This document shows positions 1 to 64,000 of a stretch of DNA of 64,000 nt, in pieces. The notes under the pieces are model-generated. The model was not told the origin of the DNA, did not search any database, and was given only the letters and a program-made list of their open reading frames with translations. Both the position numbers and the translations under genes were made by a program. The stretch comes from Cyanidiococcus yangmingshanensis (lineage: Eukaryota > Rhodophyta > Bangiophyceae > Cyanidiales > Cyanidiaceae), in the NCBI GenBank assembly GCA_013995675.1, contig VWRR01000003.1:780004-844003 (forward strand). Reading direction: 5' to 3'. How positions within the stretch are numbered: position 1 is the first letter of the stretch; each line of letters starts with the position of its first letter.

Positions 1-1160
1 CTGCCTGGAGATCGTTAACCCTGTGCGAGCATGTATCGTCAGCCAAGTGTTTCTACGACTCACCGCGCTGGCGAGCAGGCGTCCAAGAACGGGGCAGGAT
101 ACTTGTAAAAGTCGCAAAGCGTACGAGTCTCGTGCAGAGACCGAGTTGCTTCTCAGCCCATCCACAATGATGTTACTAGCAAGTCCCTTTATAGCCAATG
201 ATGCCGTGTGCCACACTTGTCTGCTGGATCGAAACAACAACATGAAATCCGCTTGCTGTCGTATATCGCCTTGTGCAGGCTTGAGTGGCTTCGACCAGCA
301 ACCGCAACCTACTACCTGGCATACAAAACGGGAGATCATCGGGACTGCTTCGTTTCAAATGATGCTGGCGCGTGTTTCCATCCCAGACAAAGGACGGTAA
401 CGTCAGAATGCATCGTTGACGGTGCTCGCCTCTATCTATCCCATGTCTGGTGCCATCGACTGGACCTACAGGCCATACCCGTTTCGCGCGCGAACCAAAG
501 GAGAATTCATGAGCATGAGGACTGCGCTGCAGAACTGCGCTTGATGTAATGATCGCATGCTGCTCATAGAGCATCTGGGACGTCGATACTGCCTTATACA
601 TGAATTAGAAGGTACACTGCATGTGCGGGACACTGAAAGTGAGAAGCATTCGCTTACTCAGGATGTAAACAGGAACCTCCATGAGCAGTTGGCCGCTTCG
701 AAGCACTCACCTCCTTTTACAACCATCAAACGATTTCCCTTTCAGAGTATGATTTTCATGGGAACCGGCACCAAGACACGAGTATGAATACGTAGCAGGA
801 GGTGACTCTCTTAGTCGAACACGATACAGGTGGATAGAGGTATCGGATCGTTGCGTCACCCCAAGACGCGTCGTCTCTCCGTACCGGCATCGGTTCGAAG
901 CGAAACGGAACCGATTCTAGTCGTTCGCACAACGGGCCCGTCAACGTTTGCCCAATAGCAGGTGTCACCGAAGTCAGCGCCATTCTGAGCAGCCTTACCC
1001 TTCACAAGCTGCAGATATTATCTCGCTACGACGAAGAGCAACTTGCATCGGAACAGCAGTTCAGTACGACCTGTGACGACTGAGCGAGCTACAGGTTGGC
1101 GCTGCGGACTCGAAACACGAACGTCGCTGGATTCAGGTTCAGTGTTGCGACCGTCTGTCG
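1..1160. other. Left-edge region, no supported gene
   Basis: I see no reading frame with recognisable domains here. Short overlapping frames exist on both strands, but none resembles a known family. The region presumably holds the upstream sequence of the Nup43-like gene and possibly the end of a gene outside the window. Confidence 0.4.
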
Positions 1161-2224
1161 ATGATATCCACGGAGAGGTCATTGTCTCCGCTAGCAACGT
1201 TTCTCACGGGACCGATTCGCTGGGTCCGATTCCAACAGGCTGCAGATGTGGTCGTCGTCAGCGGCCGCTCCTGCGTGTTGGGCTCGCTGCGAGCGCAAGT
1301 AACCGAAGAGGAAGCGCAGGCGTTATCCTCGCCTCCTGCTGATGTTCGTACCAAAGTCGGAACCTATATCTCAAGCCCAAGTGAATCCTTCAGAACAGAG
1401 ACTGCGGTGGCGACTCAGGTTTCGCGGACGCAACACTGTGCCTTTAACCGCCCTCTGTGACTCGATGCCGCTTGTGGGGACCGCCGATGGTCACAGTCTT
1501 GCGTATAGATGCAGCTGAAGAGGACATCGAAGGCGTGAATGCACCTCCGCAATCATCCAAGGATCGATTTGTAACACTGATGAAGCCCTGTCAGACGGCG
1601 ATCGTCGGTTTGAGCCCTCATGCTGCGGCTACCGATGGAGGCCTGCTCTTCTCCATGGATTTACAGACCGGACAATGGTCCCTTCACGCGATGACTGGTA
1701 CCGGGTTTACTGCTTTCGCTTCCCGTGAGAGCGCCTTGGAAATCGTTACCGCGACCAGAAGCGGCTGTGTGCATCATTGGGATCTGCGAGAGTCGATGAA
1801 CTGCCGATTAAAGGACTTGGCCATCAGCGGTCGCTCGATGGTATCAAAGGAGGCGTTTCCTCATCCCAAAGGAGCAATTCCACTCTGTCTAGATGTCGAT
1901 GATCATCGCGTGGTGGCTGGGACCGACACCGGTGATATCCTCGAATGGGATCGAAGGCAAGCAACGAAACTGCTTCGAGCAGATCATCTACATGAGGGTG
2001 CTGTCTGCGACGTACGCTGTCTCCATAGCACCGACGGATATCCGCAGATTGCCTCATGTGGAACCGATGGCCGGGTCTACTTTGCCAGTGCAGAGAATGA
2101 TCTGGGTCCAGTTACTCGCGGTGGACCCGGGGCTGATTTCGCGACCAGCCTGGATATAAATCCGATAGAACGACTGGTGGGATTCGGGGGCGACGCTGGT
2201 CTGCTCCACGTCTACGCCCTATGA
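1161..2224 (+). CDS. NUP43: Nup43-like WD40 nucleoporin (one apparent frameshift)
   Basis: WD40-repeat protein of about 354 residues, close to the usual ~380 for Nup43, a beta-propeller subunit of the Y-shaped (Nup107-160) scaffold of the nuclear pore. The N-terminal part runs from ATG 1161 and contains GPIRWVRF, which matches the start of a first blade. The main part is read in another frame from about 1449 and carries EIVTATRSGCVHHWDLRES, aligning with the Nup43 blade ending in WDFRQ. The C-terminus (SLDINPIERLVGFGGDAG) aligns with the family's terminal strand. The two frames overlap only at 1449-1460, where one extra C in the CCC run at 1451-1453 would join them. It could be another WD40 scaffold protein, but the order of matches favours Nup43. 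It is convergent with the protease gene downstream. Confidence 0.6.
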
Positions 2225-3235
2225 ACCGAACCGAACCGACCGAAGCATTCGTTCCCTGACGGGACTTTTCGGAGATAACCCTACGCCGTCTAGATGATTG
2301 GAGTGTGCCTCGTCTTATTTGACATTGACTGGATACTCGAGGGGCGTGTCTGTCTATCCTTGTTTGCACCCGAACACTGATGCGGGGATAGGATCTTTTG
2401 AGGGCGAACGGATGCGGCAGAGGCAGATACAGTTCGCTTCGTTTGGTGTATCTGCTTCCCGAAAAGCTTTACTGTTCGCGATTTCGGTACATGAATTTCG
2501 TCGTGCATAGGTTCGGTCAGCGAATCCGAAGCTCTTGGTGCGAGTGCGGTACGCGTTGCTGAGGCTCGTGTCGAAAACCCTGGCCTCTGGAAAATCCCCT
2601 TCGTGAAATCTATTCTATGGGGGATCTATCGGGACGCTCGGCGAACCAGTCACGCAGTGTGTGCGCTTCGTAACAGCACGGCATGGCAGTAACCACGTCG
2701 GGCTTTGACTGAAAATCTTGACTTGTGCGTCAAGTACGTTGCGTATCTCGCTCAAATCTATGTAAGGCTTGATTCTCCCCCGACTGTCGTGATGCTTTCT
2801 GCCAATCTGAAAAGTATTTTCATTTCACGTATTCGCTGTTGTGATAGCACTCTCCGTGCATACTCAAGGCAGTGCACGAACAAGACTCGTCTCCCGGATA
2901 CACTGGTGTCGCTCCTGTGCAGGAACTGCCCGAGCGGATGCAACCTTCCCGCTGTCCAGGACCCAATGCCGTATTCACCAACGCGGTCCCCAAAGGCTAT
3001 CGTGTCGAGCGGACCCAGTCCAAATGGCATTGGCACAGATTCGAAAGACCGAAACGGATCCTCGCACACCATCGAGACGTCTAATGAACGAGTTACCGCT
3101 GATAGCGTCTAACTGCAGTCGCACACTCAAGCGTGATGGCTGATGTCAAGCGGGCTCCGTTCGAACTCGCCTCGATTCCGGTACTCGCTTGCCAGTTATT
3201 CGGACGGGAAAAGGGGAACTCCCTAGTTTCAAAGA
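2225..3235. other. Convergent intergenic region
   Basis: About 1 kb between the 3' ends of the Nup43-like gene and the protease gene. Short frames occur but none has a domain I recognise. I see no RNA gene. Confidence 0.5.
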
Positions 3236-4522
3236 TTATGAAGGGCCATTCATCAACCAGGAAAGCGCACGAATACGCTCCAGGTCACCAATGAGTAGAA
3301 AGCCACTCATCACCAGCAGGAGCGTCAGTGCAGTTCCGTTGATCGCGTTCTCCAAACCGCGCGGTAGCGGCTTTCCTCGTATCGCTTCCACAATTAGAAA
3401 TGCCATTTGCCCACCGTCTAGTGCAGGCAGAGGCAGCGCATTGATGATGGCCAGGTTGACCGAAATGACGGCAGCAAACTGGAACAACACCGCAGCGTCG
3501 TGGCGAGCGATCTCCGCCCCCATGGAGGCCACACCGAGAGGACCACTGAGCTCCTTTCCGTTCTCTTTCAGATTCGAGAATAAGGCAACAAATCCATTGA
3601 GTGTATTCCGCAGGGTATTCACGAACTCTTTGTTCGTTTCTGGAACTGCATAACGCAATGGAACTCGTTCACGCCACATTTTTGCATTCGGAACGAGTTG
3701 CACACCGATTCGACCTCCTGTGGGATTCACGCGAATCATTTTCCCGTTCTGCAGCCGGAGTTCGATGGGTTTGTGGTCAGCATCAGCAGCCAGACGACGG
3801 AGAAGGGTGGCTGCCTCCTGCGCGGCGTCAGGGCCAGCCTTGAGTTCTTGGCCATTGACCGCAACAATGACGTCCCCGGCGGCAAGACCTGCCTGTGCCG
3901 CTGGTGTACTCACGTCGACGAGCGCTGGCACAGACACTCCTGCCTCAAACTGAATTCGGGGTGCGCCAACCGTTTCCACGGAGGTGAACAACAACGCCCA
4001 CGCCAGGATGATGTTGGCAATGACACCGGCAGCGATAACGAGGGCTCGTTGAGGCAAAGGTCGGTTTTGAAGCAGGTTCGGGTCTTCATTCTTGACCATC
4101 TTCCCCGACTCCTTGTCGTAGCTGTAGTCTTCGGGGAAGGAAACAAACCCTCCAAGCGGCAAAAGCCTCAAGGAAAACTCCGTCTCCGAGTTCCGTGGTC
4201 GGAAACTCAAGAGACTTGGCCCGAAACCAACAGAAAAGCCCTTCACTTTGATGCCCTGCAGTCGAGCAGCTAAAAAGTGACCCATTTCGTGGATAATCAC
4301 CGTGCCCGCCAATATGAAGACCCCAGTCAAGTTCACCCCAGCTTCAGTGGCCACCGAAGCGACCAATACAGGACGATTGGCCGAGTGCCTCCGCCAGCCC
4401 GAGAACGACCACCGAGCCGGAACCGCAGTACAGCGTGAGCGAGGCCGAACGCCGGGTCCCAGACGGTGTCCCGAGCCTCCTATACGCTGCACAGAAACAG
4501 ACCACACGAATGCCTCCGTCAT
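3236..4522 (-). CDS. Plastid-type site-2 zinc metalloprotease (RseP/ARASP family)
   Basis: Intramembrane zinc metalloprotease of the M50B family, 428 residues from ATG 4522; the longer open frame to 4600 begins with GTG. After a ~60-residue arginine/serine-rich leader that looks like a transit peptide, a hydrophobic segment carries the zinc-binding HEMGH near residue 76. A single PDZ domain follows (STPAAQAGLAAGDVIVAVNG). The second metal-ligand motif NALPLPALDGGQ lies near residue 369 and a C-terminal membrane segment follows. In bacteria RseP cleaves membrane-embedded regulators. The plant homologue ARASP acts in the plastid inner envelope. The cyanobacterial-like architecture and leader suggest plastid location; that is inference. 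The reading frame is intact. It is divergent from RFC1. Confidence 0.9.
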   Translation of the reverse strand: MTEAFVWSVSVQRIGGSGHRLGPGVRPRSRCTAVPARWSFSGWRRHSANRPVLVASVATEAGVNLTGVFILAGTVIIHEMGHFLAARLQGIKVKGFSVGFGPSLLSFRPRNSETEFSLRLLPLGGFVSFPEDYSYDKESGKMVKNEDPNLLQNRPLPQRALVIAAGVIANIILAWALLFTSVETVGAPRIQFEAGVSVPALVDVSTPAAQAGLAAGDVIVAVNGQELKAGPDAAQEAATLLRRLAADADHKPIELRLQNGKMIRVNPTGGRIGVQLVPNAKMWRERVPLRYAVPETNKEFVNTLRNTLNGFVALFSNLKENGKELSGPLGVASMGAEIARHDAAVLFQFAAVISVNLAIINALPLPALDGGQMAFLIVEAIRGKPLPRGLENAINGTALTLLLVMSGFLLIGDLERIRALSWLMNGPS

Positions 4523-6087
4523 GACGCTCACAATCCTTACGCTGTGTGTATTCCAGGTCGTCAGTGATCCTGCAACCACTGCGACCAACTCCAATACCAC
4601 AACCGTAACTGATCAATACAACGTTTACGACTGCCAGTACGCCAGTACTATTTACCCAACGAGTCGCTCGATCACACCGGCTGTCGTGGCCCGTGAACGG
4701 GACGCCGTCGATCGTTCCATCGATTCTCGTCGATCGTTCCAATACAACGCTGAGGCGATCCTGCCTCGGTCACGCTTGGATCCGTCTATTGTTGGTTGGA
4801 CCGAGTTGTTCCCACTGAGGTGTCTAGAATAAATCCGATTGTATCGTTATTGAACCGTTGCATGTGAGCCTAGTCGCGGAAGCGTTGATGTCCGGGACGG
4901 CGTTCTGTTGCCGTGTACGCTCAATGGCCAGGTAGCATATTGTTTCGGGTCCTGTACCCACAGGTTGAGATCCGTGCATGCTGGTCTCGTTTCAGCACCA
5001 GAATGAATTGCAAGGGGTCGTCAAGGTCATCGTTCATCTTTCGGTGTCGTTTTTCTCGTGATGTATTCTCTGAATTCGGTCTATCTGCTTCGGATGGGGT
5101 CTCAACCGATCGGTTTCAACCCACTGGGTATTTTTATAGGGGGGCTGGTCGACCACAAACAAAGTTGCAGAGCCATCCGGATCTAGATCGAGTCCTCGGT
5201 ATGCGTGATCCTCTCGATTGCGTGATGGTTTTGGACGAAATCGCTTTTGATCTTCAATCCATGGCTTGTTTGAGTAGACCAGAGGGCGTTTATGCTGACC
5301 GCGTGGGATTCTACGATCGGTTCGATCGTGAGCTGGGGCTGTCAGACCCGCCACCCTTGTCCGGCCCGATCTGGACAACTTGGGAAAGATCCCACCCAAG
5401 CCAATGGATCTTCAAAAGACCCAACATCTCAGTACTTGTCGCCAAGTCGTACCAAAAAATTCTCATGGACATGCGCCGATGTTCCTTCTATGGACGCTTG
5501 GACCAAAATTAGACTACAATCAGCACAACGAACAGAATGAAAAGCAGCCTAACTGGAATCGGGTGTGACGTACGACACCCCCGCATCCTTCGCCGTCGAT
5601 TCAAAGAAGAGCCTGCACAGCCCTACTCATGCACTAAGCTGGCGTACAGTCCGCCATATCAAGCCAGTTCATGCATTCACTGAGAGCCAAATTGAGTGCA
5701 AGACCACAAGAGCTTGAATTCAATCACGACCGAGCTCGCTGCACGCGAAGATACCTCGACGACGCACTCGGTGATGCTGCCTACTGAACGAACAATGCAG
5801 AGCGTGTTCCCCGTCAGTGCTTGCGATTCAACGACTGATCAAGCGACCATAATCGCTTCTGCACACAACCACAAAACTTATGCTTGAGACCATGAATTCT
5901 GCGAGATACCTTGCTCTATAGAGGTTTTGTTAGCAAGAGCCCTGTTCGAAGCGCAGTCGTGGCACGAGCGCGGATGCGCGGCCGACCGCAGCCGCTGGGA
6001 CAACCCTTGCGTCCTAGATCGCGTTATCGCGCTCGTGCAGTGGTGCTGGGGTACATCCCGCCCGGTTGTGTTCCTCAACGTCCCGTT
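4523..6087. other. Divergent intergenic region
   Basis: About 1.5 kb separating the protease and RFC1 starts, so it should hold both promoters. A 199-codon open frame (4913-5512, +) starts only with GTG and has no recognisable content. I see no RNA gene. Confidence 0.45.
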
Positions 6088-8740
6088 ATGCCCGATAGTT
6101 TGCGTGCTGCAAAACGAGCGAGGAGGCGCGTTGTTATTGACGTTGATGAAAGTGCTACTGACGATGACGACTGGCGTCCGGGAACAGCGTCTTCTGAAGA
6201 AGGAACAAAGCGGGATACCTGGCGCGATCGGGGAAGCAACCGTGCCTCGGCAAGAACTGGCTCGGGGAACGGTCTACGTGCACAACGAAACGCCTCCTCA
6301 GACGACGTGTCCTGAATTAAGGATGAGTGAGCGGATCGGTCCAAGTTCACCGAATCGGGACTCTGGGGCGTTGCGCGGGACTACTTCTCCGAGCGACGCC
6401 GTGTCGGCGCCAGCGACACCGTCACCACCGCGTGGCAATATTCGTGAACGCGTCTGGGAGCACGTGCAGCAAGTCATGTCGCCACCTCTACGTGGCAGGA
6501 AACCACCACCACCCCGAGGGGCTCCAGACTGTCTATCTGGTCTGAACTTTTGTATCACGGGCGTGATGGACTCGCTCACACGAGAAGAATTGGAAGACCT
6601 GATTCGTGCACACGGCGGCCATGTCTGTAAGAGTGTGACACGGAACCTCAACTATCTTGTCGCCGGGGCCGATCCGGGCCCCAAGAAGATGCAGGTTGCA
6701 GCAAGTCGACCGATGATCACCGTATTGGACGAAGATGGGATTTTTGAGCTCATTCGCGAACGCTCCAAACATACTGCGGTTGCGCCACCAGCGCCGATGA
6801 TTGAACCTTCAGCGTCGTTGTCCCGCAGTCAGCGTCCTTCGCCTCCTCGCCCCCGTGCCGCTCCGGATGGTATCGCAAAGGCAACGGTAGTAACAACAAT
6901 TCCGAAAAAGGCTCCCGCTACTGACCTTTGGACGGTCAAGTATCATCCACGGATCTCGACAGAGCTGTTGGCGAATCCAGGCGTGCTCAAGCAGTTGGAG
7001 GATTGGCTTCGTGCCTGGGGCCAAGTCTACGGCTCGGCAGCGGCATTGCAGAATAGGCCAGCAACCTCGAATGGCGCACGGTTGAGACCGACGAGTGCTG
7101 GGAACAAGCTTCCACGCGCTGCGCTGCTTGCAGGCCCGCCTGGAATCGGCAAAACAAGTGCAGCGCATGCAATTGCGCGACAATGCGGATATGAACCGAT
7201 CGAGTTCAATGCAAGTGATACACGCAATCGTTCCTCACTCCAGGAGCATGTGATCGAACTGCTGCGCTCGCGAACAATTCAGTCATTTGCTCAACAGCGA
7301 CCGCATCTTCAGATGACAGGGGTCAGCAAAGAAATGTGGAAGAGCAAGCTGCCAGCGCCCCAAGGCCAGGTTCTCATCATGGATGAGATCGATGGCATGT
7401 CATCCGGCGATCGTGGCGGCTTGACGGAGCTCTCGCGGTTGATCAAAACCTCTCGAGTCCCCATTATCTGTATCTGTAACGATGATTCGAGCCCCAATTT
7501 GCGAACACTCAAATTTTCAACGCTTTATCTACGATTTCGCCGACCCATGTGGACGCAAATTCGGAAGCGCGTGATGGAGATTGCGCAGGCAGAGGGCGTG
7601 CGTATCGATGACTTCCGCCTTAGAGAAGCTCGCCGAAGGCTGTCACGGCGATATTCGTCAGATGATTACCCTGATGCAGCTGTACAGCGGCATGGGACAC
7701 CGAGCGGGTCGCCTATATGGACGTGAAGCACCTGGGCTGAATTCCTCGGCAAAACCTTTGAAGACCAATCCATCTTTCAGCTCTTTGGACAGTTTTTCCA
7801 TAGTCCTGGCTGGCATGTTCCGGGGGTGACGCCCAAAGTCGACCCGAGCGTTGATCGCGGCGCGCTCGAATCATCAACACAGCTACCTGGTTTGAGCGAG
7901 CTCTTTGAAACTTTTTTCATGGATGCGGATTTGTTACCCCTGATGGTCCAGGAAAATTACTTGCTTTTCACCAACGCGAAGCGGCATCCACCAAATACAC
8001 CTTATGCGTTGCGATGTATGCACGATGCTGCGGACGCCATCTCCTGCGGAGATCTCGCCAACGAGCAAATTCGTCGACACAATCGTTGGGACCTAAGCAA
8101 TACGCTTGCGTTCTTCTCCTGTATCTTGCCGGGCCATGCGATGGCGGGGACCCAGATGAATGGTCGGGCCAATTTCCCTTCGTGGCTGGGAAAAAACAGC
8201 ACCACGGGGAAAATCCAGCGCCTTGTCACTGATTGGGAGCAGCGTTTCAAAGCCGCGCGAGCCCCAGGTGGCGTCCTCGGGAGCGCTGTTACGCAGTGCC
8301 CCCTGGTCCTCGACTATTTACCAATGATACCGTATCGCCTCGTCTTTCCGCTGGTGCATCACGGAAGCGATGCCCTGCCGGACCTGATCCGTACCATGGA
8401 CTCGTACTCGCTCACACTGGAGCACTGGCGCGCACTCCTCGATGATCTCTGGTTGAGGCCAACCACCGAGGTATCTGCGGCGATGAAAGCGAGTTTGACT
8501 CGAGCTTACCAGCAGCGTCAACACCCGCTTCACTACGTGCCACGAACGCGTCATCGTCAACCCGAAAAGATCGCCGACAGCGGCCTAGGCGTCACCGAAG
8601 CAAGCATGGTCGATGACCAAGGCACCACCATCACGGACGATATAGACATCCCGGCCAGTCCGGACTCGAGCAGTGACACCGAGGCAGACCCAGTCCACAG
8701 ACGCGCTTATCGTGCAACCGAAATCGTCTCAGTCGGGTAA
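6088..8740 (+). CDS. RFC1: Replication factor C large subunit (RFC1), frame broken three times
   Basis: Large subunit of the clamp loader that opens PCNA and loads it on primer-template DNA. From ATG 6088 the N-terminus has a basic patch then an acidic stretch (RRRVVIDVDESATDDDDW), typical of RFC1. A BRCT domain spans about residues 150-230 (LNFCITGVMDSLTREELEDL). The AAA+ module has Walker A GPPGIGKTS near residue 348 and Walker B LIMDEIDG near 428. The RFC1-specific C-terminal domain follows (LLPLMVQENYLLFTNAKRHP, then FPSWLGKNSTTGK). Length of ~884 codons is normal. Frame changes fall between 6090 and 6315, at about 7611-7620 (an extra C in TTCCGCC restores DFALEKLAEGCHGD), and at about 7715-7730 (one missing A). 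All three can be repaired by single bases, so the gene is probably functional in the organism. Confidence 0.92.
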
Positions 8741-9484
8741 GCAACCAACCCGCAAACGGTCCCGCAAAACAAACTAAACAATTGTTCAGACTGGACGTTT
8801 TGAAATCGCTTGCAATCCATCGAACAGGACGCATCAGCATTGCCGTCCGTCCATTCGAGTCGCGTCCACGGATACTGCACTGGACACGTATCCGCTAGTG
8901 TGGGTGATCCCGCCCTGGTATCGAGCGTGCACCGGTTCGTGGGCGTTGCTGGCACGCGGAAAGGCCAGTGCATTCAATCGAATAGGAACCGAATGGTCTA
9001 TTCTTGGTCAATTTGGTCCATGTTGGTGGGCTTGGTCTACGTGTCCGTTTCATATAACTATGAACCAACATAATCAGGTTCTTCCGTTCCGACGATGGGC
9101 CCGCTCCTTGAGGACAGGGTGCGCGAGGCCTCAGTCGGCGACGAGGTTGCGCGCCCCTTCTGACGCATCCAACGGGAGCTTCGCTCAACAAACCTCCTTC
9201 CTAAAACCGTGTTCACCGATGGCGACTTTACCACCGGGGCGAATAGGAGCAGGAACCTTTTCTCGTACAAGCGAGGACCAGCGGCAAACGTTTGCGGAGG
9301 ATGCTCCAGGTCACGTCGATGAGTGTGAGGGATGTCACACGACCTCCGTTGCTCTTTTCAGCGTCGTGGCCCACGGCAGGTACGGAGGACTCGGCTGATG
9401 GTGCCGACCCTGGCCTGAACACGTTTTCATGGGGCAGTCCGTTCCAGAGCACAGGATGCTGTTCTTGCGGAACTGCCCGCGGAA
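8741..9484. other. Intergenic region
   Basis: Gap between RFC1 and the zinc-finger gene. Only short unmatched frames are present. It probably carries the upstream sequence of the gene starting at 9485 or 10315. Confidence 0.4.
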
Positions 9485-12400
9485 ATGACGCTGGGCGGGC
9501 GAACAGCCCACTGGTGTGCCTTGGCGCCAACGCCTTCAGACGGGAGGATATCGGCGGGCGCGGCAGCGGCCAGGAACTCGGAGGCGGCGTTCGCGACAGA
9601 ACATATCCCCTGCGGCCTAGCGACGGGACGAGCTGCGTCTCTCAGATTATCCTGTCCCGACGATGAATCTAATTCGATTCTCACACTTGCGGAGAGCGTA
9701 GATGGACCAGACGTCGTTCGCAGGGCAGCTTCAGCAGCTTCCTCTTTCAGCCAAGAACCCAGCACTTGGTTCTCGCTCGCTCACGACGATATCCACGACG
9801 CCGAAGATGCTGATTCTGGTATCGGCTCGAATTCCCTGATGGTTGCCATGATTCGTGATCTCTTGGAGCCAGAAGATGTCGATGTCATGCCCGTCATGCT
9901 GCGCGGCGATCGAGGCATGCCACAAATGATACAGAACACTGAGCCATATGACTCTTTATCGGTGACCAGTCGTTCCCGCATGCGAGGTGCTGCAACTCCA
10001 GGTCAGCAACTTGCGCAGCGCTCGCAGATCCATCAGACATCGGTATCGCAAGCCAGCATGCAGCGTTGTCGCCCGCCTCAGCAGCCTGGTGCGGGTACCC
10101 GCTCAGAGAGTCTCGATACTTCTGCACGTGGCACTAGCGCGTACACCGCACGGTCTATGAATGTATCCCAGGTCGGTGTCAGGCAGCATCGCATCCGCAT
10201 TCGGCCCGCTTGCATGTCATCCCAGCGGCAGCATTGCAGAGACGGATCCGGTTGCGCCTGCAGATACCTCGCAAACATCAGACAAGATGCTTGCTGGACT
10301 GGTGAAGAAGCGCTATGCGTGGATTATGCCGATTCTGGCCCAACTGCTATCGAGGAGAGAGCCGCTGTCGTTTCTTTCACCCAGCTGATGAAGAAGCAGC
10401 CTACGACTACTTGATCTGGTGGCTCGAAATGGACCCTGAGCACTGCAAGGAATTGGAGCTCATGAACCTGTCTCCATCGTTGCGGCAGCGACTCCAACCA
10501 ATCCTGCAGCGGTTGAGCGCTCAGCTTACAAGGTCGCAAGCGCTCGCCTCTATGACGCCACTCGAAGAGAGAGATCGAACCTTGCCCGTGCCGTCCCCGA
10601 TCGCAGCATCATCCGAGCCAGAAAACCAAAATCTAGGCGTTGTGGAGACCTTGAACGGTGTGCGGGTGCACTCACCAACGGGGACGACGCAGCCGTTGCC
10701 CCATCAAACACCGCTTGTCTCCATGCGGGATGCTGAGCACCCGCGGCAGCAGCAGCAGCAGCAGCTGATGACTGCTTTACAAAGCCCTGTGTCTGATCCA
10801 CGAACCCTAGATCGAGATGAAGGCAACGGAGAAAAATTCTCCGGGGGTTTTGACACTCCCTTCATGCAGGTCACCAACGTCCCGGAGTCGTATCAACGAG
10901 ATCTCCAGTCGTTCTCCGTTTCTGACGAGTCACTACGGGTTCTTCAGATACCTATGACTCCTGGACCTTGGACTTTGCGGACAGAAGACTGCGAGCTGGA
11001 GCCACTCTCCGCCAATACTGCGGACGAGGGGGAGGTTCTTACCAATGCGACCCTAATCCGTAACCCGAACGCTTGTTTGAGGTTAGCAGTCACCAAACAG
11101 TGCGTTGATTCGAGTAGCACAATCCGCGCCACCGCATCCTCACTGACTCGAACGAGTGCTTCCGTTGAGAGAAGCATGTCGGTCGTCACGCCGTCAAGAG
11201 AGGCCGCTGCCATCGCAAACACGCTACCAGACGCTTTAACGACACCACCAATGAGCGCTTCCGAGCTCGAGCATCTCGACCGGGCTCGTGCCAAGCATCA
11301 TGTTGGAGCATTGGACTCGCGTCGGTTCCCAAGATCCTTGCCGGCAGCGCATCGACCGCAACGTGCAGCGTTCGGTCCGCCCTCAGTACACAACGACATG
11401 ACGAGCGTCTCCATTCGGCAGACAAAGCAGGAAACAAAGGACGATGCTCGCGTCCCATTCGAGCGACCGGTTGGTGTTGGCTGCGACGCGAATGCATGCT
11501 GGACAGCTGCTACTTGCACCTGTCTCGAGTCGTCGACATCCAATATTCTGTATGCATCCCGAAACGCTCATTCGGATGTACTCGACGAGGCAATGATGGC
11601 TGTCTCGGGGTCATCGTTGGACGGTCCGTCAGCGATTCAGTTCGCTCAAGTTCATGCAGCGTTCCCGAATGACGTTCACGTACCGTCACCTGGACAGGCG
11701 AATGCCAACAACCCCCCTGGTCTTTTGCCTCAGCATCGCCTTGATTTGGAACCTCATGAAGCCAGGTCATCGATGAGACCTCTGTCCGCCAGCTCTGAGC
11801 CAATGCAACCATTCAGACCGCCTTCAAAGGTTGTCGATCACGATCATTCCGAGTTGGAGCGCCTTTCACGTCACGCAACGACACCATTATCGAGCACAGA
11901 GTCCGTTCATGAGGTCCCGTCAGCTCGAGACGATCACCGCGACACAAGGAGACCGCTCCAACACGATTCGTGTCTGAACAATACCGAATTTATCACGTTT
12001 CTTTCCTCGGTAGATCCTCTGAGATGTCTCGCGCACCGAGCGCTGGTATGGTGCGACGGCCTACTCTCCTGGGTCGCTGAATTCATGCTGGAACGCTTTC
12101 TACTACACCGTCGTATTCGCGCACGTTGCGTCTCCGCCGGGCAATGGATTCGGGATGCATTTAGAATAGGCAGCAGCAGTTTGACCCGTAGCGTCTCGTT
12201 ACGCTGGTGGAACGTCATGGCCTGGGCAGGGTCCACGCACTCTCTGCGATTACCGTCATCCAGTCTACGCTGGCGACCTGGATCACGACGTCGACTTGTT
12301 CATCGCCTAGGCCAGGTGTGCCTCTCGGTGGATACCGCGTTCGTGACCCTCTACGCGGTATTGTTGCCGCGTATCGGAAGCCATATCTTTGACCAGCAAC

Positions 12401-13047
12401 AATCCCTGCAGCATTCGTGGCCAGTGTCACCGAATGGTAGTTCGGCCTTGTCGATGATGAATGAGGCGCCTCGACCCGTTCCGTTGGGTCTCTGGATTCT
12501 CCACCTCACTTGGCATTTCTTCGCACTCATTTGTCTTTTGAGTGGAAATTGGCCCCCAGAGCATCAAGCGTGGACAGCCTACGGACTCATCGAATGGGCA
12601 GCAATGACCTCCAATATTCTGGTCATTGGAAGCGCGGCCTATAGCTTCGTACGCGGATGGCACGAGACGCCCTATCCGCGCTGTTTGCAGTGGATGGAGA
12701 TGGATTCCCAAACGAGTATCGTTACGGCTTACATTCTGGCTGCGTTTCAAACCCGCGTCCCTGGGGGGCGTTCCGGGAACCGCGCTCGCAATCATCCAGC
12801 CTATGGTCTCGGTCGGGTTCGTCGTTTGCGAATTTCTCCCCGTTTGGTTATTGGCGAGAGAGGCTTCTTGAAGCGACAGCCTCTACCCAAACCATGGCCA
12901 GTGTGGACGGACCCGCTTTTCTGGGCATCGCTGGCGAGTCAGTTGTTGTTATCGGGATTGCCGATTCTCGCGGCATCATATCAGACTACGTTCCTACTGG
13001 TCATTGTGCTGGTCACCCTAAGTCGACTCGAACGGAGCCGCAGTTGA
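9485..13047 (+). CDS. CCCH zinc-finger protein with disordered middle and polytopic membrane C-terminus
   Basis: I recognise no orthologue. The strongest part begins at ATG 10315 with a compact cysteine-histidine finger (CRFWPNCYRGESRCRFFHP, spacing C-x5-C-x6-C-x3-H), a variant of the RNA-binding CCCH type. About 550 residues follow that are rich in Ser, Pro, Gln and Thr, with a short polyQ near 10745. The last ~330 residues contain several hydrophobic stretches (GLWILHLTWHFFALICLLSG; ASLASQLLLSGLPILAASY). Upstream, a Ser/Gln-rich frame starts at ATG 9485 and stays open past 10315 in another frame, so I suspect one longer protein of ~1,190 residues with a missing base near 10305. Within 12763-12860 another frame encodes a better membrane helix (ALAIIQPMVSVGFVVCEFL), and the switch coincides with a six-G run. 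Protein boundaries are therefore uncertain. Confidence 0.6.
10743..10764 (+). repeat. CAG microsatellite coding polyglutamine
   Basis: Short run of CAG codons inside the zinc-finger protein, giving about six consecutive glutamines in its disordered region. Confidence 0.8.
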
Positions 13048-13885
13048 TAGGTACCGATTGCATCATTACTGGTTGATTTCTGGAGCGGTCCCTTGTCTCA
13101 TCAGGGTGACGCGTTACTCCTGGAGCGTTGCCCGTCGACGGACGACGGGCACACTTTCGAAACCGAGACATTCACGCCTGCAAGTTATCGACGGATTCAG
13201 AGAGAAACCCTGCGAGTCTAGGCGGATATGCGTATGCTGGCCACTATGCACGCTTGAACGCGTCCTGCTGTTTCGCCAAAACTGTTCGGATAGGCACTCG
13301 TCATTCTCTGTCGCACCATTTGAGCTCGCATGGTTGGCACGCTTAACGTGTTTTCGTATCCAGCGTTCTCAACCGGGGCGTCAAGGTTCCGTTTTGATCC
13401 CATCGCTGCCAAGCATGGAAGCAGCAACCCACTCTTTATATTCTGGGGAAACAGAGCGCTCGCTGCTGCTGATCGATGTCGCAACTGCGAACGCGTCGAG
13501 ATCACGGAGCGCAGCATTTCTTCACCAGCCACCGCTGATCATGCACCGCAAGCAACACAAACTCGACGACAAGAACGCGCTCATTTTCGTCATCCATCTT
13601 TTTCTGCTGAAGAGACATGACCGTTCCCAGTGGCGTGCCATGCTCGAATCTGGACGACAAGAACAACAAAGCGGGACGCAAGAGCGTCCTGTTTCGCCAC
13701 GAAAGACACCATGGCCATCTACCGAACTGCTCCAATTTCAGTGGTTCGCCAAACGCATCCCATGCGCTTCAGTGAGGCGTCCCGGAGCTTCACTTGACGG
13801 CTCGCATCGGCCTTGGAGTGCATCCGTGCTTGATCGAAACCGTCAAGGAGACAATAAAACGCACCACGGTTACTGATGGACAAAT
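13048..13885. other. Convergent region with a possible small ORF
   Basis: Lies between two convergent genes. A plus-strand frame is open for 272 codons (13058-13876). Its first ATG is at 13415, giving 154 residues of mainly basic, low-similarity sequence ending ten bases before the methyltransferase stop. I see no family match. It may be a chance frame or 3' UTR. Confidence 0.3.
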
Positions 13886-15952
13886 CTATTCATTCACAAT
13901 CGGTACCGACTCGAGCCCGAGGGATACGGGCGCCTCGTTGCAACTCGAGAGCGCCTGCTGTCGACAGGCCCGCTCCAACCGGGCCATGACGGCTTCTCGT
14001 TTAAGATATCCTCCCAGTGGACTATGCTCCATGAGCGGCCAAATCAGGAGGGCAATCATTGGTGGAGCAAACGCATTTCCGAGGAGTCGCCAACGTCGTG
14101 GCATGGCTGCACTCGGTCGATTCGCCAATACCGATGTGTAACCCGCTGGGAAACCGAGACACTTTTCAACTTCGTGGATACGGAGGCCCCGACGAATGCC
14201 TTGGGCCGGGAGCGCTACGACATTAAAGCGCGAGTCGCCCGGTCGACCCTGCATGTTGTTGGTCGTGATACAGAACGCTTTGGAGGACTCGGCAACACTG
14301 CCGTCTGCGTCCAAAATGTCCTGTAGCCGAAGGTTCCAATCCGGTAGCGCTGCACTCGTGTGTGGTAGCGGAAAGTTGGCCACATAGAGTCGGCGTCGTA
14401 GACTGGCTGTGACGCGAGCTGCGTCCAACTCAACGAGGTAGCAATCGCGTCTCGGTTTCTGTCCAGTCGCTGCGGTGTCTGTCGCACCCTCGTATCCACT
14501 GAGTAGACGATGGATGCGGCGCTTGTCGGATATGCGCATGGAGGACACGTTCTCAAAGAGGTAGAAACGCGGTTTCATGACCCGTTTGATCCGTAAAAAC
14601 TCGAAGAAGAGCGCCGATGCTCCATCAAAAAGTCCCTTCCGTTTCCCGAGGCCGCTCAGTGCCGTACAAGGAGAGCCTCCGATGAGCAGGTCCACTGTGT
14701 CGGGCAGGTCATCGAAAGCAGCGAGGCCCTCTACAGGGCCCAGCTGGCGTACGTCGGGATACTGCGCCTGAACCACAGCCAAGGCGTCTCGGTCGATCTC
14801 AGAGGCGTAGTAGCGAACCAGCGTCGGTGGAATACCCAACAGAGTCATCGCATGCCGTGCCGATGCAATGCCATCAAAGAGTGAAAGCACCACAAAACGA
14901 GGGCCACCGAACTGTCGTGGAGGCGAGGCCAGACGGCAGTATCGTGCCAGCGCATTCAAAATCACCGCTGGTCGAGGCATGTTCCCGTCGTGATCAGACC
15001 GTTCGAGTTCCGAGACGGAATTCGCCGGGGAAGCTGTCCCGAACCATGCTGGTAAACGCTTGTGACGACAGCGTGCACAAAACCACAACTGGGGTCGAGT
15101 CTCCTGTCCCCGTTTGAGCATCCATGGAAAGCACACTAGACCGGGCCAACCTGAATGATCGCTACGTTCGAAATCCAAACAGCTCGGAGCATGATATGCC
15201 GCTGGACAAGCGTTACAGAGTAAGAGCGGGTGGCTCGAATGAGTTCCTGATCCAAGTCGACAGCAACGCTCATGTCCATCCGCGCCATAGTCGGTCAGTG
15301 GTGAGACCTGGCCAGCCATGATCGTTTCCTCTCGTGAGCATGGTTCGCGTTGTATCAGGGTGCGATGCCCTTCTGCCTGGTTCTCATACTCCCTCTCCTT
15401 TGAGTGCTTTCCTCTATATCCACGTCGATAAGAGTCGACGGTGGGAAAATATGGCCGCCGGTTGCAGTGGTAAAAAGCCTGAGCGAAACTCAGTTTTTCC
15501 CTCAACTGGTGCGCTCTCAACATGTCGGTCTCCGAAGCCAGCTCATATCCATCGAGGACGTCCTGCTTTTCCTCCTCTTCAACACTTAAGGTCAACACTG
15601 GCTCACTCACCAGACAGCGTGGACAGAAAAAAGGTTCATCTTTATCCGGATCGGTGTAGCGTTCCCAAGACCAGCCCCAGCGACGGAAGCACTCTTGGCA
15701 GACACACGCGCGACAAGTATAGCGTTCGGCGTTACTGCACACCAGCAGGGATCCTCTCTGGTGACAGAGAATACACTCGTAGCCGGCAAACACCTCTGGT
15801 GAGACTTCCTCGCCATGATCGGACGTTATCGAGCACGTTGGTTCCATGGTGGCGAAGTGTTCGGAAACGGGTCGAGCGCCTCGATGCGAATTGCGACATC
15901 TACTAGAGGGTTTCATGAAAGAGCAACCTGGAAAGCCATGCTTCCATTCCAT
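13886..15952 (-). CDS. DNMT3-like cytosine-5 DNA methyltransferase with ADD-like and PHD fingers
   Basis: De novo type C5-cytosine DNA methyltransferase, 688 residues from ATG 15952 (the open frame to 16120 starts with GTG). A cysteine-rich block near residues 57-110 (YECILCHQRGSLLVC, then CRACVCQECF) matches the PHD half of the ADD domain of DNMT3/ATRX, which reads histone H3 tails. A second PHD-like finger sits near 220-270 (LLLCNACPAAYHAPSC). The catalytic domain starts near 350 with SAM-binding VLSLFDGIASA. Motif IV GGSPCTALSG holds the catalytic Cys, motif VI is the ENV of ENVSSMRISDKR, RRRLYVANFP corresponds to motif VIII, and LLGNAFAPPM to motif X. The ENV...SDKR context is diagnostic of DNMT3 rather than DNMT1. 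The frame is intact. It presumably acts in the nucleus. The ADD-to-catalytic linker is longer than in animals. Confidence 0.93.
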   Translation of the reverse strand: MEWKHGFPGCSFMKPSSRCRNSHRGARPVSEHFATMEPTCSITSDHGEEVSPEVFAGYECILCHQRGSLLVCSNAERYTCRACVCQECFRRWGWSWERYTDPDKDEPFFCPRCLVSEPVLTLSVEEEEKQDVLDGYELASETDMLRAHQLREKLSFAQAFYHCNRRPYFPTVDSYRRGYRGKHSKEREYENQAEGHRTLIQREPCSREETIMAGQVSPLTDYGADGHERCCRLGSGTHSSHPLLLCNACPAAYHAPSCLDFERSDHSGWPGLVCFPWMLKRGQETRPQLWFCARCRHKRLPAWFGTASPANSVSELERSDHDGNMPRPAVILNALARYCRLASPPRQFGGPRFVVLSLFDGIASARHAMTLLGIPPTLVRYYASEIDRDALAVVQAQYPDVRQLGPVEGLAAFDDLPDTVDLLIGGSPCTALSGLGKRKGLFDGASALFFEFLRIKRVMKPRFYLFENVSSMRISDKRRIHRLLSGYEGATDTAATGQKPRRDCYLVELDAARVTASLRRRLYVANFPLPHTSAALPDWNLRLQDILDADGSVAESSKAFCITTNNMQGRPGDSRFNVVALPAQGIRRGLRIHEVEKCLGFPAGYTSVLANRPSAAMPRRWRLLGNAFAPPMIALLIWPLMEHSPLGGYLKREAVMARLERACRQQALSSCNEAPVSLGLESVPIVNE

Positions 15953-17277
15953 GGCCGGACTGAGAACTCGTCTTTTTTTGGATTCCAGGCAGTGACCCCA
16001 TTTGGCTTGTTGATCATGACCAAGGTCTGCCCGCTCGAGTTGGATAGATATTCGCGAGGCGCCTTGACCGGGCGACTGGGAGGAATCGGCGCTGCTGGTT
16101 GACGGTTCGTTCCGAGACACGGATCGTTGGATTGGTTTTCGGTATGTCGCTGGTTCTGGCTCTACTGAGTGGTACTATTTAGGGGTCACCCATGCAACGA
16201 CCATGTCGTTGCGTTCTCCAACCTGCAGAACTTGAGGCAGCTCTGGGAGCGCTCAAGATGAATGATTCGATCAAGTTGCACGACTTGATTCGCAGTACCT
16301 CTGCGGCCACGGGTTGTGAATGCCATTCGTTCAAAAAATGCAGGAAGTTGTCTGTAACGCGCCTCTTATGGCAGTGCGCACTTCATGAACCAGAAGAAAA
16401 GGTGCTCGATGCAAAGCCCGACACGCTGTCATTCAAAGAAGCGAATGATGATGGAGAAAGGGCCATGGGCAATCGTTTCTGAAAATTTTGCGAGTCAGGT
16501 CAGCGCAAGGTTTCCATTGGTCCCTACCGACGAGCACGCGTGCATGAAGGCATTCGTCGAGGCTGCACAAATTCAGCCTGGAAAGCACGCTTCTTTGCGT
16601 TGGTCGTCGTTTGCGGGTGGCTCGCGCTCCCCTATATCAGTGCTGCAGTGCGTCTCGTTCAGGTCAATCTGTCGTGGAGCCCACGAGTCCAGATCGGCTC
16701 ATTCCACATGACGACTGCACTGCAATGCCGGACCAATGAATGCCGTGGGGTGCCTGAAGCGTTTCACAGCACGCTGTCCGGGCTGGTTCTCGTGTCCGAC
16801 CAAGTCCTCAGAGGTCCGTACAACGATTCGGGGTCCATTTTCGAAATCCTCATCTGTGCTCGTCGCTCGTTCTATAGAGGCTTGACCTGGGCATCGAGCC
16901 GCCATCTGGTCGCTTCGGGATACAGCTGTCAATTGTGGATTGCTTCATCCACTTGACCAGAATATCTGTTTCTGCTCGGTCATCATCTCGTCCTTTGGCT
17001 TCGATTTGCACAATCGAGTCTGCATCCAAAAGCCTCCGGGACGCTCATCTATGGCAAACGAGGCAGGCGATGGCGGCAAACAATGGACAAGTCGGGGTCT
17101 GTGCGTCACCGGAAGATAGTCGCCTACTGCGACTGCGTCATCGATCCCGACCCGCCTTGTCCAGAGAAGAGAGCTATCGGTGTGCCCACCGTACGGTTAC
17201 TCGTTGGGCCAGCGGTCCTGAGAAATCCGCCCACTCAATGACGAGAACAGGGTCTTGCTTCGTCCCGAGAAACGCAT
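15953..17277. other. Intergenic region, upstream of the methyltransferase
   Basis: About 1.3 kb between the methyltransferase start and the 3' end of the NusG gene. It holds an ATG-initiated 96-codon frame at 16192-16482 (+). In the same frame a stretch at about 16560-16956 encodes a hydrophobic segment (ARFFALVVVCGWLALPYISA). These could be parts of one small membrane protein interrupted by a stop, or chance. No family is recognised. Confidence 0.3.
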
Positions 17278-18576
17278 TCAAGTCGATCGACCTGCATCAT
17301 GCATCCTGCGGTGTCTCGGGGCACCACTGGCATCTTGGCTGGTTCTGGCACCCTCTTCCTTCTGCCGAATGAGTTCAATAACGTGTTCTCGAACGCGTTC
17401 CATGAGGACGACTTTTCGCCCAGAAGCTCCAAGACCATACGCTCGACAATATTGGCGAAGTGCTTGCATCGGGACGCGGTCTAGCCGCTCCATGGCGACC
17501 AACAGTGGCCAATCGTAGTCTAATCGGGAGAGTGCTTCCAGCGCCTCGAGGCGTTCCTCGGGGGGAATGCGCCTCAAGGACCGCTGCGCCCCTGAGCCGC
17601 TCGTCTCGGACGCCGATAATGTGATATCATCCAGGGACGGCGGTGCCGGCAAGTCCATAGATTTGCGTTTGATCTTCGCAACCTCCTCGAACCGAAACTC
17701 GGTCGGCACGTCTCGACCGAGCCAGCGCAGGTTCACGGTCAACTTACCACGCACGGGACTCACAGACGCCACAACCCCTTCATGCCCCGTTAGGTTACCT
17801 TTCTGGACTCGTACATGATCACCCGCTTGAATGTCAAGCTCCTGCGTGAGCATCTTCGATCCCTTCAGGATCTGTTCGAAAATGCGTTGAACCTCAGTCT
17901 CGGTGAGTGGCAGTGGTTGCACGAGTCCACGACCCCCTACGAGTGCACCCATGCGCGTTCGACGCGCCCGGTCGCGCCCAACAAACTGTACGACGTACGC
18001 TGTGGAGCGAACAAACTCCCAGGTCTCCTCGTTCAGAATCATCTGAACCATGACGTAGCTGGGGAATACCTTCTCCTCAAATTCAACGCGCTCGCCACCC
18101 GGAGAGAGCTGCATCGCCTTGAGCTTCGGAACAAGAACTTGTAAAATTTTGTCATTCATTGAGGGCGTGTTTCGTACTTTGGCCTCCAACGTCATTCGCA
18201 CGTTATCCTCAAGCCCCGGCACGGTCTGAACAAGGTACCAGTGCGGTTTCTCTCGCAGAATCGACGGCAAATCTAGTGTCACTCCCGCAGTCGCCAAAAT
18301 CACTGGTTTCGCCTCTGCTTCCTCAGAGGGAACTTGGGACGAAGCCTCATCCTGTGCGGAGCGCGCCGACAGCGACTCTGGTGAAGGGTCCGCGTCCTCC
18401 ACCTGACTCCGCAGTCCGAGCACCCGTTGACGAACCGAGGTTCGCGTTCCCGGAACCCCGCAGGTGCCCCAAGGCCAACGCGTACGTACGAAACAAGTAG
18501 ACCCTGTGTTTCCCGTCTGAAAGACCGAGAAACTCACCGGCTGTAGAGCACGCGACAAGACTGCACCAGAGAACAT
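17278..18576 (-). CDS. nusG: Plastid-type NusG/KOW transcription factor with SAP-like tail
   Basis: NusG-family transcription elongation factor, 432 residues from ATG 18576; further upstream only TTG is available. The N-terminus (MFSGAVLSRALQPVSFSVFQ) has the Phe-containing, acidic-poor look of a red algal plastid transit peptide. The NGN domain begins with HWYLVQTVPGLEDNVR near residue 120 and contains the KVFPSYVMVQM strand. A KOW motif follows (AGDHVRVQKGNLTGHEGVVA). NusG binds the clamp of bacterial-type RNA polymerase and affects pausing, so the likely partner is the plastid-encoded polymerase. After the KOW domain, about 120 extra residues end in a SAP-like helix pair (VPMQALRQYCRAYGLGASGR), a putative DNA/RNA-binding module not found in bacterial NusG. 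The frame is intact. It is divergent from the beta-adaptin gene. Confidence 0.9.
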   Translation of the reverse strand: MFSGAVLSRALQPVSFSVFQTGNTGSTCFVRTRWPWGTCGVPGTRTSVRQRVLGLRSQVEDADPSPESLSARSAQDEASSQVPSEEAEAKPVILATAGVTLDLPSILREKPHWYLVQTVPGLEDNVRMTLEAKVRNTPSMNDKILQVLVPKLKAMQLSPGGERVEFEEKVFPSYVMVQMILNEETWEFVRSTAYVVQFVGRDRARRTRMGALVGGRGLVQPLPLTETEVQRIFEQILKGSKMLTQELDIQAGDHVRVQKGNLTGHEGVVASVSPVRGKLTVNLRWLGRDVPTEFRFEEVAKIKRKSMDLPAPPSLDDITLSASETSGSGAQRSLRRIPPEERLEALEALSRLDYDWPLLVAMERLDRVPMQALRQYCRAYGLGASGRKVVLMERVREHVIELIRQKEEGARTSQDASGAPRHRRMHDAGRST

Positions 18577-19824
18577 GCGTGTCGCTCGACAAGACACCAA
18601 TCATGCGTGCGTGTCAAACGAATGACACAATCGTTGCCGTCGTCGTGGCAATCACGACGATCGATCGATCGATCGATCGCACAGGCGCCTGGGTCGTTCG
18701 AATGGCGGCGTCTGTGGTGGTGTCGACGCGAGTCCGAGACACGTGTCCTTGGGCATCATGGACTCGATGGCGATGCCAACGATGCACACGCTGCAGGGTG
18801 CCGTCGAACGATCCCGACACTCCATGAAACGAAATATGTATCTTTCATTGGTGACCTCCTGATCATCGATTGCAGTGCCAGCAACAGGGCACCTAGAGCC
18901 TCATTCGATGTATGGATTCGTTAGATGTTGTCGTTCGAAGTGCAAACGAGTCTGAGCGTAGGCCCAACTGGCATGTTTGCATCGAGGTTTGGTCTCGCCG
19001 AGCGTTACGATCGACGTCTCTCGAGTCGGTCTCATCGATGAATGGGTTGCACACTGGCGACGGGATGTGGTCGCATTGGAGTTCGATTCCTCGTTCGCAA
19101 CGCTGCTCACCGATGCCTGGTGCGATCTGACGCTCTCTGGGCATCTCGATATGTTCCTATGCGGTCGTCTCGGAGGGCGCAACCGTGGAACGAAGCAGCG
19201 CCTCCGTAGAATCCTATTGAGCAGCATCATTGCGTCGACAGCGTGAATGCCTACAGGCAACCGGTCCGTTCTCTCGCTTCGCTATCGTTCCGATCATTTC
19301 TCTGAAATAATATCCGATAACCACGTTGATAGAATGATGATTCTTTCGAATCAGTTGGCGTGATCGTTGCCCCTTTTCCGGCAGGACAACGAACATGGGT
19401 GCTGGGATGATACCTGGCTGTGCAGCGCCAGCGGCCTGCTCGTAGCGAGAGCGTTTCGGTGGCGGCACGCTGAGCGTCGGACTCCCTCCACCGAGTATCC
19501 CCTACGAGCGAGGGTCGGAACGGTACGACCGGACGATTGGATTTTTCTCTGGGTCACGGCCTCAAAAGCTGGTACTCTCACATTCTACTGGCCTACTCTG
19601 CAGACGCTGTCGTACAGTTTGGCTTTTTTCTGGCGACTCGTTAGGTTTCAGAGAAAGCTTCGCGTCATCGCGTCGGGGACGTTGGAGGCGTCCTGGAGCC
19701 GCTCTTCTTCCTGGAGCACCTTCAAATAAACGTTTTGCTGGAAGCACTGCCATTCGGAGCTATCTGCACCGCGACGTTACACGAGGACTAGGAAAAGGTG
19801 ACCTCGTCGGTGCGGTGTACCGGT
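18577..19824. other. Divergent intergenic region (promoters)
   Basis: About 1.25 kb between divergent genes. It contains a short GATC microsatellite (18658-18679). No frame has a recognisable product and no clear RNA gene is seen. Confidence 0.5.
18658..18679. repeat. GATC tetranucleotide repeat
   Basis: Five tandem copies of CGAT/GATC in the upstream region of the NusG gene. A self-complementary simple repeat with no obvious function. Confidence 0.85.
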
Positions 19825-22646
19825 ATGGCGAGTCCTCAAGTCGATCAAAAAACGGGCGCTCCATTTTTTCTCAGGTGGCAAGCGCGGTGAAATCCCAGAG
19901 ATTCGCGAAGACCTGCGCTCTTCCTCAAACACAGTTCGCAAGCATGCTCTACGCCAGACCATCGCCTCAATGACCGTAGGCAAGGATATGGCGCCGCTGT
20001 TTACGGATGTGGTGAACTGCGGCCAGACCAATAACTTGCAGATGAAGAAACTCGTTTACCTTTACATCATGTACTACGCAAAGGCCCAACCAGATCTCGC
20101 GATCCTGGCGGTAAACACCTTTGTGAAGGATGCGCAGGACTCGAATCCTTTGATCCGAGCGCTGGCGATCCGCACCATGAGCTGTATTCGACTCGAGCGC
20201 ATCGTAGAGTACCTGGCTCCGCCGCTGCGTCAGGCCCTTTCCGACGCTGACCCCTACGTTCGAAAGACAGCGGCACTCGCTGTGGCCAAGCTCTTCGATA
20301 TCAGTCCAACCATGACGGTGGAGGGTGGGTTTCTGGACCTGCTTCGAAATTTGCTTCAGGACGGTAACGCAGTTGTGATGAGCAATGCAGTCGCTGCCTG
20401 GTTGGATATTCGTCGACGTGCCGCCTCGAATGGTCATGAGCGGGCGAACTGGTCGTTGGAACCCTGCCCATGTTCGTCGTTTACTCGTTGCTCTCAACGA
20501 ATGCAATGAATGGGGTCAGTTGACGTTGTTGGAGGCGTTGGCGCTCTACGATCCACAGCAAGCAACAGAGGCCAGACTCATTGTCGAGCGCGTCGCTGCT
20601 CGTCTGCAGCATGCCAACTGCGCTGTGGTGCTGATGACGGTACGCATTCTGTGGCATCTGTTGGAGCGTTTCCCCGCTGAACTTGCGGGAGGCGGTTCGT
20701 CAGAGCTCTTGTCGCGCAAGATTATGCCGGCTCTTGTCACGTTGGTATCAAGCGTGAATCCAGCTGAGGTCGTTTATATCGCCCTTCGAGTCCTTCATAT
20801 CTTGGTGTATACGGACGCGAAATACTTGGAGAAGCATTTTCAAAGCTTCTTTTGTGACTTTAGTGAGCCGTCGTACGTCAAGCGGGAAAAAATAGACTTG
20901 TTGATCTACTTGATTTCGGCAAGCAACGCTGCACCGATCCTGGCGGAGTTGCAGCGTTATGCCAACGACGTTGATCAGGATTTGGCTGCTCGCGTGGTCG
21001 ACGCTATCGGTCTAGCGGGTCTTCGATGCGAGGCAGCCGCACCCGTTGCTGTGGAGAGTCTCCTGGGAATGGCTCGTCGAGGGGCGCCACACCTCACCCA
21101 ACGAGTCCTTATCGCCTCGACAAATCTATTCCGACATTACGGTCGTCGATTCCAGGCTGCTGCTGAAAAGCTTGTGCAGATTGCAACGATTACAGATGAT
21201 GAGCATGGCGAGATTGCTCTTTTTCGTTACGAGGACGAGAGTGCTCGCATCGCGTTGCTCTGGCTGATCGGTGAATATGCACCAATCACCTATTGTACAG
21301 TACTGAGCGGATCTATCTGGGCAACCGAACAAGTTGCTGGATTTTTATCCGAAACCAGGTCCGTTCAGTGCCAGCTATTATCAAGTCTTGTGCAGTTGTG
21401 CTACCGGGCAGTGCAAGGCACCACGAACATAGAGGAGGCGTTCGATGCTCTGGCACGCGCCTGTGACCTGGCTATCGAGCGCAGCGGTCGTCCAGAGGTG
21501 CGCAGCCGAGCAGCCTTTTATCGAGCGCTTCTCGCACAACTACCGAGTTCGAGCGCCTCGTCGTCAACGTCGCTGCTGGAACTGGCGACCTCGATGCGAA
21601 CGATGCAATCGCCTCTGCCGTCGAACACCCTCTTTGAGGAGGATCCTGCGTTACTCCGTGAATTTCGCGATGAGCTCGGGGCGATTGCGTCCTTGCTGGG
21701 TCTCGCCTCGCGTCAGCTTGCTCATCCGAGGCCAACCCGGTTTCAGACCTCGTCTTCGGCAATGCTCCGTGCCGCCTTTGAGGAAACAAGCACCCGGTCG
21801 CTGAACACAAACCAACGCCAGGTCGCACCAGTAGCCGTGCAAGAGCCAGAGAGACATCCAGAAACGGGTCATCACACATTGACTCCGGATCGCATTCCGA
21901 GTCGTCTCCTCCTGAATGCCGAAGCAGGACGCGGTCTCCGGATCACCGGTGGTCTCGTACGTCTTGGCGCCCCCAGCGGTACAAACACCATGCAGTTGCG
22001 TTTGCTGTTAGAGAATATGACCGTTGCGGGGGGAATCAGCGATTTCGCCATTCAACTGAATAAGAATATCTTTGGACTGGTGGCACCAGCTCACTTTGAC
22101 ACCGACCCGCCTGTTCTACAACCTGGCGACAGCGCAACGGTGGTGATTCCACTGCAAACCCAAGAGGGCGCCTTTGCTGATCAACGAGCGAACCTCCTAC
22201 AGATCGCAATCAAATGCAAACCACTGGGGGTCCTCTACTTCACTGAAACTGTTCCGATAGCCGAGACACTGCAGGCAACCTCGACAAGCATGGATCGAGC
22301 GTCTTTCTTGCATCAGTGGAACGCACTTGGACCGAACAACGAGGAACGTTTCGACTGGGACCTCACTCTTGACGAGACTGCAGTCAGTATCCGTAACCGA
22401 GTCTGCTCGATGGACGGCTCAATGACCATCATGGCGGAACGTTGGCTCGACGAACCGGAACGAAGCGCCTGGCAGGGATACTTAGCCTGTCGAATGGGAC
22501 GTTCGGCTCCCCTCTTGATTGAGCTGGTTATACAAGCATCTCCGAGGCGCTTGTTTCTTGTCATGCGTTCAAAGGCACCTTCGCTTGTCACCAGACGTTT
22601 CTCCGAGTGGCTGCAAGCATACCTAAGGGAGCGTGCGACTACCTAG
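19825..22646 (+). CDS. Beta-adaptin, large subunit of AP-1/AP-2 clathrin adaptors (two frameshifts)
   Basis: Beta subunit of the AP-1/AP-2 adaptor complexes that link cargo to clathrin at Golgi/endosomes or the plasma membrane. It spans ~940 codons, as expected (human AP1B1 ~949). The N-terminus [15 protein letters not shown] is followed in the next frame by [10 protein letters not shown], matching the family's KKGEI start. The trunk is highly conserved ([74 protein letters not shown]). A linker then leads to the C-terminal ear domain from about 21900 ([15 protein letters not shown]). Breaks: the T6 run at 19864-19869 (one T too many) and one extra base within about 20405-20450 (before [20 protein letters not shown]). 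As in many algae it may serve both AP-1 and AP-2. Confidence 0.94.
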
Positions 22647-23382
22647 GCCCCGGTCGTGTGCTGGTCAGCCTCGGGCTTTATCCGTCTCGGGAGCGCGCCC
22701 GCCTCAGGAAAAGCGTCTGCTGCTCTTGGATACTGTGCGCTTTACAGAACCACGAACCAGCCATCTCGCTCGATGAGGCGTTCGTTGACGTCGGTGATAC
22801 GAACACTTGTCACCGAAGCGTCTGTGCGCAAAGTCGCTCGCTCGGCTTCAACGAGCGCAGACGATCACCAGTGATGCCTCTTGGTTCAGAGGCACCCAGA
22901 CCGCTTCCCGTCTCTTTTCTCTCTAAACCGTCCCAATCGACACCATAAAAGGTTTTCTGGATACATGAGTACAATGGAAACGCAAAACAGGTGTGCAGCA
23001 GTTGCTGAGGCGACGAGTACGCCCTCCGACCCTCTACAGCTTCGAGTCCCGTCACCCGTGGAACATCGACGAACAGCGCTCCATGGTCCCTCATAGTTCG
23101 TACTGCTCCGATCCAGTTCCAATCCTTGGACGAATAGTACCATCGTCGCTGTCCATTGATGGTGACGGTGACTGGACCGTTCCTCGTCGAAAACAGTTCA
23201 TAAGCAGTGAGAGGGCAGCGACTTGGGACGCTGGTTTCCCGTCGTCGTCGTTGACCTTTTCGACTTGTTCGCGTTTGTATGACCTGCACGGCAACGGTTT
23301 ATGGGAGACCACGCCTTCGATACGTTTTCCTGATCTCTTTTTTTCCTATTCATTTACCTGATTGATTCGAACGTTTTCTTTC
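22647..23382. other. Intergenic region with a possible minus-strand ORF
   Basis: Gap between beta-adaptin and RBM28. It carries the candidate minus-strand gene listed separately; otherwise nothing is recognised. Confidence 0.4.
22810..23312 (-). CDS. Possible small unrecognised protein (needs a frameshift to have an ATG)
   Basis: Minus-strand frame open for ~159 codons with protein-like composition rather than arginine-rich noise, e.g. NGPVTVTINGQRRWYYSSKD and AVRTMRDHGALFVDVPR. It has no ATG of its own. An ATG at 23312 in the next frame (MVSHKPLPCRSYKREQ) could serve if one base is wrong near the TTTT at about 23210. That would fit the error pattern seen in neighbouring genes. I do not recognise a family. 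It may be spurious. Confidence 0.3.
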
Positions 23383-25820
23383 ATGGTGAAACCGGTTGAG
23401 AAGGAGTCCTGTTTGGCTTTGCGGCTGGTAGGGCTTCCGCGGCGCTGCCTGAACAAGAACACGCTAGCCGAGGTGTTTGGTCGCATCGGACCTCTGCGTC
23501 GTTGTCTCATCGAGCGTAGAACCAGTGAAGCATATATTGAGTATTGGTTTGCGCGTGAAGCAGAGCAAGCTTGGAAGTACTACCAGAGTCAGCGACTCGG
23601 CGAACTGGTGACAGACGATGCAGACGGCTCCCTCCGAGCGGCGTTTCTGCGACCTTCGTTCCAAGTCTTCCGAGTTCCCGCCCGTCGAGGCAAAGATCCC
23701 TGCGCTACCGAAAAATCCAAGACCGAGCCCGCTCAACGACGCCGGGAAGGTTCGTTGCCGCTGAGGACTGTGCGGGTTCGTCGACGGGATGGTGCTGCCT
23801 GGAGCCCCGACCAGGAGTCCCGCTTCCAAATGGTGCTCCAGCGATACGGGCAGGAGAGCTGGACAAGCGCTCATCAGGAGCCTTCGACGTCAGCGGAATC
23901 TTCATACACTTTACGAGAACGAGAACTGGTACTGCCCACATGGATTGATGCTCGCAACGTCTGCGGAGTACTTCACGACCTCACGCTGGAAGCTGATGCT
24001 GACGCCGATAGGAGCTGGTCTCTCGGCCAACATTGTCGGTTTACCCAGCACGAAACTTTGTCGGATCATCGTGCGCAATCTACCGTTCACATTCCCAGAA
24101 AAGGAGCTACTCACTCGGTTGCGTGAATATGGACCGGTCGCTGCCGTGAGCCTACCTCGAAGGGCGCCCGCCTCAGTCGAACATGCAGAGCATCGTCGCT
24201 ACGCAGGTTACGCCTTTGTCGAGTACTTTGTCAAGGCCGATGCGAATGCTGCTGTGCAGCGCCTGAATGGTGCAACGTTTCATGGACGCGTCTTGGCTGT
24301 TGATCGGGCAGTCTGTCGAGAACGCTATCAAGAGCGACAACGCCAGGCGGCGGATAGAGATGCGGCCGAGGATCCATCGCGCGACACTTCAGTTCCGAAA
24401 TCACCGGGCACATCGATGAAACGGATGCAGGCTCATCAGCAGGGTGAAGAAACTCGAAAAAGACCCCGAGATTCTCAGACAATCGCTCAAGGCGTGATGG
24501 AAACGTCTTCAGACTCGGTTGGCAGAGAAACCCCTGAGCGCAGCGCTGTTTCTCCCTCGGGCTCGGCGGCGCGTCTGGAGTCTTGCCAGGCGGACTCGAG
24601 AACAACTTGTGAAGGTTCAACTTTGTCGAACAAACGCATAAGACGACGTGATCACCCCAACGATGGTGACAAACAACTTGAGGACAATGAGGAGATGCGT
24701 TCACGCACCCTCTTTGTACGGAACCTTGCTCTGGATGCGACCGCAGACGAACTCAAGACACTCCTGGAGACATACGGTAGCATGACCTATTGCGTCTTGG
24801 TTCGTGATCCGCTCACTGGTCTGGCTCGTGGCAGCGCCTTTGTTTGTTTTGCAGAGCGCATTGCAGCGGAGCGCATCATGAATCAAGTGACCAGCATGGA
24901 TGCTGCCCCGTTATCGCTGGAACAAGCCCCCATCCAGCTACATGGGCGGGCCCTGCGCTTCAGCTGGGCACTCTCGCGTGCAGAGGCAGCACTCCTGCCT
25001 CAACAACGATTACATGCTGCAGCATCGGAACGAAATGACCGACGGAACCTGTATCTGGCGCTGGAAGGGGTCATTGACCGCAACCATCCGGCCGCGGAAG
25101 GTCTCAGCGAGGCCGAGTTGGCATTGCGTGCAAAACTGGAACAGACCAAACGCCAGAAACTACTCCGAAATCCCCATAACGTTTGTGTCTAGAACGCTTC
25201 TCACCGTTCACAACGTTCCACGAGGCATGAACGAGCGCCAACTCAAGGCACTCTTCGCTCGAGCAAGCCAAGCGTCTTCAACAACAGCGAAACCAGCGAC
25301 CATCAAACAAGTTCGCATCGCGCGCGAACGCCACGGAAAGCAACGTGCCTGTGCCTATGCCTTTGTCGAGTTCAGAGAGCATGAGACCGCACAAAGAGCC
25401 CTACGAGCCTTGAACAACAATCCCAATGCATTGCCAGCACCTTATCAGGGTCGTCGTCTCATTGTGCAGTTTGCGATCGAAGACGAGCGAAAGCTGCGAA
25501 TACTCGCCGAACGGCGACAAGGCCGTCGCGACAAGAACCAAACCAGATACCGAAGAGCACAAGGGTCCGAAACGAGTGCCAGCACCGTAACGAAACGCGT
25601 CTCAACAGCAGTTGGTGTGCGTTCGCTAGTCAAGCACAGAGTCTCCTCTCGGCATGGTGTTGTGGTATACATCCTGTGCGCGCTGCCTCTGAATGCGTCG
25701 TCATTTGGGTGGACGAAACGCGTCCCGACCGAGATGAATCCGAACCAACGCCCGTCTGCAAGCAACAACCACGACGAAAACAGAACCGCGCTCGGTTCTC
25801 GTCTGTTTGTGCGTTCTTGA
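23383..25820 (+). CDS. NOP4: RBM28/Nop4-type nucleolar RNA-binding protein, four RRMs (two frameshifts)
   Basis: Nucleolar RNA-binding protein needed for 60S pre-ribosome assembly in yeast (Nop4) and animals (RBM28). About 812 codons from ATG 23383. RRM1 starts with LALRLVGLPRRCLNKNTLAE. RRM2 is marked by RNP2 IIVRNLPFTF and RNP1-like YAGYAFVEYF. A charged linker follows. RRM3 begins RTLFVRNLALDATADELKTL. The family-specific segment RNLYLALEGVIDRNHPAAEG comes next, and RRM4 begins LLTVHNVPRGMNERQLKALF. Between RRM3 and RRM4 the frame changes exactly at the CCCC run 25172-25175. Removing one C yields KLLRNPITFVSRT, the conserved linker. A second change lies between about 23820 and 24060. The tail is basic and low-complexity. 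It is convergent with TOR. Confidence 0.92.
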
Positions 25821-26205
25821 TGCGTTCATCAGGCGCTGGATCTCGTTTGGGACCCTGGACAGCTCCATGCGGGAGCATTCCATACGCCAACGAATTCTGG
25901 TATTGGAAAAGAATAAAGATCAGATCGGTCGGGTGTCGTTCAAGGACCATCGATCGGAGTCTACCGCTCTCCCCGAGCGCCATGTTCGGGAACGGTTGCC
26001 GAGCCAGCGACCGGGGTCGTCGCCAACCAACGAGGAACCTGGGAGCGCGCTTTTCGGCCACGATGTGTATCCCGTTCACGAGCATAAAGCTCATCCTGGG
26101 GCCTATCAAGCCAGATCAGATACCAGTCGACCACGAACGTTGTCGTGACCATCCACAAAACGTCCCTTTACCAGGTTGTAATGATCCAGGCGCAAGCGTT
26201 GCCCT
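25821..26205. other. Convergent 3' intergenic region
   Basis: About 385 bases between the RBM28/Nop4 stop and the TOR stop. Nothing is recognised beyond presumed 3' UTRs. Confidence 0.6.
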
Positions 26206-29200
26206 CTACCAACAATTACACCAACCGACATACGCTGGGGCCAAGTTCTCCGAGCTCGTCGCCTGCTGAATGAGACGCTCCACTTGCGCTGCGACCGAGA
26301 GTGTCTGTTGCGGTTCAAAGTCACGGCCGCTTAGTTTCTGCGACATGCGCTGGACAATGGCGACAGCTCGTTCGCCTCGGTTCTCGTCACCGAGTGCCTC
26401 CTCGGGGACAGGCTGTGCTGGAATCGGTTGGCCTGCAGCGGCACCCTGTCATCAACGCTCGGTTCGTGGCGCCAGTCCGATGGCCCTGGCTCGGTGATGG
26501 AGTCTCTGCAATGCCCTTCCTCAATCGCCCCGGTTGTACCAGCATTCTGTTGCTCGAGACGTAGCGCTGCCCGTAACGACATGGTCCCTTGGAGTAGACG
26601 CAACGACAGCGAGACGCTGGCCTCATGGGCTGCTCTCGACGCTGCCATCCCTCCTGGTCGACATGCTCGCGACGTGGTTGGTCCCTGCTGCTGCCGCTGC
26701 TGGTGACGACCACGACGACGAGCACCACCACTGGTCAAGTCTGTATCTCCATCGACTGCGTCCACGGCTCTCTGAATGTCCGTGGCCGCATCCTGGCCAT
26801 CGTTCTGGTCTGCGTCAGAGTCACTAGAGGCCGACACAGGCCGTGCTGGAGGACGACTTGGCCAAACCGCAGGCGTATGGAGCGGTGTACCGACCTGGAC
26901 TGCCGCTGTGCCTGTCAATGTCGTCATGGCCGTTGTCGTTGCGATGTTGTTCGCTGGCTGCAGCGTGCGTACCAACAACGGATCGTGCACAAAGATTTCC
27001 AACATGGCCATCAACACGGGCTTGTTGGCTCTGAGGATCTGCATGGTCGATTCACAGGTTGCTCGAAAGATGCCCTCTACGCCAGAGACACCCAGTGCGC
27101 GCACCAACATGCGCGTGAGTCGAAACGGAACCTTCTCGGGATACTTTTCGCGATGCATTGCAGTCTCAAAACAGTCGCCATGGTCAATATGGATCACTTT
27201 GCCGGTATCACGCGTAATGAGAATGTTCGAAGGGTGTCGATCACCGAGTCCAATGATGTAACCGACCATGGACATGACCGCCAACGAGCGAGCGTAGTTG
27301 GTGCGACGTTCCAGCCACATCTCTGCACTGCGACTGCGCAGCCACATGATATTGGCCAGATCGTTACCGGACGTGTTGGCCAAGACGTACTCGAAAATCT
27401 CGACTTTTTGGAGCAGCGTTAAGTTGTCATAATCGGGCGCAGCCGACAACATGATTCGATGCTCCACATTCAGGATAATTTTGCGTTGTTCGCGGTACTC
27501 CCGAATGAGGGCATGCAGGGTGTCGCAGTTCTTGACCCAACCGATGAGACCAACCGACTGGCTCAGTGGCAGCACCGCATAGGTAATGATGGACATCTCT
27601 GGTGGCAGGAGCGTATTCACCAGACCAAAGAACTGTTGAACGCGTTCGTCTTGTCGAAGATCTTCGTGTCCCTTGAGCAGGAACGGATACTCGTGACCGT
27701 CCGAACCATAGATCGTTAGGGTTCGCGGTCGCTGCTTTGAGCTAATCACGTTCAAAACGGGTGCGAATGAGACGATTGTGACTCGTTCTCCAGTGCCTGG
27801 GACGGCAAGGTCGAGGTTCTGCGCTTCGAGGAGCGCTGGCGACACTTCGGACAACTGCAGCTGGGTCATACTCGAGAGGGACTTGTTGATGCGCCGAAAA
27901 ATGGAGTAATAGAGCTCCCAGGCCTGATTCATGTCGGATTCACGACCGCTGGCCAGATAGCGACGGCACCATTCGCGAGCTTCGGCAAGCTCTCGACCGA
28001 ATTCGCGCACAAACATCGTCTCACGGGCGGTCGTCGGTCCAGCCTCCACCATGTCGTGTAGCGGCGAGAGAATCGCCAACATGCCCTGGACGTCGTGGTC
28101 ACCAAAATAGACTCGGGAGGCTTCTTCGAGCGCCTCGTGCCACATCTCTGGCCATAGGACGGCAACCCGAACAAGTTCCCGAGATACGAGCTCCGCTTGT
28201 TCAACCAGCGTTGGTGACTCGAGACGCAGCGCTTGGAGTACATCCATGGCGGCCTCACGTCGACGCAGGTTGCTCGACTTGGCTGCCACTGCCAGTGGGA
28301 AGACCAACACCTGGGGATGGGCTCTCCCAACACGGATGAGGAGCGCTCGAACACCCGCTTGGACTGGCAAGACCGGTGAATGCAACCGAGCGACAATCTG
28401 CGGAATCACATCGACCCAGGTATCGACATTGGTCTGCGCAAAGCCATTCAAGAGCGCTTGTTCAATCTCCGGAACAGCACCATAACGGAACCAGAGCGTC
28501 AATAATTTGAGAGCATCTTGTTCCTGCTCTGCATGGCTCTCACCGAGCGCAATCGCTCGAAAGAAGCCATTCACAGCATTGAGTACATATGCTCGCACGA
28601 GTACGTTGGACTCGGCCGCAGCCACTGCCGCTGGTCGAGCAGGCCAGGCACCGCCAAAGCGACCACCAGTGCTGTAGGCTGCGGCAGCGTCGGCATTCAG
28701 CGCTGCCCAGGTATGCCATCCGGAGGACCAGGTCGGGTCAGCAACTGCTGCTCGTCGAGCGTGCTCCATAAAGATATGCCAACGCATGGCCGAGAGGGTG
28801 CCCTCCGCGCGCAACGCTCGACCCCATATACTTAGTTTCAAAAAGCGTCGCGCTGCCAGACGAGGTGCCACTGAACGCTGCACTGATCGACCAAGTTTTT
28901 CGTATGCCTCCTCATGTTTGCCCTTGGACCAGAGCAGTTTGATGGAGGCGTACTCCACTTCGGGATCATCGGTATCGTCCTGAAGCATCTGGAGCACCTC
29001 TGCGGCCATGGGCAGTCGATTCTCTCGTCGACAGAGACTCACAAAACGTAACCAGGTCCGTTTGTCCTGTTTCGGCTCCAGCAGCAAGCTCCGAACGAGC
29101 AGCGTCTGATGCCACGTTGCATAGTCGAATCGACAGCCATCCAGTCGAGCATTCCATAACTGTTCCACGTGGCTCTGGGGTAGCTGTCGTTGCAGTACCA

Positions 29201-32200
29201 TGGCACATTCCTCGAGCTCAACAAGCTGTTGGCTTCTCAGGATATCACTATAGGCCCGCGGATATCCTTCACCGACCCGAGCGGTTACGCCCGTGTCCAA
29301 AAGCCGTCGTCCAGTGCGGATGTGTTGCCGTGCTGCCTCGTAGTCGCCCTGATGAATCGCCAGAATCGCCCGATACAGATTACCGAGGATGCTTTCGGAG
29401 CTGGTATAGCGAACACGTTCTGTGAACCTGTCCCAGTGTCGGAGTCGAAAGGCGACTTCAGCGGCCTCTTCGGCGAGCTCCTCAAGCTGGGTTGATGTGT
29501 TTGCGCTCTCCAGCCAGAGCGCTTCACAGAGTTGCTCCATTCGGTGGAGCTCCCCGAGCTGGGCCAGACAGCGAATTCTTCCTCGACGATTGGCATAGGA
29601 ATGTGGCGGTGGTTGGCGCTCGTACGAAACCAGCGCCAGATCCCATTGCTGAAGCTTTTCATAACATTCCTCGTGTCGAGCGATGACTTGGCGGTGTTCG
29701 GCATCGAGGAGCGCGCCCATAGCGGCCTCGCGTTGTCCGAGTGCCTCGTAGATGGCAATGAGACTATCGTTACCCTCCATGGCTGCTGCGGGGTTCTGTA
29801 GATACTCTGCCTCTTTGTACCGGAGCGCTTTGGCAAAGGCGCCACAACGGAAGGCCATCGCAGCAAGTTGTCGCAGATCAATCGGTAGCGGTTTCTCATC
29901 GTGTTCCATAAACTCCACGAGACTGAGCAGAACCTGCAACACGTCAAGGGGAATCGAATCACTGGAGAGCGCCATCACCAGATTCTTCACCAACGATGAC
30001 TGATACGAGTCCCTGAGCTCTGTCCAACAGCTCAGAAAGGCAGCGTTGAAGAGTTCACGCGCCAATGGCGGGTGCACCTCCGCCAGTCGAGCACAGGAGC
30101 GCAACGAAGGAGAGCCACTCTCACGAAAGAGTGCTGAGGCCAGACCCGTCATCCAGTCGTTCCAGTCCTCCCGGGTTGCACGTCGACCAACTTGCCATGC
30201 TTTTTGGAGCATTTTCTCATTCACATGATGGCGTCGCCCATCGCCAGAGCCGGATCCGCTGCCACCCAGCGCTTGCTGCTGCTGCTGCTGCTGCTGCTGC
30301 AAGTCCAGCATGGAAGCTGAAGCGACCAACGAGACATGCGAGCCGTCAAGTAACGAGTCCGGACTCAGGCCCAGCAGGCCATCGGTGGCGGCCAGGTCAC
30401 CAAGCGAGCTTGTTGACGCGGTCCGCGCCATGCCATTCAACGAATCGAGTGAGTCGGAACGACTCATGGTACTTCGATCGTGTCGATGAAGAGCCAGTCG
30501 ATGGAGGGCTGACGCACTACCCGAGGCTCCAACCAAAACGTTGTTGTTGTTGCCGCCACCCTGCTGCTGATGATCTGGCTCAGCTGGAGAGCCCACGGTG
30601 CCTGCAGCAGAGGCGGGCGCATTCCCCGAAGCCTGTGATTCAGCCTGGCCAGATGAGAGCACCGTGGTCGAGGACACCGAAACGCCACGAGTAAGCATCT
30701 CCTGAACCAAGAGCGTATAGTAGGCTGCGTCCATACCGAGTCGGGGTAGCAGCAGCTCGAGGAGGTGGCGAGCCTGCCACTGCAATTCTGGAGAGCGCAA
30801 CATCCGGCAGAGCGGATGCAGCAGCAGACTCGCCATATCGGTGAGGTCCAGCGACGCCCAAAGCCGCGGCAAGCGTTTCAGAACCTCAGTGCGAGCTGCT
30901 AGCGGACGTGTCGGATCCTCGAGAAAACGCATCAACGGCGGCAAGATGAGTGCAGCGTAGTCGCTGACTTGAGCACCGAACACCAACAGCACCTTGATCA
31001 CACGCAGCGACATGCTTGGCAGTACCAAGGGCAGTAGAACGGCTACATAGGGACGGAACTCGTCACCTAGCGCGGCACAGAGACACTCCATGAGTGCAAA
31101 CATCGATCGATGAAGTGGCTGAATGGACCAATACTCCAAAATGAGCGCCACCAATGATGCTGCATACGGACGAATATATTGACGGGCAAAAAGAACAACA
31201 CTCGCCAAACCACGAATGACATACTCCCTGAACGGCAAGTCATGGGTGTCTTCCATTTGTGGTCGTAGCATCCACAACAAACGCGGAACGACTGCCGATA
31301 GAAACGGAGCATTCTTCATTCCGAGGCTGGTCATAATGTTGACGATCGCACCAACCGTGTCATAGTGCATTGCCGTCAGCTTGGTATCCGCCAGGATCTT
31401 GTTCAAGGCGTCTAATGCAGCCGATGGAAAGTACTCTTCATTCGCGGTGAAAGGATGGGGTAGGCGTCCAACAAGGGTCTCGTTCTCGTTCGGTGGCTCG
31501 AACTGAATACGACTTCCTCGTGCTGATCCAATCCCTGGATTCGTTACCGGATTCAGGTTGACGAGCGCTCCTCGCCTCTCTTTGCTATTCGCGTTTGTTG
31601 GCACTGGTTTGGTCGTTGTTGTTGTTGTCTCGGGACGTGCATTCATCTGACCAGGGGCCGTGTCCAGAGGCACATAGGGGTAGCGAGTCCGATCCAGGAG
31701 CAAAGGTGCCGATCGTTCTGGATCGACTGCACCTAATGTACCAATCGTCCGTTCAATTTCCAAACGAACATTCAAGTTGCTCTCTGTACGAAGAATTCGT
31801 AATAGAATCGGTAGCAGGCTCGGGATACTGGGTATAGAGCTCGGTGGCTTGCACCAGTGGCGCGTGCCAAGCTCGATAGCGTTCGACAGGCGGCTTCTCG
31901 AAGCTCCGTCTCCACCGAGGTATGTTGGAGAATCTGGAAGCAGATGCGGCATGGCATCGTGGAGAAGCGTCTGCAGTTCAGCGCCAAGGCCTCGCTCCGC
32001 CAGACAGGCAATGCTATGAAGTGTGTGTACTGTTGAGGTATCGGCAGCAACCGCACTCGTAGAGTTCTTCTGCAGTCGATTCACCAGCAACGTCGCAGTG
32101 GCTGGAATGTACGGCTCGATGAGATGCGGTGCGTCCTGAATGAGTCGGAGCAGCAGCCTCAGGGCGTCCTCTTGAGATCCTTGAAGCGTTTCACGCTCAC

Positions 32201-34202
32201 ATTCAAGAATCATGCGCAACGTCATGAACATTCGACGCAGAGACGGCAACGTATGTGCCGGGTTGACACTCGAGAGACGACCTACCAGCGAGAGGGCTCG
32301 TTCTCTCACCGTAACGTCTTCGTCGTGGAGTGCCAAACAGAGCGCCCGGACGAGTTCCGGCTGAGCCAGATACCGTTCGAAAACCTGGAAGTAGTCAGGT
32401 TTGGCGAGGCATACAAGTGCGTCAGCTCGGACACGACTGTCCGGATCGGCTACAACGACAATGACCAGTTGCTGGAGCGTCTCAAACAATTTCACTCGGA
32501 GCAATTGACCTGGCGTCGAGGCCCGAATCGCCCAAGCCAAGAGGTGCAAGGAGGCCGCAAATGCCGCTGGTCGAAGGCTGCTCTTCCCGTACAGATACGG
32601 AAGCACATGCAGACGCACATACTCATCTAGACAGGGGCGTTTCTCAAAAGCGAAGCGCTGTAGCGCACCCAATGCACAGGCAATATCTGTTGTCTCCGCA
32701 CATAGACGAAGAATGCGGGCGTGAAGCATGTCGCGTAAGCAGGGAACGTGTTCAGTAATGCGCTCCAGAGCCTCTACCAGCGAGACGCTCAGTCCGAGCG
32801 GTAAGATGTTTTCGTCCAGGAGCTCAGCGAGCCGCACGCTTGTATCTGTGTCGGTGATGAGTCTCGAAATCAACGCGATACATTCATGCTTGGCAGACGG
32901 GGAGACCTGTCCGCTCCGAAGCACAGCGAAGATGTGCTCCATCCATGGGAGGGCCATGGTTGGTCCCACTGCAACGGCCAGTTTGCCCAAGGCCACCACG
33001 TCTTCGTTCTCGAGGGCCATCGACATGCCCAGTTCCAGAAGAGCCGCATCCCGACGAACCATATCCGGCAGCAGTCGGAGGACAGCCGCTCGAATGAGTC
33101 CATCTCTGGCCGTGCGCAAGCTCTCCAAGCGTTTTCGCAGACGGCTAGCATGTTGGTCCAGAAATACTGCGGAGAATGGATTACGCACCAGCTCATGGAG
33201 TGTAAGAAGGGCACCGTGGTTCTCTGCTGGTGACGACTCTCGCTCACTTGAAAGCAGCAACTCTAAGCATCGGTTGATGATCATCTGGCAAGTTCGCGCA
33301 CTGTCATCCGAGGCTCGTTGTTCAAGCAATGCCAAGATAGAGCGCAGCAGACTGGCACTCTCGAGACGAATAGCGGGTCGACTGTCCGTGAGACCCTTCC
33401 AAATAACCTGGGCCAGTTGAACTCGGGAGGTATACATCGAGGCTGGAACATCGACGCACAGTGCATTCAGGACCATGATGGCTATCCCTTTCAACAGCAC
33501 GCTGTTGGTGTTGAGATACTCCAGCGCTCGGATAGCTTCTGCTTCGACAAAGCGGTTCACCAGCACACCGCCCAGCCGACTGAGTCGACCAAGTATGCCT
33601 GCTGCAGATCGAGCAGAGTCCCAATCCGGCGGACGACGCAGTATTGGACGCAAGCCGTTGTAAGTACGCTGCACCTTGCCTCGATAGGCCTCACCGCGGG
33701 TGTCGATCAGGGCGTCGAGACCAGCCAAACCAGCCAGTCGTTCTCTTTGACTCGACGAGTTGATAAGGCTTTGAAGACGATGAGCGAGCACTTCACTCAG
33801 TGAACTCATTGCCTCGGGTTGCTTCAGGGTCTGGAACTTGCGTTCGTACTGCACACGTAGGCGATGAGCTGCCTCCTGTCGGCTCTCTGCACTCGATGCT
33901 TGTTCTAGCTGCAGCAGTACGCGCTCGAGGGAGGCGTCAAACAGGGCAGGTCCCATCGTGGTTATCCCAAGCAGGCTCTGTGAGATGCTTGTCACGAGCC
34001 CGGGCATCGGCGTTGCCCCTGTGCTATTCCAGCGCTCTGCAACGTGTCCACTGAGCGAAGACGCTCTACTGCGACCGCTCAAACCCGAGGCGTGTTGTGA
34101 ACGACCAGCTGCCTGCAGAGGAGCAAGCTCGTCATGACCTTGCGTGCCATTCAAACGAGTTGACAGACTAGACCGAGCCGGTGAGAACGCACCCGCAGAC
34201 AT
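26206..34202 (-). CDS. TOR: TOR (target of rapamycin) protein kinase
   Basis: Giant PI3K-related kinase, ~2,665 residues from ATG 34202, the catalytic subunit of TORC1/2 controlling growth. The N-terminal ~1,500 residues are HEAT-repeat like, interrupted near residue 1,304 by polyglutamine (CAG repeat). A FAT domain follows. The FRB domain near residue 2,017 is very conserved (EMWHEALEEASRVYFG, including the Ser contacted by rapamycin-FKBP12). The kinase domain has LLKGHEDLRQDERVQQFF, the catalytic loop GLGDRHPSN near 2,321 and the metal-binding motif HIDHGDCF near 2,338, which reads DHG instead of the usual DFG. After EKVPFRLTRML the frame runs through a ~200-residue low-complexity insert. 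The FATC end (KLSGRDFEPQQ...AYVGWCNCW, stop 26206) is in another frame; the switch lies in 26396-26448, near GGGG 26404-26407. Confidence 0.96.
30271..30303 (-). repeat. CAG/CTG microsatellite in TOR (polyQ)
   Basis: CTG repeat on the plus strand, coding about nine glutamines on the TOR strand between the HEAT and FAT regions. Confidence 0.85.
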
Positions 34203-34663
34203 AGCTCGTGAACGCTCCAAAACACATACGCAACGTTGTCGTTAGCGCAGAGCGAGTCCCCGGGTGAGCCCCAATGCTGCTCGAACTTGACTGGTCTTCG
34301 GTCGAGTACCTTGTGGATTTCAGCAGGCTCCAGTTTCTCGCCACTGTCGATCAGTGTGGGGAAACACGTCCAGGAACAGTGCACGAGACAGCGCTGCCAA
34401 CACACCCGTTTCTCGTCTCGTACTGCAGTGGTTGCGTTCGCGTGGAAGCGCGCCAGGGAAACGTTGGAGTCTCTAATCCCAAGCAAAGAGTGTCCAGTGA
34501 TGAAACGTCCAGGAGTCAACTCCTTGGGAACTGGCGACCAGTATCGAACGAAACGATCTTTGTCTGTTCGGGTGGTGGCTTTCCGTTGAAGAGCGCTGGT
34601 GCAGGAGCTCGGGTGCGCTCGATAAGATGCGGAGCCGGAGCCGCTAGACGACTTTTCATGAAC

Positions 34664-34774
34664 GTCTACACTGGTCTTAACCGTTTGTTAGAAAAAGAGA
34701 CTATCTATCCAGCTGAGTCGAGAAAGATCATAGGTGGTAACGTTATCGAATCGCTACGATCTACTCGAAACTGT
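34664..34774. repeat. Direct repeat unit 1
   Basis: Shares CCGTTTGTTAGAAAA (34681-34695) and flanking TCTACA and GGTAACG blocks with a second unit 166 bases downstream. An imperfect direct duplication in non-coding DNA. Confidence 0.65.
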
Positions 34775-34829
34775 ACTTGAGAACCTGATTGGGGACGTTA
34801 CTGACTGGGAGGTGACCACCTGCACCCAA

Positions 34830-34921
34830 GTCTACAATGACCTCGACCGTTTGTTAGAAAACGTCATTATGTGCAGTTGATACTCGGTAACGCTACCTAA
34901 TCGCTACCGTCTACTTAGACT
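34830..34921. repeat. Direct repeat unit 2
   Basis: Diverged second copy of the unit at 34664. The core CCGTTTGTTAGAAAA begins at 34847, followed by GGTAACGCTACCTAATCGCT, which matches GGTAACGTTATCGAATCGCT in unit 1. Confidence 0.65.
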
Positions 34922-36208
34922 CAGTCCACAGAATTTATTTCAGGACAAGTTTTTGGTAAATGAAGCATTTCTATCTCGCGTAACCCAGTCTGGTTGCTGA
35001 TTCCGCCTTGCTCGACTTGTTTTGTTGGTGACGAGCGCATATCCCTCTCTGAAGCAGGCGTCTCTGCACGAGTGTGTATGGCATAGAAGCGCTTATTTGG
35101 AATATTATGGAAACGAGTTGCAGCGTTGTTACGACCTCTTGTAAGACTGGATACTCGCCTTGTAACGAATTGTACGGAGGTGTACGACGCTCTGAGGCCA
35201 GCCAGATTGCTCAGATAGTATTTATTCAAATTGCTTATACACTTCTTCTTGTTGTTTGGTCCAGACGAAACAAAGTAGTTGAACGCTAGCATTCGTTCGC
35301 CCTGTCCTCAACAGATGCTGGTACGGAGGCGATGCTGCGTATCGGACTCGGGACGCATCCGGTCGCTCGAGGCTCCTCTCTCAACGCGTAGAATTGTGAA
35401 GCACGAGCATGGATGGAAGAGATTCCTTCTTTTTGTTGGACAATACCAACGGGACCGCTCTTTGTCTTGCAGGATCTTGGTGTGGCAGCTTATGAACGGA
35501 GACGACAGCCGGCGTTGCTACGCGCCCGAGACTCCTGGGACGCGTCCCCGGGTCCCTTTAGGCACGAATATTTAGAGGCGTCGGCCCGGACTCGCTGCTA
35601 CCAAGTCACGATGAGATCGATTCATGCAAAGGAGAGACGTCTGAATGTGTTCCCTGTTGTGTTCCATGCATCCTGTTCAGTGTGTGTGATCATGTTGCCA
35701 TCCGGTTCGGAAGGAGCATAGGCTGATCGAAGCTGCATTCTATTTTTTTTTTAACACAATGACTTTGGGTCGCCAATGCTCGTCGAGATGGTTTGTGGCA
35801 AATTTTACCGATGCGTTCGAGCTCTTTGGTAGCGTCTACGGCACGACAAGTCGCCTCGTTCCGGTCGCGTGTCGATGTGTTCCAGTCGAGCATTGTGAAC
35901 TGTATCATGCGCGTCTCGGATAGGCGCTGGTGCGCCAATAGCGTCTTGTGATTGGTCTCGAGCATGCCTCAGTTGATGAAGTTTAGGATACGGATTCATG
36001 CTTTAGGAGCCGCTCTCGTCAAGCGCTAAAATTCTCGAGTTCCGCTTCTTTCGAAAGACGGCCTGCATCGAGATATAAAAGGACCAAGTCACAGGCCTCA
36101 GCTTCGACGGCCAGTCGCGAGGAACCCGCTGGGTTGGTCGCCTTGTGAACAGGCTCCCAGCGAGCGTTTCATGCAAGATCGCTCGCCGATTCGCTTCCCC
36201 ATGTGTGC

Positions 36209-37381
36209 TCAGAATAACTCCTCCTCTTCAGCGAAGACTTTCGATCGACGTCTTGAGGTACTCGGCGCAACCACGGCAATAACTCGGCCAACGCATTCAA
36301 CTCCGTCAATCTGAGGATCTGGACGACGCTCATACCAGCGAACGAGCCATTTGCGGGTTGGTTCTTGGGCTGCAGCGTCGCCCGCTGGCTCCTCTTCGAG
36401 CCACAGATAGAACTTGCCGGGAATAAATTCCGGTCCGCTGGTGTCGTCACTTGCGGTATCGTTCGAATCTAACGTTTTCTCGTCTTCCTCTACCTGTTCT
36501 TCGATAGTATCGGTAGAGGCAGCGTCACGAGATGGCCGACCGAGCTCATCGAACCATACATTCTCGATCTTGTCCAGTACCTCCTCGTTACGATCGCGCA
36601 CGTTGCGAATGATCTCTGGAGCTGCAAGCGTGTCCGACGGAATCTCAGCATCAAAATCAGCTTCGATAATCACCAAACAGTTGACGTCCGTCGACACATT
36701 GCTGAAGAAAGCGCCCAAGCCCAGTTCTGAGGCCGGCATCAGAATACCGACCGGCGCCGACGCCCAGCGCATCGGTGTAACGGTCCCCGGAAGCGCGACT
36801 CGCTGAACACCTTCCACATTCACGCTGCTCGTCTGAAAGACCAGAAAACGGCCCGCCATTGCGTCCTCATAACGCTCACAGCCGCGTCCCGCTACCAACG
36901 AGTCGCGCACCTGAAACGAAAGCGATATCGCGGCGTCGAGCTGCTCCATGGTCGGGTTCGGCCCAACGACCGGAATAATTCGGCTCAAGACCTCTTCCGG
37001 AGCAACTGCATAAACGGGAAGAAAACGCGACCGTTCCCCATGCTTCCCGGAAAGCGTTCGCCCATCTGCCGAGAGGTCGCTTACCTCCTCGTTCTGAAAC
37101 AAGTGTGCGTTCTGGCTCCTTGAGCGCAACTTGTCGTTTTCAGCTCGTAGTGCTTCCAGCTGTTGTCGCAGTTCCAACACTTGTTCCACTAAGAAATTTT
37201 CAGCAGTTTTGCCCCTCCCTTGCGGGCGTAAGGCGGGCTCCGAGTCGCGTTGTTCCAAGTTCAGGCGCAGTGAAAAGAGGGATGCCCTTCCCGGCCTCTT
37301 CGTGCGAGAAGATGAAGGCGCTTTCCCAAAACCTTGGCCAACAGACGCCCAACCCGGGTAAACGAAACTGCAGTTCAACAT
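36209..37381 (-). CDS. Unrecognised 390-residue protein with short coiled coil
   Basis: Intact frame of 390 residues from a true ATG at 37381; I do not recognise the family. The N-terminus (MLNCSFVYPGWASVGQGFGK, then arginine-rich) could be an organelle transit peptide. Residues ~62-95 form a predicted coiled coil (VEQVLELRQQLEALRAENDK). The middle is globular and hydrophobic in places (AVAPEEVLSRIIPVVGPNPT; RFLVFQTSSVNVEG; VGILMPASELGLGAFFSNV). A very acidic linker follows, and a compact end contains KFYLWLEEEP, KWLVRWYERRPDP and GRVIAVVAP. Composition and length argue that it is a real gene. It is divergent from SQD2, with 960 bases between. Confidence 0.75.
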   Translation of the reverse strand: MLNCSFVYPGWASVGQGFGKAPSSSRTKRPGRASLFSLRLNLEQRDSEPALRPQGRGKTAENFLVEQVLELRQQLEALRAENDKLRSRSQNAHLFQNEEVSDLSADGRTLSGKHGERSRFLPVYAVAPEEVLSRIIPVVGPNPTMEQLDAAISLSFQVRDSLVAGRGCERYEDAMAGRFLVFQTSSVNVEGVQRVALPGTVTPMRWASAPVGILMPASELGLGAFFSNVSTDVNCLVIIEADFDAEIPSDTLAAPEIIRNVRDRNEEVLDKIENVWFDELGRPSRDAASTDTIEEQVEEDEKTLDSNDTASDDTSGPEFIPGKFYLWLEEEPAGDAAAQEPTRKWLVRWYERRPDPQIDGVECVGRVIAVVAPSTSRRRSKVFAEEEELF

Positions 37382-38342
37382 GACTCAGTTGCAGCACGGT
37401 TCGAAAAAAGAACACGAGGAGTCGCTCGTTCTTGAAGGCAGACGCTACCGAACGCACAAACATGCCTGCGATCGCCCGCCGGCTGACTGGCGTTGCGCGA
37501 GGCGGAGGCGCTTCCAGTCGCGTCGTCGACGGCGGCGACAGCAGACGACTGGCCAGATCCGACGCATGCGTGCGTTGACGCATGGATTGATACGTATGTA
37601 TGTTCGTGTACTTGTATATATATATGTCTGTGTATGTGCAATGGCGCTGCGAGTATCGGTCTGCCGTCTCTGCCTCCTGCGCGCCCCGTCCGGATGGATG
37701 CCTGCTGATGCTCGTTATGGTCCCAGTGCGTCGCGGTCCCGTCTCACCATTGAGGAGACGCGGGCGACCCAGCAGCGACATCGGCGCCGCATGTGCGGCA
37801 TCGCACGAGGTCTCCTTGTCACTGGCGCAAGCAGATTCTGAACGATCCCTGCGCTTGGCGCTTGGTTCCATTAGCGCCCAGGGCCCCACCTGATGTGTCG
37901 CTGGCTGCCGACTCTCGGTTAACCTTCACACTAGGCTTATTGACACTGATACGTCCTTGATCAGTATACCAGAATAGTACGCATCCGTAGCTATGGCGGG
38001 TGCACAGCAACGCATTGCTCGAGCCGAACGACCATGAGTTGCGGCGATTTCGTGCCAGCGGTCCATTGCGGCGGCACTCGGACATTTCGGTGATCCGCGC
38101 GGCGCTCGCCGTCGAGGACCGCCTGTCGGCCGTGCGCGCCGCCACGCATCGTCGTTGCTCGGGCGGGATTCGATGCGCATCCGACGGCCGCGATGCGTGC
38201 GTGCGTGCGTGCGGATCGCTGGCGAATGCGTGGCGCCAATTGGTTGCTAACGTTTTTATCGAACTGATTGCGTTGTCTGCTGCGCTAGAGTCTACAGATT
38301 TTCGCTTTATCATACCAGGAAGAACAGAGTTCTTGTTCGTAC
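37382..38342. other. Divergent intergenic region, promoters of SQD2 and the 390-residue protein
   Basis: Holds TG/TA-rich simple sequence around 37590-37640 (TATATATATA core) and GCGTGCGTGCGTGCG at about 38194-38210. No gene is supported. Confidence 0.5.
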
Positions 38343-39917
38343 ATGTCTATTGGTCTTGTGAATGGGCGCAGTTTTGGTGAGCCACACTTGAGTAAAGGCA
38401 CTGTGGCATTTGCTGGAGCGCCGAACTACCCGGGGAAACGGCTGGGATCGACGTCGACTACAGGCGAGCGAGGTTGGCGAGCCCCGCTGGGATGTGGTTT
38501 TCGTAGATGGCACAAGTACGCTCGTCGATGCGCGCGCACATCATTTCTGAAGATTCTGTCCCAATCGGGGTCAGGTATGGCGAGCGGTCCCGTGTACCCG
38601 CAACCGACCTCGAGCGATGACGTCAACTTGGCGGACTTGCGTCGGGCGCCGCGACGGCGCGTATGTCTGGTCGTGGAGCCAACACCTTTTACGCATGTCT
38701 CTGGTTATTCGAACCGTTTCAACGAGCTGCTGCGGTACCTCAAGGAGGCGGGTGATGAAGTGCTGATCGTGACGCCGGACAATTCTCCAGATGCACCAAC
38801 GGAGGTGTTCGGGTACCCCGTTATCGCCATCCGGGGCTTCAAGTTCGCTTTGTATCCCCGAATTACGCTTTCCATTGGTTTCGGAAGTGGCATGGTCTTT
38901 GGGCGTCCGAGTTTACTCCAACGCGTGCGAGACTTTGACCCTGATCTGATTCATCTGGCGACGCCGGGCTTTCTGGTGTTTGCGATCCTCTTGATGGCGC
39001 GAGTTCTCCGCAAGCCGCTCGTAGCATCCTATCATACTCATCTGCCGATGTATGCAAAAACGTATGGACTTGGGCTTTTGGTGGGCCTTGCATGGATGCT
39101 GATGCGGTTCTGTCTGAATCGAGCGGACTTGACGCTCGCGACATCTCCACAGATTTGCGCTGAGCTGCGTCATCATGGTATTGAGCGGGTCGATCTCTGG
39201 CGCAAAGGTATCAATACGGAGCGTTTTCATCCGCGATTTCGGGACGATGATGATGGGGCAATGCGGTCGCGGCTGACGGGCGGGCACCCCGAGGCGCCGC
39301 TCTTAATCTACGTGGGCCGCCTCGGCGCAGAGAAGAACCTGTTGAGCTTACGCCATATCCTCCAGCGTTGTCCACCAGGGACGCGACTGGCATTCGTTGG
39401 TGATGGGCCGTACGCTGATACGGTGCGCCGACATTTCGCCGCGATGCCGGTGGTCATGACAGGACAGCTGCATGGCGACGAGCTTTCCCGGGCGTTTGCC
39501 TCTGCCGACGTATTTCTCATGCCGTCGGAGAGCGAGACTCTGGGTTTTGTTATTCTGGAAGCGATGGCGTCCGGCGTTCCTGTAGTGGCAACCGCCGCCG
39601 GTGGCATCCCCGACTTGATTCTTCATGGAGAAACAGGTTTCCTATACGGCATCGGCAACACGAATGAGGCTGCTGGCTATGTGAATCAACTGTTGAGGGA
39701 CTCGGAGCTAAGACGACGTATGGGTGCTGCTGCTCGTCGCGAGGCGGAGCGATGGAGTTGGCGGGCCGCAACCGCCTGGATCCGCAACGTGCAGTATCAT
39801 CGAGCGATGAACAACTTTCGATTCCGGGCACTTGGGGGTCTAGGTCTCCCGCGCTCGCTGTCATGGCTGCGCTGGCTTCGTCGCCAGCTGGCTCGCGCAT
39901 TCTTCAAACCAGCTTGA
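38343..39917 (+). CDS. SQD2: Sulfoquinovosyltransferase SQD2 (sulfolipid synthase)
   Basis: GT4-family glycosyltransferase that moves sulfoquinovose from UDP-sulfoquinovose to diacylglycerol, making the plastid lipid SQDG. It has 524 residues from ATG 38343; a later ATG at 38577 would remove most of the presumed transit peptide. The enzyme core starts at RRVCLVVEPTPFTHVSGYSN, matching plant SQD2 and cyanobacterial SqdX. Further matches are SYHTHLPMYAKTYGL, the NDP-binding region YVGRLGAEKNL and FVGDGPY, and the C-terminal GT4 signature SESETLGFVILEAMASG (E-x7-E). Then come GGIPDLILHGETGFLY and WSWRAAT. The frame is intact. SQD1, which makes the donor, lies about 5 kb further on. Confidence 0.95.
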   Translation: MSIGLVNGRSFGEPHLSKGTVAFAGAPNYPGKRLGSTSTTGERGWRAPLGCGFRRWHKYARRCARTSFLKILSQSGSGMASGPVYPQPTSSDDVNLADLRRAPRRRVCLVVEPTPFTHVSGYSNRFNELLRYLKEAGDEVLIVTPDNSPDAPTEVFGYPVIAIRGFKFALYPRITLSIGFGSGMVFGRPSLLQRVRDFDPDLIHLATPGFLVFAILLMARVLRKPLVASYHTHLPMYAKTYGLGLLVGLAWMLMRFCLNRADLTLATSPQICAELRHHGIERVDLWRKGINTERFHPRFRDDDDGAMRSRLTGGHPEAPLLIYVGRLGAEKNLLSLRHILQRCPPGTRLAFVGDGPYADTVRRHFAAMPVVMTGQLHGDELSRAFASADVFLMPSESETLGFVILEAMASGVPVVATAAGGIPDLILHGETGFLYGIGNTNEAAGYVNQLLRDSELRRRMGAAARREAERWSWRAATAWIRNVQYHRAMNNFRFRALGGLGLPRSLSWLRWLRRQLARAFFKPA

Positions 39918-41517
39918 TCGGAATTTCGATCGCAATTTCGCCAGTGTGAGCAGGCAGCTCGGAGCATGATGCCAACTCGGCACCCCAGAATCGCCGTCGG
40001 GTCCGCAGAACGGTCTCACACTCGAGCGGATGGCCCCGCGTGCTTCCGATCGACCTCACCGGCGCTGAGGCGCCACAAAAGCCACGCTGAAATGGAACGA
40101 TCGTGCCGGGTGCTGTTCGTTGGTTTCACGAAAATGCCGATGTTTCGTTTCATAGAACAGGTGTCTGATCAATGAGAAAAAACTCATGGAGTATGGCGAA
40201 CAACCCGCTCGCAAACGGGATCTATCTCCTCGATCCAGCGATATCATTGTTGCCTCGCCTAGCGTGAATGAAGAACCCATTGAAGTGACCATTTGAGTGG
40301 CCTCGGCGCCTCCTTTCAGGCGTGGCGAACAGCGCCAGCGAGTCTTGTTAGAATTTGACAGACATGAATGCCGGACTTGGCGCAGCACAGAATCGAACAT
40401 GGATGATAAGGCACGCGTTCCGAGTTCTTTTTACCGAATCATGAGCATACCGGAATTGCACCGCAGTGAATCGATGTAACCTCCAATCATACGGCTCGTG
40501 GCTGACTAGCCATCAATCAGTCCCGTTTAGTGGATGGAAGCGAATTCGTCCTCTGGACGTACTGTACGTGGCGTTGCGTTCATACCGTATAAAGGCGCTG
40601 TCAGCAGCTCGCTGCGGTATGTGTTCAAAGACCCGATCCGGCATGATACAGCATGATACAAGCGCAATCCATCGACGGCGGGAGACGCCCTCGAACCGTT
40701 ATGTTGGTTCGACACCAGCCCTCGTGAATGAACGCGACTCGTCCATGTATCCGCTGATGTTCGCCAGCGTGTTCATGTTCTGCGCTCGCGACATTGGAGG
40801 GATCAACCAGTTCGTCAACTGGCTGGCAGGCTACCTAACTAGCTTCGAGCGGGTTCCATCAAAGCAGTTACGGCGAGCTGTGTTTGCCAGAGCCACGAGC
40901 GCGCATTCGAGGCATCTCTTTGTCTTGCGTTACACTAGGAATCGAGCACATGGTCACAATTCACTGCTGATTCCCAGGTCATTGCCTTTCGGTCGAGAGT
41001 CATCTTGAGATGAGTGATCTCGCGAAATACCTGAATGATGGGGCCCCGGCTCGGACGACCGCAAACCGCTTTGCCTTCGGCACGTTTGGTTACGTGAAAG
41101 GATCGGCACCGCTGCATCGGTTCTGTCACCTCCGTTCCGATAAGCTTCTGATGCGCTACTCACCATGACATGGATCCGTGCTCGAGGAGGGCAATCATTA
41201 AGCGTCGACTCGAATAGGGTCAACTCTAATGCGACGTCGCGTTGCCGCTGTCACCGGCGCATCGTCCCGGAGCGTTGAGATGCCAGACACATCTACCTAG
41301 AACTAGCGGTATGGAGAGCTCTCGACCAGATACCTCACGGACGGTGATTTGTTCGGTTCTCGAGCTGCCCAGTTGCTTTTGGACTCTCTTTCGTCAATAT
41401 CGGGCTGAATTTTGAGTGCTCGCTTTTTATGAATGTGCACTATTCGGCGCACCGAACAACCACTTGTGACCGAATGATGCGCTGGCGCTTGTTCTGGTTG
41501 ACTCAAGCCGCTATCCG
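39918..41517. other. Convergent intergenic region
   Basis: 1.6 kb between the SQD2 and G6PD 3' ends. Open frames up to 180 codons occur (40466-41008, +) but show no domain and no good start. I see no RNA gene. Confidence 0.45.
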
Positions 41518-43058
41518 TTAGGGCCCTGAAGTGCTGCGCAGGCGCTTGCCACCAATGTCGAGGTCGCTGGCCCACATACAGCCATAGCGCGCGGCTAAAT
41601 AGTCCGCCTCAGCGGGTCCACGGCTTCCTGGTACATACGGCACTGGCCGGTACTGGTCGCTGAACTCGAGTTCGTGTAATGCCGGTGTAAACTTGTCCCA
41701 AGCGACTTCCAGTTCGTCACTTCGAATGAAAAGCGACTTGTCACCGTAGATAACGTCGAGAATGAGGCGTTCGTAGGCGTCAGGAATATCGTGGGCCTCC
41801 TCCCAGGCAGTTCGATAGAAAAGTGTCAGTCGCGCCTCCTCCAAACGAGACGTCAGTCCCGGTGACTTGCTGATGATACGCAGGTAGATGGCCTCGTCAG
41901 GCTGGACCCGCACAACCAACTCATTGGTCGGAAGCGTATTGGCGAGAGAGAAGATACATCCGGGAACGCTGCGAAATGTGACTCGAACCTCGGCGAGGCG
42001 CTCGTCCAGATTCTTGCCAGCCTTGATGAGAATTGGCACACCGTCCCAGCGTCGATTCCGTATATTCATCCGGCAGGTAGCAAATGTGGGTGTCTTGGAA
42101 TTCTGGCGAACACCCTCCTCCTCGCTGTAGCCAATATATTGGCCGATGACGAAATCAGACGCACGTAGCGGCTCTAGACTCCGCAGTACTTTGACCTTCT
42201 CATCTCGAATATCCTCTGCATGGAGAGAGACCGGTTGCTCCATTGTGAACAGCGCCACCATCTGCAACAAATGGTTTTGCATAATATCTCGTATGATACC
42301 GTAGTGGTCAAAGTAGCCGGCTCTCCCTTCAACGCCGAAATTCTCCTTGAAGGTCACCTGAATGGATTGGATGTGCTGATTGTTCCATAAAGGTTCCAAA
42401 AAAGTAGTTGGCGAATCGTAACGCCAGCACATTTTGAACGAGCTCTTTCCCCAGGTAGTGGTCGATACGATACGTCTGCTCTTCAGTGATGTACTCTTGG
42501 AGCTCCTGATGCAGCTTCATGAAGGTGCTCGAGTCCCTACCGAAAGGTTTCTCAAGCACGACTCGCATCCAACCTTTATTTGGTTGGGGCGGCCTCGTGT
42601 AAGAATGGGCGATGCTTCGACAGGCTTCCGCAAAGACGTTTGGTGGCACTGCCAAATAGTAGAGGCGATTCGTCGGAACACCGCGGCTCCAGCGTTCTTT
42701 CTCAAAGTCGTTTGCAACAAACTGATCAAGCTCGCGGAACGCAGCAGTATCGTGATAGGATCCAGCCACGTAAAAGCATCGAGATAGGAAAAGCTCCATT
42801 TTGCGAGCGCATTCGGGACCCTCAATGACGCGACACGTCAAACTCGCCTTGATCGCGTTCCTGAACGCCTCACTCGTTAGGCTCGTGCGGGCAGTAGCCC
42901 ACTACTTGAAAGTCGCTCGACAGCAGATCATGATAAAAGAGCGAAAACAACGCTGGAAGTGTCTTCTTTCGAGCCAGGTCTCCCGAAGCACCAAGGACAA
43001 CAATAGTGAGCGCCTCCCGTCTGGCAGCCTCCTTTCGCTTCGTCATCGAATCGAACAT
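41518..43058 (-). CDS. G6PD: Glucose-6-phosphate dehydrogenase (two frameshifts)
   Basis: First enzyme of the oxidative pentose phosphate pathway (glucose-6-phosphate + NADP+ to 6-phosphogluconolactone + NADPH). About 513 codons from ATG 43058. The coenzyme-binding motif is [19 protein letters not shown]. The substrate-binding/catalytic motif [10 protein letters not shown] is intact, as is [20 protein letters not shown]. Frame breaks lie near 42886-42896 (one extra base; the corrected reading gives [12 protein letters not shown]) and at the A6 run 42398-42403 (T6 on the coding strand; removing one T gives [13 protein letters not shown]). An upstream frame from an ATG near 43310 (MENIETNLWAKERTASPV) could be a longer N-terminus, so targeting to plastid or cytosol is undecided. 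Confidence 0.93.
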
Positions 43059-44564
43059 GGACGGCAGCTTGGGCACCACCGACACTGCACTGCCGGCAGG
43101 CACGGCCACTCGACCACTAGACTTCGGTTTGACCAAGCTTGGCGCTTGCACGGGCTCTTCACAGTCTCGTTGGTCGAGCGGTCGCCAGTACCCGCAGCCG
43201 CCTTGAACGAGGCGGACGTCGCCCCAACAGCTTTGCCGTCGACACTGGCGTCTGATCGATCACAGGCGAAGCAGTCCTCTCCTTTGCCCAAAGATTGGTT
43301 TCGATGTTTTCCATTGAAGACCGAACCGTCGATTCGTTGGAATCACTAGGAACATGTTGAGATCAAAGCCACGCTCGAGTGCGAACGCCGCAGACTGGGC
43401 CCAACGGAACTCGGTGTTTGACGAGGCGCGCTGTGCTGGCAGTGCGGCCGTTTACAAACTCTGGCCCGGGGAGCGGAAACTTTCTTTAGGCCTGCAGCCG
43501 CGAGCGTTTCAGAAGCTGCTTGGTGATCGAGTTCGCTCAATCAGATTCTTAGTATGTCATTATTTATAGTAGAATTAGATTTTTTGGTTGGTATAAACAC
43601 TTTGATGAAGTGATCTGCAGAAGTGCACGACGTTGATGGAAGCGTTCGGCGCTTGGGCGTTGCCGACGCGGAGGACTCGTTTCGGAGAAAACGAACGACA
43701 ACCGTTGCGCTGGTGTTTTGCATCCGCTACGAAAAGGATGTCGTATCTAGAACATCAACCAAAATAGGACGATGGAGTGCAGAAATGGCTCTGTTTTTCT
43801 GGAAAATTGCGCATTCTAGGGAGAAATTTTTTTTCGAACGAGCTTGGCAATACTCTGTGCTGTCCTCGTCATGGTTGCTGACTCCCGGTTTTGCAGCGCT
43901 TGGTCGGAGCCCAATGAGCGACGAGCTTTCAAGATCCAGGTACTCTAGAGAATGAGCTTTTGTTTCTGCTGAGCGAACTTGGTGGTTGCTGGTTTCGTTC
44001 TCGAGTTAAGGCGGTTTGCGTTCTCGTCGTCGACAACCTCATGGTAACAGCATATACAGGTCGCGCGCTGAATGGTTTGGACCCGAGACTTTTGTCGACC
44101 AGCGACTCTACCTGGGGTGCAGCTTCGACTGCGCCGTGCGCTCATCTACACTTGGCGAAGATACGCATGGCGACGGTCAGGGTCCAAGGGTTCACGATAA
44201 CGGGGCGATTCGTAGCATTTCGTCGAGTCTACCGGGTGATTATCTCCTGAACAACCGATTCCTCGCTTACGCGTTGGCTCTTTACCTCTAATCTTGGTTC
44301 GAAACACGTTTCGCGGCGCCACTTGAAATCATGGCTGCTGCCCTCCTCCATAGCGCCGTCTTGACTGGTAGCATACCAGGTCGGTTTTCGTTCTCATACC
44401 TCCGGTCTGTTCGATTGCATGGCGGTACGCTTGGTCACGATTTCGACCATGTGCGCTTAGTCATGGGTATTGGGCGCTCGAAATGCCCAGGAAACGCATC
44501 CATGCTCACTCGTGTCCGTCTGCGAAACGTGTCTTGGAGGGCGATCTACCCGCCACAAGCATCC
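43059..44564. other. Region between G6PD and SQD1
   Basis: Both genes are on the minus strand. The part nearest 43058 may encode an N-terminal extension of G6PD (to about 43310). The rest has no supported gene. Confidence 0.45.
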
Positions 44565-46095
44565 TCATGGTTCATCTCGCAACGCAGTACGAATCCGTTC
44601 AAGTTTCTTGTCGTCGCCGTTTGCGAGCTGCCGCAACATTTGCTCGCGCCATTCAAGATTTGATGTCACCGTGTTGTGCTCAGCGCTAGGCTCTTCAGTC
44701 GATTCATTCGCTCGACAGGCTTCCGCTCGCTCCCGATTCCAGAAGCTGCTCGGCATGATCTTGTCACGGCGGATGCGATGCCGGTATTTCTCCGCGACGC
44801 CAACCACCTCTTCCAGGAGACTCTCTTCGAGCGTAACCGGATCCCAACCCAGCGAGCGAAAGTTTTGGTTGCTCACATCGAGTTCATTTTCTGCGGCCTC
44901 ATTCCGGGGGTTCGGAACCCGATGGACCCGAGCCCCGGTTTTCCGCGCGACGAGCGCAGCCAAGTCCCGCACCCGATGGGTCTCAGCCACTTGGTTGTAG
45001 ATTTTGACGCGGTCACCGCGGTTGGGTGGGTTCGCCAACGCCAGGGCGATACATTTGCACGTGTCATTGATGTGAATAAAAGCCCTCGTTTGGCCACCAG
45101 TGCCGTACACGGTGAGCGGCAGGCCACATGCGGCCTGCATCAAGAAGCGATTCAGCACAGTGCCATAGTCTGAATCATAATCGTACCGATTCATCAGAAG
45201 CTCATGGCGCATGGTGTTCTTTGTGAATGTTCCCCAGACTACGCCCTGGTGCAGATCTGTGATGCGAAGCCCATCATTCCGGGCGAAAAAATTGGAAAAG
45301 AAGCGCATCAAGACATTTTGAAGCGTGATAAACGCTTCCTGGATAGGCTGGATGAAGGATGGAGCGCCGCTCGCCGGAAGGCAAGACGACATCGAGGTAG
45401 CCCTCGGGGATCTTTCCTCCGCTGGAGCCGTAACCATAGACACCCATCGTCCCCAGATGGACGACATGAATATCGAACTCGGACTCGACAACGGCCGTGA
45501 GTACACTCATGGTCCCGTTGACATTGTTGTCGATCGTGTACCGCTTCTGGCGACTTCCTTTCATGCTATATGGGGCGGCGCGTTGTTCGGCAAAGTGCAC
45601 GATAGCACACGGCTTCTCTCGTTTGATGAGTTCCAATAAATGCCAGTGCTCGTGAGCAACATCCATGAACTCGAAGCGGATTTCCCGACCAGACAGCGAG
45701 TTCCATACGCTGATCCGCTCGCTCGGCGCAGCTATCGGCGTTAGGGACTCGCACTCGAGCTCGACATCGATTTTCCGGCGGGAGAGGTTATCGACAATCA
45801 CGACACTGTAGCCCAGATCCGAAAGGTGCAGCGCAGTAGGCCACCCACAAAAACCGTCACCACCGAGAACCAAAACAGTCTTGCCGAAAGTACTGACATG
45901 ATCAGCATCGTTACCTGCGTAAACAGACGCCTCTGCCCCGTTGTGTTGCATGCGCCATACACGCGGTAGCGCTGCTGGAAGCGGACGCCGACCCGTTCGT
46001 GCATGCGAACGCCCAACGACTAGTCTATCCACTGCGGATCTGTTCCCCGAAGCCTTTTGCCCATATGTGCAAGTGATCAGGTTCAAGAACGCCAT
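44565..46095 (-). CDS. SQD1: UDP-sulfoquinovose synthase SQD1 (one frameshift)
   Basis: Extended short-chain dehydrogenase that makes UDP-sulfoquinovose from UDP-glucose and sulfite in the plastid stroma. About 510 codons from ATG 46095; the first ~75 residues (MAFLNLITCTYGQ..., basic) look like a transit peptide. The NAD-binding loop is VLVLGGDGFCGWPTALHLSD. Further on come VHLGTMGVYGYG with the active-site Thr, and the catalytic YHASK (YxxxK). The second part continues LRITDLHQGVVWGTF, YGTVLNRFLMQAACGLPLTV and GGQTRAFIHINDT. The frame changes at the A6 run 45286-45291 (T6 on the coding strand). Deleting one T gives FQFFARNDGLRITDL, which joins the halves without gap. A ~60-residue charged tail follows the conserved core. 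Confidence 0.95.
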
Positions 46096-46858
46096 GGATC
46101 GAATATCGTTTCTGAAGCAGACTGAAAGCACGCCGTAGAGATGACTGCACAGGCAAGTGGCGTGCCTTGTTAGCGGGCCAGCCGGCCGGCAGGGTGGTCG
46201 CGCGCCCCCTCACCGGATCGAATCCAGGTCATCGACGCCAAGACATTTATGGGACAAGCATGGCTGAAAAGGACTTTGGATGGCCACTGAACTTGATCAA
46301 CTTTGCTCGCAGCAGCGTTGAGAAGCGACACCTTTGAGTACAATTAAATGTCATCAACAATCGATAGAAATGGATGGAAGAGGACTTTGGAGCCCACTAG
46401 GCTTCAATGATATTGCGTGAGCCATCTTGGAAAGGCGGGACGGCTTGGACCAACTGAGCCTTAGAGGATCTTGGAAATTGGTCGACCAATGATGCAAGCG
46501 TCAGATTTTGTGAATGCTCTGTATGTCATGGCTGTGATGCTACGGGCGTTTTTTTCGTACCCCTACCGAAACTGAACTTTTCTTGCTTTCTGAACTGCGA
46601 GCTGCTCATAGCTCGAGGCGTCCAGCTAGTGATTGGGATCATCGCTGGGTCCGGCAGGGCACTTTTATCGTCTCTGCGACGGGCACGCGCGCTCACCGAC
46701 GCTGGACGTGCAACCATCAACGTCTGTCGCGTACCTTTGTACTCGTAGCGCGAACCCTTCTCCGCTTATTTCTTTAGGAATATTCGGAAATTCAGTCGGG
46801 GTTCACGCCTGGCTCAGGATCGAATCGTAAGGAATGGACAAGACCCACCGACCCGAAG
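46096..46858. other. Divergent intergenic region between SQD1 and the lipid kinase
   Basis: Presumed promoters of both genes. It contains two copies of a GAA[AG]AGGACTTTGGA block (46265-46279 and 46377-46391), 112 bases apart. No coding frame is supported. Confidence 0.5.
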
Positions 46859-48019
46859 ATGAGTCAGACCTCTGGAAACGCAAGTGCTCCCAACGGCCAA
46901 CGAGACTCGACGGTCGTGGCGCCAAGCTCTGAGGCCACACCTGCAGAGCGCCGAGAGGTACTTTCTGTCCTGCAGCGTGTTTTCCCTAACGGCTCCTGGA
47001 CACTGGCCTCGTGCGCAGTGACGCGCCTGCAGGGCGGGGTCACTAACCGGATGTTCCTGTGCGTATGCGATACCGCCGGCCCGGCGATGCTCGTGCGCAT
47101 TTTTGGTTCGGGGGACCTCTTTAATCGCCTAAGGGAGAACAGCCTGTTTGCGGAGCTGGCTTCTGCTGGTCTTGGCGCACCGCTTTTGGCTGTCTTTTCT
47201 CGAGGGCGCGTGGAAGGGATCCTTCCAGGCACTCCTCTCGACTACAGAGCCCTGCATGAGAAGCATATTTACAGCTTGGTTGCCAGCGCTCTCGCTGAAC
47301 TGCACTGTTTCAAACCTTCGGAGCATTCGCTACCGCGAAAGGAGGCGACCGTATCACAATGGCAATTCTGCGAGAAACTGTTGAGCAAGGCCCAAGAGCT
47401 GCGCTGCGTGCCCAGCGAGGAGCTCTGCAACGGGATTCCCGTGCGACTGAACGCTGAGCTCCGGTCGTTGCTTACCATCTTGCCCGTTGATGACATCGTG
47501 TTCTGCCACAACGATCTCCTCGGTGCAAATATGCTGTATGACCCTGAGACCGACAAGATTCGTTTCGTTGACTTTGAGTACGCAGGTTATGCACCTCGTG
47601 CCTATGATCTGGGTAACCACTTTAACGAGTGGATGGGTCTGACGGAGAATTGCGGCTTGTCGGCAGCAGATCCGCTATCGCGCTACCCAACTCCAGCGGA
47701 GCAGAGAAGTTTTGTGGAGACATATGTCGCAACCTGGGCGTCACTTTCGAGCACCAACTGTCGGACGGGGTCTCAACGAAAGACCGTCGAAGGAGTCCAA
47801 GCAGAGACGCGATTATGCACGGATCGTCTCGTTATTGAGGCGAACGCTTTTAGCTTGCTTAGTCACTGGATCTGGAGCGTATGGGCGTTTGTGATGGCAT
47901 CGGATCCGCCTACAGATGCCTTCGATTACATCCATTTCGCCAGAGAGCGTTTGCGTATTATGCGAGAACACTGGAAGGAGCGCCTAGAGCCTCTGCAGCA
48001 TCTATTTGGGGCAAGCTGA
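46859..48019 (+). CDS. Ethanolamine/choline kinase
   Basis: Lipid-precursor kinase of the choline/ethanolamine kinase family; it phosphorylates the amino alcohol with ATP as the first Kennedy-pathway step toward phosphatidylethanolamine or phosphatidylcholine. 386 residues from a true ATG, normal length, intact frame. The N-lobe has LQGGVTNRMFLC (nucleotide-binding). The Brenner motif is VFCHNDLLGANMLY near residue 216 with the catalytic Asp. The choline-kinase motif follows (IRFVDFEYAGYAPRAYDLGN HFNEWMG near 238). The C-terminal helix region is HWIWSVWAFVMASD. The motif pattern fits ethanolamine kinase slightly better, but the substrate cannot be fixed from sequence. Cytosolic by inference. 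Confidence 0.9.
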   Translation: MSQTSGNASAPNGQRDSTVVAPSSEATPAERREVLSVLQRVFPNGSWTLASCAVTRLQGGVTNRMFLCVCDTAGPAMLVRIFGSGDLFNRLRENSLFAELASAGLGAPLLAVFSRGRVEGILPGTPLDYRALHEKHIYSLVASALAELHCFKPSEHSLPRKEATVSQWQFCEKLLSKAQELRCVPSEELCNGIPVRLNAELRSLLTILPVDDIVFCHNDLLGANMLYDPETDKIRFVDFEYAGYAPRAYDLGNHFNEWMGLTENCGLSAADPLSRYPTPAEQRSFVETYVATWASLSSTNCRTGSQRKTVEGVQAETRLCTDRLVIEANAFSLLSHWIWSVWAFVMASDPPTDAFDYIHFARERLRIMREHWKERLEPLQHLFGAS

Positions 48020-49659
48020 CGAAAAGCTGTATCCTCAGCCAAGTCTGAATCGATGAGTGAGGCTGACCGTGTTGCGTTTTGTCGACATGGTCTGTGAAAC
48101 GAGGGCCTCATATTGCTGCTGTCGCTGTGGCTGAACTGGCGTACGATGCGCTTCAAGCACGACTGAAACCATTTTCGCTGGGAATAGGCTTGCCGCTACA
48201 GCGCCAGTGCCAGTATCCTCCGCGAGTGCTGGTGGTCTTCCTAAACCCATTCGACTCGAATAGCGACATCTCGAAGAGTCCTTTCGGTCTGTAATGTCTG
48301 TGTCCACCTCGATCATTCGTGCTTTGCACCTTTCTGTTGCGCTCCGAATCGTTTGAAGGGCCAAGTCACCTGAAACAAGCAAAGTATGCCTCGCACAGAA
48401 CCCGAATTATCGATCATTGATGAATCACGTGAGAATCAATGAAAAACGCCTCAAAAAAAAGAGCGGTCAAATACATCTCGAGGCTCTTTTTCGTTTCTCG
48501 GGCGAGACCCTCTACCTCAATCTGAAGAAACGTGGCAGGGCTTTGCTCTACGGTCCCGTAAGCGGCCACCTTTGGGATCGAGCAACTGGAAAGCTGAGTG
48601 AATCAGCCTCATTCCCGTAAAATGATCCAGCAAATCTGAGTCTCCGCTTTGTTACAGGATTCCGTATCCCGATGCCACGCAAGATGAGAACTAGCTATCG
48701 ATTTTTCGTTCATTTTCAATTTGTTGTCGACATTTTTGGCCCCGCTGACTCGGAGCGGATGCGACCCAACATCGTCACTCGCCGGGCTCTACGAGGACGT
48801 GGTGCTGGTTGTCTTCGTGCGTCTAGCATGCTGCATCTCCGGAGCGCCACATCTAGCAGGCTCTCTTCCGCCGCAGCGTCCAATGGCTTGAGTCGCCACT
48901 ATGGAGTCCGCATCATTGCCCCCGCTAGTATCATGGGCGAGTGTCCGTCGAAGTGTTAATGGGAGCGTTGCAAGCGTGCCTAGAGCGAACTCACGACAAC
49001 GTTGGTGTCCACCAAGAACGGATGCTTTATAGATCGACAATTCTTTTTCGAGCATTCATGGCGGAGCTCACTCAAGCTAACCATTGGCCCTCTTTCCCCA
49101 GATAGTGCTCTCGACATCACCTGTCTGTTCCGATTTCTTTTCTGATACCCATAGAGGGAACTGAGGAATGATTCGGCTAGCTTCTCTTGGTTTCATTGCG
49201 AACGAACACCCTTTTTGGGCATAAACATAGGGGCGATGTTCCGCTCCTCAGGACAAGTACCGTACGGAGGATAGGAACCTTCCCCTGCAACGCTCGAAGT
49301 GCCGTCATGGCCAAGCGCACCCCACTTCCTATATCGGTCCACTGTTGGTCTCGAATCGATACGTGCATCCAAAAATATCGGAACGAAAACAGCATTTGAA
49401 TGATTCGCATTCGCTGAGTGTGTATGATGACCTCTGCAATGAGTTCGGACATCCCTGGTCCCACCCAGAGAGACCAGTGGGGAATATCCGCCAACTATCC
49501 GTCATTTCTCATGACTAAACGGGACCGTAGGAGCGATCAGAAATCGCGTGGCGTCTGCGGTTGCCGCTGGCACGAGCCGCTCGACTGCTCGACGTCAACG
49601 TGTGCCCCGCGTGCTCGCGCAGCGTCTGTCAGCGCTCGCTTCGTTCGTTCCCAGTCGCG
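48020..49659. other. Intergenic region upstream of Ubc13
   Basis: 1.6 kb without a supported gene. A minus-strand frame at 49177-49494 (containing MSELIAEVIIHTQRMRIIQM) is hydrophobic and unmatched. An open frame from 49561 leads into Ubc13 but starts with TTG. Confidence 0.4.
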
Positions 49660-50112
49660 ATGAGTGGACACCTCTCGAAACGGATTATGAAAGAGACGGA
49701 ACGTCTCGCCAAAGACCCCGTACCGGGGATATCGGTCACGGCACATGATGAAAACGCGCGTTACTTCAACGTTATTTTGGCTGGCCCAGAAGGGTCCCCC
49801 TACGAGGGGGGTGTGTTTCGACTGGAGCTCTTCCTCCCAGCGGACTATCCGATGCAGGCTCCTAGGGCTCGCTTCCTCACGAAGATATACCACCCAAACA
49901 TTGACCGTTTAGGTAGAGTATGTCTGGATATTCTGAAGGACCGGTGGAGTCCGGCGTTGCAGATTCGCACAGTGCTGCTGTCAATCCAAGCGCTCATGTC
50001 TGAGCCGAACCCAGAGGATGCGTTAAATAATGAAGCTGCGGAGCTCTGGAAGAAAGACGCTGCTCGCGCAAAAGAGATTGCTCATCAGTGGACCTTGGAA
50101 TATGCCAGGTGA
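49660..50112 (+). CDS. UBC13: Ubiquitin-conjugating enzyme E2 N (Ubc13)
   Basis: E2 enzyme that builds Lys63-linked ubiquitin chains with a Mms21-unrelated Uev/Mms2 partner, used in DNA damage tolerance and signalling. 150 residues from ATG 49660, exactly the family size. The start [20 protein letters not shown] and PVPGISV match Ubc13, as do [20 protein letters not shown], the HPN motif in [20 protein letters not shown] (active-site Cys 88), [19 protein letters not shown] and [16 protein letters not shown]. The frame is intact. The partner Uev is not in this window. Confidence 0.96.
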
Positions 50113-50958
50113 GCGCTTGAGCAAACCTGTCGACTGCTCAGGTCGCGTCCAAACCACGATGCCTGTTTCGATGCCAGCATTGCCCTGTGCATTGCCGCGG
50201 CATCCGTGATAGCACTGCAGACGTTCTGGGTCGAATAGCTCCAGCAAGTGCGAAGCTGGGCGTTGCTCTTATATGACTCGCCCAGTGCCAAAATTCATCG
50301 GCAAGCCAGGCGCCTCGCAGTGAGTGTTGGACACCAAGCTGCATCTAAGGTTGACTGTATGTGCGCGGCGACAGTTGATGCAAGTATGTCTATGCTTACC
50401 GACAGAGACTGTCTTCATGGAGGGAATCAAAAGTGAACAGGAGCAATATACGAGCAATAGCCCGCATTCGAGCTAATCCAAGGTAGCCTTTCGTTCATCG
50501 CCGTCTTTAATGATGGTTGCGACCGGCGCACCGCTCACTGGGCCCTTTGCGGAGCCGATGACTAGTGATTGCTACCTATTATGTGCTCGAGCGTACTGTT
50601 CCCGGATAATGTCGCTGTGTTTATGAAGAAGAGCGCTGCAGTAGATTCGAAATCATCGCGTGGTGTCGGCCGGCGCGCCGCCCGGCGGCGGATCGGAGGA
50701 GCATCCACCGGTTGACTGGGGAAGCGCTGTCTCCCCGCCTGCCCTCTTTTCCCCGAGGGTATCTTTGCTGGGCTGTACACTCGCTAAATACGTTCTTTTA
50801 CAGAGAGCTTGTTGCTGCTTAGAACCATTTTTGGTGGTTCGATTCGGACGCCTGGGATAGGCACTCTCGAGTTCTGAACAGTTCCTCTTTTGGTGGCGTC
50901 TCCTCTGTGCGGTTACCATAGGACCCGAAAAGTTCGTCTGGAAGGGCCTCTTTCTGCC
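50113..50958. other. Intergenic region
   Basis: About 850 bases between Ubc13 and the SLC4-type transporter. No supported feature; presumably the transporter promoter. Confidence 0.5.
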
Positions 50959-53100
50959 ATGAGCGAAACACTCGGCCACCGCAGTGCTTGCACTTGGAGT
51001 GCGCCCCGTAGAGACCGTGAGTGTCTCTCTTGGACGGAACTGGAAAGCGTTCGCGCGTGCCAGCAGAGTTCGCTTGGTCAAACTGCGGGTCGTGTCGCTT
51101 CTCCGTGCGCAGCCGCCCAGGGCGTTCACCGAACACAGTCGCTGGCATGGTCCTTGGGAGCCCCGTCACACAGGTCCAGTAACTATGTTCGACGGAATCG
51201 GCAGGGCTGGTTTTGTTCTGGAAAACGCCAGGCGCTGGCACAATGCCGGGTGCGAGCGACGGACGGCTGGCTCCGACACGCCCCGACGTTGCGGCAACGA
51301 ATGCGCCGTGGCGTACAACCGCAGCGCTCCGGTTACTGTCTGAGTCTCTCTTCAGGGCCCTCCGATGGGAATACTATCGACGGTGAGCGTCAAGGGCCAA
51401 ACGCTGTCATGCGAGTCGGCAGTATGACGGTGAACTCCGGCACCGATGGACTCTCGGTGCCCATGTGGCCACCACTGACGGGACTCGGTCGCGACATTGC
51501 TCAGCGAGCTCCACTCTACTGGAGCGATTGGAAAGACGGTCTGAACATTAAATCAGTGGCAGTGATTTTGTTCCTGTATTTTGCGTGTCTGGCACCGATT
51601 GTAGCCTTTGGAGGCATCACCGCTCAGATCACTCAGGGAGCGATGGGTGTAGTCGAGTTTCTCATCTCTGGTGCGCTCTGCGGCATGCTTTACCACGGGC
51701 TGGCAGGTCAGCCGCTCACGATTGTGGGACCAACCGGACTGACCCTCGCCTTCACCGCCTCTTTATACAAGGTGTGCCACTCAGCTGGCTTGCCGTTTTT
51801 AGCGACGTATGCCTGGGTTGGTGTATGGACTGCATTCTTTCTTTTCCTGCTGGCGATCTTCAACACGAGCTCTCTCATTCGATATTGTACTCGCTTTACA
51901 GATGACTGCTTTAATGCACTAATTGCAGCGACGTTCTTGTACGAGGCTTTCCGATCCATTGGGTCAAGTTTTCGGCGAAGCGGGATGGACAAAACTGAAG
52001 CATTCATGGGTTTGAGCTTGTCGCTTGGCACGTTCATCGTCGGCCGCACCCTGAGCGAGTTTCGCCAGTCGCGCTATCTCAGACGAAGCGTGCGCGAGTT
52101 TCTGTCGGATTTTGGTGCTGCTATTGCGATCTTTTCCATGACGCTGGTGTCTCAGCTACCAGAATGGGGTGGCTACAGCCTCCCTCGGTTGCAGGTTCCA
52201 CTAAGCTTCCAGCTGGCAGGCAATCGCCCTTGGCTGGTGCCGATGCTCGCAGCGCCCATGCAAGTACGTGTATTCGCCGTTGTTCCAGCCATTCTGCTAA
52301 CGGTGCTGTTCTTTCTGGACCAAAACATCACTGTTCGCGTTGTGAACGCTCCTGCGCACAAACTCCGCAAGGGCGAAGCCTATCATCTCGATCTCTTGAT
52401 GCTCTCGGTCATCACGCTGATAGCGTCGGTGCTTGGACTGCCCTGGATGTGTGCCGCCACTGTGCAGAGTCTGAATCACGTTCGTAGCCTTGCGATCACT
52501 GAAACGTATTTGCAGCCTGGCGAACGAGCTCCGCGTGAGCGCATTGTGTCAGTCATTGAGAATCGTCTCACCGGTTTTATGATTCATTTTGCGCTTGGAA
52601 TGTCCCTGCTGCTGCTCCCGTTGCTTCGGCGTATTCCCGTAGCGGTCATCAGCGGTTTGTTTCTCTACATGGGCCGGCGCATGATGAGTGGCAATGAGTT
52701 TCTTCGGCGTATTCGGCTCTTGTTCGTGGATCCGGCATTGTATCCGGATGATTCACCGATGCGGAAGATTCGTCCGGCCATTGTGAACGCGTTCACAGCG
52801 ATTCAATTTGCCTGTCTGGGAACTCTGTGGACGCTGAAGATGATTCCACAGACCACACTGTTCTTCCCCGCGGTCATTGGTCTTCTCATGGTAGTTCGAT
52901 CATTCATTCTGACTCGAGTTTTCTCTCCGGAGGCGTTAAAGGTTCTTGACGGTGAGATCGTCAGTCGCGAATCGGACGAGAACAATAGCATCGAGGGCCC
53001 CGACGACGCATCCGAGGGTGTTGTTGTCGACGTCTGGGACGACGGTTTGCGGAAACGCGAGGGCATCGCCGGGGAGTCTTATTCGACGGATCTCTACTGA
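50959..53100 (+). CDS. SLC4-type anion/bicarbonate (or borate) transporter
   Basis: Polytopic membrane protein of the SLC4 (HCO3 transporter / plant BOR) superfamily, 713 residues from ATG 50959; a later ATG at 51409 is also possible because the first ~150 residues are low-complexity. The transmembrane core begins at NIKSVAVILFLYFACLAPIV. The family's TM3 region is GMLYHGLAGQPLTIVGPTGL. More helices follow: YAWVGVWTAFFLFLLAIF; VFAVVPAILLTVLFFLDQNI, the highly conserved strand before TM8/9; LMLSVITLIASVLGLPWMCA; and VAVISGLFLYMGRRMM. An acidic tail ends the protein. It may move bicarbonate for carbon acquisition or export borate; the sequence does not decide. The frame is intact. Confidence 0.9.
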   Translation: MSETLGHRSACTWSAPRRDRECLSWTELESVRACQQSSLGQTAGRVASPCAAAQGVHRTQSLAWSLGAPSHRSSNYVRRNRQGWFCSGKRQALAQCRVRATDGWLRHAPTLRQRMRRGVQPQRSGYCLSLSSGPSDGNTIDGERQGPNAVMRVGSMTVNSGTDGLSVPMWPPLTGLGRDIAQRAPLYWSDWKDGLNIKSVAVILFLYFACLAPIVAFGGITAQITQGAMGVVEFLISGALCGMLYHGLAGQPLTIVGPTGLTLAFTASLYKVCHSAGLPFLATYAWVGVWTAFFLFLLAIFNTSSLIRYCTRFTDDCFNALIAATFLYEAFRSIGSSFRRSGMDKTEAFMGLSLSLGTFIVGRTLSEFRQSRYLRRSVREFLSDFGAAIAIFSMTLVSQLPEWGGYSLPRLQVPLSFQLAGNRPWLVPMLAAPMQVRVFAVVPAILLTVLFFLDQNITVRVVNAPAHKLRKGEAYHLDLLMLSVITLIASVLGLPWMCAATVQSLNHVRSLAITETYLQPGERAPRERIVSVIENRLTGFMIHFALGMSLLLLPLLRRIPVAVISGLFLYMGRRMMSGNEFLRRIRLLFVDPALYPDDSPMRKIRPAIVNAFTAIQFACLGTLWTLKMIPQTTLFFPAVIGLLMVVRSFILTRVFSPEALKVLDGEIVSRESDENNSIEGPDDASEGVVVDVWDDGLRKREGIAGESYSTDLY

Positions 53101-54499
53101 GAACGGCTTGAAAAGCTGGTGAGAACGATAGGTTTTATGAGCCAAAATGGGCTCGCTACCTTAGGACCTCTTAGGCGGGTGCGCACCAGTGACACGCTCG
53201 AGACCGGGCGCTCTCATGAGTGCATCTCTTTTGAACGGCTCGCTTGGACGCGGGCTTTTCTTCAGTGCTGCACTCTGTGATGGAGAACAGCATCCGGATC
53301 GGATCCTGCCTCTCTTCTCCATTCACATAAAGTAAGTTTGTTCTCCACATGCAGCGGTGCTCGGCCAGTAGAACAGTCAGCCGGTCGCCCGAGGTGCTGA
53401 GCAGTCAACGGTGACATGCGCCAGTTTTGAAGTTCACCAAGAACTACCAGAGCTGAAAGAAATGCAGCTGCTGCGCTCAGGGCGTCAAATCGCTGTGTTT
53501 CTCAGAATTATTCGGACGGTTTGCTCGGATTTGGTCGAGAGCGCGGTGGCTGCATCTCTCTATTTCATGGAAATCATGACCTTTCCGGGGGCCTCATCGA
53601 GAGTGAGGCACAGAGGGTACAGGTTGCTTGCCCCAGTGGTATCGGCCTTGGCACCGTATCTCGCGAGCCAGCGTGTCATCGTATTCTGAGGAACGCCCCG
53701 TGCACGTTATCCGTAACAGCGATCCTTGGCTTGCTCCTCACAGGGGGGCAACTGTTGCGCATTCGTGGTCACATTGTGCATGCATGGCAATGCAGAGTCG
53801 TATGATCTATTTACCACGCTGGAAGCGAGTGAGACGAGGCGAAGGGGCCCCTGTGATTCACCACGAGGACGCCCGAACCCACTTAATTGTCTCTCGATCT
53901 ACCCTAAGCAGACATGTCTTGTGTACAGGATTTACATCCCTTTGAACGATGATGAGCATCCATGACTCGATCATATTCCTGAACTTGAGGGTGAGCGAAA
54001 TAGATGCGCGTCGTCGAGCTCTCTGATGACGTTTCTCCGCATCGAGAAATGCAACGCCACCCGCGTCATGGATGCATACCATGTCTGACACCAATCCAAA
54101 GGCAATAACCATTGCAAGTGGCGAGATCTCTCAGAACCTCTCTCATGCTGTCTTTAAGCGCGACGGCTCCGGGCGCTTGTCTCGTGCAGACGAACGCGAA
54201 GCGACGCAGCCGCGACACGCTCGATGACAACTGAGCGTTCGTCGATTCTAATCATGTTCAAGCATTTTCTCTGGCGAGCTGGAGCCACTTGGGCTAGGAC
54301 GTATTTTCGTAACGAGTACTCGGCATATGGATTCAAAATGAGTCGCGGCCTCATCGACGGTTTGCGCCCGCTTCGGAAAAGTCTGTTGTTGATCCATAGT
54401 CTGTATCAGAGGCTCTAGACTAGCACTTATAGAAGAATGTGTGTCGCTGTGGGATGCCCTATGGGGCGTCTCTCTCAGGGGTTGATGACGTAATTTCGG
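53101..54499. other. Convergent intergenic region
   Basis: 1.4 kb between the transporter and the J-protein 3' ends. No reading frame with recognisable content. Confidence 0.5.
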
Positions 54500-55051
54500 T
54501 CACTCTTGTTTTCGAGCTTGATGCGCCGCATCAAGGGATTCTCTCGACCTCTTCACCAAAACCAATGGCCGATTCTCCGGTACGTAGCGCGAGGTACCTC
54601 CAGCGCGCAGATCGTCTCGTTGTGACCTCAAAGTCGCGTTTCGAATAATGACCCATGAGCCCAATCCCACCAGAATAAGCACTGGAAATATGAGAAACAC
54701 GCCGGGTGAGCCGTTCGTCCGTAGCACATGCTCTGTGTAAGCGCTGTGGTTGTAGGCGGAGGCCATTCTTGTCTTGGACGCCGTCCTAGCGTTCGCCAGA
54801 GAGTTCGGCTTTGCCCGCCCGTAGTGCACCGAAAGGTAGTTGTAACTATCCTGAATAGATTGGAAACTCTGGGTGTTGCCTCCTGGAACGTCGGGATGAC
54901 TCTGGCGCGCCAACTCACGGTAGCGCTGCCGGACCTGAGTCCAGTCCACATTACCATCGAGACCTAGACGGAGAAGGTGCAATCGGACTTGTTCAGGTAC
55001 GGCGCCACCCTGCGTGTTGTAGTGGTGCCTTTGGAACCAGCCTATCCTCAT
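54500..55051 (-). CDS. Membrane-anchored J-domain protein
   Basis: Small Hsp70 co-chaperone, 183 residues from ATG 55051. The J domain covers about residues 17-85: LRLGLDGNVDWTQVRQRYRE, then HPD in ARQSHPDVPGGNT, then FQSIQDSYNYLS. The HPD is required to stimulate Hsp70 ATPase. A single hydrophobic segment near residues 115-137 (PGVFLIFPVLILVGLGSWVI) should anchor it, with a short charged C-terminal tail. The first residues (MRIGWFQRHHYNTQGG) are basic and could target mitochondria. The partner Hsp70 and the compartment are inference. It resembles small organelle J-proteins but I cannot name the orthologue. Confidence 0.88.
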   Translation of the reverse strand: MRIGWFQRHHYNTQGGAVPEQVRLHLLRLGLDGNVDWTQVRQRYRELARQSHPDVPGGNTQSFQSIQDSYNYLSVHYGRAKPNSLANARTASKTRMASAYNHSAYTEHVLRTNGSPGVFLIFPVLILVGLGSWVIIRNATLRSQRDDLRAGGTSRYVPENRPLVLVKRSRESLDAAHQARKQE

Positions 55052-56731
55052 CTGCTTAAGCAAGGGCAGGTCGTTGTAGTGTGCGTCTCGACCGGCACCG
55101 GAGAGATGAGTCCCGATGCGCCCGCACCGAACTCGGCACGGTAGATTACGTCCTCAGCGCTCTTGCAAGTAGCGACGGTTTTCTACTTGAAAAAGTCACA
55201 AGCTCTACAAAATAGCTACAGTTACAAACCTTAATGTTTTAGGTTGAATGAACTGGCTACCATAGAGGTTATTGAACGTGAACGAGCCCTCTAGAGACAA
55301 GTAGTTTGCAGAACGGGGAATGAAGTCTAACGACGTGGCTTGCGCAGGTGATCAGCCGTGCTCCGCAAATATCTCGATCGTTTTATAGGAATGGGCTTTG
55401 AGGCGATACGCGAACCGGGAGACTGAGGTTTCTGTGACTGCTCCATTGCGTCAAAAGGACGATGTATCGGTCAAAACTCGCTATAGCTACCGTCAAGCTG
55501 CTGGAAAAGGCTCGAAGAGTCTGACTCGGTGAAAGGTAGCGCCCTGGGTGTCTCGTCCCAGGCGTACGGGCTCGTCTCTCGGAGGCAGCGTTCTCGCCCC
55601 AATAGGGCGTAAGCCTCGATACTCAGTCGTGTCACTTGTTCAGGCGCAAAGAAGAATCTTCGAAAAAGAGTCGTAGCCGTTTTTCCCTTTTTCTGGATTG
55701 CCTCGAGTGGTGCATAGTCTGACTCTGCGGGGTGTCTTTGACGTAGGTTTTTGGGAGTCTGCGAGTGCCTGTAAACTGTGCCCGCTGCTCCGGCTATACG
55801 GGTAAGATTTGCGTCAATAAACGTGTGAAAGATTGCTTCGGCTCGGGTTCGTCGCTGGAACAGTTCGCCGCGGCGCTTGCTGCCCGTATGGATCCACGAG
55901 TCTCCCCTTTTCCAAAAACAGCGCGATGACCGTGTCGAGATCACGGCAAGCTTTGAAACTATTTGCAAGTTCAGGGCCGGCTTATTTTCGGAACGACAAG
56001 CATTCTTCCCTGATCTCTGTGGCTAGCCCAGAACGAGGTCGAAAGGCGTCGTTTGCGGAGAAATAGGTCTAGTGAACGACCTGCGCAAGACTACTTATCT
56101 AGCTACCTGATCGCGTCCTTGATTATCGAGACCAATCGATCCTGAAGGATTTTTCAAGCCATTGTGGCGCTTCATCATGATCCGTACGGCGTCGGTAGAG
56201 CCTGGCCGTACTAGCGTGGTCTGTGGTCAGCCATGAGCATTGGGCTGTTCAGGTCGCTCGGCTTTGCTGACCGAGGAACGGTCATGGATCGCCTCGATGG
56301 CCTCGTGCCATCGCCTATGGAAGGTTCAAGCTGGCGAGCGTGGGCCGCTTGTAGACCACCAAGGCGTATTTTGTTTTGTGTCATCAAATTGTGCGGTTTG
56401 CGCTGGCGCGGATCCTCAACTGATGAGCATGTTGACAAATTCATCTCCTCTGTGCTGAATTGAATAGACGTCCCAGAGGTTTCTTTTCTTTCGCAGGAAG
56501 AAACCTCGTTGCCGCATACTAGCCATTTTTTACTTACCTATGGGTACGGTAGAGGGCGCTGCGGCATCTGTTCCAATGCGCGCGAATCAAAGTGATCATC
56601 GCCGGCGGGACTCTCGGGTATGGTTACTCGGGGTTTTCGCTCGACTCGCAGAAAGACTCTATTCGTTCAGAGTGAAAATATGAAGCGTTTCGAGCATGCG
56701 TAACCTTGTCCGCAGGGCAGGTCAGAACTTT
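55052..56731. other. Intergenic region with one uncertain ORF
   Basis: 1.7 kb between two minus-strand genes. Apart from the ORF at 55471-55968 nothing is supported. Confidence 0.4.
55471..55968 (-). CDS. Uncertain ORF, no ATG
   Basis: Open for ~165 codons or slightly more, and ends in protein-like sequence (LFRRFFFAPEQVTRLSIEAY, then ALPFTESDSSSLFQQLDG). There is no in-frame ATG; the frame opens after a TAG near 56025. Either the N-terminus lies in another frame because of a base error, or this is a chance frame. No family is recognised. Confidence 0.3.
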   Translation of the reverse strand: MQIVSKLAVISTRSSRCFWKRGDSWIHTGSKRRGELFQRRTRAEAIFHTFIDANLTRIAGAAGTVYRHSQTPKNLRQRHPAESDYAPLEAIQKKGKTATTLFRRFFFAPEQVTRLSIEAYALLGRERCLRETSPYAWDETPRALPFTESDSSSLFQQLDGSYSEF

Positions 56732-57640
56732 CTATGATGCTTTCTGTTTTGGCGATGATGGCTTTGCTATCGGCGATGATGCCCGCTTTTGGTTGGAGCG
56801 CCGGCTTGCAGCGTTCAAATGCCTCGTTCGCTGTTTGAGCATATGACTGTAGAGAAACGGAAGTCCTGGAATATATCCTAGCAGGGCAATACTGCAGAAC
56901 AGGCTAAAATCAAAAGCAAAGTTCCAACGATTTGGCATGTTGATCTGCAGAAAGTTTGTCTCTCGAATAAGGGGTAGCGCTCTAAGAACCGACCATATTT
57001 CAGCACTAACGCCAATCGGATACAGCACCAGGAACATGGAATACCGCAGCCAGGTAAGCCAGGTTGGAACTAGTTCATGGACTGAGAGCAAGCCACCGCT
57101 TGCCATACTGCCGTACGACAAGACTGTAAAATAGGCATAGCGCACAACCTCTGTGGCGGACCAGGCCGAGAGCAGTGCCAGGTATCCGCTGTTTGCGGTC
57201 TGCGCGATTGAAGAGGCAAAACGTGCTATCGTGAACCAGAGCACAAAAAGGCGAGAGCAAATTTGGAGGGCCGTTGTGCTCGGCGAAGCACGAACCCACC
57301 CCAGCAAAGCATGCACGAGTTCCAAAACTGTGACAGTCTGGAACACGAGAAGCAGCTTCAAGGTGGAGCCCAAAAGATGCGCCTCAAACCTCTGCCAGTT
57401 GCTGTCTCCGAAACCCAATAGTACCTTGAGTGGGGGTGGTGACCACCAGCCCAAGAGTACGTAGCTTGAGCACTGCACGACCGGCAGTCGAAGCAGCGAG
57501 CCAAGGTTGTTACCGGCGGGCCCTGAAAAACACAACTCTTTCCAGAAACGGCCCACCTGAACCATAAGCTCCATGAAAATCCAGGTCCAACCACCGAAGA
57601 GCGCAGCGTTGTATAGAAAAAGCCAGGTCTTCACGGACAT
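56732..57640 (-). CDS. PHS1: 3-hydroxyacyl-CoA dehydratase (PHS1/PAS2/HACD)
   Basis: ER membrane enzyme for the third step of very-long-chain fatty acid elongation (dehydrates 3-hydroxyacyl-CoA to trans-2-enoyl-CoA). 302 residues from ATG 57640; the open frame to 57793 starts only with GTG. Matches: LYNAALFGGWTWIF; FQTVTVLELVHALLGWVRAS; WSATEVVRYAYFTV; RYSMFLVLYPIGVSAE with the catalytic Tyr and Glu seven residues apart; and NRWNFAFDFSLF. The tail ends in a lysine-rich stretch, as expected for ER residents. The frame is intact. It is the last conserved gene before the subtelomere. Confidence 0.93.
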   Translation of the reverse strand: MSVKTWLFLYNAALFGGWTWIFMELMVQVGRFWKELCFSGPAGNNLGSLLRLPVVQCSSYVLLGWWSPPPLKVLLGFGDSNWQRFEAHLLGSTLKLLLVFQTVTVLELVHALLGWVRASPSTTALQICSRLFVLWFTIARFASSIAQTANSGYLALLSAWSATEVVRYAYFTVLSYGSMASGGLLSVHELVPTWLTWLRYSMFLVLYPIGVSAEIWSVLRALPLIRETNFLQINMPNRWNFAFDFSLFCSIALLGYIPGLPFLYSHMLKQRTRHLNAASRRSNQKRASSPIAKPSSPKQKAS

Positions 57641-60626
57641 GGCTTCCAGGACAGCGTGTTGTAGAGCCCTGCCGCCAGGTACCCAAGTTGACGATGCCAG
57701 CGGCGAGCCCGCGGTGTCAGAGACCCATTGGTGGCGCTTCGAACATGCGCCCTGCTGCTTTGGTCCACGAAAGACTGTTTTGTGGGGAGCCACCGAGCGG
57801 CAGTAACAATGATATTGCGTAGGGTACTGCGAAACTGAACTTTTCTACGGCTCCAGGTGAGCATTGCTCTTTTCCAAGAGGACAATCTTGAGTTCTGCTT
57901 GGAGCGCCTCTAAATTGGAAGAATTCGATAAATTTTTTTAAAGATTGAGGACGCTGCCGGAGTCATTGAGTATGTTCTAGACTCATTCGTTAGCTCAAGT
58001 TGCATGTCCAAAAATTGACTACGATGAGCTCATATAGAATCCCCGATAGCTGCTTTTGCTTTTTTGCTTGCGTATGCTGCTGCTTCTGCTCGTTGCTTGG
58101 TAGAGGTAATTGAGGGATTCTTATCGAATCGTGCCAGAGCACGTCTAGTGCAACAAGCATAAATGAGCTCCTGCAGCACCTAAAAGACAAACATGAATTT
58201 GATAACTAGTCCTGTGTGGATGACTAATGAAAACCCAGGATTTGCGGTACTTTCCTGAGAGCAAGGATACACGTTAGGGTTCTACATACAGGGGAGAAGA
58301 ATCCATGATCTTACGAGAGTATCAATCATATGAGGGTACTATGGACTGCGCTGAGGTCGGTAGCTGGAAACAGCACCGTAGCTGGCAAGCACTAGCGCGC
58401 TCCAACAAAAAGAGTCGTTCCTAGCTCGCACCCTGCAAGAGAGCAAGTCGGAAAGAATCCAATTAAAACAGTTTTCTGGCACTAGCTATTAAAAAGATTC
58501 TAGAAAATTATCTTCTCTCAAAGACAGAAAACACATGTCATCCAAAAGGTAAATAGTAATCTAAAATCCAGATGAATGCAGCGTGACCTTGGATAAACAT
58601 GTTATGCACTGCTGATGCGGACGCTATGCCCCAGTGCACTAGCAGAGATCGCGAGACGGAAACCCATGAACGCAGCTCAGATAAGTGGATACAAACTCTG
58701 ATTCTAAAAGAATCAGGCTTCAGCACCACTTTGGCTATTGTATAACAACCGACAGAGCCCTTGGAAAACAACGATGTACACTAATAGGCGATGTGCTTCA
58801 CACGGTCGCTTTCAAGAAAGTTTGGAGTATCTCAGCGCTGCTCCGGGAGAAATCGATACTACTCTCAGATGTGTACACATATTCAGCAGGTTGAAAAAAA
58901 TGCATCGGTATACGAAAATTCCAGGACAGACGCTGCAGCAAAAGCACACATCCTGCAAGCTCATTCAAGCATAGCTCCCGAGGAGGGAGGAGACAACTCT
59001 GGCAGAGCAGCATCCACATAAAGTTGGTTCAGCTAGATATTTACAGACCACAGTGACCAATTTATCTCCATCTACTGCTTCATATCCGATAAGGAAGTCG
59101 CACAACTGATGTATGCACTTGTTAAGCACCGTGCATAGAAGGCGTGCGAGAACGTATCTGCATTGGCGAACCTGTCTTACAACATGAGCAATCAGATCGC
59201 GCTCGAGTCCGCAATGCATGATGCCGCCAGAAATAGTAATTCGTCAGCAGGAGGGTACGTGTCAAGCAGCCTCGCAGCTATTTCTGTCTGCGCAAGTCCC
59301 TGGCGTACCTGTGTACCTGAACTATAGCAGCACATTTGATCCGCAAGTAGCAGCAATGGCAGAGAAATTGAGGCCAATCGAGCTACGATGGACGCAAGGA
59401 GCTGGAACCTAACCCACACAGACACAATGAAAATACAACAAGGGAGAAATAGACTGCTAAAATAGAATGCACGGGGAGTGACACACGTAAGAGGCACAAC
59501 ACAAAAGCTTGAAAACGTAGGTTAGAACTCGAGAATATTTTGAAGAGGGTTGAATTCGAAGAAACACCGGAGGAAAACATGGATTTCTTCAACTTCAATC
59601 AAAGCTCCTTAAAATGAATATGGGTTCGAGGAAGCCCCAAATTAAAACCGATTGAAGTAATCAGATATACTACCAAAGGCATTCCACAGAGAATTCGGGC
59701 AAGACGATGTGCGGCATTTCTGTATTCTAGAGGCGACTAGTCATGTCCAAGCTGAGGCAGCGAGCATCCAAAGCCGTAATAGGAAACCAAGAAGACGAAA
59801 TAAAACTGATCGGAGGAGGCTAAAGACGACTGTAATTGGACAAGGCAACGGCATGTATCCAAAGACGTGGCAAGGGCCTAGATATTGATGAGAATGATAA
59901 AATAGCGGCCCAAGACAAATCTAACATAACAACAGGGCAACAAACAGCCCTTTGTAAAAGCACTCACTGGATCTTAGGCCAGAAGAAGAAATATCACAGG
60001 AACCGACCCAGCAGAATTGATACCGAACAAAAAAACAAGAGGCACCATTCATCCCAAAGAAGTTGCAATGGATGCAACAGTGAAAGGAAAACTGTAACGT
60101 TATGTGCTACGGCAAAAAAGGGTACTCGAATGAAGAAGGCAAGATGAGGGTGAGTTTGAGTTATATGACGCATGGCTTGAATGGATGAAATGAGGTGACC
60201 AAGGTGGGAAAGGTTGGGATTGCATTACCAGCCCTGGTGAGTCTCAGTCACTTACGACTGCTGGCAGCTGCAGTGGTGTTCGAAAGTGCAGATCTACCAA
60301 TCACGGCCCAAATCAGATGACTTTTATTCAGAGATCTGGCCGAGAAACTTGTGCTTAATTGCGATACAGCTCCGGACAAGCCTTGTCAGGAGCCAACAAA
60401 ATCGAGCTGTTTGCGCCACAAAGACGATCCCGCTGAGCATTTGTTGGCTGCAAATGAGCGTCTGATATCAGAGGATTCTGCTCTGGATACTTCTCAGGTG
60501 GCAATGCATATACCGGTCCATAAAGATCGTTAGCTTCCATACCGAACCGATGTGCTGGATCAGCGTGGGTACTTTACCGAGCAGGCGAAGCGGTACCACT
60601 GCAGGATCGCCAAGGTCTTCAATAGC
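57641..60626. other. Subtelomeric A-rich, gene-free region
   Basis: From about 57900 the base composition shifts: the plus strand becomes rich in A, and open frames are short and unmatched. I see no rRNA or tRNA. Sequence at 60351-60626 may be an extension of the decayed gene next to it. Confidence 0.6.
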
Positions 60627-61301
60627 CGGCGCGACAGCATGGAGGAGTCTACTCGATCCATAGAATCGCCCAAGAATGTTCTACCGACGATGTCGGATGG
60701 TTCCATGAAGCGGAATTCTATGCAAGAAATACCAAAAAGACGCAGAAACCCTCGGCGCTGCTCGGTGCTATTTTGCAAGTCGAAAATGTACCGAGCAGAT
60801 TATCGAACGAAGAGATCGACATATCTAGTGAACCGATCTCTATGACGGCAGGTCTCTCGGGTGGTGTATCCCCGAAGCTTTCATCTTTGTATCATGCGAT
60901 CTACGACGAAGCGGAACCGATTCCTGGCGGCGAAATATATCTCGGCGATGAATCGGAGATGCGTACACGACACCCGCGACGCTGCCCTGGAGCGGAGGCG
61001 CAGTAGTCTCGCGATCTGGGTTAGAGGTACGCTCGAGCGCTCACAGACACGGCCCTTGTCCCGGTTGTGGAGGCTGTGACCGGTTCCGTCTCGTCGACAA
61101 GCAGGGACCGGCCCCTTTATATGCTCTGCCGACGGCAGAGAACTTGCACACGATCCTCGCTACGGCGCTCGCCCGGGTGAACGCCGTGATTGAAGACCTG
61201 CACGCCAACGGCTCACGCGGAGCGAGGCCTCGCTGCTGGAAATAGCCGTTAAGCTTTCACGAGACCTCAACGACGGAGAGGAGACACCATGCGGGTCCTG
61301 A
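60627..61301 (+). pseudogene. Decayed bacterial-type gene overlapping the monooxygenase start
   Basis: Three open stretches in successive frames read like one protein. 60627-61006 contains KPSALLGAILQVENVPSRLS and DEAEPIPGGEIYLGDES. 60952-61245 contains HGPCPGCGGCDRFRLVDKQG and ALPTAENLHTILATALARVN. About 61215-61301 ends in SEASLLEIAVKLSRDLNDGE. The last stop (61299-61301) overlaps the ATG of the next gene (61289) in a different frame, a layout typical of bacterial operons. No ATG start and no family are recognised. The C-x2-C-x2-C cluster might bind metal. Either mutational decay or assembly indels explain the frame changes. Confidence 0.5.
61275..61283 (+). promoter_or_regulatory. Shine-Dalgarno-like sequence
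   Basis: GGAGAGGAG, five bases before the ATG at 61289. It is a textbook bacterial ribosome binding site in spacing and sequence. It should not work in a eukaryotic nucleus, so it points to bacterial ancestry of the gene that follows. Confidence 0.6.
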
Positions 61302-62575
61302 TTATCGGTGCCGGTACTGGGGGCTTGGCCATGGCTCACAAGCTTAAACAAGCGGGTATCGGGGTCTCGGTATTCGAGCGCGATACCGTTCCCAACGCGG
61401 ACACCGGCGGCTACCGGGTTGGAATCAGTCCCGCCGGAAGTCGGGCACTGAAAGCCTGCGTACCGCCCGACCTCTACGAACTGTTCGTGGCAACCAGTGC
61501 CCGCGCGCCGCAGAACATGACCATGTATACCGAACAGTTCTCCAGACTCCTGCGTTTCGATCTGGATTCTGGAATAGCGGACGGGGAAAGGAACGTTATC
61601 CGCCAAACCCTCCGTCGGGTGCTGTTGCGGGGTCTCGAACGCGAGGTCGACTTTGGTAAATGCCTCCTGCGCTACGAGACAAATGTAGACGGGACCGTGA
61701 ACGCTTATTTCGAGGACGGCAGCCATGCCAACGGTGACGTTCTCGTCGGAGCGGACGGCACAGGTTCAGCTGTGCGCAGGCAAAGGCTGCCCGATGCTAG
61801 ACTCGAAGACACCGGTATGGCTTCATTCGGCGGCAAGCTGCCTGCGAGCCCCGAAATCCGGGCGCTGCTGACACCTGCCATACTCCAAGGCATGTCCATG
61901 ATCCTAGCACCTGGGGGCTTTGGCGCCATTATCCATTCTTTGGATTTCTCAAACCAGCGGGCTGATCACCATTTTGTCAATCGCTGGCCAGATTTTGTAG
62001 ATGCACTCGACGACAGTATCGGCTGGGGCCTTTGGGGTGCTCGGCAGAACTTCCCACAAGATCCAGATGGATTGAACGGAGAAGCACTTCAGCAGTTGGG
62101 ACTGGTAGTCACGCGCAACTGGGCGCCGCAGATGCGAGAATTAATCGGCAGAACGGACCCCGTGACGATCGCTTCAGTCCGGGTAAGGACCTCCATCCCA
62201 GCATCACCGTGGGAGAGCTCATGCGTCACGATGCTCGGCGACGCCATCCATACCATGACTCCCGGGCGTGGTGCCGGCGCCAACACCGCCCTGCGCGATG
62301 CTGCCCTGCTCGGGGACTTGCTGATCGAAGCCGATCGAGGAAAACGATCGATGGTGGAGGCAATCCGAGACTACGAGGCGGAGATGCTTCGCTACAGTGC
62401 CGAAGCGGTTCGGGAGTCCAAGAAACAGATGGACGGGAAGGCCCTGATCCATCGACCGCTCATCGGCAACGTCCAGCTTGCTCTGATGCGATGTGCGATG
62501 CGAACCATTGACATCGTTCCCCCGCTAAAGCGGCGTGCTCTGGAGAAAATCATGCGGGTGCGGGGAGAGAACTGA
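61289..62575 (+). CDS. Bacterial-type FAD-dependent monooxygenase (PHBH fold)
   Basis: Class A flavoprotein monooxygenase/oxidoreductase, 428 residues, intact frame from ATG 61289. The dinucleotide-binding motif is at residues 7-12 in RVLIIGAGTGGLAMAHKLKQ. The DG motif is VLVGADGTGSAVRR near residue 150. The FAD/ribityl motif is MLGDAIHTMTPGRGAGANTA near 315. Enzymes of this group hydroxylate or oxidise aromatic or polyketide-like substrates with NAD(P)H and O2; the substrate is unknown. The sequence resembles enzymes of soil bacteria such as actinobacteria and Chloroflexi rather than algal squalene or zeaxanthin epoxidases. There is no transit peptide. It sits alone in the subtelomere with a bacterial-style RBS, so recent horizontal transfer is likely. 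Expression in the alga is unproven. Confidence 0.9.
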   Translation: MRVLIIGAGTGGLAMAHKLKQAGIGVSVFERDTVPNADTGGYRVGISPAGSRALKACVPPDLYELFVATSARAPQNMTMYTEQFSRLLRFDLDSGIADGERNVIRQTLRRVLLRGLEREVDFGKCLLRYETNVDGTVNAYFEDGSHANGDVLVGADGTGSAVRRQRLPDARLEDTGMASFGGKLPASPEIRALLTPAILQGMSMILAPGGFGAIIHSLDFSNQRADHHFVNRWPDFVDALDDSIGWGLWGARQNFPQDPDGLNGEALQQLGLVVTRNWAPQMRELIGRTDPVTIASVRVRTSIPASPWESSCVTMLGDAIHTMTPGRGAGANTALRDAALLGDLLIEADRGKRSMVEAIRDYEAEMLRYSAEAVRESKKQMDGKALIHRPLIGNVQLALMRCAMRTIDIVPPLKRRALEKIMRVRGEN

Positions 62576-63895
62576 CGCGGTGATGGACGAGAGGAGGCTT
62601 ACAGAAACCAAGAAAACTGCCAAAGGTGAAGTTGTATTCCTTGAAGTCGTGTGCTCGATAACTAGAATACGGCTGGCTCGGAGCGCCTTTACGGAAGCGG
62701 AATCCGAAGATAATGTAATATCAATCAGCAAAGAAGCCTGGGATCATTAATTCAACGACGAACCCATGATAAAAACATACAGCAACGGCACTGGAAGTAT
62801 AACAAAATAAGTGGAGTCATACAACCAGTCTATAAATTCGTTCTGAAAGCTCAGGGTCAAAGAACGACAAGATAATTCATACCCGCGAACAAACTCTATG
62901 AAACAGATAGAAAAACGGCTAAACTCACCAACAAGAGCATATGGTCTGGGATGGATCAGATTGCAGACTCGAATGTTAAAAAACGATCCTGCCTTAAAAA
63001 GAAAAAGTCGTAAAGATAAAGGAAAAAATGAAACGTAGTGAAAACATCAAAGAAGTACTGGAGCAAAATCATTAATGGGTCATGCGCAAATCCAAGTTGT
63101 CCTTCCATGTTTGTTGCGAGCTCGGCAAGACCGAACTCCGACAAAAATTTTCGTCTCAAATAAAGAGACATCCCATAGACTTCAATAGAACAAAAAAAAT
63201 GCCAAATAAAAAAACCGGGCTACAATAAGAATTTCAGTACCATAGGCACAAAATCATTGGCAAGCATAGAGTCTACAAAAACAAGCAAGAAAAAAAAGGC
63301 TTACTAAGAGCAATGTCGTTCAACAAGCACTAAATTCAATATAATGAGAGTTCGCATCATAAGACGATTCACAGTAATCGTGATCAATGACAGTACAGAA
63401 AGCATCGACAAACAGCCTGAAAGCATACAGAAAAAACCAAAAGAAGTCATTGAGGAAACCAGCGATATAATCGTAAACTGGATATTAAAACCAGAAAACG
63501 AAGATGATGCACGATAACTACGCGGCTTCTAGCTCATCAAAGAAAAAACCAAAAAAGGAAGCGATGACAAGCATGCGTACCTCGAACGACGACAATCAAA
63601 AAATGCCTACAGGGTGGAGTACAAAAAAGTGACCGCTCAGTAAAAACAAACAAGCACAAACCAAGAATAAAAAAAAAATGAAAAAAAACCAAAACAACTC
63701 GAGAGAAAACAACTCCAGAAAAAAAACAGGCCAGAACGAACAGCAGAAAACCAAAAAAATATTCGATACGCATTAAATCAAACCAAACAAAAAATGGTTG
63801 TTGGCGACAATAAAAAGCGAGAAGGACGAAAAAAAATATGACAATTGTAAGTGGGCCTAGCAAAGATGTTGAGTGCAAGGAACTCCAGAAAATTT
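62576..63895. other. Telomere-proximal A-rich spacer
   Basis: Strongly A-rich, T-poor plus strand with many A-runs (for example 63520-63840). Only short meaningless frames are present. No gene, tRNA or helicase-type subtelomeric ORF is seen. Confidence 0.7.
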
Positions 63896-64000
63896 GGGGA
63901 ATGGGGAATGGGGGGAAGGGGGGGAATGGGGGGAATGGGGGGAATGGGGGGAATGGGGGGAATGGGGGAATGGGGGGAATGGGGGAATGGGGGGAATGGG
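63896..64000 (+). repeat. Telomeric repeat, unit AATGGGGGG
   Basis: About eleven units of AAT plus a G-run, mostly six Gs but varying from four to seven, with irregular units at the inner edge. The G-rich strand points 5'-3' toward the window end, as required for a right-hand telomere. The unit is the one known from Cyanidioschyzon merolae. Confidence 0.95.

Follow-up and report, generated by a model that had tools for sequence, protein, structure and literature searches.

Our analysis makes it highly probable that a bacterial padR-monooxygenase fragment was captured as DNA near a chromosome end of the red alga Cyanidiococcus yangmingshanensis, the regulator gene being broken and the reading frame of the enzyme open. 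The window, by which we mean the whole stretch of 64,000 bases that was analyzed, comprises the last 64,000 bases of an 844,003-base contig (C14) in a genome of 12,072,675 bases and 20 contigs, and its position 64000 is the final base of that contig. The published C. yangmingshanensis genome is given, in the part of the source available to us, as 12.0 to 12.1 Mb in 20 contigs, with 54.6% GC and the telomere unit AATGGGGGG (PMC13353863). The window contains the following features.

26331..34220, minus strand: native TOR kinase gene, 27 kb from the monooxygenase gene, the synteny anchor (relative, CCYA02G0450)
56732..57640, minus strand: gene of the hydroxyacyl-CoA dehydratase family (PF04387), beyond which no further native gene is recognizable up to the telomere
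61001..62600: block of high GC in 200-base bins, probably corresponding to the imported DNA, with a soft left border
61138..61265, plus strand: C-terminal 43 codons of padR (profile columns 164 to 206), split between two frames by a single frameshift near 61207
61275..61283, plus strand: Shine-Dalgarno-like GGAGAGGAG, separated from the ATG at 61289 by five bases (ACACC), weak evidence alone
61289..62575, plus strand: intact FAD monooxygenase gene (428 amino acids; PF01494), an open reading frame (ORF) without an inner stop
61299..61301, plus strand: TGA closing the frame of the second PadR piece and overlapping the monooxygenase start
62601..63890: A-rich spacer between the island and the telomere, without another copy found in the genome
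63891..64000, plus strand: telomere array (GGGGGGAAT)n, a tandem repeat at the contig end, with the array start at 63891 to 63903

The intact FAD monooxygenase that had been read from the letters alone is confirmed by a PF01494 match of the 428-residue protein (65.3 bits, against a cut-off of 22), which places it in the class A FAD monooxygenase family. The motifs GxGxxG, DG, and GD of class A FAD monooxygenases are represented by G7-G9-G12, D156-G157, and G317-D318, all invariant in a 34-row alignment. The predicted structure has a mean pLDDT of 89.1, and residues 324 to 328, in the FAD-binding loop, form the sole segment below 50. Its best solved fold match is 4hb9 from Photorhabdus (E value of 3.6e-36; TM scores of 0.79/0.89), which has the same fold and 32% identity in the structural alignment. 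HpxO and Tet(X) structures come next, with 22 to 26% identity; HpxO (3rp6 to 3rp8) likewise shares the fold, at 22 to 23%. In the model the enzyme looks structurally sound, and it keeps the FAD-binding motifs and the class A flavin monooxygenase fold.

A named identity (HpxO, Tet(X), or other) was rejected, as no cut-off was reached in the 25 of 64 NCBIfam families examined. The best score among these 25, that of the HpxO equivalog, is 107 bits against a cut-off of 500, so that the algal enzyme differs from HpxO to an extent that makes the HpxO substrate not transferable; Tet(X) scores 74.4 against 750. With the cut-offs of these families unreached, a substrate assignment is impossible. Judging from the family, the enzyme would most likely use NAD(P)H and O2 to hydroxylate a foreign compound, small and aromatic or of a similar kind.

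A protein search in which 7,996 candidates were scored yielded 2,652 relatives, and the best 120 of these were listed. Closest among the 120 is CCYA02G0440 of C. yangmingshanensis (P0002; 98%, 420 of 428 residues identical without gaps), which is also the only named eukaryote among them. It is followed, within the same 120, by the environmental proteins P0003 at 79% and P0004 to P0011 at 71 to 74%, while named Rhizobium, Steroidobacteraceae, and Alphaproteobacteria records stand at 64 to 67%. A tree of 139 rows places P0003 as the sister of the algal pair (SH-aLRT of 96), within a cluster of environmental proteins. When 45 of those 139 rows were analyzed with full bootstrap, the algal pair and P0003 grouped at 100/96, inside a 12-row cluster with P0004 to P0011 and P0041 at 100/98. 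The enzyme is thus nested among bacterial or metagenomic proteins in both trees and not among algal proteins; such nesting in bacterial relatives, here with metagenomic nearest rows, is the pattern of a horizontal gene transfer (HGT) from bacteria. Within the 40-row ingroup, the rows with a named organism all belong to the Pseudomonadota (Rhizobiaceae, Phyllobacteriaceae, and one unplaced alphaproteobacterium), a composition that points to a bacterial donor, probably near the Alphaproteobacteria.

Linkage of the gene to native genes is seen in both genomes, on its own contig here and, in the second genome, by locus numbers on one contig. The TOR kinase of the window has its best match in CCYA02G0450 (2447 of 2500 aligned columns identical), and CCYA02G0440 and CCYA02G0450 are found on one 848,887-base contig, ten gene numbers apart, in agreement with the 27 kb that separate the two genes in the window. 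The two genomes would therefore carry the monooxygenase gene at corresponding chromosome ends, its position in the second being deduced from the locus numbers. Because the gene and TOR share a contig there, the gene is to be regarded as resident, which argues strongly against contamination or a chimera. A chimeric assembly, or contaminating bacterial DNA attached to the end of the chromosome, could be suspected for a single-copy, GC-rich monooxygenase gene that adjoins a contig end (the only other match in its own genome covers 55 residues with an E value of 0.003), but is scarcely credible in view of this linkage and of the nearest bacterial protein, which shows at most 79% identity among the best 120 of 2,652 relatives. 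Furthermore, since two genomes hold the gene, the transfer predates their split. The sequence-only reading had proposed a recent transfer; the transfer itself stands, whereas “recent” is weakened by this split and by the 79% identity of the nearest other relative among those listed.

Relatives of the TOR kinase (83%) and of the dehydratase (70%) are encoded on an 88,520-base environmental contig, which probably represents a sister alga with the same gene neighborhood.

The identity of P0003, encoded on a 3,495-base environmental contig, bears on the age of the event. If P0003 were itself algal, the gene would have entered an ancestor of Cyanidiococcus and a relative; its 79% is similar to the values of the TOR and dehydratase relatives on the algal-looking contig of 88,520 bases. 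We consider this older transfer unlikely, however, because P0003 nests with P0004 to P0011, several of which are labeled as bacterial-type enzymes by their source, and because none of the best 120 of 2,652 monooxygenase relatives is located on the 88,520-base contig.

In bacterial genomes, a scan with the single sequence found no relative, whereas a scan with the family alignment found 259, of which the best 80 loci were kept. A search of bacterial genomes for a shared gene pair had been suggested; a padR-monooxygenase pair was found in 20 of these 80 loci. Among the 15 loci with at least 60% identity, 14 carry a padR-type gene directly upstream on the same strand, the exception being L035. 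The padR call was based on a sequence pattern suited to Alphaproteobacteria, so that a missing PadR in 60 of the 80 loci is not firm. The gap between padR and the monooxygenase ATG is 4 to 10 bases in these 14 loci, and the three upstream neighbors that were checked all match PF03551. The pair of Rhizobium, Mesorhizobium, and relatives (loci L025 to L034, L036 to L038, and L041) resembles the algal locus in order, strand, and short spacing, with monooxygenases that are 62 to 68% identical in the best search segment, but its PadR is intact, whereas that of the alga is truncated and frameshifted. A relative was also found in 102 plasmid records, the best at 65.7% in Rhizobium phaseoli (a record without annotation). 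Among the literature-search matches listed, no relevant paper on PadR beside flavin monooxygenases was found.

To compare these loci with the window, a profile was built from 20 bacterial PadR proteins. In six-frame translation, it aligns to two neighboring frames upstream of the monooxygenase gene, in pieces that abut at profile column 187. Singly, the pieces are weak (the first scores 4.0 bits, with an E value of 0.0095, and the second -2.8 bits), and a Pfam search of both gave no match up to an E value of 10. The best upstream tblastn match, which extends the first piece back to 61090, has an E value of 0.022, and a chance match at 17521 to 17928 on the minus strand reaches 0.003. A frameshift-tolerant alignment of columns 164 to 206 to 61138 to 61265, with one frameshift, scores 92.6 half-bits. 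The controls remain far below this value: 60 Markov shuffles have a mean of 33.2 (standard deviation [SD], 3.8; maximum, 43.3 half-bits), 56 plus-strand window segments reach at most 45.3, the reverse strand scores 28.5, and 638 segments, taken from both strands of window positions 1 to 61000 and of 20 left contig ends, have a mean of 32.6 (SD, 3.8; maximum, 47.7). In the same test, the region 17521 to 17928, where tblastn gave its chance match, scores 38.4. The remnant is identical to 12 single bacterial PadRs at 16 to 21 of 43 residues; for reference, the Mesorhizobium PadR of locus L032 matches the other eleven at 25 to 29 of 43.

The PadR N terminus (163 columns) was undetectable in the window, with frameshift-tolerant scores of 25.6 to 34.4 in four settings against control means of 30.7 to 37.9. 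The N-terminal winged-helix DNA-binding domain (PF03551), present in all three bacterial neighbors tested, is accordingly undetectable there. Judged by these alignments, the window holds a PadR remnant and no complete PadR gene, and the order of padR tail and then monooxygenase follows that of the donor, as does the spacing, the C-terminal part of PadR lying at the matching distance from the monooxygenase ATG. It could be argued that the monooxygenase gene was transferred alone and that the upstream similarity to PadR is due to chance, given the weakness of the single pieces and the lack of a Pfam match in either. This is very improbable, as the pieces abut in order at one profile column, in a neighboring frame and at the donor distance from the ATG, and as their joint score of 92.6 compares with no more than 47.7 in 638 segments. 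With bacterial relatives brought in, the upstream reading frame of the sequence-only reading thus proves to be real, a PadR C terminus far beyond chance. Its proposal that a piece of an operon arrived, and not just a gene, also holds, with padR upstream in 14 of the 15 closest bacterial loci and a PadR tail at the matching place in the alga. Two neighboring donor genes are present together in donor order, as in a horizontal operon transfer, but only one of them is intact; the locus is an operon fragment and not a working operon.

The start region itself is less informative. Both GGAGAGGAG before the ATG and the overlap of the upstream TGA with the gene start were found where they had been described, but the Shine-Dalgarno spacing, offered as a bacterial sign, turned out to be weak evidence. 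The core of the match is 5 bases, and a core of at least 5 bases at a spacing of 3 to 14 occurs in 4 of 55 long ATG ORFs of the algal genome, as well as in just 2 of the 20 bacterial loci listed for this signal. With an equal or longer match in these controls, it was rejected as proof of bacterial origin. The GC content at third codon positions (GC3) is 0.65 for the monooxygenase gene, 0.55 to 0.61 for nine window ORFs, 0.66 to 0.69 for eleven rhizobial loci, and 0.82 to 0.85 for two other loci; the difference from the nine window ORFs is suggestive only and was not accepted as proof of foreign origin.

Between 61001 and 62600, each of the eight 200-base bins has a GC content of 0.55 to 0.64. 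The values are 0.34 to 0.53 in the seven bins from 62601 to 64000 (0.43 in the first one after the island) and 0.37 to 0.53 in the twelve bins from 57801 to 60200, with intermediate values (0.49 to 0.55) from 60201 to 61000, so that the inner GC step is softer than the outer one. A GC-rich island with lower flanks had been claimed and does exist, except that it starts near 61000 and not at 60627. We conclude that the captured fragment is about 1.6 kb long, with a right border near 62600 and a left border that either lies near 61000 to 61090 or has decayed past recognition. The stop codon of the monooxygenase gene is about 1.3 kb from the telomere array, the distance originally reported. A search for a second copy of the flanks (57800 to 61100 and 62576 to 63880) in the alga's own genome found none, and in 20 left contig ends no match (E value up to 1e-3) starts before 63891, i.e., outside the telomere repeat. 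With no other copy of the flanks found by these searches, nothing indicates that the island was spread as part of a duplicated subtelomeric block.

The outer subtelomere is A rich on the G-rich telomere strand, with an AT skew of +0.10 to +0.41 (58401 to 60200) and +0.29 to +0.68 (62601 to 63800), a strand asymmetry not shared by the imported island. Six left contig ends that start with telomere repeats (L007, L009, L010, L017, L021, and L023) are the mirror image in their first 2 kb (1 to 2000), T rich with an AT skew of -0.17 to -0.20; at the other left ends the skew varies from -0.15 to +0.19. The telomere repeat occurs in the first 100 bases of 6 of the 20 left contig ends and is absent there from 14, and given these 14 the assembly may be unfinished at many contig ends. 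The NIES-4659 Ha1 assembly is described, in the accessible part of the source, as 20 telomere-to-telomere contigs (PMC13353863). For strain NIES-4659, RNA-seq, proteome, and H3K27me3 ChIP data have been produced according to the same source. Short telomere-like inner stretches with 82 to 85% identity exist about 4.5 kb from two contig ends (L019:4503-4558 and L008:4516-4556).

We consider it slightly more probable than not that the enzyme is functional today. The other reading, that bacterial DNA landed by chance and that a non-functional relic has kept its frame open only because too little time has passed, is a serious possibility to which we do not incline. It draws on the broken regulator next to the gene and on 2 of the 8 differences between the algal copies, which affect columns where at least 98% of the other rows agree, compared with 7 of 153 differences in 12 disjoint bacterial pairs (binomial, 0.049; Fisher, 0.065); over all 71 bacterial pairs, 52 of 1,098 differences fall in such columns. 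One difference, G326K in P0002, the copy of the other genome, places a lysine in the FAD-binding loop where all 32 non-algal rows have glycine, and to judge from this conservation the change may be damaging. In reanalyzed data of the Cyanidiophyceae group, subtelomeres are marked by repressive H3K27me3, according to the part of the study at hand (PMC9812998). On the other hand, both algal copies have 428 amino acids and align without gaps. Only 1 of the 126 columns invariant in the 32 other rows is changed in both copies, on a stem that may lie partly in bacteria. In amino acid sequence, the two genomes diverge about as much in this gene as in TOR (8 of 428 residues versus 49 mismatches in 2500 columns). 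Two strains of the species reportedly differ by 1.26% in the section of the paper seen (PMC13353863); if this value applies, eight amino acid changes are too few to exclude neutrality.

Taken together, the comparisons support an origin in which about 1.6 kb of bacterial DNA, comprising the padR 3' end and the complete FAD monooxygenase gene, entered the nuclear genome of a Cyanidiococcus-like alga. They likewise suggest that the fragment was fixed about 1.3 kb from the telomere before the two sampled genomes split. Part of a neighboring gene came along in donor order and spacing, which speaks for the uptake of DNA rather than of a single processed gene. The likely route would be its capture when a broken end of the chromosome, in a gene-poor subtelomeric region, was repaired. 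With PadR truncated and frameshifted, operon control would have been lost, and any expression would need an algal promoter or background transcription.

The locus is a further case of the known horizontal transfer into algae and yeasts, set apart by the fact that a remnant of the upstream donor gene can still be read. About 1% of Cyanidiophyceae (Cyanidiales) genes are of horizontal prokaryotic origin (PMC6629376), and some transferred genes are amplified in subtelomeres (PMC9812998), as stated in the portions of these papers available. The monooxygenase gene resembles the HGT genes described there in being a bacterial gene with an intron-free frame, in the same algal group and in a subtelomeric place (PMC6629376, PMC9812998). 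It differs from what those portions describe in that the remnant of the donor's upstream gene is still recognizable and in that it is single copy and, among the best 120 of 2,652 relatives, so far limited to Cyanidiococcus. In the operon transfers of Wickerhamiella/Starmerella yeasts, as far as the available text goes, neighboring bacterial genes also arrived together by DNA, and in one species acquired genes accumulate in domains at the chromosome ends; however, the yeasts have working multigene pathways, whereas the alga has one open gene and the broken tail of its neighbor (PMC13376923). In the open-license literature, we found no mention of CCYA02G0440 and no paper that combines Cyanidiococcus, HGT, and a monooxygenase.

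Bacterial genes in eukaryotes are often claimed on the basis of nothing more than a tree; here, the broken tail of the neighbor is still readable. From the PadR tail it follows that the alga took up raw DNA rather than a processed message, and the tail helps to set one border of the fragment; the scrap is probably a neutral stretch beside a gene that is perhaps under selection. More tentatively, chromosome ends of these algae may be an entry door, where broken ends capture raw bacterial fragments. A transferred gene would first lie beside the telomere with scraps of its old neighbors, transcribed by background activity; the scraps would then erode and a useful gene would be kept. The locus may represent an early stage of this process, with a functional enzyme freed from PadR control. 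Cyanidiococcus is transformable, according to the part of the report consulted (PMC13353863), and thus both the function of the gene and the chromosome-end entry route are open to testing.
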